DNA of 64,000 nucleotides from Martinezella rhizogenes (lineage in GTDB: Bacteria > Pseudomonadota > Alphaproteobacteria > Rhizobiales > Rhizobiaceae), in the NCBI RefSeq assembly GCF_000799715.1, contig NZ_JUHG01000011.1, positions 1,488,001-1,552,000 of the forward strand, given 5' to 3'. Shown here piece after piece: positions 1 to 64,000 of the stretch. The notes under the pieces were generated by a model that saw only the letters and a list, made by a program, of their open reading frames with translations, was not told the DNA's origin and searched no databases. How positions within the stretch are numbered: position 1 is the first letter of the stretch; every line of letters begins with the position of its first letter. Made by a program: the position numbers and the translations under genes.

Positions 1-1925
1 ATGGCAATCCCTGGGAATTCGAGCGCCAGGAAAGCGCCTATGAAATCGGCTTCGGCGGCTCCGTCGAAACCGTTGGCGGTCACGATGACCAGCCCCGCTA
101 TGTCTGGAAACCGGCCGAGCGCGTTATTGCCGCCGCTTTCGACACGCCCGTGGTCGGCTGGCGCGCCAAGCGCGTCAACACGCTACGCCTCTGGTCGGCA
201 CAGCCGATCGACCCGATCCTGCTCGACGCCTTCAACGCCGGCGACCATATCGGTGCGCTGCGCGAAAGCAACAAGGCCGAAAGCCTGACGCGCGTCCTCT
301 ATCCGGCCGATGGCACGCCTGCCGGCCAGGAACTGCGTCTGCGCCAGGAGTTCTTCTTCTCCTCGGCCTCGCTGCAGGACATCCTGCGCCGCCATCTGCA
401 ACAATATGACGACCTGAACAATCTGGCCGACAAGGTCGCGATCCAGCTCAACGATACCCACCCGGCCGTTTCCATCGCCGAAATGATGCGCCTGCTGGTC
501 GACGTGCACGGCATGGAGTTCGAGCACGCCTGGGATATCACCCGCAACACCTTCGGCTACACCAACCACACGCTTCTGCCCGAAGCGCTGGAAAGCTGGC
601 CGGTGCCGCTGTTCGAGCGGCTGCTGCCGCGCCACATGCAGATCATCTACACGATCAATGCCAAGATCCTGCTCGAGGCCCGCAAGACCCGCAATTTCAG
701 CGACGCAGAAATCCGCTCGATCTCGCTGATCGACGAGAACGGCGACCGGCGCGTGCGCATGGGCAATCTCGCCTTCGTCGGCTCGCACTCGATCAACGGC
801 GTTTCGGCGCTGCATACCGACCTGATGAAGGTCACGGTCTTCGCCGACCTGCACAAGCTCTATCCGGACCGCATCAACAACAAGACCAACGGCATCACGC
901 CGCGCCGCTGGTTGATGCAGTGCAATCCGGGCCTGACCGGCCTCATCCGCGAGGCCATCGGCGATGAGTTCCTCGACGACGCAGAAAAGCTGAAGCCGCT
1001 CGATAAGTTCGCCCACGACAGCGCCTTCCAGGAAAAATTCGCCGCCATCAAGCGCGCCAATAAGGTGCAGCTTGCCAATCTGGTCGCCAGCCGCATGGGC
1101 ATCAAGCTCGATCCCAACGCGATGTTCGACATCCAGATCAAGCGCATCCACGAATACAAGCGCCAGCTTCTGAACATCATCGAGACCGTGGCGCTCTACG
1201 ACCAGATCCGCTCGCATCCGGAGCTGGACTGGCAGCCGCGCGTGAAACTCTTCGCCGGCAAGGCGGCGCCGAGCTATCACAATGCCAAGCTGATCATCAA
1301 GCTCATCAACGATGTCGCCCGCGTCATCAATAACGACCCGTCGGTGCGCGGCCTGCTGAAGGTCGTTTTCGTGCCGAACTACAATGTCTCGCTCGCCGAA
1401 ATCATGGTTCCGGCAGCCGATCTCTCGGAGCAGATCTCGACCGCCGGTATGGAAGCATCCGGCACCGGCAACATGAAGTTCGGCCTCAACGGCGCGCTGA
1501 CCATCGGCACGCTGGATGGCGCCAATGTCGAGATGCGCGACAATGTCGGCGCGGACAATATCGTCATTTTCGGCCTGACGGCCGATGAAGTCGCTAATCT
1601 GCGCAGCGACGGCCACGATCCGCGCGCCGTTATCGCGCGCTCGCGCGAACTGGCCCAAGCGCTCGATGCCATCGCCTCGGGCGTCTTCTCTCCGGACGAC
1701 CGCACTCGCTATGCCAGCCTGATCGACGGTATCTACGCCCACGACTGGTTCATGGTCGCGGCCGATTTCGATGCCTATGCCGCAGCCCAGCGCGAAGTGG
1801 ATGCCCTCTGGGCCAAACCCTCCGAATGGTACACCAAGACGATCAACAACACCGCTCGCATGGGCTGGTTCTCCTCCGACCGGACGATCCGTCAATATGC
1901 CAAGGAAATCTGGAGAGCCGGATGA
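1..1925 (+). CDS. glgP: Glycogen phosphorylase, 5' end cut by window edge
   Basis: Glycogen phosphorylase releases glucose-1-phosphate from glycogen using phosphate and a PLP cofactor. The reading frame is already open at base 3, so about 640 codons are visible. Family members are about 820-840 residues, so roughly the first 180-200 are missing. The visible part keeps the hallmark blocks: the IQLNDTHPA block, the NGITPRRWL block, the PNYNVSLAE loop, and the GTGNMKF motif whose lysine carries PLP. The stop codon overlaps the glgB start (ATGA), which points to translational coupling and one operon with glgB, glgC, glgA and pgm. The identity is secure; only the true start lies outside the window. 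Confidence 0.96.
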   Translation, partial: GNPWEFERQESAYEIGFGGSVETVGGHDDQPRYVWKPAERVIAAAFDTPVVGWRAKRVNTLRLWSAQPIDPILLDAFNAGDHIGALRESNKAESLTRVLYPADGTPAGQELRLRQEFFFSSASLQDILRRHLQQYDDLNNLADKVAIQLNDTHPAVSIAEMMRLLVDVHGMEFEHAWDITRNTFGYTNHTLLPEALESWPVPLFERLLPRHMQIIYTINAKILLEARKTRNFSDAEIRSISLIDENGDRRVRMGNLAFVGSHSINGVSALHTDLMKVTVFADLHKLYPDRINNKTNGITPRRWLMQCNPGLTGLIREAIGDEFLDDAEKLKPLDKFAHDSAFQEKFAAIKRANKVQLANLVASRMGIKLDPNAMFDIQIKRIHEYKRQLLNIIETVALYDQIRSHPELDWQPRVKLFAGKAAPSYHNAKLIIKLINDVARVINNDPSVRGLLKVVFVPNYNVSLAEIMVPAADLSEQISTAGMEASGTGNMKFGLNGALTIGTLDGANVEMRDNVGADNIVIFGLTADEVANLRSDGHDPRAVIARSRELAQALDAIASGVFSPDDRTRYASLIDGIYAHDWFMVAADFDAYAAAQREVDALWAKPSEWYTKTINNTARMGWFSSDRTIRQYAKEIWRAG

Positions 1926-4129
1926 AGAAGCCGAAAAGATCCGCTGACGGCGTAGCCTTGAGGGATATTTCGGCAGACGAGATTGCTGCAATTCTCGCAG
2001 GCACCCATTCAGATCCTTTCTCCGTCCTCGGCGTACATCGTACGGATGATGGCTTCATCGCCCGTTGCTTCATCCTCGGCGCGGAAGCCGTGACCGCCAT
2101 GGCGCTCGACGGCACCGTCATCGGCGAACTGGATTGCCTCGACCCGGCCGGTTTCTTTGCCGGCAACGTCAAAATTACCAAGCTGCAGCCGGTCCGTTAT
2201 CGCGCTCGGCGCGGCGACGTCGAATGGGCGGTGACAGACCCCTACAGCTTCGGTCCGGTCCTCGGCCCGATGGACGACTACTTCCTCAGCGAAGGCACGC
2301 ATCTGCGCCTGTTCGACAAGATGGGCGCGCACCCGCTGAAACACGAGGGTGTGCAGGGCTTTCACTTCGCCGTATGGGCGCCGAACGCGCAACGCGTTTC
2401 GGTGGTCGGCGATTTCAACGGCTGGGACGGCCGCCGGCATGTCATGCGCTTTCGCTCCGACTCCGGCATATGGGAGATCTTCGCGCCGGATGTTCCGGCG
2501 GGCATTGCCTACAAGTTCGAAATCCGCGGCCATGACGGCGTGCTGTTGCCACTGAAGGCCGATCCCTTCGCCCGCCGCAGCGAGCTGCGGCCGAAGACGG
2601 CCTCGGTCACCACCAACGAGATGACCCAGGTCTGGGAAGACACAGCCCATCGCGAGCATTGGGCAAGCGTCGACCAGCGCCGTCAGCCGATCTCGATCTA
2701 CGAAGTGCATGCCGGCTCCTGGCAGCGCCGCGATGATGGCTCGATGCTCACCTGGGATGAACTCGCCTCGCGCCTCATCCCCTATTGCGTCGACATGGGC
2801 TTCACCCATATCGAACTCATGCCGATCACCGAGCACCCTTACGATCCGTCCTGGGGCTATCAGACCACCGGCCTCTACGCACCGACGGCACGCTTCGGCG
2901 AACCGGAAGGCTTCGCGCGCTTCGTCAATGGCTGTCACAAGGTCGGCATCGGCGTCCTTCTCGATTGGGTGCCGGCGCATTTCCCGACGGACGAACACGG
3001 CCTGCGCCAATTCGACGGCACAGCACTTTACGAGCATGAAGACCCGCGCAAGGGTTTTCATCCCGACTGGAACACGGCGATCTACAATTTCGGCCGCACC
3101 GAAGTGCTCGCCTATTTGCAGAACAATGCGCTCTACTGGGCCGAGAAATTCCATCTCGACGGCGTGCGTGTCGATGCCGTCGCCTCGATGCTCTACCTCG
3201 ACTATTCCCGTAAGCACGGCGAATGGATCCCGAACGAATATGGCGGCAACGAGAACCTGGAGGCCGTTCGCTTCCTGCAATCGATGAACAGCAGGCTCTA
3301 TGGAGCGCATCCCGGTGTCATGACCATCGCCGAGGAATCGACGTCATGGCCGAAGGTGTCGCAGCCGGTCCACGAAGGAGGCCTCGGCTTCGGCTTCAAG
3401 TGGAACATGGGCTTCATGCACGACACGCTGAGCTATCTCGCCCGCGACCACGTTCACCGCAAGTATCACCACAACGAACTGACCTTCGGCCTGATCTACG
3501 CCTTCTCGGAAAACTTCGTCCTACCGCTCTCCCATGACGAAGTGGTGCACGGCAAGGGATCGCTGATCGCCAAGATGGCGGGCGACGACTGGCAGAAATT
3601 CGCCAATCTGCGCGCTTATTACGCCTTCATGTGGGGCTATCCCGGCAAGAAGCTGTTGTTCATGGGCCAGGAATTCGCGCAGTGGAGCGAGTGGAGCGAA
3701 GAGCGGGCGCTGGACTGGAACCTGCTGCAATATCGCATGCATGAAGGCATGCGGCGCCTCGTGCGCGACCTCAACTTCACCTATCGCAGCAAGCCGGCCC
3801 TGCATGCACGCGACTGCGAGGGCGAGGGTTTCGAATGGCTGATCGTCGATGATTTCGAAAACTCGGTCTTCGCCTGGCTGCGCAAGGCGCCGGGTGAAAA
3901 GCCGGTGGCTGTCATCACCAATTTCACGCCGGTCTATCGGGAGAACTACACTTTGCGCCTGCCGGCTGAGGGACGGTGGCGCGAAATACTGAATACCGAT
4001 GCCGACATCTATGGCGGCAGCGGCAAGGGGAATGGCGGGCGCGTCCAGGCCGTCAATGCGGGCGGCAGCATACAGGCAACGATAACGCTGCCGCCGCTGG
4101 CAACCATCATGCTCGAACCGGAATTTTAA
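1922..4129 (+). CDS. glgB: 1,4-alpha-glucan branching enzyme
   Basis: GlgB cuts an alpha-1,4 glucan chain and re-attaches it by an alpha-1,6 bond, giving glycogen its branches. The ATG at 1922 overlaps the glgP stop by four bases and gives 735 residues, the normal size. In order there is an N-terminal GlgB-specific domain, a CBM48 module with [18 protein letters not shown], and a GH13 barrel with the GVRVDAVAS nucleophile block, the AEEST general-acid block and the [10 protein letters not shown] block. A small C-terminal beta domain follows. A longer in-frame extension upstream to 1826 lies inside glgP and is not needed. It is the second gene of the glycogen operon. Confidence 0.97.
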
Positions 4130-4155
4130 GACCATTACGGACAGGGAGGAATGAA

Positions 4156-5418
4156 ATGGTAGAAAAACGCTTTCAGCCGCTGGCGCGCGACGCCATGGCC
4201 TACGTTCTTGCCGGGGGCCGTGGTAGCCGCCTGAAGGAACTGACCGACCGCCGCGCCAAGCCGGCCGTCTACTTTGGCGGAAAAACCCGGATCATCGATT
4301 TTGCACTCTCGAATGCGCTCAATTCCGGTATCCGCCGCATCGGCGTGGCGACCCAGTACAAGGCGCACTCCCTGATCCGCCACATGCAGCGCGGCTGGAA
4401 CTTCTTCCGGCCCGAACGAAACGAGAGCTTCGACATTCTGCCAGCCTCTCAGCGCGTCTCCGAGACGCAATGGTATGAAGGCACGGCCGACGCCGTCTAC
4501 CAGAACATCGACATCATCGAGCCCTACGGCCCGGAATACATGGTCATCCTTGCCGGCGACCACATCTACAAGATGGACTATGAGTGGATGCTGCAGCAGC
4601 ACGTCGATTCCGGCGCCGAGGTCACCATCGGCTGCCTGGAAGTGCCGCGCATGGAAGCCGTCGGCTTCGGCGTCATGCACGTCAATGAGAAGGATGAGAT
4701 CATCGACTTTGTCGAGAAGCCGGCCGACCCACCAGGCATTCCCGGCAATCCGGATTTCGCGCTGGCATCGATGGGCATCTACGTCTTCCACACGAAATTC
4801 CTGATCGAATGCCTGCGCCGGGACGCCGCCGACCCGAACTCCAGCCGCGATTTCGGTAAGGATATCATCCCCTACATCGTCAAGAACGGCAAAGCTGTTG
4901 CCCACCGCTTCGCACAGTCTTGCGTTCGCTCCGATTTCGAGCGGCAAGCCTATTGGCGCGATGTCGGCACGATCGACGCCTATTGGCAAGCCAATATCGA
5001 TCTCACCGCCGTGGTGCCGGAACTCGACATCTATGACAAATCCTGGCCGATCTGGACCTATGCGGAAATCAGCCCGCCGGCCAAGTTCGTCCACGACGAC
5101 GAAAATCGTCGCGGCTCGGCCGTTTCCTCCGTTGTTGCCGGCGACTGCATCATCTCAGGCGCCAGCCTGTCGAACAGCCTGTTGTTTACCGGCGTGCGCG
5201 CCAACTCCTATTCCAAGCTGGAAGGAGCCGTGGTGCTGCCGAGCGTCAAGGTCGGGCGTCATGCCCAGTTAAAGAATGTCGTCATCGACCACGGCGTCAA
5301 TATCCCGGAAGGCCTGGTGGTCGGCGAAGATCCTGTACTGGATGCCAAGCGCTTCCGCCGCACGGAAAGTGGTATCTGCCTGATTACGCAGACGATGATC
5401 GACAAGCTGGATATCTGA
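4156..5418 (+). CDS. glgC: Glucose-1-phosphate adenylyltransferase
   Basis: GlgC makes ADP-glucose from ATP and glucose-1-phosphate, the committed and usually allosterically controlled step of bacterial glycogen synthesis. The ATG at 4156 follows a strong AGGGAGGA ribosome-binding site at 4143-4150 and gives 420 residues, the standard length. The N-terminal nucleotidyltransferase signature [12 protein letters not shown] is followed by [12 protein letters not shown], and the [12 protein letters not shown] block is present. The C-terminal half is a left-handed beta-helix type domain. The gene lies 26 bases after glgB and 3 bases before glgA, so it is part of the same transcription unit. Confidence 0.97.
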
Positions 5419-5421
5419 CAG

Positions 5422-8497
<3,076 letters not shown>

Positions 8498-8505
8498 CGG
8501 CAAAA

Positions 8506-8691
8506 CCCTTCGCCCCGCAAATGCGGGGAGAAGGAGGCCAGGCGCTGCTGAACGAAGTGAGGCGGCTGGTCGGATGAGGGGCCTTCTCAAAATTCGCCAC
8601 GGCGGCACGGTTTGCCGAAGGCTCCGCCCCTCACCCTAGCCCTCTCCCCGCCCTTCGATAAACTCAGGAGCGGGGAGAGGGAACTATCTCG
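8506..8691. repeat. Composite palindromic intergenic element, copy 1
   Basis: This stretch fills the pgm-glgX gap. It begins with a hairpin (CCTTCGCCCCGC paired with GCGGGGAGAAGG, 8508-8534) and continues to a GGATGAGGGGCC block at 8571-8582. A second hairpin follows, with arms CCTCTCCCCG and CGGGGAGAGG (8641-8680). The same two modules in the same order, with a similar spacer, occur inverted at 56065-56231. This resembles the intergenic mosaic elements described in rhizobia (RIME type). The loop of the second hairpin carries an extra 18-base piece that the other copy lacks. Confidence 0.75.
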
Positions 8692-8715
8692 AGCCATCCG
8701 GAGAGCCCGCGAGAC

Positions 8716-10689
8716 ATGTCAGAGCCCGCTACCCGCTCCCTTGGCGCCACCCTCACCGACGACGGCGTCGAATTCGCAGTCTGGTCCAAGCATGCCGACA
8801 GGATTGAGCTTTGCTTGTTCGATGCCGAGGGCAAAAAGGAGATTGAGCGCCTGCCGTTGACGCGTGAAGGCGAAGAGCATCGCCTGTTCGTGCGGGGCAT
8901 CAAGGCCGGCGCGTACTATGGCTTTCGCGCGCAAGGCACCTATGATCCCGACCAGGGCCTGTGGTTCGATCTGGCAAAGCTGCTCGTCGATCCCTATGCC
9001 AAAGAGCTCGATCGGTCGTTTCACTACGATCCGCGTCTCGGCACATTCGGCGAGGATACGCAGGATTTGATGCCGAAGGCGATCGTCTCGCGCGATGTCC
9101 CGGTCAAGCCGGCCAAACCATTGTTCCAGCCGGGCGGCCTAATCTACGAAATTGCCGTCAAACCCTTCACCATGCTGCATCCGGACGTACCGGCTGAGAA
9201 GCGCGGCACGCTGGCCGCCCTCGCCCACCCCGCCATCATCGCCCATTTGAAGCGCCTGCATGTCGACGCCGTCGAACTCATGCCGATTACCGCATGGATC
9301 GACGAACGGCATCTGCCGCCGCTCGGCCTTACCAATGGCTGGGGCTACAACCCCGTCGCCTTCATGGCGCTCGACCCGCGTCTCGTGCCCGGCGGCGTCA
9401 CGGAATTGCGCGAGACGGTCGCCGCCCTTCATGCCGAGGGCATCGCCGTCATCCTTGATCTCGTCTTCAACCACACTGGCGAAAGCGACCGTCAGGGGCC
9501 GACGCTGTCCTTGCGCGGCCTCGACAATCCCACCTATTTCCGCCATCAGCCGGATCAGCCGGGCATACTTGTCAACGACACCGGCACCGGCAATACCGTT
9601 GCCTGCGACCAGTCGGCGACGCGCCGGCTCATCATCGACAGCCTGCGCCATTTCGTGCTCCATGCCGGCATCGACGGCTTTCGCTTCGATCTCGCCACCG
9701 TCCTCGGCCATACGCCTAGGGGTTTCGACCCCGAAAGCCTGATCCTGCGGTCGCTGTTTGCCGACGAGGTGCTTCAGGATCGCGTCATGATCGCCGAGCC
9801 CTGGGATATCGGTCCCGGCGGTTACCAGCTCGGCAATTTCCCCGCCCCCTTCCTCGAATGGAACGACCGCGCCCGTGACGACCTGCGCTGCTTCTGGCGC
9901 GGCGAACCCAACAAGATCGGCGACATCGCCACCATCCTTGCCGGCTCGTCCTCCGTCTTCGGCCGTGACGGTCGAACCCAGACCCGCAGCGTCAATTTCC
10001 TCGCCGCCCATGACGGCTTCACGCTGATGGACATCGTCTCCTACGCCCAGAAGCACAACGAGGCGAATGGCGAGAACAACCGCGACGGTCACAACGAAAA
10101 CTTCTCCTGGAACAACGGCGTCGAGGGCAAGACGGACGATCCGGCCTTCCTCAGCAAGCGCCGCACCGACATCGAGGCCATGCTCTCCACTCTCTTTGCC
10201 ACGCGCGGCACGATCATGCTGACCGCCGGCGACGAAGGCGGCCGCACGCAGCGCGGCAACAACAATGCCTATTGCCAGGACAATGACATCACCTGGATGG
10301 ACTGGGCAGCACTGGACGAGGATCTGATCGGCCACACCGCCTGGCTCGCCAGCCTCCGCCGCCGCTTCTCAGCCTTCAGTGATATGAGGTTTTTCAATGG
10401 TGACGGCGACGTGCTCTGGTTTTCCGCCGAGGGCACGGCGATGACGGTGTCCGATTGGGAAAAGCCGGATGCCGGCCTGCTCGGCATGGCGATCGAGACC
10501 GAGGATCGCGACAGCAACAAGAAGACGCGTCTCGCAGTACTGCTCAACCGCGGACATCAGGAACAGCGTTTCAAACTGCCGGCGTCGGGCCAAGGTGGCT
10601 GGTCGATGCTAACCTCTAAGGGGGCGACGGCAGTTCAGAACGACATCACGGTATCAGCGCGCTCCGTCAGCTTCCTTATCGAAAACTGA
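8716..10689 (+). CDS. glgX: Glycogen debranching enzyme (isoamylase-type)
   Basis: GlgX hydrolyses alpha-1,6 branches left after phosphorylase action, so it completes glycogen breakdown. The protein has 657 residues: an N-terminal CBM48 domain (FAVWSKHADRIELCLFD) and a GH13 isoamylase-like barrel. Catalytic blocks are visible as DGFRFDLATVLG (nucleophile Asp), MIAEPWD (acid/base Glu) and NFLAAHDGFTLMD. It is co-directional with the upstream glg genes but separated by 218 bases containing a repeat, so it may be read from the same transcript or from its own promoter. No RNA evidence is available to decide. Confidence 0.95.
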   Translation: MSEPATRSLGATLTDDGVEFAVWSKHADRIELCLFDAEGKKEIERLPLTREGEEHRLFVRGIKAGAYYGFRAQGTYDPDQGLWFDLAKLLVDPYAKELDRSFHYDPRLGTFGEDTQDLMPKAIVSRDVPVKPAKPLFQPGGLIYEIAVKPFTMLHPDVPAEKRGTLAALAHPAIIAHLKRLHVDAVELMPITAWIDERHLPPLGLTNGWGYNPVAFMALDPRLVPGGVTELRETVAALHAEGIAVILDLVFNHTGESDRQGPTLSLRGLDNPTYFRHQPDQPGILVNDTGTGNTVACDQSATRRLIIDSLRHFVLHAGIDGFRFDLATVLGHTPRGFDPESLILRSLFADEVLQDRVMIAEPWDIGPGGYQLGNFPAPFLEWNDRARDDLRCFWRGEPNKIGDIATILAGSSSVFGRDGRTQTRSVNFLAAHDGFTLMDIVSYAQKHNEANGENNRDGHNENFSWNNGVEGKTDDPAFLSKRRTDIEAMLSTLFATRGTIMLTAGDEGGRTQRGNNNAYCQDNDITWMDWAALDEDLIGHTAWLASLRRRFSAFSDMRFFNGDGDVLWFSAEGTAMTVSDWEKPDAGLLGMAIETEDRDSNKKTRLAVLLNRGHQEQRFKLPASGQGGWSMLTSKGATAVQNDITVSARSVSFLIEN

Positions 10690-10756
10690 TTTCCTTGCAC
10701 TTTCCGGCCTTCTTCGCCAGAAAGGGCAAAGAAGCAGCTGAACGGATGAGGACCCT

Positions 10757-11245
10757 ATGCCCGGCGATATTTCGCTTGTTGAGATCATGAAGCGTGTCGG
10801 AACCGAACTCGGCATCTCCGACTGGATTACGGTCGACCAGACCATGATCGATACGTTTGCCGACGCGACGCTCGACCATCAGTTCATCCATGTCGATCCC
10901 GAGCGTGCCAAGGCCGAAACGCCCTATGGCGGCACGATCGCGCACGGTTTCCTGACGCTGTCGCTGCTCTCCGCCATGAACTACAGCGCCCTGCCCAAGA
11001 TCCGCGAACAGACCATGGGCATCAACTACGGCTTCGAAAAGATCCGCTTCATGTCGCCGGTCAAATGCGGCGCACGGGTACGCGGCCGCTTCACGCTTGC
11101 CGAAACGCGGCTGCGTGGCGCCAACATGCTGATGCTGACCTATGATGTGACAGTTGAAATTGAGAACGAGCGCAAGCCGGCACTCACCGCGACATGGACA
11201 ACCATCTCGCAGTTCGATCCGAAGGACCGGCCGGAAGAGGGCTAA
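10757..11245 (+). CDS. MaoC-like / NodN-like (R)-hydratase
   Basis: This 162-residue protein is a single hot-dog fold of the MaoC dehydratase type, a family that includes (R)-enoyl-CoA hydratases and the rhizobial NodN. The catalytic pair is visible in the motif DHQFIHVDPERA followed by TPYGGTIAHGFLTLS (hydratase motif 2). The natural substrate cannot be read from the sequence. It lies 67 bases after glgX on the same strand and ends facing soxG, from which it is separated by a perfect hairpin. Calling it nodN would overstate the evidence because no nod genes are in the window. Confidence 0.88.
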   Translation: MPGDISLVEIMKRVGTELGISDWITVDQTMIDTFADATLDHQFIHVDPERAKAETPYGGTIAHGFLTLSLLSAMNYSALPKIREQTMGINYGFEKIRFMSPVKCGARVRGRFTLAETRLRGANMLMLTYDVTVEIENERKPALTATWTTISQFDPKDRPEEG

Positions 11246-11254
11246 GCCTCCTTT

Positions 11255-11280
11255 TACCTTCTCCTCAAGAGGAGAAGGTA
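11255..11280. terminator. Perfect 12-bp hairpin between convergent genes
   Basis: The arms TACCTTCTCCTC and GAGGAGAAGGTA flank a two-base centre. The hairpin follows the MaoC-like gene by 10 bases on the plus strand. On the minus strand it covers the stop codon of soxG (11265-11267). It has no long T run, so it may be a bidirectional transcript end or mRNA stabiliser rather than a classical terminator. Confidence 0.55.
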
Positions 11281-11825
11281 TTTTCCGCATCCTCCGCCGC
11301 CTCACCCAGCAGTCCGAAGGCGTAATCGGAGAAAGATCGCCAGACTTCGACGCGGAACGTCTCATCGTCGAGCCGCAGCAGCACGATTTCCACCTTACCG
11401 AACAGCGTGCGCGAGCAGGCACCGACAGGAAACGCGACAAGCGACAGATCCTGCGAGCAACCGCCGGCAAGCGTCGCTTCCGCGCCGGGGCCGGAGACGA
11501 TGATCGCGGTGTTGCGATGCGAGACATCGGTTGCCGAATGCAGCACGCCGGCGGACGCCGCGAGAGCGACCAGATCGGCGCCGCTCTCATCAATCACAAG
11601 CCATTCATCCGGGCCAAGCCAGAGGGCATAGCGGCCATTGGCGCGGGCCGATGTCTTCGGCTTACGCGGCAGTTTCAGCGCGAGCGCCTTGGAAAGACCC
11701 GCAATCGAATCATCAGGCGCGCGCAGCGCAATGCGGCTGGCGGGAGCAGATGGGGTCAGGCGGACGGTGGCGGAGCCGCCATGGCGACCGGCGAGCGGCA
11801 GTTTACGGGTTGCGAGATCAACCAT
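11265..11825 (-). CDS. soxG: Sarcosine oxidase, gamma subunit
   Basis: The gamma subunit of heterotetrameric sarcosine oxidase is a structural partner related to the folate-binding T-protein fold. The ATG at 11825 has an AGGAGG-type site about 8 bases upstream and gives 186 residues. A start at 11849 would add 8 residues but lacks that spacing. It overlaps the end of soxA by 8 bases, which suggests coupling. Conserved features include the WLGPDEWLV stretch and the TDVSHRNTAI stretch typical of GcvT-like folds. It is the last gene of the operon, and its stop codon sits inside a perfect hairpin. Confidence 0.93.
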   Translation of the reverse strand: MVDLATRKLPLAGRHGGSATVRLTPSAPASRIALRAPDDSIAGLSKALALKLPRKPKTSARANGRYALWLGPDEWLVIDESGADLVALAASAGVLHSATDVSHRNTAIIVSGPGAEATLAGGCSQDLSLVAFPVGACSRTLFGKVEIVLLRLDDETFRVEVWRSFSDYAFGLLGEAAEDAENTFSS

Positions 11826-14811
11826 TGATCCGGCCTCCTTCCTTGTCAAAGAACACCAGATCCGTCACCTCGACGGCGATCGTCTTGTCGGGCATCGGCA
11901 CGTAAAGCGTCTTGCCCATGCGCTGGCGGCCGCCGGCGACCAGCGCGAAGGCAATCGAGCGGCCGAGATTTTCCGACCAGTAGGCCGAGGTGACATGACC
12001 GAGCATGGTCATCGGCTTCGGCTCGTTCGGATCAGCAACAATCTGCGCGCCTTCCTCCAGCACTACTTTCGGGTCGCGCGTGACGAGGCCGACGAGCTGC
12101 TTACGGCCTTCCTTGATGAGATCCGGCCGCTTCAGGCCGCGAATGCCGACGAAATCCGTCTTCTTCTTGGAGACGGCCCAGGAGAGACCAGCATCATCCG
12201 GCGTCACCGTGCCGTCCGTATCCTGGCCGACGATGATGTAGCCCTTCTCGGCGCGCAGAACGTGCATGGTCTCGGTGCCGTAGGCACAGGCGCCCAGCGG
12301 CTCGGCTCGCGCCCAGACAGCTTCCAGAACCGACTGGCCGTAATCGGCCGGCACGTTGATCTCATAGCCGACTTCGCCGGTAAACGAGACACGGAACAGC
12401 CGCGCCGGCACGCCGCAGACCTTGCACTCGGCAACACTCATATGCGGGAAGGCCCCGTTGGAAAGATCCTGTCCTTCGACCAGCGGCTCGATAATCTCGC
12501 GCGCCTTCGGTCCCTGCACGGCGATAACAGCCCATTGCTCCGTGGTCGACGTCAGCCAGACTTTCAGATGCGGGAATTCGGTCTGAAGATAGTCTTCCAT
12601 ATGATGCAGCACGCGCGGCGCCCCGCCGGTCGTGGTCGTCACATGGAAGCGGTCTTCAGCCAGACGACCGACGACGCCGTCATCATAGACGAAGCCATCC
12701 TCGCGCGTCATGATGCCGTAGCGGCAGCGGCCGGGCTTCAGTGTGTCCCAGGCGTTGGTATAGAGCAGGTTCAGGAACTGAGCCGCATCCGGCCCGACCA
12801 CTTCAATCTTGCCGAGCGTCGAGGCATCGAACACGCCGGCCACTTCGCGCGCCGTGCGGCATTCGCGGTCGACGGCCTGATGCATGGTTTCGCCGGCGCG
12901 CGGATAGAACCAGGCGCGCTTCCAGTTGCCGACATCCTCGAAGATCGCGCCATGCGCCTCTTCCCAGGCATGCATCGGCGTCTTGCGCGCGGGGTCGAAG
13001 AAGGCGCCGCGCGAGTGGCTGATCAGCGTGCCGTAGGTGACCGGCGTATAAGGCGCGCGGAAGGTGGTGAGACCGACCTGCGGGATGTCCTTGCCAAGCA
13101 TTTCGGCGGCAATCGCCAGACCGTGCATGTTGGAAAGCTTGCCCTGGTCGGAAGCCATGCCATTGGTGGTGAAGCGCTTGATGTGCTCGATCGAATGCAT
13201 ACCCTCGCGCACGGCAAGGCGGATATCCTTGGCGCAGACATCGTGCTGGAAGTCGACGAAAGCCTTGGCATTGGTGTCCGGCCCCGCTCCTTCTGCAGCG
13301 CCGATCATGCCGCCGGTCCATTCGAAGGCCTGTTCGGCATGGAGTGATATCTTGCCCTCGCCGCTGGCTCCGGTGGCCTTCGCCATCAGCTCGCCGGCGG
13401 CAAGCGATTCTTCGATTGCGGCCTGCAGGCCATCGGTGCCGTTGCAGGCACCAACAGACAGACAATCCTGAACATAAGTGCCCGGCAGGAAACGCTGCTT
13501 CTCTGCGTCGAACTTCAGCTTGCCGCGCGACTGCGAGAACAGGTGCACGGAAGGCGTCCAGCCGGAGGAGACGAGCAACGCATCGATGGCGATCTTGCGT
13601 GAGCCCGAGCCGCCATTGCGCGCCACCGTCATCGAGGAGACGCGCAGCTTGCCGGCCGTGTCGATGACGGCATAATCGCTCAGCACTTCGATGCCGAGCC
13701 GCTTGGCTTCGGCGGCAACCGCTTCGCCCGGCCGCACGCGGCTGTCGACGATGACAGCAATGGAGACACCGGCGCGCTTCAGGTCGAAGGCTGCTTCATA
13801 AGCAGAGTCATGCGCCGTGTAGACACCGATCTTGGCCCCGACCGCGACGCCATAATGGTTGAGATAGGTGCGGGCCGCCGATGCCAGCATGATGCCCGGA
13901 CGGTCGTTGTTTGGGAACACCATATGGCGCTCGATCGCGCCGGTCGCCAGGATGACGCGCTTGGCGCGGACTTGCCACAGCCGCTCGCGCGGCAGATCAC
14001 GGCCGGGCTTGGCGAGATGATCGGTGACGCGCTCGGCAAGGCCGAAGAAATTGTGGTTGTAATAGCCGAACGCCGTCGTGCGGGTCAGCACCTCGACATT
14101 GTCCATCGACTTGAGTTTGGCGATCACGCCCTGCGCCCAGGCGTAGCCCTCGGTCCCATCGATCTTGACGCTGGCATCGAAGCGCAGCGCGCCACCGGCT
14201 TCGGCCTGTTCGTCGCAGAGGATAACCTTGGCGCCGGCTTCGGCTGCGGCGAGCGCCGCCGAAAGACCGGCAACACCGGCACCGACCACCAGCACATCGC
14301 AATGAGCGTAGCGGCTGGCGTAATGATCGGGGTCCTCTTCCGTCGGCGCCACGCCGAGACCGGCCGCGCGGCGGATGAGCGGCTCGTAAATATGCTTCCA
14401 GGCCGCCTTCGGCCACATGAAGGTCTTGTAGTAGAAACCGGCGGCGAAGAAGGATGACAGCAGATTGTTGGCGCCGCCGACATCGAAGGCAAGCGAGGGC
14501 CAGCGGTTCTGCGACTGCGCCTTCATGCCGTCGAAGACCTCCTGCACGCTGGCGCGCACGTTCGGCTGGCGGCGGGCGGCATCGCGGGAAATATCGAGCA
14601 GCGCATTCGGCTCTTCGGCACCAGCCGAGAGGATGCCGCGCGGACGATGATATTTGAACGAGCGGCCGACGAGGTGAACACCATTGGCAAGCAGGGCGGA
14701 GGCAACGGTGTCGCCTTCGAGCGCCGTGTAGCTTTTACTGTCAAAGGTGAAGCGGGCGGTTCTGGCAGGCGTCAGACGACCCTTGCCCGCAATACGATTG
14801 GCGCCGCTCAT
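11818..14811 (-). CDS. soxA: Sarcosine oxidase, alpha subunit
   Basis: SoxA binds NAD and tetrahydrofolate and accepts the methylene group released when the complex oxidises sarcosine to glycine. The protein has 997 residues, the usual size. The N-terminal region has the SFKYHRPRG block, the middle has the nucleotide-binding VLVVGAGVAGLSAALAAAEAG motif region (about residues 170-195), and the C-terminal third is a GcvT-like aminomethyltransferase domain (the EVGYEINVPA and VGLVTRD blocks). Its start overlaps the soxD stop by four bases (ATGA), and its stop overlaps soxG. Confidence 0.97.
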   Translation of the reverse strand: MSGANRIAGKGRLTPARTARFTFDSKSYTALEGDTVASALLANGVHLVGRSFKYHRPRGILSAGAEEPNALLDISRDAARRQPNVRASVQEVFDGMKAQSQNRWPSLAFDVGGANNLLSSFFAAGFYYKTFMWPKAAWKHIYEPLIRRAAGLGVAPTEEDPDHYASRYAHCDVLVVGAGVAGLSAALAAAEAGAKVILCDEQAEAGGALRFDASVKIDGTEGYAWAQGVIAKLKSMDNVEVLTRTTAFGYYNHNFFGLAERVTDHLAKPGRDLPRERLWQVRAKRVILATGAIERHMVFPNNDRPGIMLASAARTYLNHYGVAVGAKIGVYTAHDSAYEAAFDLKRAGVSIAVIVDSRVRPGEAVAAEAKRLGIEVLSDYAVIDTAGKLRVSSMTVARNGGSGSRKIAIDALLVSSGWTPSVHLFSQSRGKLKFDAEKQRFLPGTYVQDCLSVGACNGTDGLQAAIEESLAAGELMAKATGASGEGKISLHAEQAFEWTGGMIGAAEGAGPDTNAKAFVDFQHDVCAKDIRLAVREGMHSIEHIKRFTTNGMASDQGKLSNMHGLAIAAEMLGKDIPQVGLTTFRAPYTPVTYGTLISHSRGAFFDPARKTPMHAWEEAHGAIFEDVGNWKRAWFYPRAGETMHQAVDRECRTAREVAGVFDASTLGKIEVVGPDAAQFLNLLYTNAWDTLKPGRCRYGIMTREDGFVYDDGVVGRLAEDRFHVTTTTGGAPRVLHHMEDYLQTEFPHLKVWLTSTTEQWAVIAVQGPKAREIIEPLVEGQDLSNGAFPHMSVAECKVCGVPARLFRVSFTGEVGYEINVPADYGQSVLEAVWARAEPLGACAYGTETMHVLRAEKGYIIVGQDTDGTVTPDDAGLSWAVSKKKTDFVGIRGLKRPDLIKEGRKQLVGLVTRDPKVVLEEGAQIVADPNEPKPMTMLGHVTSAYWSENLGRSIAFALVAGGRQRMGKTLYVPMPDKTIAVEVTDLVFFDKEGGRING

Positions 14812-15173
14812 TCCGCAGATCCCTCTTTTTGTGCCGTTTGCTCTTGTGCGTTTTTATCCTGCGCCACTGGCTCATTGGCCGTCGGCAGCAATGTCGAAAG
14901 ATCCGGCTTCGGCTCGCCGGCCTTGTAGGTGAGATAGAAGCGGTCGCTGACCGTATCGCGCGCCGCATTGAAGAAGCGGCCGCAGCCATGGATATGCCGC
15001 CAGCGCTCGAAGATCAGGCCCTTCGGATTGTCGCGCAGGAAGAAATATTGCTCGAACTCCTCGTCGGAAATCCCGGCAATGTTTTCCGGCCGCACGATAT
15101 GCGCGTCGCCGGCATTGCGGAATTCCAGTTCCGAACGCTCTTCCTCGCAATAGGGGCAGTAAATCAGCAGCAT
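14808..15173 (-). CDS. soxD: Sarcosine oxidase, delta subunit
   Basis: The small delta subunit carries a structural zinc ion in the tetrameric enzyme. The 121-residue protein starts with MLLIYCPYCEEER, where the CxxC pair and the later HGCGRFFN segment supply the probable zinc ligands. A conserved RDNPKG block and the WRHIHGCGRFFN block match the SoxD family. The C-terminal tail is polar and low in complexity. It is coupled to soxA by an ATGA overlap and follows the unnamed secreted-protein gene by 17 bases. Confidence 0.95.
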   Translation of the reverse strand: MLLIYCPYCEEERSELEFRNAGDAHIVRPENIAGISDEEFEQYFFLRDNPKGLIFERWRHIHGCGRFFNAARDTVSDRFYLTYKAGEPKPDLSTLLPTANEPVAQDKNAQEQTAQKEGSAE

Positions 15174-15190
15174 CGTTTTCTACCTAAATG

Positions 15191-15610
15191 TTAAAGCTCG
15201 GAGCCGGAAAGGCTTGTGCCGGAAGGCTGTGCGCAGAGCTGGCGCCCCATGGTGACGAAAGGTGTTATGCGCACCACAAGCTCTTCCAGCGATCCATAGG
15301 GTTTCAGCACGTCGGTCATCCCCAGATTGACAAGGCTCATGGCGAACAGATCCGTATCGAGCACGAAAGCCCTCGTTGCCTCAGGTTTCTGCTCCGGGAC
15401 GAAAAAGACACCCGGCTTGTTCAGCACCTTGGCGCAGAGCAGCGTTCCGCCTTCGGCAACGAAGGGCCATTCGGCTTCATCCTTGGCCCTGTGGATCACC
15501 TGCATGCGAAAATCCTCAGCCCCTGGAAAGAGGTCGTTGACTTCGGTCGCGATCGTTCCTGCCGGCAATGAAAGCCCCGCCGCAAGAAAGATCCCGACCA
15601 GCGCCAGCAT
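15191..15610 (-). CDS. Predicted secreted protein between soxB and soxD
   Basis: The start ATG shares one base with the soxB stop (TGATG), so the gene is firmly inside the operon. The 139-residue product begins with a hydrophobic segment of about 20 residues ending at an Ala/Thr-rich site, which looks like a signal peptide. The mature part has a W-P-F...G-T-L-L-C pattern and a second cysteine near the C terminus (QLCAQ), which could form a disulfide. The pattern distantly recalls the YebY/DUF2511 family, but that is only a resemblance. I do not know its function. Sarcosine oxidase is cytoplasmic, so a secreted protein in this operon is odd. Confidence 0.75.
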   Translation of the reverse strand: MLALVGIFLAAGLSLPAGTIATEVNDLFPGAEDFRMQVIHRAKDEAEWPFVAEGGTLLCAKVLNKPGVFFVPEQKPEATRAFVLDTDLFAMSLVNLGMTDVLKPYGSLEELVVRITPFVTMGRQLCAQPSGTSLSGSEL

Positions 15611-16863
15611 CAATGCGCCACGGCGGCAGCCGCCGCTTCGTCGATCAAGCGGCCGGTGCGGAAGCGATCCAGATTGAGCCCGGCATTGAACTTGTGCGGT
15701 TCGTCGCGGGCGATCAGATGCGCAAACAGGTTGGCCGAGCCCGGCGTCGCCTTGAAGCCGCCCGTGCCCCAGCCACAGTTCACATAGAGGCCCGGCACCG
15801 GCGTCTTCGACTGGATGGCCGAACGGTCCGGCGTGTTGTCGACGATACCGCCCCAGGAGCGCATCATCTTGACGCGCCGGAACATCGGGAACAGCTCGCA
15901 GATCGCATCCAGCGTATGGGTGATGATCTGGAGGCCGCCGGTCTGGCTGTAGGAATTATACTGGTCCGTGCCGGCACCGATGACCAGCTCGCCCTTGTCC
16001 GACTGCGAAATATAGGCATGCACCGTGTTCGACATGACGACGCAGGGGAAGATCGGCTTCAGCGGCTCGGAAACCAGCGCCTGCAACGGGCTCGATTGCA
16101 GCGGCACGCGCACGCCGGCCATCTGCATGACGACCGTCGTGTGACCAGCCGCCGAAACGCCGATTTTCTTGGCGCCGATGAAGCCACGGTTCGTGTCGAC
16201 GCCGGTGACGCGTCCGTCCGGTCCGCGCTGGATGCCCGTCACTTCGCAATTCTGGATGATGTGCACGCCGCGATCGGAGGCTGCGCGGGCAAAGCCCCAG
16301 GCAACCGCATCGTGACGCGCCGTGCCGCCACGACGCTGGAGCGCCGCGCCGTTGATCGGGTAGCGCGCGCTGCCTGAAATATCGAGCGGCGGACAGAAAG
16401 CTTTCGCCTGCTCCGGCGTCAACCATTCATTGTCGATGCCATAGAGCCGGTTGGCGTGGATATGCCGCTTGAAGGACTGCTGGTCATGCACATTATGCGA
16501 CAGCATCATCACGCCGCGCGGCGAATACATGACATTGTAATTGAGATCCTGAGACAGCCCTTCCCAGAGCTTCATCGAATGCTCGTAGATGTGCATGCTC
16601 TCTTCATAGAGATAGTTCGAGCGGATGATGGTGGTGTTGCGGCCGGTATTGCCGCCGCCGAGCCAGCCTTTTTCGAGCACGGCTATATTGGTGATGCCAT
16701 GCTCCTTTGCGAGGTAATAGGCAGCACCCAGACCGTGGCCGCCACCGCCGATGATGATGACGTCATACTCCTTGCGCGGCTCCGGCGAGCTCCATTGGGC
16801 TTCCCAGCCCTTGTGAGCCCGCATCGCTTCCCGTGCCACGGCAAAAACCGAGTATTTACGCAT
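15610..16863 (-). CDS. soxB: Sarcosine oxidase, beta subunit
   Basis: SoxB is the FAD subunit that oxidises sarcosine and carries a covalently bound FMN. The protein has 417 residues with the dinucleotide motif VIIIGGGGHGLGAAYYLAKE near residue 35 and the RHDAVAWG segment, whose histidine is the FMN attachment site in this family. The C-terminal GWGTGGFKATPGSA block closes the FAD site. The start has an AAGGAG site upstream. It is the first gene of the operon soxB-X-soxD-soxA-soxG. The 178 bases upstream contain the palindrome GTCAATTGAC (16990-16999), a possible regulatory site. Confidence 0.97.
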   Translation of the reverse strand: MRKYSVFAVAREAMRAHKGWEAQWSSPEPRKEYDVIIIGGGGHGLGAAYYLAKEHGITNIAVLEKGWLGGGNTGRNTTIIRSNYLYEESMHIYEHSMKLWEGLSQDLNYNVMYSPRGVMMLSHNVHDQQSFKRHIHANRLYGIDNEWLTPEQAKAFCPPLDISGSARYPINGAALQRRGGTARHDAVAWGFARAASDRGVHIIQNCEVTGIQRGPDGRVTGVDTNRGFIGAKKIGVSAAGHTTVVMQMAGVRVPLQSSPLQALVSEPLKPIFPCVVMSNTVHAYISQSDKGELVIGAGTDQYNSYSQTGGLQIITHTLDAICELFPMFRRVKMMRSWGGIVDNTPDRSAIQSKTPVPGLYVNCGWGTGGFKATPGSANLFAHLIARDEPHKFNAGLNLDRFRTGRLIDEAAAAAVAH

Positions 16864-17041
16864 TCGCCCTCAACTCCTTCAGGCAACAAGCCCGTTTCAT
16901 CGGCCATACAAATCGCAAATCGAAAACCGACACAACGGCTCTTTTGCGACGCATTCAGCACCGGCTTTCGACACGGTTAAAAAGAATAGTCAATTGACGC
17001 GGGCCGACCGCAGCCGATAGCGCGGATTGACTCGATCGAAA

Positions 17042-17449
17042 TCACGTCCGCTGAGGAACAAACCACAATGTTGCGTCACGCGTAAAAAGAAGACACGCGG
17101 CAAGCAGATACAACGGGGCAGTCACAATTAGGAAAAAGAATTCCAAAGCTGTGGACTCGGTATCGCCTTTCATGCCGAAACCAACACCAATGATAAACAG
17201 CATGATGAATTGCGTGCAAAGCGTCATCCAGCGCGCCCAGTTCACCCGTTTATAAAAAACCAGCCAAACCCAGAAGATTTGAACGCAAAGCATCGCGATT
17301 TGTAAAATCGTGAAAGCGACCGGCGCTTCAGCAAACTGACTGGTCTGTTTATCCCAGTTCACCAATTGACGAATAAAAATGAGCGCCATCGCAGCATATG
17401 TGAACCACTTGGAATATCGAACGCTGGTCGGCATGGTCTGATCACTCAT
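17042..17449 (-). CDS. Small integral membrane protein, unknown function
   Basis: The 135-residue product has four hydrophobic stretches (about residues 15-28, 42-65, 74-92 and 104-122) separated by short charged loops, so it is probably a four-helix inner-membrane protein. No recognisable domain or catalytic motif was seen. It begins 13 bases before the end of the preceding minus-strand secreted-protein gene's downstream side, so the two may be co-transcribed. The base composition in this stretch is less G+C-rich than neighbouring genes, which may mean a lineage-specific gene. Confidence 0.7.
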   Translation of the reverse strand: MSDQTMPTSVRYSKWFTYAAMALIFIRQLVNWDKQTSQFAEAPVAFTILQIAMLCVQIFWVWLVFYKRVNWARWMTLCTQFIMLFIIGVGFGMKGDTESTALEFFFLIVTAPLYLLAACLLFTRDATLWFVPQRT

Positions 17450-17462
17450 GAATTCCCTACCC

Positions 17463-17741
17463 CTACTTGAGCTGCAAATGGCAAATCTTCACCCGGCCAC
17501 CATGGCCGCCTTTGCGCCAGACGCATCCTTCTCTCTGCGGCTTATGGTTGTAAAGATAGATTCTTGCCCGATGATTGCTATCGAAGGTCTGGTTTGAAAA
17601 ATCGTGGCCGCCGACGCGGACATTCTTGCCGAAACGGACTTCGCTGGCGGCGACTGGAGCAGGTGTCGCGGCCAGAACGGTACAGGTAAGCGCCAGCGCC
17701 GCAAACAGCCGTCCGGCGGGCAGGACGCTCGTGAATGTCAT
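17463..17741 (-). CDS. Small secreted protein, unknown function
   Basis: The chosen ATG at 17741 has a GGAGAA site 7 bases upstream and gives 92 residues with a clear signal peptide (LFAALALTCTVLAATPAPVAAS). This start is preferred to an in-frame start at 17891, whose extra 50 residues look non-coding. The mature part, about 58 residues, is rich in Gly, His, Arg and Asn and has two cysteines (one in GCVW, one in ICHL) that could pair. I do not recognise a family. Confidence 0.65.
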   Translation of the reverse strand: MTFTSVLPAGRLFAALALTCTVLAATPAPVAASEVRFGKNVRVGGHDFSNQTFDSNHRARIYLYNHKPQREGCVWRKGGHGGRVKICHLQLK

Positions 17742-18091
17742 ACCGCGATTCTCCTTCGACGCTCGCTGGAACTGCCGGGATCGGATAGCCGCGACAGCAT
17801 ATGGTAACAATGTGAAGCAGGCTCTTCGCACAGGCATGTCAGTCTCATAAAACATGCCGAGGAAATCCATATTCGATAGCCACGGCAACACGATTGAGAT
17901 ATAGCGAGCTCATCTCGCCTGGGGCAAATTGCTTTTTCCCCTGCTAATGCACGATCCGGCTAGACTTTGGTAAAGCGATCTGATATCTCGCCAGACCAAT
18001 CGCAAGGCTATGGCCGAGCGGACGTTATTTTTTTGCCTCTCGGCGCCTCCGTCGCCACAGGCATCAACCAAACTAAAGGAACGTGATTCTC
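17742..18091. other. Intergenic region upstream of rpsU
   Basis: This 350-base gap separates a minus-strand secreted-protein gene from the plus-strand rpsU, so it should hold two divergent promoters. I saw no convincing -35/-10 pair, RNA gene or repeat. An in-frame extension of the minus-strand gene covers part of it but has no good coding signature. A GGCG...CGCC short stem lies at about 18042-18056, just before the rpsU start. Confidence 0.5.
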
Positions 18092-18304
18092 GTGCAGGTA
18101 CTTGTCCGCGATAACAATGTCGACCAGGCTCTCCGCGCTCTCAAGAAGAAGATGCAGCGCGAAGGCATTTTCCGCGAAATGAAGATGCGCGACTATTACG
18201 AAAAGCCGTCGCAGAAGCGTGCTCGCGAAAAGGCTGAAGCTGTTCGTCGCGTTCGCAAGCTGGCCCGCAAGCGCGCACAGCGCGAAGGCGTGGTTGCACG
18301 GTAA
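18092..18304 (+). CDS. rpsU: 30S ribosomal protein S21
   Basis: S21 is a small basic protein of the 30S subunit that helps translation initiation. The GTG at 18092 gives a 70-residue product starting [20 protein letters not shown], the usual rhizobial form. A GTG nine bases earlier (18083) is also in frame but lies only 2 bases from the AAAGGA site at 18075-18080. The C-terminal part is a run of Arg, Lys and Ala residues ([20 protein letters not shown]). A strong terminator follows at 18339. Confidence 0.95.
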
Positions 18305-18338
18305 TCGTCGTTTTTTCGACGTTTTCAAATGCATGTTA

Positions 18339-18370
18339 GGCGGGGGCGAATCGTTCGCCACCGCCTTTTT
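18339..18370 (+). terminator. Rho-independent terminator of rpsU
   Basis: A 12-base stem with one mismatch (GGCGGGGGCGAA against TTCGCCACCGCC) has a three-base loop and is followed directly by TTTTT. This is a textbook intrinsic terminator 35 bases after the rpsU stop codon. Confidence 0.88.
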
Positions 18371-18421
18371 GATTTATTCTCCGTGCAAATCGGATTAAAT
18401 CAGAACAGCCTGATATGACGC

Positions 18422-19318
18422 ATGGCGAAAGCGAACCCGATAATGGCAATGACGACGTCCGAACAGTTCCGTACTTCGAACCTCACCTCCTTTGTTTCGA
18501 AGCGCGCAGCTGCCCTGCCAGTTTTGGCGCTTCTCGCTGCGATCGGCCTTTCTGGCTGCCAGACAGCCTCTACCGATACGGTAATCCGTATCGACAAGGC
18601 GCAAGGCTCTTCGGAAAATATTGCCTCGCTGACCTCGGTCATCAGCGCGAACCCGCAAGATCCTGAAGGCTATAACGTTCGCGGCACCGCCTATGGCCGC
18701 GGCGGCGACTTCAACCGGGCGCTGGCGGACTTCAATCAGGCGATCCAGCTTAATCCGAAGTTCTATCAGGCCTACGCCAACCGCGCGCTCATCTACCGCA
18801 ACATGGGCAAGCTGCCGGAAGCCGTCGCCGACTACAGTGCCGCGCTGCAGATCAATGGCAATTACGATGTCGCCTATATCGGCCGTGGCAACCTCTATCG
18901 CCAGTCCGGCCGCGATAATGACGCCTTCAACGATTATTCCAAGGCGATCAGCCTCGGCACGACGGACGGCCGCGCCTATAATGGCCGCGGCGTGATCCTT
19001 CAAAAGCGTAATCAGCAGGACAAGGCGATCGACGACTTCTCGAAGGCGATCTCGCTGTCGCCGAATTCGCCCGAGCCCTATAACAGCCGCGGCATCTCCT
19101 ATCTCGCGCAGAACGACGAAGACAATGCCTTCGCCGATTTCAATCACGCGATCGATCTCGACAACAAGGTTGCCGAATCCTGGGCCAACCAGGCTTTCGT
19201 CTACGAGCGTCGCGGCGACAAGGCCAAGGCCCGCCGTTCCTACCAGCATGCCGTCAACCTCGACCCGAACTACCAGCCGGCCAGGGATGGCCTGGCGCGT
19301 GTCGGCGCGGGCGCATAG
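18422..19318 (+). CDS. TPR-repeat lipoprotein
   Basis: The 298-residue product has an N-terminal hydrophobic segment ending in the lipobox LSGC (Cys46), so it is probably anchored in the outer or inner membrane after lipidation. From about residue 60 to the end it is built of tandem 34-residue tetratricopeptide repeats (for example ALADFNQAIQLNPK, AIDDFSKAISLSPN, AFADFNHAIDLDNK). These form a helical scaffold for protein contacts. Starts at 18443 or 18449 are also possible and would give a more normal signal-peptide length. The partner is unknown. A terminator follows. Confidence 0.88.
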   Translation: MAKANPIMAMTTSEQFRTSNLTSFVSKRAAALPVLALLAAIGLSGCQTASTDTVIRIDKAQGSSENIASLTSVISANPQDPEGYNVRGTAYGRGGDFNRALADFNQAIQLNPKFYQAYANRALIYRNMGKLPEAVADYSAALQINGNYDVAYIGRGNLYRQSGRDNDAFNDYSKAISLGTTDGRAYNGRGVILQKRNQQDKAIDDFSKAISLSPNSPEPYNSRGISYLAQNDEDNAFADFNHAIDLDNKVAESWANQAFVYERRGDKAKARRSYQHAVNLDPNYQPARDGLARVGAGA

Positions 19319-19345
19319 GATCGCGGCATATCATCGAAACAGTGG

Positions 19346-19381
19346 GCCGCCCGGCGATCATCCGCCCGGCGGCTTTTCTTT
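19346..19381 (+). terminator. Probable intrinsic terminator after TPR gene
   Basis: The arms GCCGCC and GGCGGC (19346-19351 and 19368-19373), extended by a further four pairs after one mismatch, are followed by TTTTCTTT. The position, 27 bases after the stop, fits termination of the TPR lipoprotein gene. Confidence 0.7.
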
Positions 19382-19434
19382 GCGCTGTTGAGCGCATAGT
19401 CTCGCGCTAAACTCAAATTTGAACGAGACACGAC

Positions 19435-20517
19435 ATGCCCTCTCCCCAGAAAATCATCGTGGTCGGCGCCGGCATCATCGGCGCATCCATTGCCTGGCAT
19501 CTCCAGCGCAAGGGCGCTGATGTCACCGTGATTGCCAGGAAAGCCGGCGGCGACGCCACGCCAAATTCCTTTGCCTGGATCAATGCAAGCTGGGGCAGCC
19601 CCGAATTCTACTACCGCTTCCGCCGCCGCTCGATGGCGGAATGGTCGCGGCTGGCGACCGATATTCCCGGCCTGCCGCTCTCCTGGTGCGGCGGGCTCCG
19701 CTGGGACATGCCGGAGGCCGAGCTCGAAGCCTATCTCGCGCAGCATCACGGCTGGGGTTATGACATACAGCCGGTCAACCGCGCGACGAGTGCGGCCATC
19801 GAACCCAACCTCATCGATCCGCCCGCCTTTGCCGTGCATGTTGCAGAAGAAGGCGCCGTCGAACCCGTCGCCGCCGCCAATCTCCTGCTGGAAGACGCCG
19901 CTCGCCGTGGCGCGACGCTGTCATACGGCACGGAGGTCACCGGGCTTTTGCAGGAGAGCGGCAGGATCGCGGGCGTCGAAACGACGAACGGCACGCTGCT
20001 TGCCGATCATGTCGTCCTTGCCGCCGGCGCCGATACTCTTCCGCTCGCCGCCGCCATCGGCATCGATGTGCCGCTCGAAACGCCGCCGGGCCTGATTGCG
20101 CATTCCCACCCTCACCCTCGGCTGTTGAGTGGCCTGGTCATGGCGCCGGAACTGCATATGCGCCAGACGCAGGAAGGCCGGATCATCGCCGGCAGCGATT
20201 TCGGCGGCGGCGATCCCGGCGACGACCCGCGCAAGGCCGCCGAGGAGATTCTTGCCAAGGTCAGAGCCATGCTGCGCGGCGGCGATCAGCTCGAACTCGA
20301 TTTTTACACGATCGGCTATCGCCCGAACCCGAAGGACGGTTTCCCGATCATTGGCGGTGTCGACGACGCGCCGGGTCTCTATCTCGCAGTCTTGCACTCA
20401 GGCGTGACGCTGGCGCCACTCGTCGGACTGCTTGCCGCGGAAGAGATTGTCAGTGGCCATCCGGACGCGCAGCTCACTCCATTCCGCCTGTCGCGATTTG
20501 TGAAGGCGGGCGAATGA
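19435..20517 (+). CDS. FAD-dependent amine/amino-acid oxidoreductase (DAO family)
   Basis: The 360-residue protein begins with the Rossmann motif KIIVVGAGIIGASIAWHL and continues with a DAO-family fold. The C-terminal blocks YRPNPKDGFPIIGG and VLHSGVTLAPL bind the FAD, as in glycine and D-amino-acid oxidases. The substrate is not determined by sequence. It stands alone, with a terminator upstream and a 216-base gap to the histidine kinase gene. It is not obviously part of the sox operon, which is on the other strand 2.5 kb away. Confidence 0.87.
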   Translation: MPSPQKIIVVGAGIIGASIAWHLQRKGADVTVIARKAGGDATPNSFAWINASWGSPEFYYRFRRRSMAEWSRLATDIPGLPLSWCGGLRWDMPEAELEAYLAQHHGWGYDIQPVNRATSAAIEPNLIDPPAFAVHVAEEGAVEPVAAANLLLEDAARRGATLSYGTEVTGLLQESGRIAGVETTNGTLLADHVVLAAGADTLPLAAAIGIDVPLETPPGLIAHSHPHPRLLSGLVMAPELHMRQTQEGRIIAGSDFGGGDPGDDPRKAAEEILAKVRAMLRGGDQLELDFYTIGYRPNPKDGFPIIGGVDDAPGLYLAVLHSGVTLAPLVGLLAAEEIVSGHPDAQLTPFRLSRFVKAGE

Positions 20518-20733
20518 GCTGTGCGATAGTCGACGTCAAATCCATGCCGCATGCATCCGAAGCGTCCGGCGTCACTTACGATTTAGCGACGGTGACTTTT
20601 CGTATGTTGCAACAAAATTTACCGGGCCCTAACATGACGCTTTCGAGAACATGCTGCTCGGATAAAAGCATGGGGGCGCTCGGCATGATGACTGAAACCG
20701 CTATTTCCGCTTTCGCAAACGCGCTCGAACCCT

Positions 20734-22422
20734 ATGGTGGTCCGATCGGTTGATCGCGTTATGAAAAAGCTGCATTTCCCGAGGGCTTCGATTGGAGCTT
20801 ATCTGATCGCCATAGCACTGGCGATTGCCTTGCCGATCCTGGCCTTCGTGGCACTGCTGTTGGTTCAGCTCGAAAACAATGAGCGCGACGTGTTGAAGCG
20901 CGATGCGGTTCAGGACGCACAGGCGTTGGCGCGCACCATCGACCGGCAATTGCAGGATATGGCAACGACCCTGCGGCTGCTCTCCTCCTCGCCGGAACTG
21001 GAACACAACGATATCGCCACCTTCTTCTACCGGACGGAGACGGTGCTGCGTACCGATTCGCTGTTCGTCCTGCTGCTCGACAAGGATGGCCAGATGCGGC
21101 TGAATACGCGGTGGCCGCTCAGCACGCCGCTTGGCAAGACCGGCAATATGGCCGCCCTGCAATCGGCGCTCAACTCGAGACGCATCGAGGCTTCCGACGT
21201 CTTCGTTGGATCCGCCATCCGTCGCTGGGTCTATAATGTCACCTTGCCGCTCGACCATTCGCCGGCCGGCGCCGCCCTGGCCATGACGCAGGATGCCGAC
21301 GAACTTGCCAAGCTCGTCACAACGGATGCCCTCGCCCCTGGCTGGTCCGCCGCGGTCATTGACAGTTCCGGCCATATTATCGCTGCCAGCGGTCCCGCCA
21401 ATCACTCTCCCGGTGACCCGTTCAGCAAAGACATCCTGCCGAAGCTGATCGCCTCGAGCGGCGTCTATCAGGACGAGAAGATCCTGCCGCACTCATTGCT
21501 CGGCTATGCGCAAATCCCCGGCTGGTCCTGGAAAGCCGTCGTGTGGGGACCCGTCGCCTCCGCGCAGGCTTCGCTCATGAGCACCTGGCGTTTCCTGATT
21601 TACGGCGGTGTCACCCTGCTCTTGGTTGCCCTGATTGCCGTCTATGCCTTGGCACGCCAGGTGCGCACCACGATACGCAGCATCGCCGACATGGCCGAAC
21701 GCATGGGCCGCGGCGAGATCGTTTCGCCGGTCGAAACCAGCGTCATCGAGGCCAATCAGGTGGCCATCGCGCTGTCCAACGCCTCCTTCGATCGCAGCGA
21801 GACGGAGGACCGGCTGCATTTTGTCATGCACGAGCTCGTCCATCGTACCAAGAACCTTTTGGCGCTCGCCCAGGCGATGACCCGCCAGCTCGCCCGGCAA
21901 ACCGACAGCGTCGACACCTTTCAACGCGCCGTCGCCGACCGGCTGGAGGGGCTTGCACGTTCGATCGAGGTGCTGACCAGCGAACAATGGTCGGGCGTAT
22001 CGCTGCGGCGGGTGATCGACATTCATCTCGCCACTTTCCTGCAGGCGCCACAACAGCTCGACATCAACGGTCTGGATTTTGTGCTGAAGCCGGAAGCCGT
22101 GCAAAATCTCGGACTGGTCCTGCATGAGCTGGCGACGAATTCGGTGAAGTACGGGGCGCTTTCCGCGCCCGAGGGCAAGATCGCCATCGAATGGACGAAT
22201 GTCGACGGCGATATCGGACCGATGATCCAGCTCACCTGGACGGAAAGCGGCGGTCCGCGCGTCAAGAAGCCAACTCTCACCGGCTTCGGCACCACCGTCA
22301 CCAAGGCCCATGCGGCGGCGGCCTTTGGCGGTCACGTCGAGATCGACTTCCGGCCAACGGGCCTCGTCTGGGTGCTGAATGCCTTGCGGAGCACCATGGA
22401 GCGGGAACGCGAGCGGACGTGA
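20734..22422 (+). CDS. HWE-family membrane histidine kinase
   Basis: The 562-residue protein has two membrane helices (about residues 20-45 and 288-308) around an extracytoplasmic sensor region of about 240 residues that looks CACHE-like. A HAMP-like linker follows, then a kinase core. The phospho-acceptor is in HELVHRTKNLLAL (His370), the N-box is HELATNSVKYGAL, and the WTESGGP segment (W502, E504) is the WxE motif that defines HWE kinases. There is no receiver domain and no response-regulator gene next to it, so it is an orphan kinase. The ATG at 20761 is an alternative start. Confidence 0.88.
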   Translation: MVVRSVDRVMKKLHFPRASIGAYLIAIALAIALPILAFVALLLVQLENNERDVLKRDAVQDAQALARTIDRQLQDMATTLRLLSSSPELEHNDIATFFYRTETVLRTDSLFVLLLDKDGQMRLNTRWPLSTPLGKTGNMAALQSALNSRRIEASDVFVGSAIRRWVYNVTLPLDHSPAGAALAMTQDADELAKLVTTDALAPGWSAAVIDSSGHIIAASGPANHSPGDPFSKDILPKLIASSGVYQDEKILPHSLLGYAQIPGWSWKAVVWGPVASAQASLMSTWRFLIYGGVTLLLVALIAVYALARQVRTTIRSIADMAERMGRGEIVSPVETSVIEANQVAIALSNASFDRSETEDRLHFVMHELVHRTKNLLALAQAMTRQLARQTDSVDTFQRAVADRLEGLARSIEVLTSEQWSGVSLRRVIDIHLATFLQAPQQLDINGLDFVLKPEAVQNLGLVLHELATNSVKYGALSAPEGKIAIEWTNVDGDIGPMIQLTWTESGGPRVKKPTLTGFGTTVTKAHAAAAFGGHVEIDFRPTGLVWVLNALRSTMERERERT

Positions 22423-22499
22423 GGCTCGGCCTACGACGTGGACCTCCGTATCGTCGGCGGACGCGACAGTCTCCGGAAATTCGTGTCAAAGCCAGCACA

Positions 22500-22523
22500 C
22501 CTTCCCCCTTACGTCGGAGAAGG
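22500..22523. terminator. Hairpin between convergent kinase and pntB genes
   Basis: The arms CCTTC and GAAGG (plus two inner C-G pairs) bracket a short loop in the 112-base gap between two converging genes. On the minus strand it resembles one arm of the CCTTCTCC-type rhizobial repeats. It may serve as a bidirectional terminator. Confidence 0.4.
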
Positions 22524-22534
22524 CAGGCGCCTTT

Positions 22535-23932
22535 CTACTCGTTCATCGCCTTGACGATATCGTCCGTCACCTTCTTGGCGTCGCCCAGCAGCATCATGGT
22601 GCCATCCTTGTAGAACAGCGTGTTGTCGATGCCGGCATAGCCGGAGCCGAGGGAGCGCTTGACGAAGAGGCAGGTCTTGGCCTTGTCGACATCGAGGATC
22701 GGCATGCCATAGATTGGCGAGGTCTTGTCGTCGCGCGCCGCCGGATTGGTGACGTCGTTGGCGCCGATGACATAGGCGACATCGGCCTGGGCGAGTTCCG
22801 AATTGATGTCCTCGAGCTCAAACACCTCGTCATAGGGAACATTGGCCTCGGCAAGCAGTACGTTCATATGGCCGGGCATGCGGCCGGCAACCGGATGGAT
22901 GGCATATTTCACGTCGACGCCATGCGCCTTCAGGCGATCGGCCATCTCGCGCAGCGCATGCTGGGCCTGGGCGACCGCCATGCCGTAACCCGGCACGATG
23001 ATGACCTTTGAGGCATTCACCATCAGATAGGCCGCATCCTCGGCCGAGCCGAGCTTGACCGTCTTGTCGCTGTTATCAGTACCGCCGGTAGAAGCCTCAC
23101 CGCCGAAGCCGCCCAGAATGACGGAGACGAAGGAGCGGTTCATGCCCTTGCACATGATGTAGGACAGGATCGCGCCGGAGGAGCCGACCAGAGCGCCGGT
23201 AATGATCAGCGCCAGATTGCCGAGCGTAAAGCCGATGCCCGCCGCCGCCCAGCCGGAATAGGAGTTCAGCATCGATACGACGACCGGCATGTCGGCGCCG
23301 CCGATCGGCACGATCAGAAGCACGCCGAGCGCCAGCGCCAGCACGACGATCGCCCAGAAATCGAAATGGCTCTCGCTGATCGCCAAGCCCACCATGAAGA
23401 ACAGGATCAGCGCCAGCAGCGCCGCATTGATAAGATGACGATAGGGCAGCAGGATCGGCTTGCCGGACATGCGCCCATCGAGCTTCAGGAAGGCGATGAT
23501 CGAGCCGGTGAAAGTCAGCGCGCCGATGGCGACGCCGATCGCCATTTCGATGCGCGCCTCGGTGTGGATCGAGCCGATATTGCCTATGCCGAAAGAGGAC
23601 GGCGTATAGAGTGCCGAAGCCGCGACCAGCACCGCCGCCAGGCCGACCAGCGAATGGAAGCCGGCAACGAGCTGCGGCATCGAGGTCATCGGGATAACAC
23701 GGGCGATATAGGCCCCTGCCCCGCCGCCGATGGCCAGACCCAGAACGATCAGCACCAGGCCGCCGAAGGACGGCGTCGCCAGTACCAGCGTCGTCGCGAT
23801 GGCGATACCCATGCCGACCATGCCGTAGAGATTGCCACGGCGGCTAGTGGCCGGATGCGACAGGCCGCGCAGCGCCAGAATGAACAGCACGCCGGAGACG
23901 AGATAGAGGAAGGCCGCGATATTGCTCAGCAT
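22535..23932 (-). CDS. pntB: NAD(P) transhydrogenase, beta subunit
   Basis: PntB forms part of the proton channel and binds NADP(H) in the membrane-bound transhydrogenase, which drives NADPH formation with the proton gradient. The ATG at 23932 gives 465 residues, the family norm. The first 260 or so residues hold multiple membrane helices (GISEDHFD-type loop LAISESHFDFW, GADMPVVVSMLNSYSGWAA). The C-terminal 180 residues form the NADP domain with VIIVPGYGMAVAQAQH and YAIHPVAGRMPGHMNVLLAE. It follows pntAB by 7 bases. Confidence 0.97.
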   Translation of the reverse strand: MLSNIAAFLYLVSGVLFILALRGLSHPATSRRGNLYGMVGMGIAIATTLVLATPSFGGLVLIVLGLAIGGGAGAYIARVIPMTSMPQLVAGFHSLVGLAAVLVAASALYTPSSFGIGNIGSIHTEARIEMAIGVAIGALTFTGSIIAFLKLDGRMSGKPILLPYRHLINAALLALILFFMVGLAISESHFDFWAIVVLALALGVLLIVPIGGADMPVVVSMLNSYSGWAAAGIGFTLGNLALIITGALVGSSGAILSYIMCKGMNRSFVSVILGGFGGEASTGGTDNSDKTVKLGSAEDAAYLMVNASKVIIVPGYGMAVAQAQHALREMADRLKAHGVDVKYAIHPVAGRMPGHMNVLLAEANVPYDEVFELEDINSELAQADVAYVIGANDVTNPAARDDKTSPIYGMPILDVDKAKTCLFVKRSLGSGYAGIDNTLFYKDGTMMLLGDAKKVTDDIVKAMNE

Positions 23933-23939
23933 GCCGCTC

Positions 23940-24338
23940 TCACTTGTCTTTCTTCTTGTACATCGCCAGCATGCGCTGGGTGACAAGGAAGCCGCCGACG
24001 ATATTGACCGAGACGAGTACCAGCGCCACGAAGCCGAAGCCCGTCGCAAGCCCACTCGCGGAAATGCCGACCGCCAGAAGCGCGCCGACGACGATGACTG
24101 AGGAGATCGCGTTCGTCACCGCCATCAGCGGCGTATGCAAGGCCGGCGTCACCGACCAAACGACGTAATAACCGACGAAGATCGCAAGCACGAAGATCGC
24201 AAGCTGGAAAACGAAGGGATCGATTGCGCCGCCGGATGCGGCACTGACGGTCTCCGGGGCCTGCGCGGCGGCGGTCCTCACCGCAGTCACGGCGTTATCC
24301 AGTTGTTGGAGCGCTTGATCTATTGCCTGGCTGGCCAT
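23940..24338 (-). CDS. pntAB: NAD(P) transhydrogenase, alpha-2 (membrane) subunit
   Basis: In many alphaproteobacteria the transhydrogenase alpha chain is split in two. This 132-residue product is the membrane half, with an Ala/Gln-rich N-terminal tail and three to four hydrophobic helices (about residues 42-62, 70-92 and 95-120) ending in a Lys-rich tail. Its first codon follows the pntAA stop with no gap. The trio pntAA-pntAB-pntB is therefore one operon. Confidence 0.95.
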   Translation of the reverse strand: MASQAIDQALQQLDNAVTAVRTAAAQAPETVSAASGGAIDPFVFQLAIFVLAIFVGYYVVWSVTPALHTPLMAVTNAISSVIVVGALLAVGISASGLATGFGFVALVLVSVNIVGGFLVTQRMLAMYKKKDK

Positions 24339-25511
24339 TTAGACATCTCCCTTGTTGACGGTCGGCTGATCCGGGTCGACAAAATTCGGATGCACGACTT
24401 CGCCGCCATCGGTCAGCATCGTCGCCTTGATCAGTTCGTCGGCGCGGTTCAGCCCGAGGCTCTTGGTATCCCTGTCGACCATCGTCTCCAGGAAAGTGAC
24501 GAGGTTCTTGGCGTAGAGAGCCGAGGCGCTCGCCGCAACGCGACCGGCCATATTGGCATAGCCGACCACCTTGACGCCTTCGACATCGGCCACTTCACCG
24601 AATTCCGCGCCCTCGATATTGCCGCCGCGCTCGACGGCGAGATCGACGGCAACGGCACCGGGCCGCATCGCCTTCAGCATCTCGCGGCTGACGAGCCGCG
24701 GCGCCGGGCGGCCGGGGATCAGAGCCGTCGTGATGACGATATCCTGCTTGGAGATATGCTCGGCCACGAGTGCGGCCTGCTTGGCCTGATAATCCCGCGA
24801 CATTTCCTTGGCGTAACCGCCGGCCGTTTCCGCCGCCTTGAACTCTTCATCCTCGACGGCAATGAATTTCGCGCCGAGCGAGGCGACCTGCTCCTTGGCG
24901 GCCGGACGAACATCCGTCGCCGACACCTGCGCGCCGAGCCGTCGCGCCGTCGCAATCGCCTGCAAGCCGGCAACGCCCGCCCCCATCACGAAAACCTTTG
25001 CTGCCGGCACCGTTCCCGCCGCCGTCATCATCATCGGCAGCGCTCTGTCATAGACTGCGGCCGCCTCGATAACGGCCTGATAGCCGGCAAGATTGGCCTG
25101 CGACGACAAGACGTCCATCGACTGCGCGCGGGTGATGCGCGGCATCAGCTCCATGGCAAAGCTCGTCAGCCCTGCCTTGGCCATCTCGACCAGTGCTGCC
25201 TCATTGCCATAGGGATCCATGATGGCGACAACGATGGCGCCGCTTTTGTAGCCGGCGATCTCCTTGCGCGTCGGCCGCCGCACCTTGAGAATGACATCAG
25301 CCCGCTTGGCATCCTTGATCGCGCCGATGCGCGCGCCGATAGCCTCGTATTCATGATCCGGAATGCGCGACAAGGTGCCGGCGCCCGCTTCCACCACGAC
25401 ATCGAAGCCGAGGCCTCTCATCTTCTTCACCGTTTCGACGGATGCCGCGACACGCGTCTCATCCCCCACGGTCTCCTTGGCGACGAAAACCAGATTGCCC
25501 AACGACACCAC
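24339..25511 (-). CDS. pntAA: NAD(P) transhydrogenase, alpha-1 (NAD-binding) subunit
   Basis: This is the soluble NAD(H)-binding half of the alpha chain. It has 390 residues and contains the RVAASVETVKK block, the MMTAAGTVPAAKVFVMGAGVAGLQA dinucleotide region, and the GRPAPRLVSREML and YANMAGRVA blocks found in AlaDH/PNT proteins. The listed start is a GTG at 25511; a GAGG motif lies directly against it, so the TTG at 25505 (product starting MGNLVFVAKE) may be the real start. It is the first gene of the pnt operon, about 100 bases after coxIV. Confidence 0.95.
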   Translation of the reverse strand: MVSLGNLVFVAKETVGDETRVAASVETVKKMRGLGFDVVVEAGAGTLSRIPDHEYEAIGARIGAIKDAKRADVILKVRRPTRKEIAGYKSGAIVVAIMDPYGNEAALVEMAKAGLTSFAMELMPRITRAQSMDVLSSQANLAGYQAVIEAAAVYDRALPMMMTAAGTVPAAKVFVMGAGVAGLQAIATARRLGAQVSATDVRPAAKEQVASLGAKFIAVEDEEFKAAETAGGYAKEMSRDYQAKQAALVAEHISKQDIVITTALIPGRPAPRLVSREMLKAMRPGAVAVDLAVERGGNIEGAEFGEVADVEGVKVVGYANMAGRVAASASALYAKNLVTFLETMVDRDTKSLGLNRADELIKATMLTDGGEVVHPNFVDPDQPTVNKGDV

Positions 25512-25611
25512 CTCGCATCAAACGACAGCCCCGCTGAAGACAGCAGCGCAACAGCCTGCGAAATCAGGCCAGAATCTCAGGGAAGGCGCGGGCCGGACGG
25601 CCCTGCGTCGT

Positions 25612-25836
25612 TCAGCGCGCGAGAAAGGCGCCAACGATTGAAAGAACCACGAAAATGAGAAACCCGCCGAACAGGCCAGCATGACCGAAGAAACCCGCCG
25701 TCATCGCAATCAACAGCGCGGCGATGATCGCCGATCCGACCCTGGCGACCAAAAGAAACCCGTTATAGGTTTTCTCGTGCTCCTTGTAGTCCATCGGAGC
25801 ACCGGTTTCGATCGGTCCGGTATGATGTTCGGCCAT
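25612..25836 (-). CDS. aa3-type cytochrome c oxidase subunit IV
   Basis: The 74-residue product has a polar N terminus with the DYKEHEKTYNGFL motif typical of bacterial aa3 oxidase subunit IV, followed by two hydrophobic segments (about residues 27-45 and 50-70). The ATG at 25836 has a GGGGAGA site 7 bases upstream. An in-frame start at 25932 would add 32 residues with no family support. It lies just before pntAA on the same strand. Genes for the main oxidase subunits are not in the window. Confidence 0.85.
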   Translation of the reverse strand: MAEHHTGPIETGAPMDYKEHEKTYNGFLLVARVGSAIIAALLIAMTAGFFGHAGLFGGFLIFVVLSIVGAFLAR

Positions 25837-26036
25837 GCAAAAGTCTCCCCTCAATCCGCTCCCCGACAGACCTTGCAACAGCTGCCGGCTGGAGTTCGCC
25901 CTCGAAAGCTGCGGCATCTCCCAATAGGGCACCGCAGCCAGATTTCCTCTACCGAGGCGTTACACAAAGCGAGAAAAAATGCAATGCACGAGAACGTCGC
26001 AGAGGTTCAATCTCCTCGTTCCACCGCCGTCTCGTC

Positions 26037-28340
26037 TTAGGCCGGGATATCCTGGCGCAAGGCCGACCGATTGCGATCGAGACTGTCTATCATCTCGCTA
26101 ACCCGCGCCGGCGACACCGGCATCGAAAAGACGTAGCCCTGGATCACATCGGCCAAGCCGCGCTCGTTGATGAGCGCCAACTGTTCCGGTGTCTCGACGC
26201 CTTCGACAACGATTTCCAGACCCAGAGCCCGTGAGAGGTCGGCAATGCCGCACAGGAGCTTGAAACGACGGCTGTCTCCGGTGATATCGTGCACGAAGGA
26301 GCGATCGATCTTGACGATATCCACCGGCAGTGAGTCGAGGTAGCTGAGACTGGAAAACCCGGTCCCGAAATCATCGATGGCAATGGTGATGCCCTTGGCC
26401 CGGAGATCGGCGAGAATGGAGCGCACGGTGGCAATCTCATCCATGAGGCAGCTTTCGGTTACCTCCAGATGCAGGCGTGACGGTTCCAGCCCCGATGCCT
26501 CCAGCGCTTCCGTAACCACAGCGACGATGTCATTGCTGCGCAAATCCTGCGCCGAGAGATTGACCGAGACCGAGAGAGACCGGGGCCAGCCGGCACAATC
26601 CCGGCAGGCCCGATTGAGCATGAAGCGGGTGATGCCGGAAACGATTCCCATCTCCTCGGCGATCTGTACGAAAACGTTGGGCGGGACCGGCCCTTTTTCC
26701 GGATGAACCCAACGCGCCAGCGCTTCGCAGCAATCGATACGGCGGCCATCCGGCGTGAACATCGGCTGATAGACCGCATGCAGCTTGCCGGCCTCGACCG
26801 CCTCGCGCAGATCAGTCTTCAGCTTTTGCCGCTCGATGTAGCGAGCATCCATTTCCTCTTCGAAAGCGGAGCAACCGCCCTTCGTCCGCAACTTGGTGTC
26901 GAACAGCGCCAGATCGGCTTTGATCGGCCATTCCTCCGGACGGAATTCTGAGCTCGACATGGTCACATAGCCGCCACTGAAAGAGATACGAAGGCTATGA
27001 TCATCGACCTCGTAAGTGCCTGCCATCGCGGCATGCAACGCGGCTATGCGTCCATCGAGATCCTGGACGCCGTCATCGTTCGGAAAGAACAGCACGAACT
27101 GATCCCCGACCAGTCGTGCGCAAAGCGCCCTATCGCCCGCCGTGTCCCTCAACCGCGCGGCGATGGCGACCAGCAGCCGGTCGCCGGTCACATGCCCCTT
27201 GAAATCATTGACATGCTTGAAATCATCGACATCGAGAACCAGAAAGCCGATCCGGCCGTCACCGACACGCGCGGCCAGCTTCTCCTTCGTCAATTCGGCG
27301 AAGTATTCACGGTTCGGCAAGCCCGTCAGCGGATCGAAGCGCACCATATGCAGGATCTTCCGCTCTGCTCGAACGCGCGCCGTTACATCCTCGAAAATCA
27401 GGATGACGGCGCCATCGGCGCGACGGCTTGCTGAAAATTCCAGAAACAGGTCTTCGCCGAGCTCGATCAACGTGCGCGCCAACGAACCGTCGATGAGCCG
27501 CACCATCTGCTGTTGGATCAGGCCCGGAAAAGACCCGTCAATGGAGGCATGACGCACGCCATAGCGCAACACGACATCGAAATCGCAATCCCTGAGCTGC
27601 TCGGGATTCGTCAGGTTCAGGAGCTCGCAAGCCTTTCGATTGACCACTAGGATGCGGTTGTCGGCATCCAGCATGAACAGGCCATGTGTCATATTGTTGA
27701 GCGCCGTATCGAACCGATCGGCGATCAGCGATATCTCGCGCGACGCAATGACGTTCTTGTAGAGGAACTCACGCAGGCCGTTGGCCATCGAGCGCGTTGT
27801 CAGCCCGAAGGGCACCAGCATGATGGAAACGATTGCCATGTAAAGCTGCCCCGACATCAGGCAGGCGATGATGATCGGCAGGCAACACGCCGTGGTCTGC
27901 AGGTCGATAGCCTTCCGCGAGCCGTAGTTGCGGCCGAGGATCGATACCATTGATCCCATGGTTACCGCGATGCAGATGAATTCCGCCAGCGGATTCTGGA
28001 CGATCAGGATGGCATAGCCGCTGGCAACGCCGAGGATCAGCGTCGTCGCCGTCGCGCCGACCACATAGCGGGTTTCCCAACGCGCGATATCAGCGCGCGA
28101 AAGGGTGCTTTTATCGACCGTGTCGAACTGCCGGAACGAATGGATGCGGAGAGCGAAGATGATGGCTAGGACAAGGCAGAAACCAAGATAGATGCCGGCG
28201 CCCGTGCTCAGGAAGACAATGATATAGCTGAGGATATGAACCAAGACACCCGTAAGCAATGTGCTACGGTTTCCGAAAAGCGAACCGACGAACGACAGAT
28301 AAACATCCGTCGGCACGGTGTTCGGGTTTTGAAGTTTCAT
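26037..28340 (-). CDS. Membrane PAS-GGDEF-EAL protein, degenerate GGDEF
   Basis: The 767-residue protein has about six N-terminal membrane helices (residues 20-190), a PAS-like domain (about 215-330), a GGDEF domain (about 340-500) and an EAL domain (about 515-755). The GGDEF signature is changed to VGDQF, so diguanylate cyclase activity is probably lost. The EAL domain keeps CCEALARW, VNLSAQDL, EVTES, IDDFGTGFSSLSYL, KIDRSFV and EGVET, so phosphodiesterase activity against c-di-GMP is expected. The degenerate GGDEF domain may bind GTP and regulate the EAL domain. The gene stands alone, with an A+T-rich 230-base gap upstream. Confidence 0.92.
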   Translation of the reverse strand: MKLQNPNTVPTDVYLSFVGSLFGNRSTLLTGVLVHILSYIIVFLSTGAGIYLGFCLVLAIIFALRIHSFRQFDTVDKSTLSRADIARWETRYVVGATATTLILGVASGYAILIVQNPLAEFICIAVTMGSMVSILGRNYGSRKAIDLQTTACCLPIIIACLMSGQLYMAIVSIMLVPFGLTTRSMANGLREFLYKNVIASREISLIADRFDTALNNMTHGLFMLDADNRILVVNRKACELLNLTNPEQLRDCDFDVVLRYGVRHASIDGSFPGLIQQQMVRLIDGSLARTLIELGEDLFLEFSASRRADGAVILIFEDVTARVRAERKILHMVRFDPLTGLPNREYFAELTKEKLAARVGDGRIGFLVLDVDDFKHVNDFKGHVTGDRLLVAIAARLRDTAGDRALCARLVGDQFVLFFPNDDGVQDLDGRIAALHAAMAGTYEVDDHSLRISFSGGYVTMSSSEFRPEEWPIKADLALFDTKLRTKGGCSAFEEEMDARYIERQKLKTDLREAVEAGKLHAVYQPMFTPDGRRIDCCEALARWVHPEKGPVPPNVFVQIAEEMGIVSGITRFMLNRACRDCAGWPRSLSVSVNLSAQDLRSNDIVAVVTEALEASGLEPSRLHLEVTESCLMDEIATVRSILADLRAKGITIAIDDFGTGFSSLSYLDSLPVDIVKIDRSFVHDITGDSRRFKLLCGIADLSRALGLEIVVEGVETPEQLALINERGLADVIQGYVFSMPVSPARVSEMIDSLDRNRSALRQDIPA

Positions 28341-28570
28341 TCAGAGTTCCCCTGATGCGGCGCGAACTCTAGTTGGAACGTTTTAAAATTTGATTGCGCA
28401 AATAGTATCCATCTGGATAGATATTCTAAGTATGCCGACAATTTACATTGATTTTGAGTTATATTTTGCACCATATTCGTGCAGTCGATGGAGCCGTGCT
28501 CTACTTTGATTATAGTTCCTTGCTTACGAAACGCTAAAATAGAAAATGGAAATCAGCAAAGCATCCTCGG

Positions 28571-29973
<1,403 letters not shown>

Positions 29974-30780
29974 ATGTCCAGGCCGATCATCGCCATTCCC
30001 GCCGATATCCGCGAACTCGATGGCGCGACCTGGCATGCGGTGCAGCAGCAATATGTCCGCGCCGCCGTCAAGGCCTCCGGCCTCATGGCGCTGATCGTTC
30101 CGGCCATGGAGGACGGCAACGATGTCGACGCCATTCTCGATCGCGTCGACGGGCTGCTGGTGTCCGGCTCCGCCACCAACGTGCATCCTTCGCTCTACGG
30201 CAAGCAAGTCGACGAGAGCGACGGCCCCTTCGATCCGGCCCGCGACGCCACATCCTTGCCGCTCATCCGCCGCGCCATCGAGCGCGCCATTCCCATGCTC
30301 GCCATCTGCCGCGGCATCCAGGAGCTGAACGTCGCGCTCGGCGGCACGCTTGCCAGCGAAATCCAGGAACAGCCGGGGATCTGGGATCACCGCAAGCCGC
30401 AGAATGTCGACCGCGACACCATGTATTCGATCCGCCAGAGCGTTTTCGTCAAGGAAGGTTCCTGCATTGCCGACGTCGTCGGCCCCGGCGAAGTGCGCGT
30501 CAATTCGCTGCATCGCCAGGCAATCGCGGAAACGGCGCCACGGCTGCAAGTGGAAGCCATCGCCGAGGACGGCACGATCGAGGCCGTTTCCGTCATCGAC
30601 GCCAAGGCCTTCGCTGTTGGCGTGCAATGGCATCCGGAATATTGGGCCGAAACGGACTCTCCATCGCGCAAGCTGTTTGTCGCCTTCGGCGACGCGGTGC
30701 GCGACTATGCGGCGGCCAAGGAGCGGCCGATTGGCGGCTCTTCGCCGCCAATCGGCACTCTGATCAGCCCTTTGGCTTGA
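29974..30780 (+). CDS. Class-I glutamine amidotransferase-like hydrolase (peptidase C26)
   Basis: The 268-residue product is of the PuuD/gamma-glutamyl-GABA hydrolase type, which splits gamma-glutamyl amides. The catalytic cysteine is in ICRGIQELNV (Cys112), and the His-Glu pair is in VQWHPEYW (His220, Glu222). In the family the oxyanion strand is usually GG.D; here it reads SGSATNVHPSLYG. No puu genes for putrescine breakdown are adjacent, so the exact substrate is open. Its last codons overlap the converging dehydrogenase gene by 17 bases and contain a strong hairpin. Confidence 0.88.
   Translation: MSRPIIAIPADIRELDGATWHAVQQQYVRAAVKASGLMALIVPAMEDGNDVDAILDRVDGLLVSGSATNVHPSLYGKQVDESDGPFDPARDATSLPLIRRAIERAIPMLAICRGIQELNVALGGTLASEIQEQPGIWDHRKPQNVDRDTMYSIRQSVFVKEGSCIADVVGPGEVRVNSLHRQAIAETAPRLQVEAIAEDGTIEAVSVIDAKAFAVGVQWHPEYWAETDSPSRKLFVAFGDAVRDYAAAKERPIGGSSPPIGTLISPLA
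30726..30756. terminator. Perfect 13-bp hairpin inside coding 3' end
   Basis: The arms GCCGATTGGCGGC and GCCGCCAATCGGC flank TCTTC. The hairpin lies inside the last codons of the amidotransferase-like gene (encoding RPIGGSSPPIG). It is also 8 bases beyond the stop of the converging dehydrogenase gene. It can serve as a transcript end for the dehydrogenase mRNA. No T run follows on either strand. Confidence 0.55.
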
Positions 30781-31732
30781 CCGGGGTTTCCGGCACCGGC
30801 GTCAGCGCCGCCCCCTTGCCGAACCACTCGATGATGTTGTCCGCCACGAGATCGGCCATCGCATTACGCGTTGGCACCGAGGCTGATGCCACATGCGGCA
30901 GCAGCGAAACGTTCGGCAAGGAAAGATAGCCGGACGGAACATTCGGCTCGTCGTAGAAGACATCGAGGCCGGCTGCTCCGAGCGTGCCGTTTCCAAGGGC
31001 GGCGATCAGCGCGTCGTCATCCACCGACCAGCCGCGCCCGACATTGATGAACACACCCTGCGGCCCAAGCGCCGACAGGATTTCAGCGTCGATGACCTTA
31101 TGCGTCTCCGGCGTCTTCGGCACGATACTGATCAGCGTATCCACCGCCTCCGCCATCGCCTTCAGCGACGGATAATACTCATAGGCCAGCTCCTTGCGCG
31201 GCGTACGGGTATGATAACCGATCTTCACCTTGAACGGCTCCAGGCGCTTGGCGATCTCCTGACCGATACGTCCGAGGCCATAAATGCCGACGCGGCGCCC
31301 CTTCAATGAGAAAGGCGAAAGCGGGAAAGGCCCCTCGTTCGCCCAGCGTCCCTCCCGCAACCAGCTTTCCGCCTGCGGAAACAGGCGCAGCGTGTTCAAA
31401 AGCAGCGCAATCGCCGTATCGGCCACTTCGTCGTTCAGCACATCAGGCGTATTGGTAACGACGATACCCTTCGCGGCCGCATGATTGACATCGATACCGT
31501 CATAGCCGACACCGAAATTGGCGATGACCTCGATATTCGGAAAGGCGTCGATCCAGGCCGCGTTGAAACCACCGGCAACGGCAACACCGCGCACGCGCGC
31601 CGCGGTCCCGGCATCGACCTGGGGGGTCTCGCTGCGATCGGCGGCGATGACATCGAAATGGCCGCCAAGCCTTTCGAGGACACGCGGATGTATCTTCCCC
31701 GGAACGAGGATGGCGGTGCGGTTATCGGACAT
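30764..31732 (-). CDS. 2-hydroxyacid dehydrogenase (D-isomer-specific family)
   Basis: The 322-residue protein is an NAD(P)-dependent 2-hydroxyacid dehydrogenase, probably of the glyoxylate/hydroxypyruvate reductase type. The Rossmann motif is GIYGLGRIGQEIAKRL, the catalytic Arg lies in INVGRGWSVDDDAL, and the catalytic His is in LLPHVASA. The ATG at 31732 has an AAGAGGAAAG site upstream; an upstream in-frame ATG at 31882 would run into the LacI gene and is not used. It starts 31 bases after the LacI stop, so the two form an operon. Confidence 0.92.
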   Translation of the reverse strand: MSDNRTAILVPGKIHPRVLERLGGHFDVIAADRSETPQVDAGTAARVRGVAVAGGFNAAWIDAFPNIEVIANFGVGYDGIDVNHAAAKGIVVTNTPDVLNDEVADTAIALLLNTLRLFPQAESWLREGRWANEGPFPLSPFSLKGRRVGIYGLGRIGQEIAKRLEPFKVKIGYHTRTPRKELAYEYYPSLKAMAEAVDTLISIVPKTPETHKVIDAEILSALGPQGVFINVGRGWSVDDDALIAALGNGTLGAAGLDVFYDEPNVPSGYLSLPNVSLLPHVASASVPTRNAMADLVADNIIEWFGKGAALTPVPETPVKPKG

Positions 31733-31763
31733 GGATCTTTCCTCTTGAAGATGTCGTGCGGCG

Positions 31764-32786
31764 CTATTGGCGGGCCTGATAGGGAGATGTCGACTGGCGA
31801 ATGCGCATTTCCGGCTTGATAAGATGAATACCATCCGGCTCATGGCTGCCCGCCAGCCTATCCAAAAGTGCGCGTGCTGCAAGCCTTCCGACTTCCGCCT
31901 GGCCGTTCCACACCGTCGTCAGCGCTGGCGTCGCGATCGACGCCTCCTCAAGATCGTCATAGCCGGTGACCGAAATATCCTTACCCGGCACAAGGCCGGC
32001 GCGGGAAATGCCGTTCATCAGGCCTATCGCCACCAGATCGTTCCAGCAGACGGCCGCCGTCGGCTTCTGCGGCAATGACAGGAGATGCACCGCCGCCTCG
32101 AAACCACCCTGCTTGGAACGAGCACCGGGAATGCGCAGATCGGGATCGACCTCGATGCCCGCCTTGCGCAGGGCGTTGACATAACCTTGATAGCGATCAC
32201 GGCCGGTCGAGGTCTGGTCCGTGCCGCCGATCATCGCAATGGTGCGGTGGCCAAGGCTGATCAGGTGATTGGTGGCAAGCGAAATGCCGTAGCTGTCGTC
32301 GCCGCGAAAGGTCGGAAGATCCAGCCCCTCCATCGAACGGGCGACAAGGATGGCCGGCATGCCGTTCTCCTCCGCCAGATCGAAATCCTCCGGCGGTGTG
32401 CCGATCGCCGGCGACATGATGATGCCATCGCCGCCAAGCTGCAGCAGGGTTTCGACGAAGGTTCGCTGCTTCTCGACTGAATCGTAGTGGTTGGAGAGAA
32501 TGAAGGTGTGGCGGCTGCGATCGAGCTCGCTTTCGATCGCCTTGAGGATTTCGCCGTAGAACGGGTTCATGATGTCGTGGACAACGACGCCAATGATGCC
32601 GGATCGCGATGTCCTGAGGCTGGCCGCGCGGCGATTGTAGATATAACCCAGCGCCCGCGCCTGATCCTTGATCTTCTCACGCGTATTGACCGCCACCAGC
32701 GGACTGTCGCGTAAGGCCAGGGATACGGTTGCCGTTGAAATGCCCAGCGATTCCGCAATGGTAGACAATTTTATCTTTTGCGCCAT
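31764..32786 (-). CDS. LacI-family transcription regulator
   Basis: The 340-residue protein has an N-terminal LacI helix-turn-helix (IKLSTIAESLGISTATVSLALRDS) and a periplasmic-binding-like effector domain. It has a GGGGAGGGGAG site before the ATG. Downstream lies the 2-hydroxyacid dehydrogenase gene, suggesting that the effector may be a sugar or sugar-acid related to that enzyme. An A+T-rich palindromic stretch upstream (32855-32874) is a candidate autoregulatory operator. Confidence 0.92.
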   Translation of the reverse strand: MAQKIKLSTIAESLGISTATVSLALRDSPLVAVNTREKIKDQARALGYIYNRRAASLRTSRSGIIGVVVHDIMNPFYGEILKAIESELDRSRHTFILSNHYDSVEKQRTFVETLLQLGGDGIIMSPAIGTPPEDFDLAEENGMPAILVARSMEGLDLPTFRGDDSYGISLATNHLISLGHRTIAMIGGTDQTSTGRDRYQGYVNALRKAGIEVDPDLRIPGARSKQGGFEAAVHLLSLPQKPTAAVCWNDLVAIGLMNGISRAGLVPGKDISVTGYDDLEEASIATPALTTVWNGQAEVGRLAARALLDRLAGSHEPDGIHLIKPEMRIRQSTSPYQARQ

Positions 32787-32854
32787 GCGCTCCCCTCCCC
32801 GTGAAACGCAGCCGAATATGTATTCCGTCGTTTTACGATTCCGGAATTTAAAAA

Positions 32855-32874
32855 CTTTAATTAAAAGCTTTAAT
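32855..32874. promoter_or_regulatory. A+T-rich overlapping palindromes upstream of LacI
   Basis: CTTTAATTAAAAGCTTTAAT contains the perfect palindrome TTTAATTAAA and a second near-palindrome sharing the AAAAG/CTTTAAT part. It lies 69-88 bases upstream of the LacI start codon. It may be an autoregulatory operator; this is inference from position and symmetry only. Confidence 0.35.
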
Positions 32875-32905
32875 CGCGCCGTGCAACTCGAATCCTCGGG
32901 GATTC

Positions 32906-33418
32906 TTAAAATTCCCCATCATCCTCGTCATGGTCGCCGATATGAAGGTTGCCCTCGATCGCCTTCAGCAGGCGCACCAGAGAACGGACGTCCTTCTCCG
33001 AAAAACCGCGCGTGGCGAGTTCGTCGCAAGCAGCAGCCGAACTTTCGATCTCGCTGACGCTGTTGCGGCCTGCCTCGGTAAGATAGACCTTGGTCAACCG
33101 CGCATCCTCGGCGTCCGGCCGGCGCTCGAGGAAGCCCTGTGCTTCCATGCGGCCTATGGTGCGGGTCATGGTCGGCGCCTTGACGCCGAGCTTTTGCGCC
33201 AGCGTTCCCGCCGGCAGACCGTCGCTGGCCGCAAGCGCCAGGATGACACCATCCTGGCCCGCATAGAGGCCGCTAGCCGTCAGGTTGCGCGTCAGAACCG
33301 TGCGCATCGACCGTGCCGCCTGCGTCAACGCCGGCGACAGATCGGCGAGCGTGTACTCGCCGTGGTCCTTCTTTTTACCCGACTTACTTTTCTTGCCGTC
33401 TTTGTTCTTCTTACCCAT
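32906..33418 (-). CDS. MarR-family regulator with lysine-rich N terminus
   Basis: The 170-residue product has an unusual lysine-rich N terminus (MGKKNKDGKKSKSGKKKD), then a MarR winged helix (APTMTRTIGRMEAQGFLERRPDAEDARLTKVYLTE, about residues 80-115). It ends in an acidic tail (GDHDEDDGEF). The basic N-terminal stretch could add non-specific DNA contact. It is divergent from the creatininase-family gene, which it may control. Regulators of this family usually respond to phenolic or oxidant ligands, but nothing here shows which. Confidence 0.88.
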   Translation of the reverse strand: MGKKNKDGKKSKSGKKKDHGEYTLADLSPALTQAARSMRTVLTRNLTASGLYAGQDGVILALAASDGLPAGTLAQKLGVKAPTMTRTIGRMEAQGFLERRPDAEDARLTKVYLTEAGRNSVSEIESSAAACDELATRGFSEKDVRSLVRLLKAIEGNLHIGDHDEDDGEF

Positions 33419-33456
33419 CGTGATTCCGTTGCTCTTTCCGCCACTGCATCATCACG

Positions 33457-33485
33457 TTATGACATTGCCTAGCTTATTGACATAA
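33457..33485. promoter_or_regulatory. Inverted repeat in MarR/creatininase gap
   Basis: The arms TTATGACATTG and TATTGACATAA match at 8 of 11 positions when folded, with 7 bases between them. The site lies 20 bases before the creatininase start and 38 bases from the MarR start. Such a position fits a MarR operator acting on both genes. The call is by symmetry only. Confidence 0.4.
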
Positions 33486-33504
33486 ACAAGGGGCACACCC
33501 GCAG

Positions 33505-34296
33505 ATGGCACAGCCTTTGCCACGTTTCGATGACAATGATAGGACGCTGGCGCCTGCGGAGAGAGCAAACTGGATCGCCGTGCTGCCACTTGGCGCCCAT
33601 GAGCAACACGGTCCCCACCTGCCGTTCGACACCGATACGCTGATCGCCGAAGGTATCGTTTCGCGTTTGAGGGCCGCCCTACCGGCGGATTTACCCGTCA
33701 CTTTCCTCCCCGTGGAGCCAGTCGGCTACTCCATCGAGCACATGGATGTCGCCGGCACCAGAACACTCGGCTTCTATGAGACCGTCAGCCGCTGGCTCGG
33801 TATGGCCGAAAACATGCACCGTCTCGGCATCCGCAAATTCGTCATGCTGAACGCCCATGGCGGCAACTCGCCCCTGATGACCATCGTCGCGACCGAGGCG
33901 CGCGTCCGCTTCAACATGTTGGCGGTGGCGACCAGCTGGACGCGCTTCGGCGTACCGGACGGCCTGATCGCGCCGGAAGCCAAGGCCATCGACATCCACG
34001 GCGGTGACATCGAGACATCGGTGATGCTGGCGCTGCATCCGGGAGAAGTCGACATGACCAAGGCTGCGAATTTCCCCTCCCGCCAGTCCGACTACACGCA
34101 CCGCTTCAAGCACTTGCGAGCCTATGGGCCGCATGCGTTCGGCTGGAAAATGTCGGATCTAAGCGCTAAAGGCGTTGCGGGAAACGCAGGCATCGCTACG
34201 GCGGAAAAGGGCGAGCGGCTGATCGCCCATGCTGTGCGAGGGCTGGTGGAGCTTTTGCAAGATGTCGATGCGTTTGATGTGACAACGCTGAGGTAA
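33505..34296 (+). CDS. Creatininase-family amidohydrolase
   Basis: The 263-residue protein belongs to the creatininase/creatinine amidohydrolase family, whose members cleave amide bonds with two metal ions. The ligand-bearing motif LPLGAHEQHGPHLPFDTDT (about residues 28-45), LNAHGGNSP and the DIHGGDIETS block with its Glu are all present. The family includes enzymes of several unrelated pathways, so the substrate cannot be named. It is divergent from a MarR regulator. Confidence 0.85.
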   Translation: MAQPLPRFDDNDRTLAPAERANWIAVLPLGAHEQHGPHLPFDTDTLIAEGIVSRLRAALPADLPVTFLPVEPVGYSIEHMDVAGTRTLGFYETVSRWLGMAENMHRLGIRKFVMLNAHGGNSPLMTIVATEARVRFNMLAVATSWTRFGVPDGLIAPEAKAIDIHGGDIETSVMLALHPGEVDMTKAANFPSRQSDYTHRFKHLRAYGPHAFGWKMSDLSAKGVAGNAGIATAEKGERLIAHAVRGLVELLQDVDAFDVTTLR

Positions 34297-34326
34297 AGCC
34301 CGATCGATCCGCAGGTCTCAAACCTA

Positions 34327-34343
34327 ATGTGATCTTATAACAT
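34327..34343 (+). promoter_or_regulatory. Candidate Zur box upstream of COG0523 GTPase operon
   Basis: ATGTGAT-CTT-ATAACAT is a 7-3-7 palindrome with one mismatch in the arms. It matches the known Zur-box form ATGTTAT-ANT-ATAACAT in 13 of 14 arm bases. It lies 92 bases before the GTPase start. COG0523 GTPases often sit behind Zur boxes in bacteria, which supports the call. Confidence 0.7.
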
Positions 34344-34435
34344 ACAAAAGCCTTTGAACTGACGCCTTCAACTCCTTATATGGAACCCGATCATTTTCCG
34401 CCCCCTTGGGGGAAATCCCATATTTCGAGGCTCCC

Positions 34436-35536
34436 ATGACCGAAACAGCCACGCAAAAGCCCATTCCCGTCACCGTTCTCACCGGTTATCTCGGTGCCGG
34501 CAAGACGACGCTGCTGAACCGCATTCTTACCGAAAACCACGGCAAGAAATACGCCGTCATCGTCAATGAGTTCGGCGAGATCGGCATCGACAACGACCTG
34601 ATCGTCGAGTCGGACGAAGAAATCTACGAGATGAACAATGGCTGCGTCTGCTGCACCGTGCGCGGCGACCTGATCCGCGTCGTCGAGGGACTGATGCGCC
34701 GCCCCGGCCGTTTCGACGGCATCATCATCGAGACCACCGGCCTTGCCGATCCGGTTCCCGTCGCCCAGACCTTCTTCATGGATGACGACGTCCGCGCCAA
34801 GACCGAGCTCGATGCCGTCGTCGCGCTCGTCGATGCCAAGCACCTGCCGCTCCGTCTGAAGGACAGCCGCGAGGCCGAGGACCAGATCGCCTTTGCCGAC
34901 GTCGTCGTCATCAACAAGTCCGATCTGGTGTCTTCGGAAGAACTGGCGCAGATCGAGGACATCGTTCGCGCCATCAACCCGGCTGCTCGCGTCTACAAGA
35001 CCACCCGCTCCGGCGTCGATCTCGCCCGCGTCCTGAACCAGGGTGCCTTCAACCTCGAGCGCGCGCTGGAAAACGATCCGCACTTCCTCGATCAAAGCCA
35101 TGACGATCATGTCTGCGGCCCGGATTGCGATCATGACCATCACGACCATGATCACCATCATCATGGGCACGATCACGACCATCATCACCATGATCACGAT
35201 CATGGCCATCATCACGCCCCATCGCCGATCCATGACGTGACGGTGCAGTCGGTCTCGCTGCGCGGCGGCGAGATGAACCCGGATCGCTTCTTCCCGTGGA
35301 TCCAGAAGGTCACCCAGACCGACGGCCCGAAGATTCTCCGCCTGAAGGGCATCATCGCCTTCAAGGGCGACGCCGAGCGCTATGTCGTCCAGGGCGTGCA
35401 CATGATCATAGAAGGTGACCACCAGCGCCCCTGGAAAGACGGCGAAAAGCATGAGAGCCGTCTGGTCTTCATCGGCCGCGAGCTCGACCGCGAAAAGCTG
35501 GAAAACAGCTTCAAGGCCTGCGAGGCGGCTGCCTGA
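34436..35536 (+). CDS. COG0523 (CobW/ZNG-type) G3E GTPase with His-rich loop
   Basis: The 366-residue protein has the P-loop GYLGAGKTT (residues 17-25), the metal site CVCC (Cys70, Cys72, Cys73 in NGCVCC), a NKSD specificity motif (160-163), and a C-terminal CobW_C domain. Residues about 221-261 form a run of His and Asp (with VCGPDCDH at its start) that should bind zinc. The predicted Zur box upstream suggests that the gene is induced by zinc shortage and that the protein acts as a zinc chaperone or allocator, as shown for ZNG1-type relatives. No cobalamin genes are adjacent, so a cobW name is not justified. A start at 34406 (TTG) is unlikely. Confidence 0.92.
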
Positions 35537-36525
35537 TGCCGACTGTCGCTCCGCTTGATATCGACGGCCATGTTCTGGCCGTCGAATTTTTAGGGGATAC
35601 CCCCATCTTCGCCAGCGCCGCCGGCACGATCCATCGGCTGGAAGGCGGGGAAAAGGTGAGCGAAGCCCACCAGGGCATGCTCACCTGTATCCGCGATCCC
35701 CATAGCGACAGCCTCATTTCCGGTGGCGAAGACGGCAAGGTCCTGCGGATCGCAGCCGATGGCGCTGTGACAGTGCTTGCCGAAGCGCCGCGCAAATGGA
35801 TCACCCAGCTTGCCGCCGGCCCGCAAGGCGCGGTCGCCTATGCCTATGGAAAAAGCAGCTTCGTGCGGCTTGCCGATGGCTCGACCAAGGAATTCACCGA
35901 GGATCGCACCGTCGAGGGCCTCGCCTTCGCGCCCAAGGGCCTGCGCATCGCCGCCGCCCGCTATAATGGCGTCTCGCTGCATTGGGTCGGCATGAGCGCG
36001 CAACCGGTCAATCTGGAATGGAAGGGCGCCCATACCGGCGTCACCTTCTCGCCGGACGGCCAGTTCGTCGTCACTACCATGCAGGAAAACGCCCTGCACG
36101 GCTGGAAGCTGGACAGCAAGCCGGGTGGCGAAGCCCGGCATATGCGCATGACCGGCTATCCCGCCAAGGTGAAGTCGCTCTCCTGGTCCGCCAAGGGCAA
36201 GTGGCTCGCCTCGTCCGGCGCCCCGGCGGCGATCGTCTGGCCCTTCCAGAGCAAGGACGGCCCGATGGGCAAGGCGCCGCAGGAACTCGGCACCCGCGCC
36301 AACATCATGGCGACCTGTGTCAAGTTCCACCCGGTGGAAGACATACTGGCGATCGGCTTCATTGACGGCATGATCCTGGCGGTGCGCATCGGCGATGCCA
36401 AGGAGGCGCTCTTGCGCCGTCCGGGCAAAGGTGCGATCACCTCGATGAGCTGGAGCAAATCCGGCAAGCTGCTCGCCTTTGCCTCCGAGGCCGGCGATTG
36501 CGGCGTTGTTGATATTTCCGCCTGA
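35536..36525 (+). CDS. WD40-repeat protein coupled to COG0523 GTPase
   Basis: The 329-residue protein consists of about seven degenerate WD40-type beta-propeller blades (such as GVTFSPDGQFVVTTMQENALHGWKL and SLSWSAKGKWLASSG). It has no signal peptide, so it is probably cytoplasmic. Its ATG shares a base with the GTPase stop (TGATG), which implies coupled translation and possibly a shared complex. WD40 propellers serve as docking platforms. Its partner is probably the GTPase or a zinc-requiring client protein, but this is inference. Confidence 0.85.
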   Translation: MPTVAPLDIDGHVLAVEFLGDTPIFASAAGTIHRLEGGEKVSEAHQGMLTCIRDPHSDSLISGGEDGKVLRIAADGAVTVLAEAPRKWITQLAAGPQGAVAYAYGKSSFVRLADGSTKEFTEDRTVEGLAFAPKGLRIAAARYNGVSLHWVGMSAQPVNLEWKGAHTGVTFSPDGQFVVTTMQENALHGWKLDSKPGGEARHMRMTGYPAKVKSLSWSAKGKWLASSGAPAAIVWPFQSKDGPMGKAPQELGTRANIMATCVKFHPVEDILAIGFIDGMILAVRIGDAKEALLRRPGKGAITSMSWSKSGKLLAFASEAGDCGVVDISA

Positions 36526-36541
36526 CGAGAAAGACACGACC

Positions 36542-37357
36542 ATGTCCCAGACAGGTACGGCAATTGCCGGACATTCCACTGCCACACCCGGCAGCGTCTG
36601 GGACGTGATCCGCCATGAGGCCATCGACCTAGCCGGCCGCGAACCAACGCTGAAGCCGCTGCTTGCAACGCAGATCATCGCGACGCAATCGGATGCCGAA
36701 AGCCTCGCCAATGTTCTGGTCGCCCGGCTCTCCACTACCGGGATAGAAACCCGCGACCTCTTCGCCCTCTTCCAGGATGTGCTGAAGCGCCACCCCGGTA
36801 TCCTGCCGGCGACGGAGGCCGATCTTGTCGCCGTACGGACCCGCGATCCCGCCTGCACCACCTATCTGCATGCGCTGCTCAATCTCAAGGGCTTCCACGC
36901 CCTGCAGACCCATCGCATCGCCCATGCGCTTTGGATGGAGGGCCGGCCGGAGATCGCCAGCTGGCTGTCCAACCTCGCCTCGCTCGTCTTCGGCCCGGAT
37001 ATCCATCCGGCGGCTCAGATCGGCTCGTCCATCATGCTCGATCACGGCTCCGGCATCGTTATCGGCGAAACCGCCGTCATCGAGGATGAAGTCTCGATCC
37101 TGCAGAACGTCACCCTCGGCGGCACAGGCAAGGAAACCGGCGACCGGCATCCGAAGATCCGCCATGGCGTGATGATCGGCGCCGGCGCGAAGATCCTCGG
37201 CAATATCGAAGTCGGCGCCTTCAGCAAGGTGGCGGCGGGCAGCGTCGTCGTCAAGGCTGTGCCACCCCACTGCACCGTCGCTGGTGTCCCGGCCGTGGTC
37301 GTCCGCATCCATCCCGCCGACGAGATCCCGGCGGAAACGATGGATCAGAATATCTAG
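36542..37357 (+). CDS. cysE: Serine O-acetyltransferase
   Basis: CysE makes O-acetylserine, the precursor of cysteine. The ATG at 36542 lies 16 bases after the WD40 gene, giving 271 residues. The N-terminal helical part contains DPACTTYLHALLNLKGFHALQTHR, and the C-terminal left-handed beta helix holds DIHPAAQIGSSIMLDHGSGIVIGE with the catalytic His-Asp pair. Because it follows a Zur-box operon, it may be co-induced by zinc starvation. It could also have its own promoter. Whether it is the only cysE in the genome cannot be seen here. Confidence 0.95.
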   Translation: MSQTGTAIAGHSTATPGSVWDVIRHEAIDLAGREPTLKPLLATQIIATQSDAESLANVLVARLSTTGIETRDLFALFQDVLKRHPGILPATEADLVAVRTRDPACTTYLHALLNLKGFHALQTHRIAHALWMEGRPEIASWLSNLASLVFGPDIHPAAQIGSSIMLDHGSGIVIGETAVIEDEVSILQNVTLGGTGKETGDRHPKIRHGVMIGAGAKILGNIEVGAFSKVAAGSVVVKAVPPHCTVAGVPAVVVRIHPADEIPAETMDQNI

Positions 37358-37494
37358 CGGACAGATGCCCCGTGACATAAGGTAGCATCATCGTGCCCCC
37401 ATGCTTCACCGGCGCATGATGTCCTCTTTCATTCCAGCAAAATCAATCGCTTGGCTATACCCTCCGTAGCCGCGACGGCCTCTCCGATGACGCA

Positions 37495-37512
37495 CCGTCA
37501 CGGAACTGTCAT
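37495..37512 (+). promoter_or_regulatory. Candidate Pho box upstream of phospholipase C gene
   Basis: CCGTCAC-GGAA-CTGTCAT fits the PhoB direct-repeat pattern CTGTCAY-N4-CTGTCAY: the second repeat is perfect and the first has one change. It lies 88 bases before the ATG of the phosphoesterase gene. No clear -10 box was assigned, but GATAGC lies 8 bases after the box. This indicates control by phosphate limitation. Confidence 0.65.
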
Positions 37513-37599
37513 GTACGCTTGATAGCCCGGCATGGCTCCCTCTGCCCCGGCGCGGCGCAACCAAGCGCCAGGGCAATACCCCCTCGAGAGGATATCACC

Positions 37600-39228
37600 A
37601 TGACCCGTCTTTCGCGTCGCGCCGCCCTTGCAGCCGGCAGCGCGCTTGCCCTTGTTTCGCTCTGTTCCACCGCCGGCGCCGCTGACACGGCGGCGTCGAC
37701 GAATACCGCCACCCCGATCAAGCACCTAGTCGTCATCTTCCAGGAAAATGTCTCCTTCGACCATTACTTCGCGACCTACCCCAAGGCCGCAAACGTCGCC
37801 GGCGAACCGGAATTCAAGGCGGCCGACAACACGCCGACCGACATCAACACGCTCGCCAATGCCGGTCTTATCGACAACAACCCGAACAAGACCAATGCGG
37901 CCAACGGCGCCGATGCCGCGGCCCCCTTCCGCCTCGACCGCACCCAGGCGGCCACGCAGTCGCAGAACCACGGCTACACCGCCGAGCAGGCGGCCTACAA
38001 CAATTTCGCCATGGACCTTTTCCCCGCCAACACCGGCAAGGCTACCAAGGGTGCGGCCGGCGCATTCGGCACCAAGGGCCAGGTCATGGGCTATTATGAC
38101 GGCAACACCGTCACCGCCATGTGGAATTACGCCCAGCATTATGCGCTGAGCGACAATTCCTTCTCCACCAATTTCGGCCCTTCGACCCCCGGCGCGCTGA
38201 ACCTGATCTCCGGCCAGACCAACGGCGTCATCCTGCCGCCCGGCTACACGCTGGAAAAGGACGGCACCTATTCCAAGGGCCGCATCGTGCCCGACAGCAA
38301 TGGCGGCTGGACGGCCATCAGCGACTTCGACCCGACCGGCGACGTCTGTTCCGTCGGCCAGACCGCGCTGATGTACGGCAAGAATATCGGCGACATGCTG
38401 AACGCGCGCGACATCACCTGGGGCTTCTTCGAAGGCGGCTTCGATCTCACCCAGACCAATGCCGACGGCACGACGAACTGCAAGCGCGCCACGACCTCGA
38501 CCGTCACGCAGGTCAATAGCACCGACTACATCCCGCATCACCAGCCGTTCCAGTATTATGCCTCGACGGCCAATCCGACGCATGCGCGCCCGTCCTCGGT
38601 CGCAGCGATCGGCACCACCGACGCTGCCAATCACCAGTATGACGTAACCGACTTCTACGCCGCGCTGAAGAACGGCAGCATGCCGACCGTCAGCTTCCTG
38701 AAGGCGCCTGCCTATCAAGACGGCCATGCCGGCTATTCCGATCCGCTTGACGAGCAGGAGTTCGTGACGCAAGTCGTCAACACCGTGCAGAATTCGCCGG
38801 ACTGGAAAGATACGGCCATCATCGTCCTCTATGACGATTCCGACGGCTGGTATGATCACGCTCATGCGGTCGTCAATCCGTCGAAGCTCGGCGTCAAGGG
38901 CTATGACGTGCTCAGCGGCGATAGTTGCTCGACCGGTACGCCGCTGCCGGGCCTTAATGGCCAACCCGCCCAGGGTCGTTGCGGCTATGGCACGCGCCAG
39001 CCGCTGCTGGTCATCTCGCCCTATGCCAAGTCCAACTTCGTCGACCACACGCTGACCGACCAGACCTCCGTTATGCGCTTCATCGAGGACAACTGGATGG
39101 GCGGCGCGCGCCTCGGCGCCGGCTCGTTCGATGCCCTTTCCGGCTCGCTGAACGCCATGTTCGACTGGTCGAAGAGCGATACGCCGAAGCTGATCCTCGA
39201 CCCGAAGACCGGCAACAGCGCATCCTAA
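37600..39228 (+). CDS. Secreted phosphoesterase, phospholipase C / acid phosphatase family
   Basis: The 542-residue protein belongs to the phosphoesterase family that includes bacterial phospholipase C and AcpA acid phosphatases. The N terminus has a Tat-like signal (SRRAALAAG...LCSTAGAA). The active-site nucleophile region is FQENVSFDHYFATYP (Glu49, Asn50, Ser52), and further metal ligands lie in LYDDSDGWYDHAH. The Pho-box candidate upstream suggests release of phosphate from organic esters or phospholipids outside the cytoplasm during phosphate starvation. It is followed 20 bases later by a di-haem peroxidase gene. Confidence 0.92.
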   Translation: MTRLSRRAALAAGSALALVSLCSTAGAADTAASTNTATPIKHLVVIFQENVSFDHYFATYPKAANVAGEPEFKAADNTPTDINTLANAGLIDNNPNKTNAANGADAAAPFRLDRTQAATQSQNHGYTAEQAAYNNFAMDLFPANTGKATKGAAGAFGTKGQVMGYYDGNTVTAMWNYAQHYALSDNSFSTNFGPSTPGALNLISGQTNGVILPPGYTLEKDGTYSKGRIVPDSNGGWTAISDFDPTGDVCSVGQTALMYGKNIGDMLNARDITWGFFEGGFDLTQTNADGTTNCKRATTSTVTQVNSTDYIPHHQPFQYYASTANPTHARPSSVAAIGTTDAANHQYDVTDFYAALKNGSMPTVSFLKAPAYQDGHAGYSDPLDEQEFVTQVVNTVQNSPDWKDTAIIVLYDDSDGWYDHAHAVVNPSKLGVKGYDVLSGDSCSTGTPLPGLNGQPAQGRCGYGTRQPLLVISPYAKSNFVDHTLTDQTSVMRFIEDNWMGGARLGAGSFDALSGSLNAMFDWSKSDTPKLILDPKTGNSAS

Positions 39229-39248
39229 GCGAGAGAAGGGAGACGGCG

Positions 39249-40634
39249 ATGTCTCAGAAATCCAATCACCGTCTCCTGCCGCTCATTGCACTCGCGGGCG
39301 TCTCACTCGCGGGGGCGAGCATCGGCATGGCGAACCAACCTGCCGCAGATGCTTCCTCGGCCACGAATACCTATGAGAATACGGTGCCACTGAGCGCCGT
39401 TGCCCAACTCGGCAAGAAGCTGTTCTACGATCCCTCACTGTCGGGCGGCGGACAGATGTCCTGTTCCACCTGTCACGATCCGAACAATCACTATGCGCCG
39501 GCCAATGGCCTACCCGTGCAGCTCGGCGGCCCGCATCTCGACCAGCCGGGCATCCGCACCGTGCCAAGCCTCGCCTACAAGATGTCGACGCCGTCCTTCT
39601 CGATCGGGGAGGAAAGCGCTGCCGACGAGGCGGCCGAAGCAGCACCCATGACCGAAGCCTCCGGTGTTGCGCTCGCCAACGCGCCGGCAACGGTTGCGGG
39701 ACCGCTGACCGCGCAAGCGGTCGTCAAGGCCGATGCGGCGGCTGCAAACCTTGTGCCGCAAGGCGGCATGTTCTGGGATGGCCGCGTCGATTCGCTGGAA
39801 GAGCAGGCTTTGCAGCCGATGATCTCGCCCTTCGAAATGGCCAATGCCGACGCGGCAACCGTTTATGCCAAGCTGAAACAGGGCTATGGCAAGGACATCG
39901 CCGCCCTTTTCGGCAACAATGTCCTCAACGATCAGGACATGGCGATTGCCGAAGTCGGCTTCGCGCTTGCCCGCTACCAGATCGAAGAGCCCTCCTTCCA
40001 TCCCTATTCCAGCAAATACGACTACTATCTGCGCGGCAAGGCGACGCTCTCCGACGCGGAACAGCGTGGGTTGAAATTGTTCGACGACGCCAACAAGGGC
40101 AATTGCGCCTCCTGCCATCTCGACAAGTTGCTGGGTGACGGCCAGATGCCGAACTTCACAGATTTCGAATTCGAAGCGCTGGGCGCTCCGCGCAATCCCG
40201 ATATTCCCGCCAATGCCGATCCGCATTATTACGACACCGGCATCTGCGGCCCGCTGCGCAACGACACCTATTCCGCCCAACCCCAGAATTGCGGGCTGTT
40301 CAAAACGCCGACGCTGCGCAATGTCGCCAGCCGCAGCGTCTTCTTCCACAATGGCGTCTACCACTCGCTGGAAGACGTCACCCGCTTCTACGTCAAGCGC
40401 GACACCAATCCGGAGGAGATCTACCCGAAGGATGCCAGCGGGAATGTGCAGAAATTCAATGATTTATCGCCGCAATATCAGGCCAATATCGATGTCATCG
40501 ATGCGCCGATGAACCGCAAGTACGGCGACACCCCGGCTCTGAACGATACGGAGATCGCCGACATCGTGACGTTTCTGAAGACGCTGACGGATGGATATGA
40601 TCCGGCAAAGGCTGGGGTAAAGGCGGCAAAGTAA
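39249..40634 (+). CDS. Di-haem cytochrome c peroxidase / MauG-like protein
   Basis: The 461-residue product has a signal peptide and two haem-binding motifs, CSTCH (72-76) and CASCH (286-290), as in bacterial CcpA peroxidases and MauG-type enzymes. It also has an Ala- and Glu-rich insertion at about 118-169 between the haem domains, ahead of the WDGRVDSLEEQA block. The ATG at 39249 lies 20 bases after the phosphoesterase gene, so the two form an operon under the same Pho-box candidate. It could reduce hydrogen peroxide, or modify the phosphoesterase in the periplasm; neither is shown by sequence. Confidence 0.93.
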   Translation: MSQKSNHRLLPLIALAGVSLAGASIGMANQPAADASSATNTYENTVPLSAVAQLGKKLFYDPSLSGGGQMSCSTCHDPNNHYAPANGLPVQLGGPHLDQPGIRTVPSLAYKMSTPSFSIGEESAADEAAEAAPMTEASGVALANAPATVAGPLTAQAVVKADAAAANLVPQGGMFWDGRVDSLEEQALQPMISPFEMANADAATVYAKLKQGYGKDIAALFGNNVLNDQDMAIAEVGFALARYQIEEPSFHPYSSKYDYYLRGKATLSDAEQRGLKLFDDANKGNCASCHLDKLLGDGQMPNFTDFEFEALGAPRNPDIPANADPHYYDTGICGPLRNDTYSAQPQNCGLFKTPTLRNVASRSVFFHNGVYHSLEDVTRFYVKRDTNPEEIYPKDASGNVQKFNDLSPQYQANIDVIDAPMNRKYGDTPALNDTEIADIVTFLKTLTDGYDPAKAGVKAAK

Positions 40635-40640
40635 GATCAT

Positions 40641-40664
40641 GCCCTCGCCCGTCGGGGCGAAGGC
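40641..40664. terminator. Hairpin between convergent peroxidase and GNAT genes
   Basis: GCCCTCGCCC pairs with GGGGCGAAGGC in all but one position around a three-base loop. It lies 6 bases after the peroxidase stop and 23 bases before the GNAT stop on the other strand. It lacks a T run on either side. A 12-base direct repeat (CTTCAAGCGGCC at 40672 and 40686) lies beside it, the second copy inside the GNAT end. Confidence 0.5.
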
Positions 40665-40687
40665 AAATCAGCTTCAAGCGGCCCTCT

Positions 40688-41278
40688 TCAAGCGGCCTTT
40701 GCGACCGGCAGCTGGGCCAGTTTGCGGCCGTTGGCGATGATCATGCCGGCAGCACCAGCAAGCCAGCCTTCCTTCAGCTCGAGCCCCAGGAAACGCTCGC
40801 GCTGGAACGGTCCCGGCATGACGAGATGACGGGCCTTTTCGGCAAAGAAGCCGAAACGCTCGTAGTAAGCCGCATCGCCGACGAGCAGGATAGCGCCATG
40901 GCCGCGCTTCTTGGCTTCAAGAATAGCAGCGCGCATCAGCGCCGAGCCGATACCCTTGCCTTCATGGGCGGCATCGACAGCCAGCGGACCGAGGAGCAGT
41001 GCCTCGACCGGACGGGTTTCGCGATCGACGCCGGCTTCGACGCTCCACAGGCGAACCGTGCCGATGACATGGCCGGTGCGATCGCGGGCGACCAGCGCCA
41101 GACCCTCGGCCGGAACGCGGCCGCGGCGGATCTTTTCGGACGACTTCTTGCGACGATCAGCGCCCATGGCCTGATCGAGCAGATTTTCGCGAGCAACGAC
41201 ATCGCCTGCGTTTTCCAGGTCGAGCGTGAAGGTAGACGGCGCAAAGAATGCGCGTACAGAATCAAGAACAGCGGCCAT
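40688..41278 (-). CDS. GNAT-family N-acetyltransferase
   Basis: The 196-residue product is a COG3153 (YhbS-like) acetyltransferase. The acetyl-CoA loop is seen as VDAAHEGKGIGSALMRAAILEAKKRG, followed by LLVGDAAYYERFGF. The substrate is unknown. It is 96 bases downstream of the ornithine decarboxylase gene on the same strand, so it could be co-transcribed with it and might acetylate a polyamine, but this is only a guess from position. Confidence 0.9.
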   Translation of the reverse strand: MAAVLDSVRAFFAPSTFTLDLENAGDVVARENLLDQAMGADRRKKSSEKIRRGRVPAEGLALVARDRTGHVIGTVRLWSVEAGVDRETRPVEALLLGPLAVDAAHEGKGIGSALMRAAILEAKKRGHGAILLVGDAAYYERFGFFAEKARHLVMPGPFQRERFLGLELKEGWLAGAAGMIIANGRKLAQLPVAKAA

Positions 41279-41374
41279 CTCGGCCTCCCGTTGCCCAATA
41301 CCGTTATCAGCGGTGGTGACAAATCATTGTGAAGGTGCCGCCCCGACTGATTACGGGGTCGGCGAAGTCGGACC

Positions 41375-42508
41375 TTAGATGATGTAGGACTTCAGCGGGT
41401 CGAACCCGTTAAAGGCTACAGCCGAATAGGTCGTCGTATAGGCACCGGTGCCTTCGATCAGGACCTCATCGCCAATGGTGAGCGTCACCGGTAGCGGATA
41501 GAGGTTCTTTTCATATAGCACGTCGGCCGAATCGCAGGTCGGGCCGGCGATGATGCAGGGTTCCATCTCGTCGCCGTCACGCTCGGTGCGGATCGGGTAA
41601 CGGATCGCCTCGTCCATGGTCTCGGCGAGGCCGCCGAACTTGCCGATGTCGAGGAAGACCCAGCGCGCATCGTCATTGTCCGACTTCTTGGAAATCAGGA
41701 CGACTTCAGCCTTGATCACACCGGCATTGCCGACCATGCCACGGCCCGGCTCGATGATCGTGTGCGGGATCTGGTTGCCGAAATGGGCGCGCAGAGACGC
41801 AAAGATCGCCTTGCCATAGGCTTCAGCGGACGGAACGTCGCGCAGATACTTGGTCGGGAAACCGCCGCCCATGTTGACCATCTGCAGGTGGATGCCCTGC
41901 TTGGCCAGTGAGACGAAGACGCGCTTGGCATCGGCCAGAGCAGCATCCCAGGCATCGACCTTGGTCATCTGCGAGCCGACGTGGAAAGACACGCCGTAGG
42001 ATTCCAGACCGAGCTGATGAGCGTAGACGAGAACGTCGACGGCCATCTGCGGGACGCAGCCGAACTTGCGCGACAGCGGCCATTCGGCGCCTTCGCCATC
42101 CGTCAGGACGCGGCAGAACACGCGAGCGCCGGGAGCGGCACGGGAAATCTTCTCGACTTCCTCGTGGCTATCGACAGCGAAGAGGCTGATGCCGAGTGCA
42201 TGTGCACGGGCGACATCGCGCTCCTTCTTGATCGTGTTGCCGAAGGAAATGCGGGCGGCAGTCGCACCGGCGTCGAGCGCCATTTCGATTTCAGCGACAG
42301 ACGCGCAATCGAAGTTGGAGCCGAGGCTTGCGAGCAGGCGCAGCACTTCCGGAGCCGGGTTGGCCTTGACGGCATAATAGATGGCGCTGTCCGGCATGGC
42401 GTGACGGAAGGCACGGAAATTGTCGCGGACGACGTCGAGGTCAACCACAAGGCAGGGACCGTCAGGACGTCGGGTAGCGAGAAAGTCGCGGATACGTTGC
42501 GTGGTCAT
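41375..42508 (-). CDS. Ornithine (lysine/ornithine) decarboxylase, PLP group IV
   Basis: This enzyme converts ornithine to putrescine, the first step of polyamine synthesis; some relatives also accept lysine or diaminopimelate. The 377-residue protein is of the eukaryotic-like alanine racemase fold. The PLP lysine is in YYAVKANPAP (Lys48), the GGGFPTKY and EPGRGMVG phosphate-binding blocks follow, and the active-site cysteine is in GPTCDSADV (Cys325). The long structured leader upstream is typical of rhizobial decarboxylase genes of this type. The close GNAT gene downstream may belong to the same transcript. Confidence 0.93.
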   Translation of the reverse strand: MTTQRIRDFLATRRPDGPCLVVDLDVVRDNFRAFRHAMPDSAIYYAVKANPAPEVLRLLASLGSNFDCASVAEIEMALDAGATAARISFGNTIKKERDVARAHALGISLFAVDSHEEVEKISRAAPGARVFCRVLTDGEGAEWPLSRKFGCVPQMAVDVLVYAHQLGLESYGVSFHVGSQMTKVDAWDAALADAKRVFVSLAKQGIHLQMVNMGGGFPTKYLRDVPSAEAYGKAIFASLRAHFGNQIPHTIIEPGRGMVGNAGVIKAEVVLISKKSDNDDARWVFLDIGKFGGLAETMDEAIRYPIRTERDGDEMEPCIIAGPTCDSADVLYEKNLYPLPVTLTIGDEVLIEGTGAYTTTYSAVAFNGFDPLKSYII

Positions 42509-42950
42509 GTCAATTCCCTTCTCAATTCCAATAGCTCCGGGAAAGACCCAGAGGACAAAGGGCGACGCTCATTCGCTAGGTACCAGCCGGTGGAGACCCC
42601 GGAACCGTGCAAACGCGCGAAGCGCAGATGATGAACCAGTGCTACGAAAGCAGCGCTAATTCGGCTTTGTCTGCCATGGATTGGAGGGAATATCCCAACC
42701 GCACTTCCGGCAATGAAGGTGTGCCTCTTCAGTAACCCCGGCTGATGGAAAGCCGGGAGAGAACAAAAAGGCCCGCACCGTCGTTGCTTCAGATGTCCTC
42801 GCATTTTTCGGTTGGCCGAAATAGCGACTGGAGGGGTTAGTTCCAGGTACCTTACCGATTTTCTCACCACATCGAGGATCGGCGGACACCCACGGGCACG
42901 TGCGACTTTGGGCTGAGGGGGAGATAAGAATATTCGGCGTCATAATCAAG
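42509..42950 (-). promoter_or_regulatory. Ornithine decarboxylase leader (speF-like RNA candidate) and promoter
   Basis: The untranslated stretch before the decarboxylase gene is over 400 bases. On the minus strand a promoter-like pair TTGATT (42949-42944), 17 bases, TATCTC (42926-42921) begins it. Within it lie a possible attenuator (a GGCC/GGCC plus ACCG/CGGT stem followed by TTTTT at 42765-42817) and a perfect seven-pair hairpin CCCGGCT/AGCCGGG at 42737-42757. Structured speF leaders have been described for alphaproteobacterial ornithine decarboxylase genes; I assign this one by position and hairpins, not by model match. A 121-codon frame reads through most of it and ends at the gene start. 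Confidence 0.55.
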
Positions 42951-43039
42951 AAATTTTTTCATTGATGGCCTAAAAAAATAATTGAACAAACCGGCGTGTT
43001 TTGTTCAACATCTCTCAACAGTTAACGGGAAGCATCGCC

Positions 43040-43933
43040 ATGGACACTTTGACGCGGATTCGCGCCTTCATCGACGTGGTCGAAGCGGAAGGGTTTTCGG
43101 CTGCCGCCCGCAAGACCGGTCGCTCCAAGGCGCTGCTGTCCAAATATGTCCGGGAACTCGAGGACGATCTCGGCGCGCTCCTGCTCAACCGCACTACGCG
43201 GCAATTCTCGATGACCGAAGCGGGCCATACCTATTATCGCACCGCATCCGACATATTGAAGGAGATCGACAACCTTGCCGATCTCGTGCGCGAGAACAAC
43301 CAGCAGCTCAAGGGCCGGCTGCGCGTCTCCGTGCCGCGCACCTTCGTCGACGCCGATGTCGGGCAGTCGCTGATCGACTTCGCCAAGGAAAATCCCGATC
43401 TTTCGCTGGAGATCGCCGCCGACGACCGCTTCGTCGATCTGATCGAAGAAGGCTTCGACGTCGCGGTACGCGTGACCAAGCTCGAGGATTCCGGCATGAT
43501 CGCCCGCAAGATCTCGGATTTCCGCATCCATCTCTGCGCGACCCAGGAATTTCTCGACCGCTATCCAGCTCTGGAGCATCCGAGCGATCTCGCGCGCGTG
43601 CCGTTCATCATCGACACCAACACCCGCTCGCAAGGCAATATTCGCTTCGTCGACGCCGACAGCAGCACCTTCAATGTCGCGATCAACGGCACGCTCGAAG
43701 TCAACAGCCCGCATGCAACGCTGCGCGCGGCGCTGGCCGGTCTCGGCATCGCCATTGTCCCGGATTTCATCGGACGCAAGGCGATCGAGAGCGGCCAACT
43801 TTTGACCCTGTTCAACGATTATCTTCCGACGGACCGCGGCATCTACGCCGTCTATCCGCACCGCCGCTATCTCCCGGCCAAGGTGCGGATCTTTGTCGAC
43901 TACCTCCATAACTGGTTCCGCAAGCACGGCTGA
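43040..43933 (+). CDS. LysR-family transcription regulator
   Basis: The ATG at 43040 is preceded by a GGGAAG site and gives 297 residues. The N-terminal winged helix reads MDTLTRIRAFIDVVEAEGFSAA, and the rest is a LysR substrate-binding domain (GRLRVSVPRTF, GLGIAIVPDF). It is divergent from the ornithine decarboxylase leader, so it may regulate that gene, but LysR proteins can also act elsewhere. Upstream A+T-rich bases (42950-43000) would hold its promoter. An in-frame start at 43001 adds 13 residues and looks weaker. Confidence 0.9.
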   Translation: MDTLTRIRAFIDVVEAEGFSAAARKTGRSKALLSKYVRELEDDLGALLLNRTTRQFSMTEAGHTYYRTASDILKEIDNLADLVRENNQQLKGRLRVSVPRTFVDADVGQSLIDFAKENPDLSLEIAADDRFVDLIEEGFDVAVRVTKLEDSGMIARKISDFRIHLCATQEFLDRYPALEHPSDLARVPFIIDTNTRSQGNIRFVDADSSTFNVAINGTLEVNSPHATLRAALAGLGIAIVPDFIGRKAIESGQLLTLFNDYLPTDRGIYAVYPHRRYLPAKVRIFVDYLHNWFRKHG

Positions 43934-43999
43934 CCGCCCCAGTTCCGCCGGACGGTCCCAATTCCGTCTCATTTCCTGACCAGAAGTCGAAGTGAATCA

Positions 44000-44680
44000 A
44001 TGCTCACGAAGCACATCGGACGCATGAGAAAATCCACCCTTGTCCATACCGCCGCCTTGGCTGGAGGCCTGTCGCTTGCGCCTGTCGCGGCATGGGCGCA
44101 TCCGCATATTTTCGTCGAGGCCCGCCTGGAAGTGCTGGCCGGCGCCGACGGCAATGTGCAGGAGCTGCGCAATGTCTGGCGCTTCGACGAGGTTTTCTCC
44201 TCCTCGGTGCTGATGGATTTCGATAAGAACACCAATCTGAAGCTCGACCCGGACGAGCTCAAGGAAGTCGGCAAGACGGTGCGCGATTCACTGGCCGACT
44301 ACGATTATTACACAAACCTGACGCTCAACGGCAAAGCCATCAAGGTCAACAAGCCCGACGTCATCAATGTCGACTATCAGGAAGGGCAGCTCCTGATGTT
44401 CTTCGCCGTCAAGCCGTCCGAGACGATGCCGCTGAAGGGCAATAAACTGAGCTTTGGCATTTACGATCCGACGCTCTACACCTCGATCGATTTCCCCACC
44501 GACAATGAGCTGGTGACCGAGGGCGCGCCCTTCAAGGACTGCAAGCAGCAGGTCGTGCGCCCCAATCCGGACGAAGTCATCGCCGAGAACAAGACGACCC
44601 TGACGGACGCCTTCTTCAACGACCCGACGGGAACGACGATGTCGAAACTCTTTGCAACGCGGATAGACGTCCAATGCTGA
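44000..44680 (+). CDS. DUF1007 periplasmic protein, metal-exporter partner
   Basis: The 226-residue product has a signal peptide and then starts the mature protein with HPHIFVEARLEV, the hallmark of DUF1007 proteins. A conserved YDPTLYTSID block is near the C terminus. These proteins are almost always encoded next to NicO/RcnA-type transporters, as here (7-base overlap), and are thought to help metal export in the periplasm. An internal ATG at 44024 would give a shorter, more normal signal peptide and is an alternative start. Confidence 0.88.
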   Translation: MLTKHIGRMRKSTLVHTAALAGGLSLAPVAAWAHPHIFVEARLEVLAGADGNVQELRNVWRFDEVFSSSVLMDFDKNTNLKLDPDELKEVGKTVRDSLADYDYYTNLTLNGKAIKVNKPDVINVDYQEGQLLMFFAVKPSETMPLKGNKLSFGIYDPTLYTSIDFPTDNELVTEGAPFKDCKQQVVRPNPDEVIAENKTTLTDAFFNDPTGTTMSKLFATRIDVQC

Positions 44681-45777
44681 TATCGCGGATATGGAGGCTG
44701 GTTCCGGCTATTGCGCTCGCCTTTCTGGCGGCGACGAGCCTTGCCCATGCCACCGGTTCCCCGCTCGGCATCGGCACGGCGGAGCCGAGCTTTCAGCCGA
44801 CTGGCGGGCCACTGGCACCGATCTTCCTTTATGTGAATTACGAGCAGCAGGCCTTCTATCGGGCGCTCACCAAGTCGATCGAGGCCATGCGCCAGGATCC
44901 CTGGCAGCTCTGGACGCTGATCGGCCTCTCCTTCGCCTACGGCATCTTTCACGCCGCCGGCCCCGGCCACGGCAAGGCGGTCATCTCCTCCTATATGGTC
45001 GCCAACGAGATCGAGCTGAAGCGCGGCATCGTCATCTCGTTCATTTCGGCCCTCATACAGGGCCTGGTCGCCGTCCTCGTCGTCGGTGCCGCCTATTTCG
45101 TCCTGCGCGGCTCGGGCATCACCATGACGATGGCCACCAACGCCATGGAGATCACCAGCTTCGTCATGGTGATCATGTTCGGCAGCTGGCTGCTATTCCG
45201 CAAGCTGCGCTCGATGATCCAGAGTCGCCCGCAACGACAGGAAGTGCAGCTTGCGACCTCAGCCGGCCCGATCAGCATGTCGCTTTTTGCCGACGAGCCG
45301 GGATCTGCGAAAAAGCTCTCCCGTCACAACGCCGCGCCACAAACCGGCGGCCAATACCAGTGCTATGACCCGGCCCATGATCTGGACAATGGCATGGTCT
45401 GCGAGACCTGCGGCCATTCGCACCTGCCCGATCCGAAAATGCTGTCGAACGAAAAGTTCAGCGCCCGCGAAGCCTGGTCGGCAATCATCACCGTCGGCCT
45501 GCGCCCCTGCTCCGGCGCGCTGCTGGTCATGACCTTCTCGATGCTGAACGGGCTTTATCTCGGCGGTCTTTTGTCGGTTCTTGCCATGTCGATCGGCACG
45601 GCGCTGACCGTCTCGCTGCTCGCCATCATCGCCGTCTTCGCCAAGGGTGCGGCGGTGCACTTCACCGGTCGTGGCTCGAAGCTCTCGGCATGGGTCGGCA
45701 ATGGCATAGAGATTTGCGGTGCGCTACTGGTGATCTGCACCGGCGTCGTGCTGCTCGGCGCCTCGCTGCAAACCTGA
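44674..45777 (+). CDS. NicO-family nickel/cobalt (metal) exporter
   Basis: The 367-residue protein has an N-terminal export signal, about six membrane helices, and the family motif HAAGPGHGK (93-101). Between helices three and four is a long loop with a Cys/His cluster (Cys230, His235, Cys243, Cys246, His248, His250) that looks like a zinc-ribbon-type metal site. A second motif, GLRPCSGALLVM, follows. The paired DUF1007 gene overlaps its start. Nickel, cobalt or zinc export is likely; the ion cannot be named from sequence. Confidence 0.9.
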   Translation: MLISRIWRLVPAIALAFLAATSLAHATGSPLGIGTAEPSFQPTGGPLAPIFLYVNYEQQAFYRALTKSIEAMRQDPWQLWTLIGLSFAYGIFHAAGPGHGKAVISSYMVANEIELKRGIVISFISALIQGLVAVLVVGAAYFVLRGSGITMTMATNAMEITSFVMVIMFGSWLLFRKLRSMIQSRPQRQEVQLATSAGPISMSLFADEPGSAKKLSRHNAAPQTGGQYQCYDPAHDLDNGMVCETCGHSHLPDPKMLSNEKFSAREAWSAIITVGLRPCSGALLVMTFSMLNGLYLGGLLSVLAMSIGTALTVSLLAIIAVFAKGAAVHFTGRGSKLSAWVGNGIEICGALLVICTGVVLLGASLQT

Positions 45778-45781
45778 TCGA

Positions 45782-46024
45782 TTACAGGTCCCTGCGCCGC
45801 TGGTAACGGGCTCTCAGCCAGAAGATCAGGAAAAAGGCCAGAATGACCAGCACGCCGAAGGCGGTGCCGAGCCACGGCGAGATATCGCCGAGCCGAACGA
45901 TGACATCCGGCATGAAGTACAGAAGCGTCATGGCAACGAGCAGGATGATGGCGGCGGCGATGGCCGTCGAGCGCGTTTCGCTGTTCTTATCCGTCAAGAT
46001 GACCAATCCCTCGCGCATCGCCAT
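45782..46024 (-). CDS. Small two-helix membrane protein, unknown function
   Basis: The 80-residue product has two hydrophobic segments (about residues 20-40 and 48-70) and a basic C-terminal tail (RARYQRRRDL). It converges on the NicO gene with only 4 bases between the stop codons. No known family was recognised. The start may be the ATG at 46024 or the ATG at 46018. Confidence 0.65.
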   Translation of the reverse strand: MAMREGLVILTDKNSETRSTAIAAAIILLVAMTLLYFMPDVIVRLGDISPWLGTAFGVLVILAFFLIFWLRARYQRRRDL

Positions 46025-46091
46025 TCATTGTCCGGCGAAGGCTTAGGCCAGCCGCCCGCGAAAGGCAACCGGCCCCGTCCGAGGCAAACGA

Positions 46092-46796
46092 TCAGACCTT
46101 GGCGGCCGTGACCGTCGCATCGATATGATCGACCAGCGCATCGGCAAGCCCGAGCCGGCCGGCGAGCTGATCGAGATAACCGCGCTCGGCCCGTGAGTCC
46201 GGCTCGATCGCCAGGCGCGACGCTGTATAGACCTGCACGCGCTGCTCCTCGGTCTGCGCCGATGCGACGATAGCGTCGAGATCGACTGGGTTGGCAAGCT
46301 CGCGCTCAAAAAAGGCTTCCGCTTCCGAGCCAACACCCGCCTGCTGCACCTTGCCGAGGATATGCTGCCGCTCCGCGTCGTCGATATGCCCATCGGCGCG
46401 CGCCGCTGCGATCATGGCGCGAACGAGCGTCAGCGCGAAATCATTGCTGGCGACGGCGGGCGACGTGCTGAAACCGGAATTCGACGGCGGCGGCAGGAAT
46501 TGCGGCTCCGCCTGGGCGGGCTGCGGCTCAGGCTGCGGCGCATTGCCGGCCTGATAATTCTTGTAGGCCTGGTAGCCAAGCCCGGCAATGGCGGCGAGCC
46601 CGCCGAGCACCAGCGTATTGCCGGCAACCTGACGCCCGGTCTTGGTTCCGAGCAGCACGCCGGCGATGGCGCTGGTCGCCATCGGATTGTCCCTGGCGAG
46701 ATTGATGGCCTGCGTTGCCTTGTCTTTCACGCTTCCTTGCAGTCCTGGAACCTGCGACCCCAGAAATTGGTCCAGAAGCTTGCGGGCGTCGATCAT
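46092..46796 (-). CDS. DUF533 (YebE/TerB-like) membrane protein
   Basis: The ATG at 46796 has a GGAGGAG site upstream and gives 234 residues. The N-terminal part includes one membrane helix (about 50-72), then a Pro/Gln-rich linker and a C-terminal DUF533/TerB-like helical domain (MIAAARADGHIDDAERQHIL). TerB-like domains bind acidic loops and are linked to stress in some bacteria, but the function here is unknown. The gene precedes a strong terminator shared with eda from the opposite side of the layout. Confidence 0.85.
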   Translation of the reverse strand: MIDARKLLDQFLGSQVPGLQGSVKDKATQAINLARDNPMATSAIAGVLLGTKTGRQVAGNTLVLGGLAAIAGLGYQAYKNYQAGNAPQPEPQPAQAEPQFLPPPSNSGFSTSPAVASNDFALTLVRAMIAAARADGHIDDAERQHILGKVQQAGVGSEAEAFFERELANPVDLDAIVASAQTEEQRVQVYTASRLAIEPDSRAERGYLDQLAGRLGLADALVDHIDATVTAAKV

Positions 46797-46870
46797 ATGG
46801 TGCTCCTCCGTCCTTGTGATGGCCAGAGTGAGATAGGAACTCCGGCTACAAATACAAATCCGCAGCAAGC

Positions 46871-46904
46871 AAAAAGGGCGCGCATGGAGCCCATGCACGC
46901 CCTT
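46871..46904 (-). terminator. Rho-independent terminator of eda
   Basis: On the minus strand a stem of five plus six pairs with one mismatch (GGGCG...CGCCC, GCATGG...CCATGC) has a three-base loop and is followed by a run of five T. It lies 22 bases beyond the eda stop, so it ends the eda transcript before the DUF533 gene. Confidence 0.88.
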
Positions 46905-46925
46905 CGATCAAGCTTTTTACGACGT

Positions 46926-47564
46926 TCAGCCCTTTAGCGCGGCCGCCTCGGCGGCGAGCTTGGTGATCCCGGCCCAATCGCCGGTAGCGACCAGCTCCTT
47001 CGGCGCGACCCAGGAGCCGCCAACGCAGATGACGTTCGGCAGCGACAGGTAATCAAGGGCGTTCTTCAACGATATGCCGCCGGTCGGGCAGAACAGCGTG
47101 CCAGCGAGCGGCGAGGACAGCGCCTTCAGATAGGCGGCTCCACCGGCCTGCTCGGCCGGGAAGAACTTCAGCACCTTGTAGCCTTCTTCTCGCAGCGCCA
47201 TGACCTCGCTCGCGGTTGCCGCACCCGGCAACAGCGGCACGTCGGACGTGCGGGCAACATCCAGCAGCTCCTGCGTCGTACCCGGGCTGACGATGAACTT
47301 GGAACCGGCCGCGACGGCTGCATCCCACTGCGTGACATTCAGGATCGTGCCGGCACCAACTTCGGCACCTTCGACCTCCTCGGCGACAGCACGGATGGCA
47401 TCGAGCGCGCCGGCGGTCCGCAGCGTGATCTCGATGGCCTTCAGGCCGCCGGCGACAAGCGCGCGGGCAAGCGGCACCGCCGACTTCGCATCCTCGACGA
47501 CGAGGACGGGAACAACGGGCTGCAGTTTCAGGATGGAAAGAAGCTTTTCGGTTTTCTCGCCCAT
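46926..47564 (-). CDS. eda: 2-keto-3-deoxy-6-phosphogluconate aldolase
   Basis: Eda splits KDPG to pyruvate and glyceraldehyde-3-phosphate, the last special step of the Entner-Doudoroff pathway, the main sugar route in rhizobia. The 212-residue protein has the Schiff-base lysine in KVLKFFPAE (Lys133), the catalytic Glu in AIEITLRT (Glu45), and the C-terminal CPTGGIS phosphate site. It stands alone; edd is not adjacent. A strong terminator follows. Confidence 0.96.
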
Positions 47565-47724
47565 GGTCGGCGCGCTCCCTTAAAACGATTGAAATCGGGT
47601 CCTCGAATAGCCTTCCCGAGGGTCCTTGTCGAGACAAAAGCTAAGTTTGGATGCAACGGGTAGGAAATCCCGAAAACTTCCGTTAGTCTATCCAGATATG
47701 ATGCTGACGGAGCATGTCGAGCAT

Positions 47725-48210
47725 ATGGCAAAAGAGATCGAGCGAAAGTTTCTGGTCCGCGGCGATCGTTGGCGCGACCTTGCCTCCGAGAGGCTCATCC
47801 TGCGGCAGGCCTATGTTGCCGCCATGGATGATCGTTCCGTGCGGGTACGGCTGACGAACGACACCATCGCGACCTTGACGATGAAAATCGGCAAGGCGAT
47901 GACGCGTGACGAGTTTGAATATGAGATCCCCGTCGGCGACGCCGAGGAACTGCTCGGCAATGCCATCGGGACTGTCATCGAGAAGACCCGCTACAAGGTG
48001 CCCTACAAGGGGTTCGTCTGGGAAGTCGACGTCTTTCGCGGCGCGCATCGCGGCCTGGTGGTCGCCGAGGTCGAGCTGGAGGACGAAAGCGACGATCCGG
48101 AACTGCCTGACTGGATCGGCCGCGAGGTGACCGGCGAATACCGCTATTCCAACCAGGCGCTCGCGACGCAGTTCGAACAGGAATACGATGAGTTATCGCA
48201 TTCGGCCTGA
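47725..48210 (+). CDS. CYTH-domain triphosphate-binding protein
   Basis: The 161-residue product begins with MAKEIERKFLV, the ExExK motif of the CYTH/triphosphate tunnel enzymes, which bind or cleave inorganic triphosphate or nucleoside triphosphates. Further conserved blocks are VRVRLTND, TMKIG and the EVELEDE segment. In-frame ATGs at 47698 and 47701 lie upstream but the standard family start is 47725. The next gene overlaps by 23 bases and encodes the CHAD partner. Confidence 0.92.
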   Translation: MAKEIERKFLVRGDRWRDLASERLILRQAYVAAMDDRSVRVRLTNDTIATLTMKIGKAMTRDEFEYEIPVGDAEELLGNAIGTVIEKTRYKVPYKGFVWEVDVFRGAHRGLVVAEVELEDESDDPELPDWIGREVTGEYRYSNQALATQFEQEYDELSHSA

Positions 48211-49096
48211 CAAGGCCCTCGATGACGAAGTCCACGCCGTCGCAGCGCGAGAGCTCGGCAAGGCGATCGCAGTCCTGACCGATCGGCCGGAGGGATTGCA
48301 CGAGGCGGTGCATCGGGCGCGCAAGCATATCAAGCGAGTGCGGGCACTTTACCGGCTCATTGCCCGGCGCGCACCCGAGTTCCAGCGCCGGGAAAACGAC
48401 AGGCTGCGGGAGATGGCCAGAACGCTCTCCGGCGTTCGTGACGCCACCGCCCTGATCGAGGCCAGCCACTATCTGCACGAAACGGCAACATCGAGGGACG
48501 AGGCAAGGACGCTTGTCCGCGTCACCAAGGTGCTCACTGCCCGGCGCGATCGTTTGTCGGAAGCCGAAACCGATCTCGAGGACAAGGCGAAAGCGGCGAT
48601 TGCCACCTGCCACAATGCGCTGGAGGCGCTGAAAGCCGCCACCTTCGAAAGCGGCCGGCGCGAAACCGCCCGTCTCTTTCAAAAGAGCTGGCACAGGACC
48701 GGCCACAAGGCGAAGGCAGCGCTCTCCGAATGCCACGTCGAGGCCCATGCCGACCAGTTCCACGACCTGCGCAAGCGCAGCCAGGATTGCTGGATGCATC
48801 ATGCACTGCTGCGCGACATCTGGCCGGCGGCAATGCATGCCAAACAGCTCGAAGCCAAGGCGCTGGTCGACATGCTCGGCCGTTATCTAGATCTGTCGAT
48901 GCTGTCGGAAGTCACCGACCGCGAGCCTCATCTCTTTAATGGCAGCGACGACCGCGCCCGCCTGCTGGAAGCCATCATCTCCCGCCAGCAAACCGCCCGC
49001 CAGGAAGCGCTCGCCAAAGCCCGTTGGGTCTTCGCCGACGAGCCGGAACGCGAGGCGCGGACGATCAAGCGGCTTTGGCTGGAAGCGGGGGATTGA
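48188..49096 (+). CDS. CHAD-domain protein
   Basis: The 302-residue protein is rich in conserved His, Arg and Lys residues (AVHRARKHIKRVRALYRLI, HDLRKRSQDCWMHH), typical of the CHAD helical domain, which binds polyphosphate in its positively charged channel. The start lies inside the CYTH gene (23-base overlap), so the pair is co-translated and probably works as a CYTH-CHAD pair in polyphosphate or triphosphate metabolism. Its catalytic role, if any, is not established. Confidence 0.92.
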   Translation: MSYRIRPDKALDDEVHAVAARELGKAIAVLTDRPEGLHEAVHRARKHIKRVRALYRLIARRAPEFQRRENDRLREMARTLSGVRDATALIEASHYLHETATSRDEARTLVRVTKVLTARRDRLSEAETDLEDKAKAAIATCHNALEALKAATFESGRRETARLFQKSWHRTGHKAKAALSECHVEAHADQFHDLRKRSQDCWMHHALLRDIWPAAMHAKQLEAKALVDMLGRYLDLSMLSEVTDREPHLFNGSDDRARLLEAIISRQQTARQEALAKARWVFADEPEREARTIKRLWLEAGD

Positions 49097-49132
49097 GGCA
49101 TGGCGTGGGCGTTGAGACCCACTCTACCCTCA

Positions 49133-49150
49133 TCCTGAGCTCGTCGAAGG
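49133..49150. repeat. 18-base intergenic motif also found in glg repeat
   Basis: TCCTGAGCTCGTCGAAGG lies between the CHAD and trhO genes. Its inverted near-copy (CCTTCGATAAACTCAGGA) sits at 8651-8668 inside the loop of the second hairpin of the pgm-glgX element. Similar TCCTGAG...TCGAAGG blocks are common intergenic repeats in alphaproteobacteria. Confidence 0.55.
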
Positions 49151-49228
49151 CCGAGAGTAGCCCCATGGCGCAGCGTCAAAATAAGAATCCCGATTGCCTG
49201 ACGGCACGCAAAATTGTATTTCCCCGGC

Positions 49229-50173
49229 ATGACGGACATTCTTTCGACCTCGCGACACGAGGCAGGTGGCGCATTTCTCGTTGCCGCGCTTTATCATTTC
49301 GTTTCCATCCCGCGCTTTGAAAGCCTGCGGGAGCCTTTGCTTGCGCTCTGCGAGGCGAACGGCGTCAAGGGAACGCTGCTGCTCGCCCATGAAGGCATCA
49401 ACGGCACCGTCGCCGGCACGGATGCCGGCATCGGCGCGGTGCTCTCTTTCCTGCGCGCCCAGCCGGAATTTACCGGCCTGGAGCACAAGGAAAGCCGGGC
49501 ATCGAAAATGCCGTTCGTGCGTATGAAGGTGAAGCTGAAGAAAGAGATCGTCACCATGGGCGTCGAGGATATCGACCCCACCAAGGTCGTCGGCACCTAT
49601 GTCGCGCCCAAGGACTGGAATGCGCTGATCTCCGATCCCGACACCATCGTCATCGACACGCGCAACGACTACGAGACCGCCATCGGCCTGTTCAAGGGCG
49701 CGGTCGATCCCAAGACTAAGACCTTCCGCGAGTTTCCGGAATGGGTGCGCCAGAACGAAGGCCTGCACAACAAGCCGAAGATCGCCATGTATTGCACCGG
49801 CGGCATCCGCTGCGAAAAGGCGACCGCCTTCATGAAGGAACAAGGTTTCGACGAGGTCTTTCACCTGAAGGGCGGCATCCTCAAATATCTCGAGGACGTG
49901 CCGGCCGAGGAAAGCCTGTGGGAAGGCGCCTGCTTCGTCTTCGACGAGCGCGTTTCCGTCGAACATGGCCTGAAGGAAGGCAACCACAAGCTCTGCCATG
50001 CCTGCCGCCAGCCGATCACCGAGGAAGAGATCACCTCGCCCTTCTATGAGGCAGGCGTATCCTGCAGCCATTGCTATCACGAGCGCAGCGAGGAAGACCG
50101 CGAACGTTACCGCGAGCGGCAGCGCCAGATCGCGCTTGCCCGCAAGCGTGGCCATGAGCATATTGGCGGCTGA
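49229..50173 (+). CDS. trhO: tRNA uridine-34 hydroxylase (rhodanese-related)
   Basis: TrhO hydroxylates uridine at position 34 of several tRNAs. The ATG at 49229 gives 314 residues; an upstream TTG at 49214 is in frame but unlikely. The N-terminal part contains [16 protein letters not shown], the rhodanese core has the catalytic cysteine in [15 protein letters not shown], and the C-terminal tail has CxxC pairs ([18 protein letters not shown]) that could hold zinc. It stands alone. Confidence 0.94.
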
Positions 50174-50206
50174 TCTTTGGGAAAATCCGCGAAAAGCTGA
50201 AGCGTT

Positions 50207-52423
50207 TTAGGCGGCGGTGTCGCGTTCCCTGTCCGGGATACGAGCCATTTGTGCCACCAAGCGCCTGCTGATTTCGGCTTCTGGCATAGGTTTGCCGAAG
50301 AAATACCCCTGCAGTTCGTCGCAGCCGAAGAGTTTCAACGCCGTCCCCTGCTCTTCCGTCTCGATGCCCTCCGCCGTCACCGGCAGGTCGAGCGATCGCG
50401 CCAGCGCCACCGTCGCCTGTAGCATGTCGCGAGAGCGACTGTCCGTCAGCACGTCCATGGTTAGCGAACGGTCGATCTTGATGCGGTCGAAGCCGAATTG
50501 GCGGAGATAGCCGATCGAGGAGAAGCCGGAGCCGAAGTCATCCAGCGCCACCTTGACACCCAGCCTCTTCAGCCGCTCGATCGACTGGCGGGTGCGCTCC
50601 GGATTCTGGATCATGTAGCCTTCGGTGATTTCCAGCGTGACGCGCTCGGCTTCGATCTCCGCATCCTTGAGGACGTGCCGCACATAGTCGGTGAAGGCGG
50701 GGTTGCGGAATTGCCCCGGCGAAACATTGACGGCAATCCGCAGACCCGGCCATTGCCGTGCCGCGGCACACGCCTTGCGCAGCACGAGCAGTCCCAGCGC
50801 CTCGATCAGGCCGCTGGTTTCGGCAATGGGAATGAAGGCATCCGGCGAGATCGGCCCATGACCCGGCCTGTTCCAGCGCACCAGCGCCTCGACGCCGGTG
50901 ATCTCATGGCTCACCGCGTCGACCAGCGGCTGATAGGCAACTGTCAGCTCTTGCCTGTCGATGGCATTGCGCAGGTCGAGCTCCAGCGCATTGCGCTCCT
51001 CGCGGTCGGTATCCATGGCCGTCTCGTAGCAGATCATGCGGGCGCGGCCGGCTTCCTTGGCCTTGTACATGGCGAGATCGGCGCGACGCACCAGTTCCTC
51101 ACGGTCGATCCGGCCCTCCGGCGAGCTGGCAATACCGATGCTGGCACCGACGACGATCACGCGGCGGCCGATCTCCAGCGGTTCGGAGAAGAAATCCAGC
51201 ACCTGTTCGGCAAGCCGTAGCGCCGGCGCGTGGTTCAGCTCCCTGGACGGAAAGGCAATCGCGAACTCGTCGCCGCCGAGCCGCGCCAGCGTTGCATTCG
51301 GTGGGATCAGCACATTGAGACCGGCGGCGACCGAGCGGATCAACTGATCGCCGGTGCCGTGGCCATAGGCATCATTGATCTCCTTGAAGCCGTCGAGGTC
51401 AAGATAGAGCAGAAGCACATTGCTGCCGTCGGCGCGGGCGCTGTCGACCAGCCGATCGACATCGAGGCGCAGCCCTTCGCGATTGAAAAGGCCGCTCAGA
51501 CGGTCGCGCAGCGAGCCCTGACGCGCCAGCACCTCCTCTGCTCGCAGCCGGCGCCCCGCCAGCGATCCGAGAATCAGCAGCACCAGGAAGAACATGCCGA
51601 CCAGGCCGAGCGCCCCGAGCACCAGCGGACGCGCTTGCTGATAGCTCATGTCGCCGGGTCCGCGCGAGTTCCAGACCAGCCGTCCGAGCGACTTGCCGAG
51701 CGGATCGACGATCGAAACGGCGTAGCGTGCTTGGGTGTCCGCCGACACCAGCCTCAGCCCGCTGATGACATAGGTATTGGAGAGCATCTTGAGCTTGGCG
51801 GCATCAAGATGCCGGGCGAAGACCAGGTAGCGGCGACTGCCCTCGGGCACGGGGATGCGGCCGGATGTATCGCGGATCGTCGCCACGCCGACAGCGGCGA
51901 TGCCCCTGGCGGTCATCACATAGCCGCTCGCCTCCGGCTCGCCGGTTATCCGTGTCTTGCGCACCTGATCGACGAGGGCCCAGATCGAGGCATCGAAGAA
52001 ATCCTCAGCCTTCTCGGCCATCGGTTTACCGTCCCGATAGGCGATGATCGGCTTGTTGTTGTCATCGACCACCAGCGCCGTATCGAACAGGGTGCCATCG
52101 GCGGTCATCTCGCCGTAATTGTCGACAATCCATTCCCGACCGTTTTCCGCGTAGACATTTCTGGCGGCGGCGTCTCGCGCCGCGTAATTGTGCAGCGTCG
52201 CGTCGAGCTGGCCTTCGAAGGTCTTCAGCGCCCCCGCCGTGGTTTCCCAGGAGCGTTCGTCGTCAAGCTTGTTGGAATAATCCGCAACGCGGCCGATCGC
52301 CGTCAACACCATCAGCGTGACCACGGTAACGACCAGGGCGAATGAAAACAAAACGGCCGTCACGATGGAATGACGACCGAGCTGCTTGCTCCGCCCGAAT
52401 GACCTGAAAATTGCTCCCAACAC
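50207..52423 (-). CDS. CHASE4-like GGDEF-EAL c-di-GMP protein
   Basis: The 738-residue protein starts at a GTG with an AAGGAG site. It has two membrane helices (about 20-42 and 268-290) around an extracytoplasmic CHASE4-like sensor domain. The GGDEF domain is intact (RLGGDEFAIAF), and the EAL domain has GVEALVRWN, EITEGYM, LDDFGSGFSSIGYL and KIDRSL. The EAL domain's third motif reads EITEG rather than ExTES. It could be bifunctional or have one active domain. It is an isolated gene. Confidence 0.93.
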   Translation of the reverse strand: MLGAIFRSFGRSKQLGRHSIVTAVLFSFALVVTVVTLMVLTAIGRVADYSNKLDDERSWETTAGALKTFEGQLDATLHNYAARDAAARNVYAENGREWIVDNYGEMTADGTLFDTALVVDDNNKPIIAYRDGKPMAEKAEDFFDASIWALVDQVRKTRITGEPEASGYVMTARGIAAVGVATIRDTSGRIPVPEGSRRYLVFARHLDAAKLKMLSNTYVISGLRLVSADTQARYAVSIVDPLGKSLGRLVWNSRGPGDMSYQQARPLVLGALGLVGMFFLVLLILGSLAGRRLRAEEVLARQGSLRDRLSGLFNREGLRLDVDRLVDSARADGSNVLLLYLDLDGFKEINDAYGHGTGDQLIRSVAAGLNVLIPPNATLARLGGDEFAIAFPSRELNHAPALRLAEQVLDFFSEPLEIGRRVIVVGASIGIASSPEGRIDREELVRRADLAMYKAKEAGRARMICYETAMDTDREERNALELDLRNAIDRQELTVAYQPLVDAVSHEITGVEALVRWNRPGHGPISPDAFIPIAETSGLIEALGLLVLRKACAAARQWPGLRIAVNVSPGQFRNPAFTDYVRHVLKDAEIEAERVTLEITEGYMIQNPERTRQSIERLKRLGVKVALDDFGSGFSSIGYLRQFGFDRIKIDRSLTMDVLTDSRSRDMLQATVALARSLDLPVTAEGIETEEQGTALKLFGCDELQGYFFGKPMPEAEISRRLVAQMARIPDRERDTAA

Positions 52424-52530
52424 GCTTCTCCTTGAGCGGCGAAGTCTGCCGTCAGGTCTTCAAGAAACGGTTAAAGCGAGCCTATGATTCTTACAGGAAA
52501 GGGTTGTATTTTTATCGCCATGGTGGTCGA

Positions 52531-53076
52531 TCAGGCAGCCGCCACGATCGCCTGCGCAAAACGATCGAGAGCAGCCGTCAGCGCGCCGCTTTTCTGCGCC
52601 TCCGCAAGGATCACCGCCTGCGCCTCATCGCTCTTGCCGGCGAGCGGCACGCGCAAAAAAGCCTCGGGCACGATGCGGAGCGACATGGTTTGCAGCACGT
52701 CCGTTAGTTGCTCCAGCACAAGATCGCCGCGATGCGAGGCATGCGCGAACATCAACGGCTTGAACGGCACCTCGTCGCGCGACACAAGCCAATCCAGAGC
52801 ATTCTTGAACCCGCCGGGAATGCCATGCGCATATTCCGGACAGGAGATAATCAACCCATCGGCATGACGGATCTTTTCCGCAAAAGTTGCGACAATAGCA
52901 GGTGTCCTGTCGCTTTCGTCATCCGGATTGAAGATCGGCAGATCGCCGATGAAATCGCAGATCTCGATACAAATGCCGTCGGGCGATGCGGCACCCAAAG
53001 CCTCCAGCAGCCTGCGGCTGGTCGAGGCCCGTCGCAGACTGCCGCAGAGGGCATAGAGGGAAAGCTGTTTGGCCAT
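52531..53076 (-). CDS. NADPH-dependent FMN reductase
   Basis: The 181-residue product is a flavodoxin-fold reductase. The N-terminal loop LCGSLRRASTSRRLLEAL binds the FMN phosphate, and SCPEYAHGIPGGFKNALDWL is the conserved second block. Members include azoreductases and chromate-reducing enzymes, so the physiological acceptor is unknown. It follows the beta-glucosidase gene by 165 bases containing a repeat. Confidence 0.9.
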   Translation of the reverse strand: MAKQLSLYALCGSLRRASTSRRLLEALGAASPDGICIEICDFIGDLPIFNPDDESDRTPAIVATFAEKIRHADGLIISCPEYAHGIPGGFKNALDWLVSRDEVPFKPLMFAHASHRGDLVLEQLTDVLQTMSLRIVPEAFLRVPLAGKSDEAQAVILAEAQKSGALTAALDRFAQAIVAAA

Positions 53077-53112
53077 GAGGACCTTTAATCCGAAAAGCCG
53101 ATTCGGGCGATA

Positions 53113-53233
53113 GCCACCCTCCCCTTGATGGGGAGGCTCGGATCGAAGGTCCGGGGTGGGGTGATCTTCTGCGGATACCGAGCGTCACCCCCACCCGCCG
53201 CTTTGCGGCGACCTCCCCCTCAAGGGAGAGGTA
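53113..53233. repeat. Palindromic intergenic repeat (second family)
   Basis: Between the FMN reductase and beta-glucosidase genes are four stem-forming blocks: CCTCCCC/GGGGAGG (53116-53135), GGGTGGGGTGA pairing with TCACCCCCACCC (53155-53196), CGCCG/CGGCG (53197-53211), and CCTCCCC...AAGGGAGAGG (53212-53231). The sequence differs from the element at 8506 and 56065, so it is another repeat family or a different mosaic module set. Confidence 0.6.
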
Positions 53234-53241
53234 GAACCATG

Positions 53242-54615
53242 TCAATCCGCCTTGTGGTTCCCCTTCGGGAACTGAGCGGCGAGTTCGCTGTACCATTTGC
53301 CGCTCTTCTTCACCGTGCGCACCTGCGTCTCGTAATCGACATGCACGAGGCCGAAGCGCATGCGATAGCCTTCCGCCCATTCAAAATTATCCATCAGGCT
53401 CCAGGCGAAATAGCCGCGCATCGGATAGCCGTCCTTGATCAGATCGGCGACGACGCCGAGATGCTCGGTGTAATAATCGAGACGCGGCTGGTCATCGACC
53501 TCGCCGTCGACGATTCCCATGTTGTAGCAGGCGCCGTTCTCGGTGATGTAGCACTCCGGCAGCTCGTAGCGCTTGTAGAGGTCTTCGACGACGTGCTTCA
53601 GGCCCGGCGCATAGATTTCCCAGCCGATATCGGTTTTCACGTCGCTGACCGGTGGCGCCTCCTTCGTCCAAGGAAAATCACCGTTCTTCGCCGCATCGTC
53701 GAAAACGCGGTTCGGCGTGTAGTAGTTGAGACCCCACCAGTCGAGCTTCTGGTTGATGGTCTTCAGGTCGCCATCCTCGACCTTGGGCATCCGGTCGCCG
53801 AGCGCCTCGACGAATTCCTTCGGATACTCGCCCTTGAAGATCGGATCGAAGAAGGCGCCGTTGTGGAATTGGTGGGCGCGCTCGACCGCTGCCTTGTCCT
53901 CGGCGCTGTCGGAGCCCGGCAGGATCGAGGCGGCGTTCAGCACGATGCCGACCGGTACCTTCGGCGCTTCCGCACGGATCGCCTCGACGGCAAGACCGTG
54001 CGCGAGGTTCATGTAGTGCATGGCGTAAAGTGCCGCCTGCATGTTGCGTTCGCCAGGCGCATGGATGCCGTAGAGGTGGCTCAGCCAGACGATGCACCAG
54101 GGCTCATTGAAGGTGGCAACGGAATCCAGGCGGTCGCCGAGACGAGCCATGACGGTCTTGGCGTAACGCTGAAAGGCATGCGCCGTCGAGCGCGCCGTCC
54201 AGCCGCCATCGCCGGCAAGCGTCAGCGGCAGATCCCAGTGATAGAGCGTCGCGAAGGTCTTGATGCCGCGCGCCTTGCAGCCATCGACCAGACGATCATA
54301 GAAATCGAGGCCGGCTTCGTTCACCGGGCCGGTGCCATCAGGAATGATGCGCGGCCAGGCGATCGAGAAGCGATAGGCCTCGACGCCCATATCCTTGATC
54401 AGGTCGAGATCCTGTTCCAAGCGATTGTAGTGATCACAGGCGACATCGCCATTGTCGCGGTGATAGACGCGGCCGGGCATGTTGGCAAAGGCATCCCAGA
54501 TCGACGGCTTGCGGCCATCCGCCTTGGTGGCGCCTTCGATCTGGAAGGCGGCGGTGGCAACGCCGAAGGTGAAATCGCCGGGAAAGCGGCCTGCAAGAAG
54601 CTTCGGATCGATCAT
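53242..54615 (-). CDS. Beta-glucosidase (glycoside hydrolase family 1)
   Basis: The 457-residue protein removes terminal beta-glucosyl or similar residues. The acid/base Glu is in ATFNEPW (Glu171) and the nucleophile Glu is in YITENGA (Glu359), both intact, and the GH1 signature FPGDFTFGVATAAFQIEG is at the N terminus. It has no signal peptide, so it acts on sugars inside the cell. It lies downstream of the dehydrogenase/isomerase genes on the same strand, suggesting one glycoside-use set. Confidence 0.95.
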   Translation of the reverse strand: MIDPKLLAGRFPGDFTFGVATAAFQIEGATKADGRKPSIWDAFANMPGRVYHRDNGDVACDHYNRLEQDLDLIKDMGVEAYRFSIAWPRIIPDGTGPVNEAGLDFYDRLVDGCKARGIKTFATLYHWDLPLTLAGDGGWTARSTAHAFQRYAKTVMARLGDRLDSVATFNEPWCIVWLSHLYGIHAPGERNMQAALYAMHYMNLAHGLAVEAIRAEAPKVPVGIVLNAASILPGSDSAEDKAAVERAHQFHNGAFFDPIFKGEYPKEFVEALGDRMPKVEDGDLKTINQKLDWWGLNYYTPNRVFDDAAKNGDFPWTKEAPPVSDVKTDIGWEIYAPGLKHVVEDLYKRYELPECYITENGACYNMGIVDGEVDDQPRLDYYTEHLGVVADLIKDGYPMRGYFAWSLMDNFEWAEGYRMRFGLVHVDYETQVRTVKKSGKWYSELAAQFPKGNHKAD

Positions 54616-54823
54616 GGTGAGAATCCCGTCTGGTGTGGCTTCGTTGACGGCGGTTTAGCCAAGCTGCATGACAAAGTACAGGGTCGGGCGAAGAAAAACT
54701 GCAACGTTGCAGATGTCAAAAATAAGCCGGCTACAAGCTTTTACCAACTGCGGCAAGCGATAGCGGCTTGGGCAAAACCAGCTCCAAGGCGGCAACCCGC
54801 GCCGCCTTGGATGGCTCTCGGTC

Positions 54824-56011
54824 TTAGACCTTGACCCAGGCGCCGTTGCGCTTCGATGAGGCAACGCAGGCCTCGACGAAAGCAACACCCTTCACGCCGT
54901 CATCGACGGTTGGGTAGACGACGGCCGGATCGACCGCCACGCCCTTCTTGGCGGCATTGATGGCACGCGCGGCTTCGGTATAAATCGTGGCAAACGCTTC
55001 CAGATAACCCTCCGGGTGGCCCGACGGGATACGCGAGACACGGGCAGCCGCAGCGCCAGAACCGGCACCATTGCGCGTGATCAACCGCTTCTGCTCGCCG
55101 AACGGCGTGTACCAGAGATAGTTCGGATCAGCCTGCGTCCATTCGATGCCGCCCTTGGTGCCGTAGACCCGGAGCTTCAAGCCGTTCTCGTGGCCCGGCG
55201 CCACCTGGCTGCACCACAGCATGCCCTTGGCCGGCTTTTCCGAACCCTTGGCCTTGAAGCGCAGCAGCAGATGGGCGTTGTCGTCGAGACGGCGGCCTTC
55301 GACGAAGCTGTCGAGATCGGCAGCGAGGCTGTCGAGCTCCAGACCGGTGACGAAGGAGGCGAGATTATAGGCATGCGTGCCGATATCGCCGGTGGAACCG
55401 CCAGCACCCGACTGCGACGGGTCTGTGCGCCACGCCGCCTGCTTCTGGCCCGACTGCTCGATATTCTCCGTCAGCCAGTCCTGCGGATATTCCGCCTGTA
55501 CGATACGGATATCGCCGAGCTCGCCATTGGCGATCATCTCGCGCGCCTGACGGATCATCGGATAGCCGGTGTAATTATGCGTCAGGATGAACAGCGCACC
55601 GCTTTCGTCCGCCACCTTCTTCAGCTTCTTGGCATCGGCAAGATTGGACGTCAGCGGCTTGTCGCAGATGACATGAATGCCACGGCGGAGAAACTCCTTA
55701 GCGGCGTCATAATGCACATGGTTCGGCGTGACGATCGAAACCGCTTCGATACCGTTCTTGAGCTTGGCTTCACGGATCGCCATGTCGCGATAGCTGGCAT
55801 AGGTACGAGCGGGATCAAGACCGAGATCGCGGCCGGAAGCCGCCGCCTTTTCCGGCGAGGACGACAGCGCGCCGGCGACGAGATCGAACTGGTCGTCAAT
55901 GCGTGCGGCGATGCGATGCACCGCGCCGATAAAGGCGCCAGCGCCTCCGCCCACCATGCCGAGCCGAATGCGCGGCTCGCGCGTCTGTTCCGATGATCCT
56001 TCGATTGCCAT
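54824..56011 (-). CDS. Gfo/Idh/MocA-family oxidoreductase
   Basis: The 395-residue protein has the N-terminal NAD(P) motif LGMVGGGAGAFIGAVH, the catalytic Lys in ICDKPLTS, and a C-terminal alpha/beta domain of the GFO_IDH_MocA type. It oxidises a sugar, inositol or glycoside hydroxyl. It has an AGGAGG site 6 bases upstream. A composite repeat separates it from the isomerase gene, yet both face the same way and probably form one operon with the beta-glucosidase gene. The substrate is unknown. Confidence 0.92.
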   Translation of the reverse strand: MAIEGSSEQTREPRIRLGMVGGGAGAFIGAVHRIAARIDDQFDLVAGALSSSPEKAAASGRDLGLDPARTYASYRDMAIREAKLKNGIEAVSIVTPNHVHYDAAKEFLRRGIHVICDKPLTSNLADAKKLKKVADESGALFILTHNYTGYPMIRQAREMIANGELGDIRIVQAEYPQDWLTENIEQSGQKQAAWRTDPSQSGAGGSTGDIGTHAYNLASFVTGLELDSLAADLDSFVEGRRLDDNAHLLLRFKAKGSEKPAKGMLWCSQVAPGHENGLKLRVYGTKGGIEWTQADPNYLWYTPFGEQKRLITRNGAGSGAAAARVSRIPSGHPEGYLEAFATIYTEAARAINAAKKGVAVDPAVVYPTVDDGVKGVAFVEACVASSKRNGAWVKV

Positions 56012-56064
56012 TTGGTCCTCCTGGGAAATTGAATTGTGTGGATGCGATCGCTTGCCGCAATCGT

Positions 56065-56231
56065 CCCCTCTCCCCGCTTGCGGGGAGAGGGCTAGGGTGA
56101 GGGGCTACCGCAGGTCCGGCAAACTCTACCGTCGCGATGAATATCGAGAAGGCCCCTCATCCGTCCTCTTACGGTTTCGCTCCGCTCGCCCGTTCGAATC
56201 CACCTTCTCCCCGCCTTGCGGGGCGAAGGGG
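56065..56231. repeat. Composite palindromic intergenic element, copy 2 (inverted)
   Basis: This copy reads, in the inverted direction, the same order of modules as the element at 8506-8691: hairpin of CCTTCTCCCCGC/GCGGGGCGAAGG type, a GCCCCTCATCCG block, a similar spacer, then a hairpin of CCCTCTCCCCGC/GCGGGGAGAGGG type. It lies between the isomerase and dehydrogenase genes, so within a probable operon, where it may affect mRNA stability. Confidence 0.75.
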
Positions 56232-56236
56232 CTTGA

Positions 56237-57289
56237 TTAGATACCCAGCATACGCCGGTTGGCCGCCTGATCCGTGCCGCTGCCGGCGAAGTCGTCGAAG
56301 GCCTTCTCCGTCACGCGGATGATGTGCGACTTGACGAATTCAGCACCCTCGCGCGCGCCGTCCTCCGGATGCTTCAGCGCGCATTCCCATTCGACCACGG
56401 CCCAGCCATCGAAATTGTTGGCTGTCATCTTCGAGAACACCGCGCCGAAATCGACCTGGCCGTCGCCCAGAGAACGGAAGCGGCCGGCGCGCTCAACCCA
56501 GCCCTGATAGCCGCCATAAACACCTTGCCTGCCGGTCGGATTGAACTCCGCGTCCTTGACGTGGAACATCTTGATCCGGTCCTTGTAGATGTCGATGTTG
56601 TCGAGATAGTCGAGGCACTGCAGGACGTAGTGCGAGGGGTCATAGAGCATATTGGCGCGCGGATGGTTCTTCACGCGCTCGAGGAACATCTCGAAGGTGA
56701 TTCCGTCATGCAGGTCTTCGCCCGGATGGATCTCGTAGCAGACATCGACGCCATTTTCGTCGGCATGATCGAGGATCGGCGTCCAGCGGCGGGCAAGTTC
56801 GTCAAAGGCAGTTTCGACCAGACCGGCCGGGCGCTGCGGCCACGGGTAGATGAAGGGCCAGGCGAGCGCGCCGGAGAAGGTCGCATGCGCCTTGATGCCG
56901 AGGTGCTTCGACGCCGTCAGCGCCATCTTCACCTGCTCGACGGCCCATTCCTGCCGCGCCTTCGGATTGCCGCGCACTTCCGGCGCCGCGAAACCGTCGA
57001 AGGCCTCATCATAGGCCGGATGGACGGCAACGAGCTGGCCCTGCAGATGGGTCGAAAGCTCGGTGACTTCGACGCCGTTGGCGCGGGCGACGCCGGCGAA
57101 TTCGTCGCAATAATCCTTGGAAGAGGCAGCCTTCTTCAGGTCGATGAGCTGGCCCGCCCAGGTCGGCACCTGCACGCCGACATAGCCGGCGTCAGCCGCC
57201 CATTTCGTGATCGAATCCCACGAGTTGAACGGCGCTTCGTCGCCTGCGAATTGTCCGAGAAACAGGCCGGGGCCCTTAATCGTCTTCAT
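56237..57289 (-). CDS. Sugar phosphate isomerase/epimerase family TIM-barrel protein
   Basis: The 350-residue product is an AP-endonuclease-2-type TIM barrel. Metal ligands are suggested by CYEIHPGEDLHDG, YDPSHYVLQ and MFHVKDAEFN. The ATG at 57289 has a GGGAGGAA site upstream and is 26 bases after a candidate LacI-type operator. Such proteins act as isomerases, epimerases or lyases of sugars and keto-sugars. Next to a Gfo/Idh dehydrogenase it may handle the product of that enzyme, but this is inference. Confidence 0.9.
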   Translation of the reverse strand: MKTIKGPGLFLGQFAGDEAPFNSWDSITKWAADAGYVGVQVPTWAGQLIDLKKAASSKDYCDEFAGVARANGVEVTELSTHLQGQLVAVHPAYDEAFDGFAAPEVRGNPKARQEWAVEQVKMALTASKHLGIKAHATFSGALAWPFIYPWPQRPAGLVETAFDELARRWTPILDHADENGVDVCYEIHPGEDLHDGITFEMFLERVKNHPRANMLYDPSHYVLQCLDYLDNIDIYKDRIKMFHVKDAEFNPTGRQGVYGGYQGWVERAGRFRSLGDGQVDFGAVFSKMTANNFDGWAVVEWECALKHPEDGAREGAEFVKSHIIRVTEKAFDDFAGSGTDQAANRRMLGI

Positions 57290-57314
57290 GCGTAATTCCT
57301 CCCTGATCGCGTTC

Positions 57315-57328
57315 TGTAAACGTTTCCG
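57315..57328. promoter_or_regulatory. Candidate LacI-type operator before isomerase operon
   Basis: TGTAAACGTTTCCG matches the TGTAAA-CG-TTTACA LacI-family pattern in its left half and central CG, with two changes in the right half. It lies 26 bases before the isomerase ATG. The left half equals those of the two sites at 61199-61235. Confidence 0.5.
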
Positions 57329-57501
57329 ATCCATCTTAACGCCCAGTTCCAGATGAACAAGGCGCAATTTCCTCGAAAAACAATAGGGCCGTCCGGCCGA
57401 AAGTCGAATGCATCGCGACCTAATCATGGCCCGTCGCGGACGGCAAGAGGTACGTGCCGCAAAAATCGTCGCGCCGTGCTAAACTCTTGGGCGGGGCGCA
57501 T

Positions 57502-57529
57502 AAAAAACGCCCGCCGAAACCGGCGGGCG
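57502..57529 (-). terminator. Rho-independent terminator of ABC sugar operon
   Basis: On the minus strand a perfect nine-pair stem CGCCCGCCG/CGGCGGGCG with a four-base loop is followed by six T. It lies 21 bases after the stop of the solute-binding protein gene and ends the ABC transporter operon. Confidence 0.9.
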
Positions 57530-57549
57530 CATGTGTTTAAAGCAGCCAA

Positions 57550-58497
57550 TCAGAACGGCGAATCGGGGAAATAGAAATCCTTGGCATTGTCCTTGGTGAC
57601 GAGGGTCGCATCCAGGATGTAACTGCCACGAACCGGAATCTGATTGTAGAAGTTGGCGGCGGTCAGCTCCATGGCCGTCCCGACCATTGCCGGCGGATAG
57701 AGCACGTCGACCGGGATCAGCTTGTCGCCATCCATGACCTTCTTGATCATATCCTTGGAGCCGGCGCCGGCGATGACATACTGGATGTCGGTACGCTTGG
57801 CCTGATCGATCGCCTGCAGCACGCCGACGGCCATGTCGTCATCCTGGCACCAGACGACGTCGATCTTCGGGAACTTTGTCAGATAGTCCTGCATGACCTT
57901 GAAGGCGTCGTCGCGGTTCCAGTTGCCATACTGGCGGTCGAGAATCTTGACATTGGAGCCGGCGATACCCTTGTCGAAACCGTCCTGGCGCTGCTGATCG
58001 ATCGGGATCGGCAGGCCACGGATGACGACGACCTGCGCATCCGGCGTATTCTTCTTGATGTATTCGCCCGCCGTCTGGCCCAACGCTGGATTGTTGCCGG
58101 CGACATAGAGATCGCGGACGGAATTGTCGTTGTTGCTCGGCGCACGGTCGACGAGCGTGACGAACTTGCCCTTGTCCTTGACTTCCTTGATGGCGTTGAC
58201 CAGCGGATCCGGATCGGAGGGCAGGATCACGAGGGCATCGATACCCTGGGTCTCGAGGTCCTGAACCGCATTGGCCTGGCTTGCCGGATCCGGCGAAGTC
58301 TTGACGATGACGGTGAGCCCCGGATGTTCCGCCATCAAGAGCTTGGCGACGCGTTCGGCATGGAAGACGACGCCCGAGGTCCAGCCATGATCCGCCGCCG
58401 GAATGGAAACGCCGATGGTCACTTTCTTGTCTTCGGCGTGCACTGTGCCGGCCAGAGCCGCCATCACGATCGCCAAACCAAATAGTCTTTTACGCAT
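57550..58497 (-). CDS. Sugar ABC transporter solute-binding protein (ribose type)
   Basis: The 315-residue protein has a signal peptide (LFGLAIVMAALAGTVHA) and a two-lobed periplasmic-binding fold with VTIGVSIPAADHGWTSG, DALVILPSDPDPL and VVWCQDDDMAVGVLQAI, as in ribose-type receptors. The ATG has a GGGAGGAT site. The ligand is unknown but should be a sugar or glycoside. It is the last gene of the operon ATPase-permease-receptor, with a strong terminator after it. Confidence 0.93.
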   Translation of the reverse strand: MRKRLFGLAIVMAALAGTVHAEDKKVTIGVSIPAADHGWTSGVVFHAERVAKLLMAEHPGLTVIVKTSPDPASQANAVQDLETQGIDALVILPSDPDPLVNAIKEVKDKGKFVTLVDRAPSNNDNSVRDLYVAGNNPALGQTAGEYIKKNTPDAQVVVIRGLPIPIDQQRQDGFDKGIAGSNVKILDRQYGNWNRDDAFKVMQDYLTKFPKIDVVWCQDDDMAVGVLQAIDQAKRTDIQYVIAGAGSKDMIKKVMDGDKLIPVDVLYPPAMVGTAMELTAANFYNQIPVRGSYILDATLVTKDNAKDFYFPDSPF

Positions 58498-58562
58498 GTT
58501 TCATCCTCCCAGATAGAGACAGGGCCTTGTCATAAGAACCGGGCGCCCCCTGACCCGGTTAT

Positions 58563-59576
58563 TCACGATTTGCGCGCAAGCGAACGCTGAACCAGCATGG
58601 CGATGATGATGATCGCGCCCTGGATAGCGCTCAGCAGATACTCGCTGATGAAATTGGAAAGCAGCATGATGTTGCCGACGAGCTCGAGGATGAAGGCACC
58701 GCAGATCGTGCCCCATACCCTGCCCGCACCACCTTTCAGCGCCGTTCCACCGACAACGACGGCGGTGATCGCCTGCAACTCCCAGAGAATACCCGTCGTT
58801 GCCGATGTGGAGCCAAGCCGTGGCACATAAAGAAGCACCGCGATGGCGACGCAAAACCCCTGGATAATGAAGGCGATGGTCCGCACGCGATTGACCGCCA
58901 CGCCGGAATAACGCGCGACGTCACGGCTAGAGCCGACGGCGATGACGTGCCGCCCGTAGCGGGTGCGATAAAGAATGAAGGCCGCAACACAGGTGACGGC
59001 AAGGATGACCACGATCGGAACTGGTACACCGAGCACTGAGCCGTAATAGGCGGGCTTATAAAGCGCCTGCACCTCGGCCGAGCGCAGGGTGATCGCGCCG
59101 CCCTGCGACAACCATGTCGTCAAGCCACGGTAGACGCCCATGGTGCCGAGCGTCGCGATGAAAGGTTCGATCTTGCCCATGGTCGTGATCAGACCATTGG
59201 CCAGGCCGCACAGGACACCGGCGACGATCGCGAACAACACGGCGGCGGCCAGCATCAGGGTCGGATCCGCGATGACGCCCGAATTCATCAGGAGGATCAT
59301 CAGGCTGGCAACGAAGGCGACCATTGCGCCGACCGACAAATCGAGATCGCCCGCCGAGATGACGAAGGTCGCTCCCACGGCGATGATCGCGATAAAGGCG
59401 CATCTCGTCGCGACATTGGTGAGATTGGTCATGCCGATGAAGTTCGGATTGACCAATGCGCCCACGATCAGAAGCAGTATCAGCGCCGCAAACGGTGCCA
59501 CGGCCCTGAGATCGACATCCCGCCAGGAACGGCCCCGCCGACCGGTTTTCTCGCTACTATCCTCGCCCACGCTCAT
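58563..59576 (-). CDS. Sugar ABC transporter permease (RbsC type)
   Basis: The 337-residue protein has about eight to ten membrane helices and the ribose-type permease motifs DLDLSVGAMVAF, NGLITTMGKIEPFIATLGTM and VVVGGTALKGGAGRVWGT. The ATG at 59576 is chosen; a GGGAGG site lies 12 bases upstream, and a TTG at 59582 is an alternative. It lies 62 bases after the ATPase gene and 65 bases before the receptor gene, so all three are one operon. Confidence 0.93.
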   Translation of the reverse strand: MSVGEDSSEKTGRRGRSWRDVDLRAVAPFAALILLLIVGALVNPNFIGMTNLTNVATRCAFIAIIAVGATFVISAGDLDLSVGAMVAFVASLMILLMNSGVIADPTLMLAAAVLFAIVAGVLCGLANGLITTMGKIEPFIATLGTMGVYRGLTTWLSQGGAITLRSAEVQALYKPAYYGSVLGVPVPIVVILAVTCVAAFILYRTRYGRHVIAVGSSRDVARYSGVAVNRVRTIAFIIQGFCVAIAVLLYVPRLGSTSATTGILWELQAITAVVVGGTALKGGAGRVWGTICGAFILELVGNIMLLSNFISEYLLSAIQGAIIIIAMLVQRSLARKS

Positions 59577-59638
59577 ATCCAAAACCAACCTCCCGTCCCA
59601 TTATACCTGGGAATTCGCCCGTGTTTTTTGCCGCCTGA

Positions 59639-61162
59639 TTAGGCAGCCGCCTTTTTCTTCAAACCCGCCGCGTAGCGCATGATTTCCTGCTCGGAGATCT
59701 CCTCGCCTTCGAGCACGCCGACGATCCGGCCCTCGCGCATCACGGCAACGCGCGTGCACAGCCCGATGACCTCGGGCATCTCCGACGAGACCACAATGAT
59801 CGAGTGGCCGTCGCGCGCCAGCGCCGAAATGAAATGATAGATCTGCTGCTTGGTGCCGACGTCGATGCCGCGGGTCGGCTCGTCGATGATGATGATCTGC
59901 GGCTCGGTCTCCATGACCTTGGCCAGAAGCAATTTCTGCTGGTTGCCGCCGGACATGCGGCCGGCGACGATATTGCCGTCGCGCACGCGGATATCAAAAC
60001 GACGGCGCGCCCGCGTGAGCGCATCGGCCTCGCTTGCGGCACTGAGATAGCCAAACTTGCCGTGCCGATCGAGCGATTGCAGGGTGAGGTTCGCCGTCAT
60101 GCCCGAATTGAGAAGTAGGCCCTTGGATTTACGGTCCTTGGTCATATAGGCAAGGCCCGAGCCGATCGCGGCGTGAACGTCATGCGCCGGCACGGATTGC
60201 CCGTTGACGATGACCTCGCCGGCAGCGCGCGAGCGTAGCCCGACCACCGCCTCCATCAACTCCGTGCGCCCGGACCCAATCATGCCGGAAAAGCCGAGAA
60301 TCTCGCCCTTGCGCACCTCAAAGCTCGCATCGTGGACATAGCCCGTCGAAACCGAGTTGACGCTGAGCACGATCTCTTCGTCGACATCAGGCTCATGTTT
60401 GGCGGGATAGAGGCTGGAAAGCTCGCGCCCGACCATCAGCTGGGCAATCGATTCACCATCGAGCAGCGATGTCGGCGATGTCTTCACCCACTGGCCGTCG
60501 CGCAGGACCGTGACCCGGTCCGTCAACTCCATGACCTCATCGAGCTTGTGGGAGACGAAGACGAAGCTCGTTCCCTGGTCGCGCAGCTTTCGCACCTGCT
60601 TGAACAGGAAGTTGGTTTCCTCCCGCGACAGCACGGCGGTCGGTTCGTCCATGAAGACGATCCGCGCGTCGCGGCTGATCGCCTTGGCGATTTCTACCAT
60701 CTGCTTGTCGGCAATGGAGAGCGTGCCGATCAGCGCATTCTCATCGACATGCGAACCGAGAAGATCGAGGACACGCCGCGTTTCCGCCCGCATATGCTTA
60801 CGATCGAGCACGCCGTAACGCGTAACCTCGCGGCCGAGAAACAGGCTCTCGGTAACCGTCAGATGTTCAGCGAGATTGAATTCCTGATGGATGATGACAA
60901 TGCCGAGGGCTTCGGCGGCGCCATTCGGCGGCAGCTTCACCGGCTTGCCGTCGAGCAGGATCTCGCCGGAGCTTGGCTGCTCGAAACCGGAGAGAACCTT
61001 GACGAGCGTCGACTTGCCGGCGCCGTTCTCACCCATGAGTGCATGGATCTCGCCGGCCCGTAGATCGAAATTGACGCTGAACAGAACCTGCACGCCACTG
61101 AAGGACTTGCAAATCCTCCTCGCGGACAGCACCACAGCGCCGTCGACGGCCTCCGAACCCAT
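59639..61162 (-). CDS. Sugar ABC transporter ATPase (two NBDs)
   Basis: The 507-residue protein has two fused nucleotide-binding domains. The first has Walker A GENGAGKST, Walker B FMDEPTA and an SIADKQ signature; the second has the altered Walker A GMIGSGRTE, signature MSGGNQQK and Walker B IIDEPTRG, the usual arrangement for ribose-type ATPases. The ATG at 61162 has a CAGGGAGGAAG site. Upstream, the divergent gap to the LacI gene holds twin palindromes at 61199-61235. Confidence 0.95.
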   Translation of the reverse strand: MGSEAVDGAVVLSARRICKSFSGVQVLFSVNFDLRAGEIHALMGENGAGKSTLVKVLSGFEQPSSGEILLDGKPVKLPPNGAAEALGIVIIHQEFNLAEHLTVTESLFLGREVTRYGVLDRKHMRAETRRVLDLLGSHVDENALIGTLSIADKQMVEIAKAISRDARIVFMDEPTAVLSREETNFLFKQVRKLRDQGTSFVFVSHKLDEVMELTDRVTVLRDGQWVKTSPTSLLDGESIAQLMVGRELSSLYPAKHEPDVDEEIVLSVNSVSTGYVHDASFEVRKGEILGFSGMIGSGRTELMEAVVGLRSRAAGEVIVNGQSVPAHDVHAAIGSGLAYMTKDRKSKGLLLNSGMTANLTLQSLDRHGKFGYLSAASEADALTRARRRFDIRVRDGNIVAGRMSGGNQQKLLLAKVMETEPQIIIIDEPTRGIDVGTKQQIYHFISALARDGHSIIVVSSEMPEVIGLCTRVAVMREGRIVGVLEGEEISEQEIMRYAAGLKKKAAA

Positions 61163-61198
61163 CACTTCCTCCCTGTGGCTCCACCCACTTTCCATGCT

Positions 61199-61235
61199 AT
61201 GTAAACCTTTACATATGGAGTGTAAAGGTTTACAT
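61199..61235. promoter_or_regulatory. Twin LacI-type operators, 21 bp centre to centre
   Basis: ATGTAAACCTTTACAT (61199-61214) is a perfect palindrome apart from its CC centre. GTGTAAAGGTTTACAT (61220-61235) is an inverted near-copy. The centres are 21 bp apart, two turns of DNA. They lie between the ABC operon and the divergent LacI gene, and are the probable sites of that regulator. Confidence 0.75.
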
Positions 61236-61328
61236 CGTTGGTTATTGCACAAATCTTCAAGGTCGCCTTTGACCTCCACCGAAGTCTGTGTAGTGTCCGG
61301 TCCGAGACGAGACCCAAGGCAGAGCGCA

Positions 61329-62354
61329 GTGTCGAATTCCACGCCCGCAACCATCGAAGACGTCGCCCGAATTGCCAATGTTTCGATCGCCACAGTCTCC
61401 CGGGCCATCCATATGCCGGAGAAGGTCGCAAATTCGACGCGGCTGAAGGTCAATCAAGCGATTGCGATCACCGGCTATACGACCAACGCCATGGCGCGCA
61501 GCCTGCGGCTCGGTCGGTCGAACATGATTCTGGTCGTTGCCCCTGATATCGGCGATCCCAATTTCTCCAATATTCTCATTGGACTGGAAAACGAGGCGCG
61601 GTCGCACGGCTACGGCATTTTGATCGGCCACACGCAGAACGATGCCCAGCGCGGGCTGGAATATCTGAAATTCCTGAATTCCAACCAGGCGGCCGGATTG
61701 ATCCTGTTCACCGGCATTCTGCCCTTCGGACACCAGACGATGACGGCACGTCTACCGCCGAGCGTCGGCGTCTTCGAGCCGGTCTTCAACGGCGGCATTC
61801 CCTATGTCGGGGTCGACGATATCGCCGGCGCCCGCAAGGCCGTCGACCTCCTGATCGCCGAGGGCCACCGCAAGATTGCCTTCATCGGCGACTCCCGCAC
61901 CCGCCTTGCCTATAGCCGGCGGCGCATGGGCTATGAGGCGGGGATGGACGCCGCCGAGATCGCGGCCGAGCTCCGCATCGTCTTCGAAGGCGACGGCACC
62001 ATCGAAAGCGGGCGGCTGGCCGTCGAGCAGCTTTTCATGCGCGACACGCTGCCGACAGCCTTCATGTGCGTCAACGATCAGACCGCAATCGGGGTGATGA
62101 TCGGGCTGAAGGCACGCGGCTATGATATCCCCGAGGATTTCTCGGTAACCGGCTTCGACGACGTGCCGCAGGCCGTGTTCATGTCGCCGTCGCTGACGAC
62201 GATCCGGCAACCGCGCACCGCCATCGGCAAGCATGCGATGGCGCTCCTGCTCGAGCTCCTCTCGGACGGCCAGCCCCCCGAGGCGGAAATCCTGCTGCTG
62301 CCCGACCTGGTAGTCCGCAACTCTGTCTCGGCACCCTCGCGTATGCGGCGATAG
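61329..62354 (+). CDS. LacI-family regulator of the ABC sugar operon
   Basis: The 341-residue protein starts at a GTG (61329). The N-terminal helix-turn-helix is PATIEDVARIANVSIATVSRAI, and the effector domain resembles sugar receptors (VDLLIAEGHRKIAFIGD, VTGFDDVPQAV). It is divergent from the ABC operon with twin operators between them, so it probably represses the ABC genes and itself until its sugar is present. A similar site upstream of the isomerase operon suggests a second target. Confidence 0.92.
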   Translation: MSNSTPATIEDVARIANVSIATVSRAIHMPEKVANSTRLKVNQAIAITGYTTNAMARSLRLGRSNMILVVAPDIGDPNFSNILIGLENEARSHGYGILIGHTQNDAQRGLEYLKFLNSNQAAGLILFTGILPFGHQTMTARLPPSVGVFEPVFNGGIPYVGVDDIAGARKAVDLLIAEGHRKIAFIGDSRTRLAYSRRRMGYEAGMDAAEIAAELRIVFEGDGTIESGRLAVEQLFMRDTLPTAFMCVNDQTAIGVMIGLKARGYDIPEDFSVTGFDDVPQAVFMSPSLTTIRQPRTAIGKHAMALLLELLSDGQPPEAEILLLPDLVVRNSVSAPSRMRR

Positions 62355-62366
62355 GGATCCATAGCG

Positions 62367-62723
62367 ATGCCACTCGGTAGGATCACCCTTTACGTCCGCG
62401 ATGTGGAAGCGACGATCGGCTTTTACGAGAAGCATTTTGGCTTCAAGCCACTCAGGCTCGAAGGCGATCGGATTGTCGAGTTGCTGTCGCAGGATGGCGG
62501 CGCCAATTTGATGATCCATCCGGCGGGAAAGGCCCAGAAGATGGGCCAGGTGCTGGTGAAACTGGGCTTCGACGTGGAAGATGTCGAAGCATTCCGCGCC
62601 AAATGCGCTGCCGAAGGACTTGAATTCGGACGCTTGCATCAGGCAGACGGCTATGTGTTCGCCAATGCCAAGGACCCCTCCGGAAACCCCATAGCGATTT
62701 CCAGCCGCGCATTCAGGCGGTAG
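62367..62723 (+). CDS. VOC-family (glyoxalase-like) protein
   Basis: The 118-residue product has the paired beta-alpha-beta fold of glyoxalase/bleomycin-resistance proteins (ITLYVRDVEATIGFYEKHFGF, YVFANAKDPSGNPIAI). Potential metal ligands are few. It starts 12 bases after the LacI stop, so it is probably co-transcribed with it. Its substrate is unknown, and it converges on the xylA gene. Confidence 0.85.
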   Translation: MPLGRITLYVRDVEATIGFYEKHFGFKPLRLEGDRIVELLSQDGGANLMIHPAGKAQKMGQVLVKLGFDVEDVEAFRAKCAAEGLEFGRLHQADGYVFANAKDPSGNPIAISSRAFRR

Positions 62724-62766
62724 CTCGGGAGGCGATGAGCACCGCCTCCCGGATATCATCGATCCA

Positions 62767-64000
62767 TCAAACGTAACGGTTGACGATATTTTCCAGCAGT
62801 TCCTGCTTGCCGGACTTCGGCTGCGGGTTGATGTTCTTGGCCTCGACCCATTCTGCGATCTGGTCGAGCGAGTATTCGCCGCGGAGCAGCTTCTGGCTTT
62901 CAGCCGAATCCCAACCGGCGTAACGATCGGCGAGCGGCTGCGACAGGGCCTTGTCCTCGATCATCTTAGCGGCTGCCTTCAGACCACGGGCGCAGCAATC
63001 CATGCCACCGATATGGCCGATCAGCAGGTCTGCCGGATCGAGCGACTGACGGCGCAGCTTGGAATCGAAGTTGGTGCCGCCGCTCGTGAAGCCGCCGCCC
63101 GCCAGAACCTGGTAATAGGCAAGCGACATTTCCGGAACATTGTTCGGGAACTGGTCGGTATCCCAGCCAGACTGGTAGTCGTTGCGGTTCATGTCGATCG
63201 AGCCGAAGATACCGAGCGCGTTGGCAAGCGCCAGTTCGTGCTCGAAGGAATGGCCGGCGAGGATCGCGTGGCCTTGCTCGATGTTCAGCTTCACTTCGTT
63301 TTCGAGGCCGTTCTTCTTCAGGAAGCCATAGACGGTCGCGACATCGTAGTCATACTGATGCTTGGTCGGCTCCTGCGGCTTCGGCTCGATCAGGATCGCG
63401 CCCTTGAAGCCGATCTTGTGCTTGTACTCGACCACCAGGTTGAGGAAGCGGCCCATCTGGTCCAGTTCGCGCTTCAGGTCGGTGTTGAGCAGGGTTTCAT
63501 AGCCTTCGCGGCCACCCCAGAGCACATAGTTTTCGCCGCCGAGCTTATGCGTCGCGTCCATGCAGGTCTTCACGGTCGCTGCCGAGAAAGCGAAGACATC
63601 CGGATCCGGATTGGTCGCGGCACCTGACATGAAGCGGCGGTTGGAGAACAGGTTCGCGGTGCCCCACAAAAGCTTGACGCCGGTGTCGGCCTGCTTCTGC
63701 GCGAAATAGTCGACGATCTCGTTGAGGTTCTTGGTGTTCTCGGCGAAATTCTTGCCTTCCGGACGCACATCGGCGTCGTGGAAGCAGTAGTAGGGCGAAC
63801 CGAGCAGGGTGAAGAATTCGAAGGCGACGTCGGCCTTCAGCTTGGCGGCTGCCATCGTATCTTCAAACCAGGGACGCAGGAAGGTCTGGCCGCCAAAGGG
63901 GTCGCCGCCCGGCCAGGTGAAGGTGTGCCAGTAGGCAACGGCAAACCGCAGATGGTCTTCCATGCGCTTGCCGAGGACCACTTCGTCCTTGTTGTAATGG
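62767..64000 (-). CDS. xylA: Xylose isomerase, 5' end cut by window edge
   Basis: XylA converts xylose to xylulose, the entry step of xylose use. The frame is open to the window edge: base 63999 begins a codon that reads [11 protein letters not shown], so about 411 residues are visible and about 25-30 at the N terminus are missing (family length about 436). Metal-ligand blocks such as [24 protein letters not shown] and the [20 protein letters not shown] block are intact. A start at 63981 is internal and should not be used. Confidence 0.97.

Follow-up and report, generated by a model that had tools for sequence, protein, structure and literature searches.

One clade of BthA-like di-haem enzymes accompanies at least four subfamilies of PF04185 phosphatases as well as a non-homologous metallophosphatase, a range of partners that is new relative to the open-access literature. 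A member of this clade is encoded in the 64,000-nucleotide stretch of Martinezella rhizogenes DNA analyzed here (the window), where its gene follows that of an AcpA-like acid phosphatase downstream of a PhoB-type box (Table 1). It is likely that the di-haem enzyme is a dedicated functional partner of the phosphatase, and the best reading of its role is an oxidative one, in which it activates, matures, or protects exported phosphatases. Such pairing is partly known, as the available texts describe the BthA-phosA pair of Burkholderia thailandensis (PMC6405878) and a PhoX/MauG-like pair of Flavobacterium that is induced by Pi depletion (PMC8812569). Thus, a di-haem peroxidase in a Pho operon is not unexpected, as the earlier note had called it.

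Table 1. Positions of the promoter elements and genes of the phosphatase/di-haem locus in the window.
Feature	Position	Strand	Basis
PhoB-type box, CCGTCAC-GGAA-CTGTCAT	37495-37512	+	Motif match, orthologue footprint
Presumed -10 element, TAG	37523-37525	+	10 bases 3′ of the PhoB-type box
AcpA-like exported acid phosphatase/phosphoesterase, PF04185, 542 aa	37600-39228	+	Profile match
BthA/MauG-like di-haem enzyme, 461 aa	39249-40634	+	Profile match, haem motifs

The box upstream of the phosphoesterase gene and the distance of 20 bases between the genes, both reported previously, were confirmed, with the phosphatase gene ending in a stop codon at 39226-39228 and the di-haem gene starting with ATG at 39249. 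The pair appears to form a single transcription unit and would be co-transcribed. The phosphatase matches PF04185 (E 8e-74, 249 bits against a cut-off of 23) and is a homologue of Francisella AcpA (PDB 2d1g; E=8e-125), whose active-site residues, as given in the available text of the source, are retained as E49, N50, H124, S195, H313, H314, H376, D412, and D413 (PMC6635428). It scores below the family cut-offs of phosphocholine-specific phospholipase C (TIGR03396; 158 vs. 580 bits) and of the TIGR03397 acid phosphatases (171 vs. 363 bits), to which the phosphatase of one divergent pair belongs (L139, 824 bits). In the nucleophile column as aligned, Ser is found in every paired phosphatase shown and Thr in 10/10 enzymes of the phospholipase C branch; none of these 10 Thr-type genes is paired with a di-haem gene. 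The earlier label "phospholipase C/acid phosphatase" therefore holds in its second half, through the AcpA-type Ser nucleophile, and fails in its first.

The di-haem enzyme matches CCP_MauG (E 1.8e-37), a family common to it and to the MauG/methylamine dehydrogenase and MbnH/MbnP systems, but lies far below the cut-offs for MauG (TIGR03791; 97 vs. 444 bits) and MbnH (TIGR04039; 101 vs. 363 bits). MbnH, like MauG, carries out partner-specific oxidation, and these systems serve as the model for the hypothesis on the window pair. Two CXXCH haem motifs (CSTCH at 72 and CASCH at 286) are present as in BthA-like enzymes (cluster IIIb of PMC6405878), along with W176, E196, C333, C348, and Y381. According to the available description of BthA, Y381 aligns with the distal ligand Tyr463, and C333 and C348 are equivalent to Cys415 and Cys430; all three are invariant in 13/13 diverse clade members, as are the acid-base Glu and both haem motifs. 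The window enzyme thus shares with BthA the distal Tyr, the acid-base Glu, and the Cys pair, which probably forms a C333-C348 disulfide. However, it carries W176, as in MauG, where BthA has Ser257 between the haems, indicating a sister type rather than a BthA orthologue. The BthA fragment is ~36% identical to the window enzyme, whereas Burkholderia loci that probably belong to class B are ~50% identical to it and ~38% to the BthA fragment, in line with the 40% identity between classes A and B given in the available text (PMC6405878). BthB is therefore the probable orthologue group of the window enzyme; the available text describes no partner for it.

The pair is tightly kept. Among 297 Rhizobiaceae genomes, the phosphatase (E<=1e-30) occurs in eight, and a close relative of the di-haem protein is encoded in the same eight (E<=1e-150, with the threshold set at a gap in the match list). 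Three loci of Rhizobium tropici, a laboratory symbiont, also carry both genes (L047, L051, and L055). When loci were retrieved by the di-haem protein alone, an AcpA-like gene was present at 73 of the best 80 of 90; three of the other seven end at a contig edge and one contains a different PF04185 gene, so that PF04185 is found at 74/77 assessable loci. The possibility that the di-haem gene usually occurs without the phosphoesterase gene is thereby contradicted. In a sample of 398 genomes across the phylum, PF04185 lies within ~6 kb of 18/24 unsplit BthA-like clade members and near none of 20 lower-scoring MauG-like controls (20 of 22 complete places; Fisher p=1.6e-7, ignoring relatedness). In Burkholderiaceae, PF04185 accompanies 28/29 of the best-scoring new clade loci, and a di-haem gene is present at 30/30 loci of a calcineurin-like metallophosphatase that is not homologous to PF04185. 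The BthA-grouping gene adjoins this metallophosphatase, whereas that of the window adjoins PF04185, although in BthA-phosA, too, a di-haem enzyme of the clade is encoded downstream of the phosphatase gene. The metallophosphatase was sought by sequence in three sets of loci, to which L085, L106, and L108 do not belong. The di-haem subclades track the phosphatase type, and the arrangement is divergent at some loci and tandem at others. Intergenic gaps in Burkholderia are overstated, as the di-haem start was set from the match, and the counts leave aside an unannotated Cupriavidus plasmid region.

Exceptions occur on both sides. Clade members at L085, L106, L108, L150, L232, L240, L243, and L245 have no PF04185 gene found nearby, and genome G618 encodes a phosphatase 70% identical to that of the window without a di-haem match, so the partner is dispensable in some cases. 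Francisella AcpA is not known to have a di-haem partner. Only one of 21 weak PF04185 matches is paired with a di-haem gene (L176, genome G459). Of the other 20, 19 are in genomes that lack a di-haem gene of the clade, including G328, which has a lower-scoring MauG-like gene, and the match at L164 lies on a different contig from the clade di-haem gene of its genome.

The presence of clade relatives beside several kinds of phosphatase in many bacteria suggests a dedicated phosphatase helper rather than a general peroxide scavenger. Local peroxide removal, in which a periplasmic peroxidase shields the phosphatase or the starving cell without acting on the phosphatase, is an unlikely explanation. 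It accords with the peroxidase family and the acid-base Glu, needs no shared target residue, and finds a parallel in BthA, a very good peroxidase in vitro with good H2O2 turnover, but a general scavenger would not be expected to be tied to several phosphatase families, nor to differ in this from the 20/20 MauG-like controls that lack PF04185. In addition, bthA and phosA are reported to be raised in anaerobic growth. The function of BthA had not yet been discovered according to the available text of the describing paper (PMC6405878).

By mismatch count alone the box is weak: it differs from CTGTCAT-N4-CTGTCAT at 2/14 positions, and the window holds six sites with <=3 mismatches, a number reached by 16/100 shuffles. 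Across the genome there are 413 such sites, compared with 151 for the reversed pattern. Promoters were compared at 20 of 33 sites with <=2 mismatches. The box-N10-TAG frame is common to sites upstream of phoX, ugpC-like, phytase-like, and solute-binding-protein genes, and the N10-TAG offset also follows the last two repeats upstream of a pstS-like gene (ugpC-like and pstS-like being names assigned from Pfam matches). The stricter pattern KTCAY-N4-CTGTCAY-N10-TAG, drawn up from the phoX and window sites, matches exactly only these two in 6.5 Mb. A matrix built from those five other promoters, with the window site excluded, gives this site the lowest p attainable with 500 shuffles (p=0.002). The conserved GGAAC at the box spacer was also considered as part of an ECF-sigma promoter, and this reading was rejected. 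EcfG promoters have 16-17 bases between their elements, whereas in many orthologues a CGTT lies only ~10 bases away, and other Pho-type promoters of the genome keep box-N10-TAG with different spacers.

Conservation of the promoter was assessed at orthologous loci, with L112 and L058, which share a contig, counted once, and with L066-L069 and L110 (5/73 AcpA-like-gene loci, lacking an identifiable start codon) left out of the counts; three of six TIGR03397-type upstream regions entered the comparison. Among Rhizobiaceae, including the window locus, 34/35 upstream regions match the Pho matrix at p<=0.018 and 29/35 lie at the shuffle floor, the sole exception being the orthologue at L056, which has no Pho site upstream. 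The TA of the TAG is kept in 35/35 aligned rows. Through the shared frame, the matrix score, and this conservation, the box appears to be more than chance and is a credible predicted PhoB site, as the earlier note had proposed; PhoB control in Rhizobiaceae is highly likely. The linkage of box and pair, borne out in other rhizobia, for the most part does not extend beyond the family: measured with the rhizobial matrix, 32/34 non-Rhizobiaceae upstream regions lack a rhizobial-type Pho promoter and 2/34 match at p<=0.01. Pho control thus does not define the pair. For BthA-phosA, the available text makes no mention of a Pho box (PMC6405878), whereas the window pair has one. It is very unlikely that the two genes are merely Pho regulon members held together by PhoB with no joint function; the conserved Rhizobiaceae promoter fits such co-regulation, but the pair is kept where that promoter is lacking, is found divergent as well as tandem, and has a counterpart in which the di-haem gene accompanies a non-homologous phosphatase.

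A model that would unite these observations is a phosphate-scavenging operon of two genes under PhoB control, in which the di-haem enzyme is the oxidative partner of the phosphatase; taken as a whole, it is tentative, with a probability a little short of even. At low phosphate, PhoB would induce the exported Ser-nucleophile acid phosphatase, and the same transcript would yield the BthA-clade di-haem enzyme in the periplasm. Peroxide or another oxidant would raise the latter to a high-valent di-haem state, which may then oxidize the phosphatase or its active-site metal to the working form, or maintain that form. That the phosphatase or its metal is oxidized, rather than peroxide being removed locally, is slightly less likely than not. 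A comparable arrangement exists in Flavobacterium, where PhoX, of another phosphatase family and in another phylum, shares an operon with the di-haem gene Fjoh_2477; both are highly expressed upon Pi depletion, and a cofactor role was proposed by the authors, according to the available text (PMC8812569).

A more specific alternative is a covalent change of the MauG/MbnH type, in which a Trp, Tyr, Cys, or the active-site Ser of the phosphatase would be oxidized to create a cofactor or to switch the substrate range. Suggestions along these lines appear in the available texts on BthA-phosA (PMC6405878) and PhoX (PMC8812569). Like MauG, the window enzyme has a distal Tyr and a Trp between the haems, and the tracking of phosphatase type by di-haem subclades also favors the covalent alternative. 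The Ser of paired phosphatases, set against the Thr of the phospholipase C branch, would fit as well, but Ser is also found in the unpaired TIGR03397-like sisters, and one paired fold has no Ser nucleophile. Columns with Trp, Tyr, Cys, Met, and His were compared in 11 paired and 10 unpaired TIGR03397-like enzymes, 17 AcpA-like enzymes (16 paired and one without a di-haem gene), and 10 of the phospholipase C type. Across these groups, there is no Trp, Tyr, Cys, or His that the paired phosphatases keep and the unpaired ones have lost, which argues against a single common target. Only a Met (position 131 in the window phosphatase) separates paired from unpaired TIGR03397-like enzymes; the window phosphatase has Ala there, and AcpA-like enzymes lack the Met. 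The earlier proposal that the di-haem enzyme modifies the phosphoesterase thus gains no candidate residue common to the paired groups. Some residues are invariant within the AcpA-like enzymes alone (e.g., four Cys, W417, Y418, and W499) and could be used by a partner, so the target may be peculiar to each group, but these residues are also kept in G618. On balance, the covalent change is improbable.

Against the oxidative-partner model itself stand G618, the clade members without PF04185, and the lack of a pairing-tracking residue. In its widest form, which is rather doubtful, the BthA-like clade would serve exported phosphatases in general as a redox helper, recruited separately to the PF04185 subfamilies, the unrelated metallophosphatase, and perhaps PhoX, keeping each active site oxidized and working and so coupling phosphate scavenging to the periplasmic redox state. 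If the di-haem gene does alter the phosphatase, organic-phosphate use in soil bacteria would come under redox control, and assays of recombinant phosphatases without the di-haem partner would need to be re-read. With a probably Pho-controlled pair in a Rhizobium that is easy to work with, and with the recurrent pairing of the clade to several phosphatases, there is a clear and cheap way to ask whether the di-haem gene changes the phosphatase.

The oxidative-partner model can also be viewed through SapM, a distant relative of the window phosphatase. According to the available text, SapM activity is lowered by DTT, which speaks for the model and which the authors would explain by chelation or by a change in the oxidation state of the metal (PMC6635428). 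In the same source, neither EPR nor ICP-MS shows a metal bound to SapM, and inhibition by 2-phospho-ascorbate is competitive; both findings count against the metal version, the mode of inhibition slightly lowering the odds of the oxidation reading (PMC6635428). The relative NPC4 is EDTA-insensitive and AcpA only partly EDTA-sensitive in the available text, also a point against the model (PMC9837106). The N-termini were inspected for Tat export, which might point to metal loading: many Rhizobium copies carry RR but some do not, and several Burkholderia-type copies are lipoprotein-like.

The AcpA-like phosphatase gene and the BthA/MauG-like di-haem gene of the window are well supported as a dedicated partnership. 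The closest solved structure to the phosphoesterase is Francisella AcpA (E = 8e-125), and sequence comparison indicates that the metal, nucleophile and substrate residues of AcpA are all retained. The di-haem protein matches BthA best (E = 2.5e-69) and MauG second. It has the two haem motifs along with the distal Tyr, an acid-base Glu and the cysteine pair that forms the disulfide in BthA, although it carries Trp, as in MauG, at the position of the BthA Ser. Its closest relatives among named genomes, from Rhizobium sp. ICMP 5592 and R. rhizogenes NBRC 13257, are 92-93% identical to it. The window, at G000:C1:1488001-1552000, belongs by its relatives to a Rhizobium genome.

Features of the window pair (window positions) and further Pho-like sites of the source genome, G000 (contig positions)
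Feature	Position	Strand	Remark
PhoB-type box	37495-37512	+	upstream of PF04185 phosphoesterase gene
PF04185 phosphoesterase, 542 aa	37600-39228	+	Pfam
CCP_MauG di-haem protein, 461 aa	39249-40634	+	starts 20 bases past phosphoesterase stop
L119, Pho half-sites in 11-base steps	G000:C1:255163-255191	+	upstream of phytase-like gene (PF13449)
L136, Pho box and N10-TAG	G000:C6:299656-299673	+	upstream of extracellular solute-binding protein gene (PF13416)
L120, Pho-like box, 1 mismatch of 14	G000:C4:134856-134873	+	upstream of gene for 134-aa exported-looking protein; N10-TAG frame absent

Eight of 297 Rhizobiaceae genomes encode the phosphatase (E ≤ 1e-30), and di-haem relatives at E ≤ 1e-150, a cut set at a gap in the match list (next matches about 1e-93), occur in the identical 8; some di-haem match at E ≤ 0.001 is present in 153 of the 297. 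The two genes are adjacent in the remaining seven of the 8 genomes as well. Among named genomes, 73 of 80 loci found by the di-haem protein alone (the best 80 of 90) carry an AcpA-like gene. At L070, L101 and L109 the upstream side ends at a contig end, a different PF04185 gene lies near L105, and no PF04185 gene was found near the di-haem gene at L085, L106 and L108. The outcome that the earlier note set against its own reading, a di-haem gene found mostly without the phosphoesterase gene, does not occur: a PF04185 gene stands at 74 of the 77 assessable loci, many of them closely related. Across a 398-genome phylum sample, an AcpA-like gene (at least 57% identity) is found in 9 genomes, with the di-haem gene adjacent in 7 and about 3 kb off, split by a contig end, in genome G299. 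Genome G618 encodes an AcpA-like phosphatase (L152, 70% identical) but yields no di-haem match, and provides a natural test of the need for the partner.

A profile of the BthA-like di-haem clade sets 24 unsplit places, all above 340 bits, together with a split one in G299, apart from 22 complete places that score less than 285 bits. Eighteen of the 24 clade places have PF04185 within about 6 kb; among 20 of the lower-scoring places, which served as controls, none does (Fisher p = 1.6e-7, relatedness ignored). The six clade places without it are in G073 (contig end), G561, G602 (short contig), G476, G508 and one G610 gene. This G610 gene clusters with a BthA fragment in the tree and adjoins a calcineurin-like metallophosphatase (PF00149), which fits the description of phosA in the BthA paper as a 'putative purple-acid phosphatase' (PMC6405878). 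Matches to the G610 metallophosphatase occur in 36 of 150 Burkholderiaceae genomes, and a di-haem gene adjoins it in all of the best 30 loci, which were fetched. Clade di-haem matches occur in 132 of 249 Burkholderiaceae genomes, with PF04185 in the 1.5-kb flank at 28 of the 29 best-scoring new clade loci. In the DNA examined, no phosphatase was found for clade branches L108/L240, L150/L243 and L245. Neighbors there include an FMN dehydrogenase at L245, an FAD oxidase together with an autotransporter at L150, a DUF4139 protein at L243 and an FMN-binding protein at L108.

The paired PF04185 proteins fall into at least four groups, 18-30% identical to one another: the AcpA-like group of the window, TIGR03397 acid phosphatases, the L227/L105 group, and L237, known from one locus. 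The AcpA-like gene precedes the di-haem gene in tandem, while TIGR03397-type genes lie head to head with it. On R. leguminosarum pRlvB and R. etli plasmids an acid phosphatase gene and a cytochrome c peroxidase gene are transcribed divergently, and a Kozakia plasmid bears a tandem pair. No pairing was seen in 10 sequences of the PLC-type branch or in 10 from three groups that are sisters to the TIGR03397-type pairs. In the di-haem tree, AcpA-linked enzymes form one clade (support 0.987; 20, and 2 more for which no phosphatase was found) and TIGR03397-linked enzymes a second (support 0.999; 12, plus 1 without a phosphatase and 1 cut). Pairing is thus seen again and again with different phosphatases, each di-haem branch holding to its own partner type.

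A common modified residue was sought in the paired phosphatases, and none was found. The nucleophile column, as aligned, holds Ser in all paired enzymes shown and Thr in the whole PLC branch; unpaired TIGR03397-like sisters likewise carry Ser. PF00149 metallophosphatases lack such a Ser nucleophile. Common to all partners is exported phosphate-ester hydrolysis, usually at metal sites. The favored reading is that the di-haem enzyme would oxidatively activate or maintain the phosphatase; its main rival is that the enzyme removes peroxide nearby. AcpA has one active-site metal, and SapM activity is reduced by DTT, for which its authors offer chelation or metal oxidation state as possible reasons; but no bound metal was detected in SapM, and its ascorbate-type inhibition was competitive (PMC6635428). 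NPC4 is described as EDTA-insensitive (PMC9837106).

The BthA-phosA pair of Burkholderia thailandensis has already been published (PMC6405878), as has a PhoX/MauG-like pair of Flavobacterium, for which induction on Pi depletion was reported and a cofactor role proposed (PMC8812569). Literature coverage was partial and absence is not claimed; within it, no report was found of AcpA-like or TIGR03397 pairs, of a Pho promoter upstream of them, or of a single di-haem clade serving several phosphatase families.

Since the window box is unremarkable when judged on mismatch count alone, 20 of the 33 genome sites with at most 2 mismatches were fetched and their downstream sequence read. Sites before phoX (PF05787), ugpC-like ABC ATPase, phytase-like (PF13449) and solute-binding protein genes share a frame, box-N10-TAG, in which TAG is the presumed -10 element. 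The same N10-TAG frame follows the last two 11-base repeats before a pstS-like gene, and box-N10-TAG is present at the window site; the remaining fetched sites are intragenic or lack it. In 6.5 Mb, KTCAY-N4-CTGTCAY-N10-TAG occurs exactly only at the phoX and window sites and with at most 1 mismatch at 12 places, versus 1 for a reversed control, counts that are descriptive only because the pattern was composed after both sites were known. Scored with a matrix trained on five other promoters of the genome, the window site reaches the floor of 500 shuffles (p = 0.002). The phytase-like gene at L119 is likely a Pho regulon member. The 134-aa protein at L120 ends in a C-terminal c-type haem motif, CKSCH, and has no Pfam family match at E ≤ 1e-8.

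The conserved block in the upstream alignment of Rhizobiaceae orthologues is the Pho site. The earlier note had called for a survey of whether the pair is conserved beside Pho boxes in other rhizobia. With the same rhizobial matrix, 34 of 35 Rhizobiaceae loci, including the window, score at p ≤ 0.018 and 29 at the floor. Five of six more distant Rhizobiaceae orthologues (L113-L118) reach p ≤ 0.004; L115-L117, from one genus, have a strong box whose wording differs, and L118 scores weakly (p = 0.026). Outside Rhizobiaceae, 2 of 34 upstream regions reach p ≤ 0.01 (Bradyrhizobium lablabi and Thiomonas), and those of G652 and G618 match weakly (p = 0.010 and 0.024). Three of nine TIGR03397-type regions scored (L144, L145 and L234, one genus) reach the floor with a complete Pho promoter; in the remaining six, p runs from 0.014 to 0.104. 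By these scores, AcpA-like pairs of Rhizobiaceae as a rule have a Pho promoter, yet it is not defining for such pairs, and the rhizobial matrix finds little outside the family. The Burkholderia promoter layout may differ and escape this matrix. Many Burkholderia loci, several of L079-L104, have in common a block near CGTAATGAAATCGATACCGC that lies some 140-180 bases before the AcpA-like gene and could be a regulator site in place of the Pho box.
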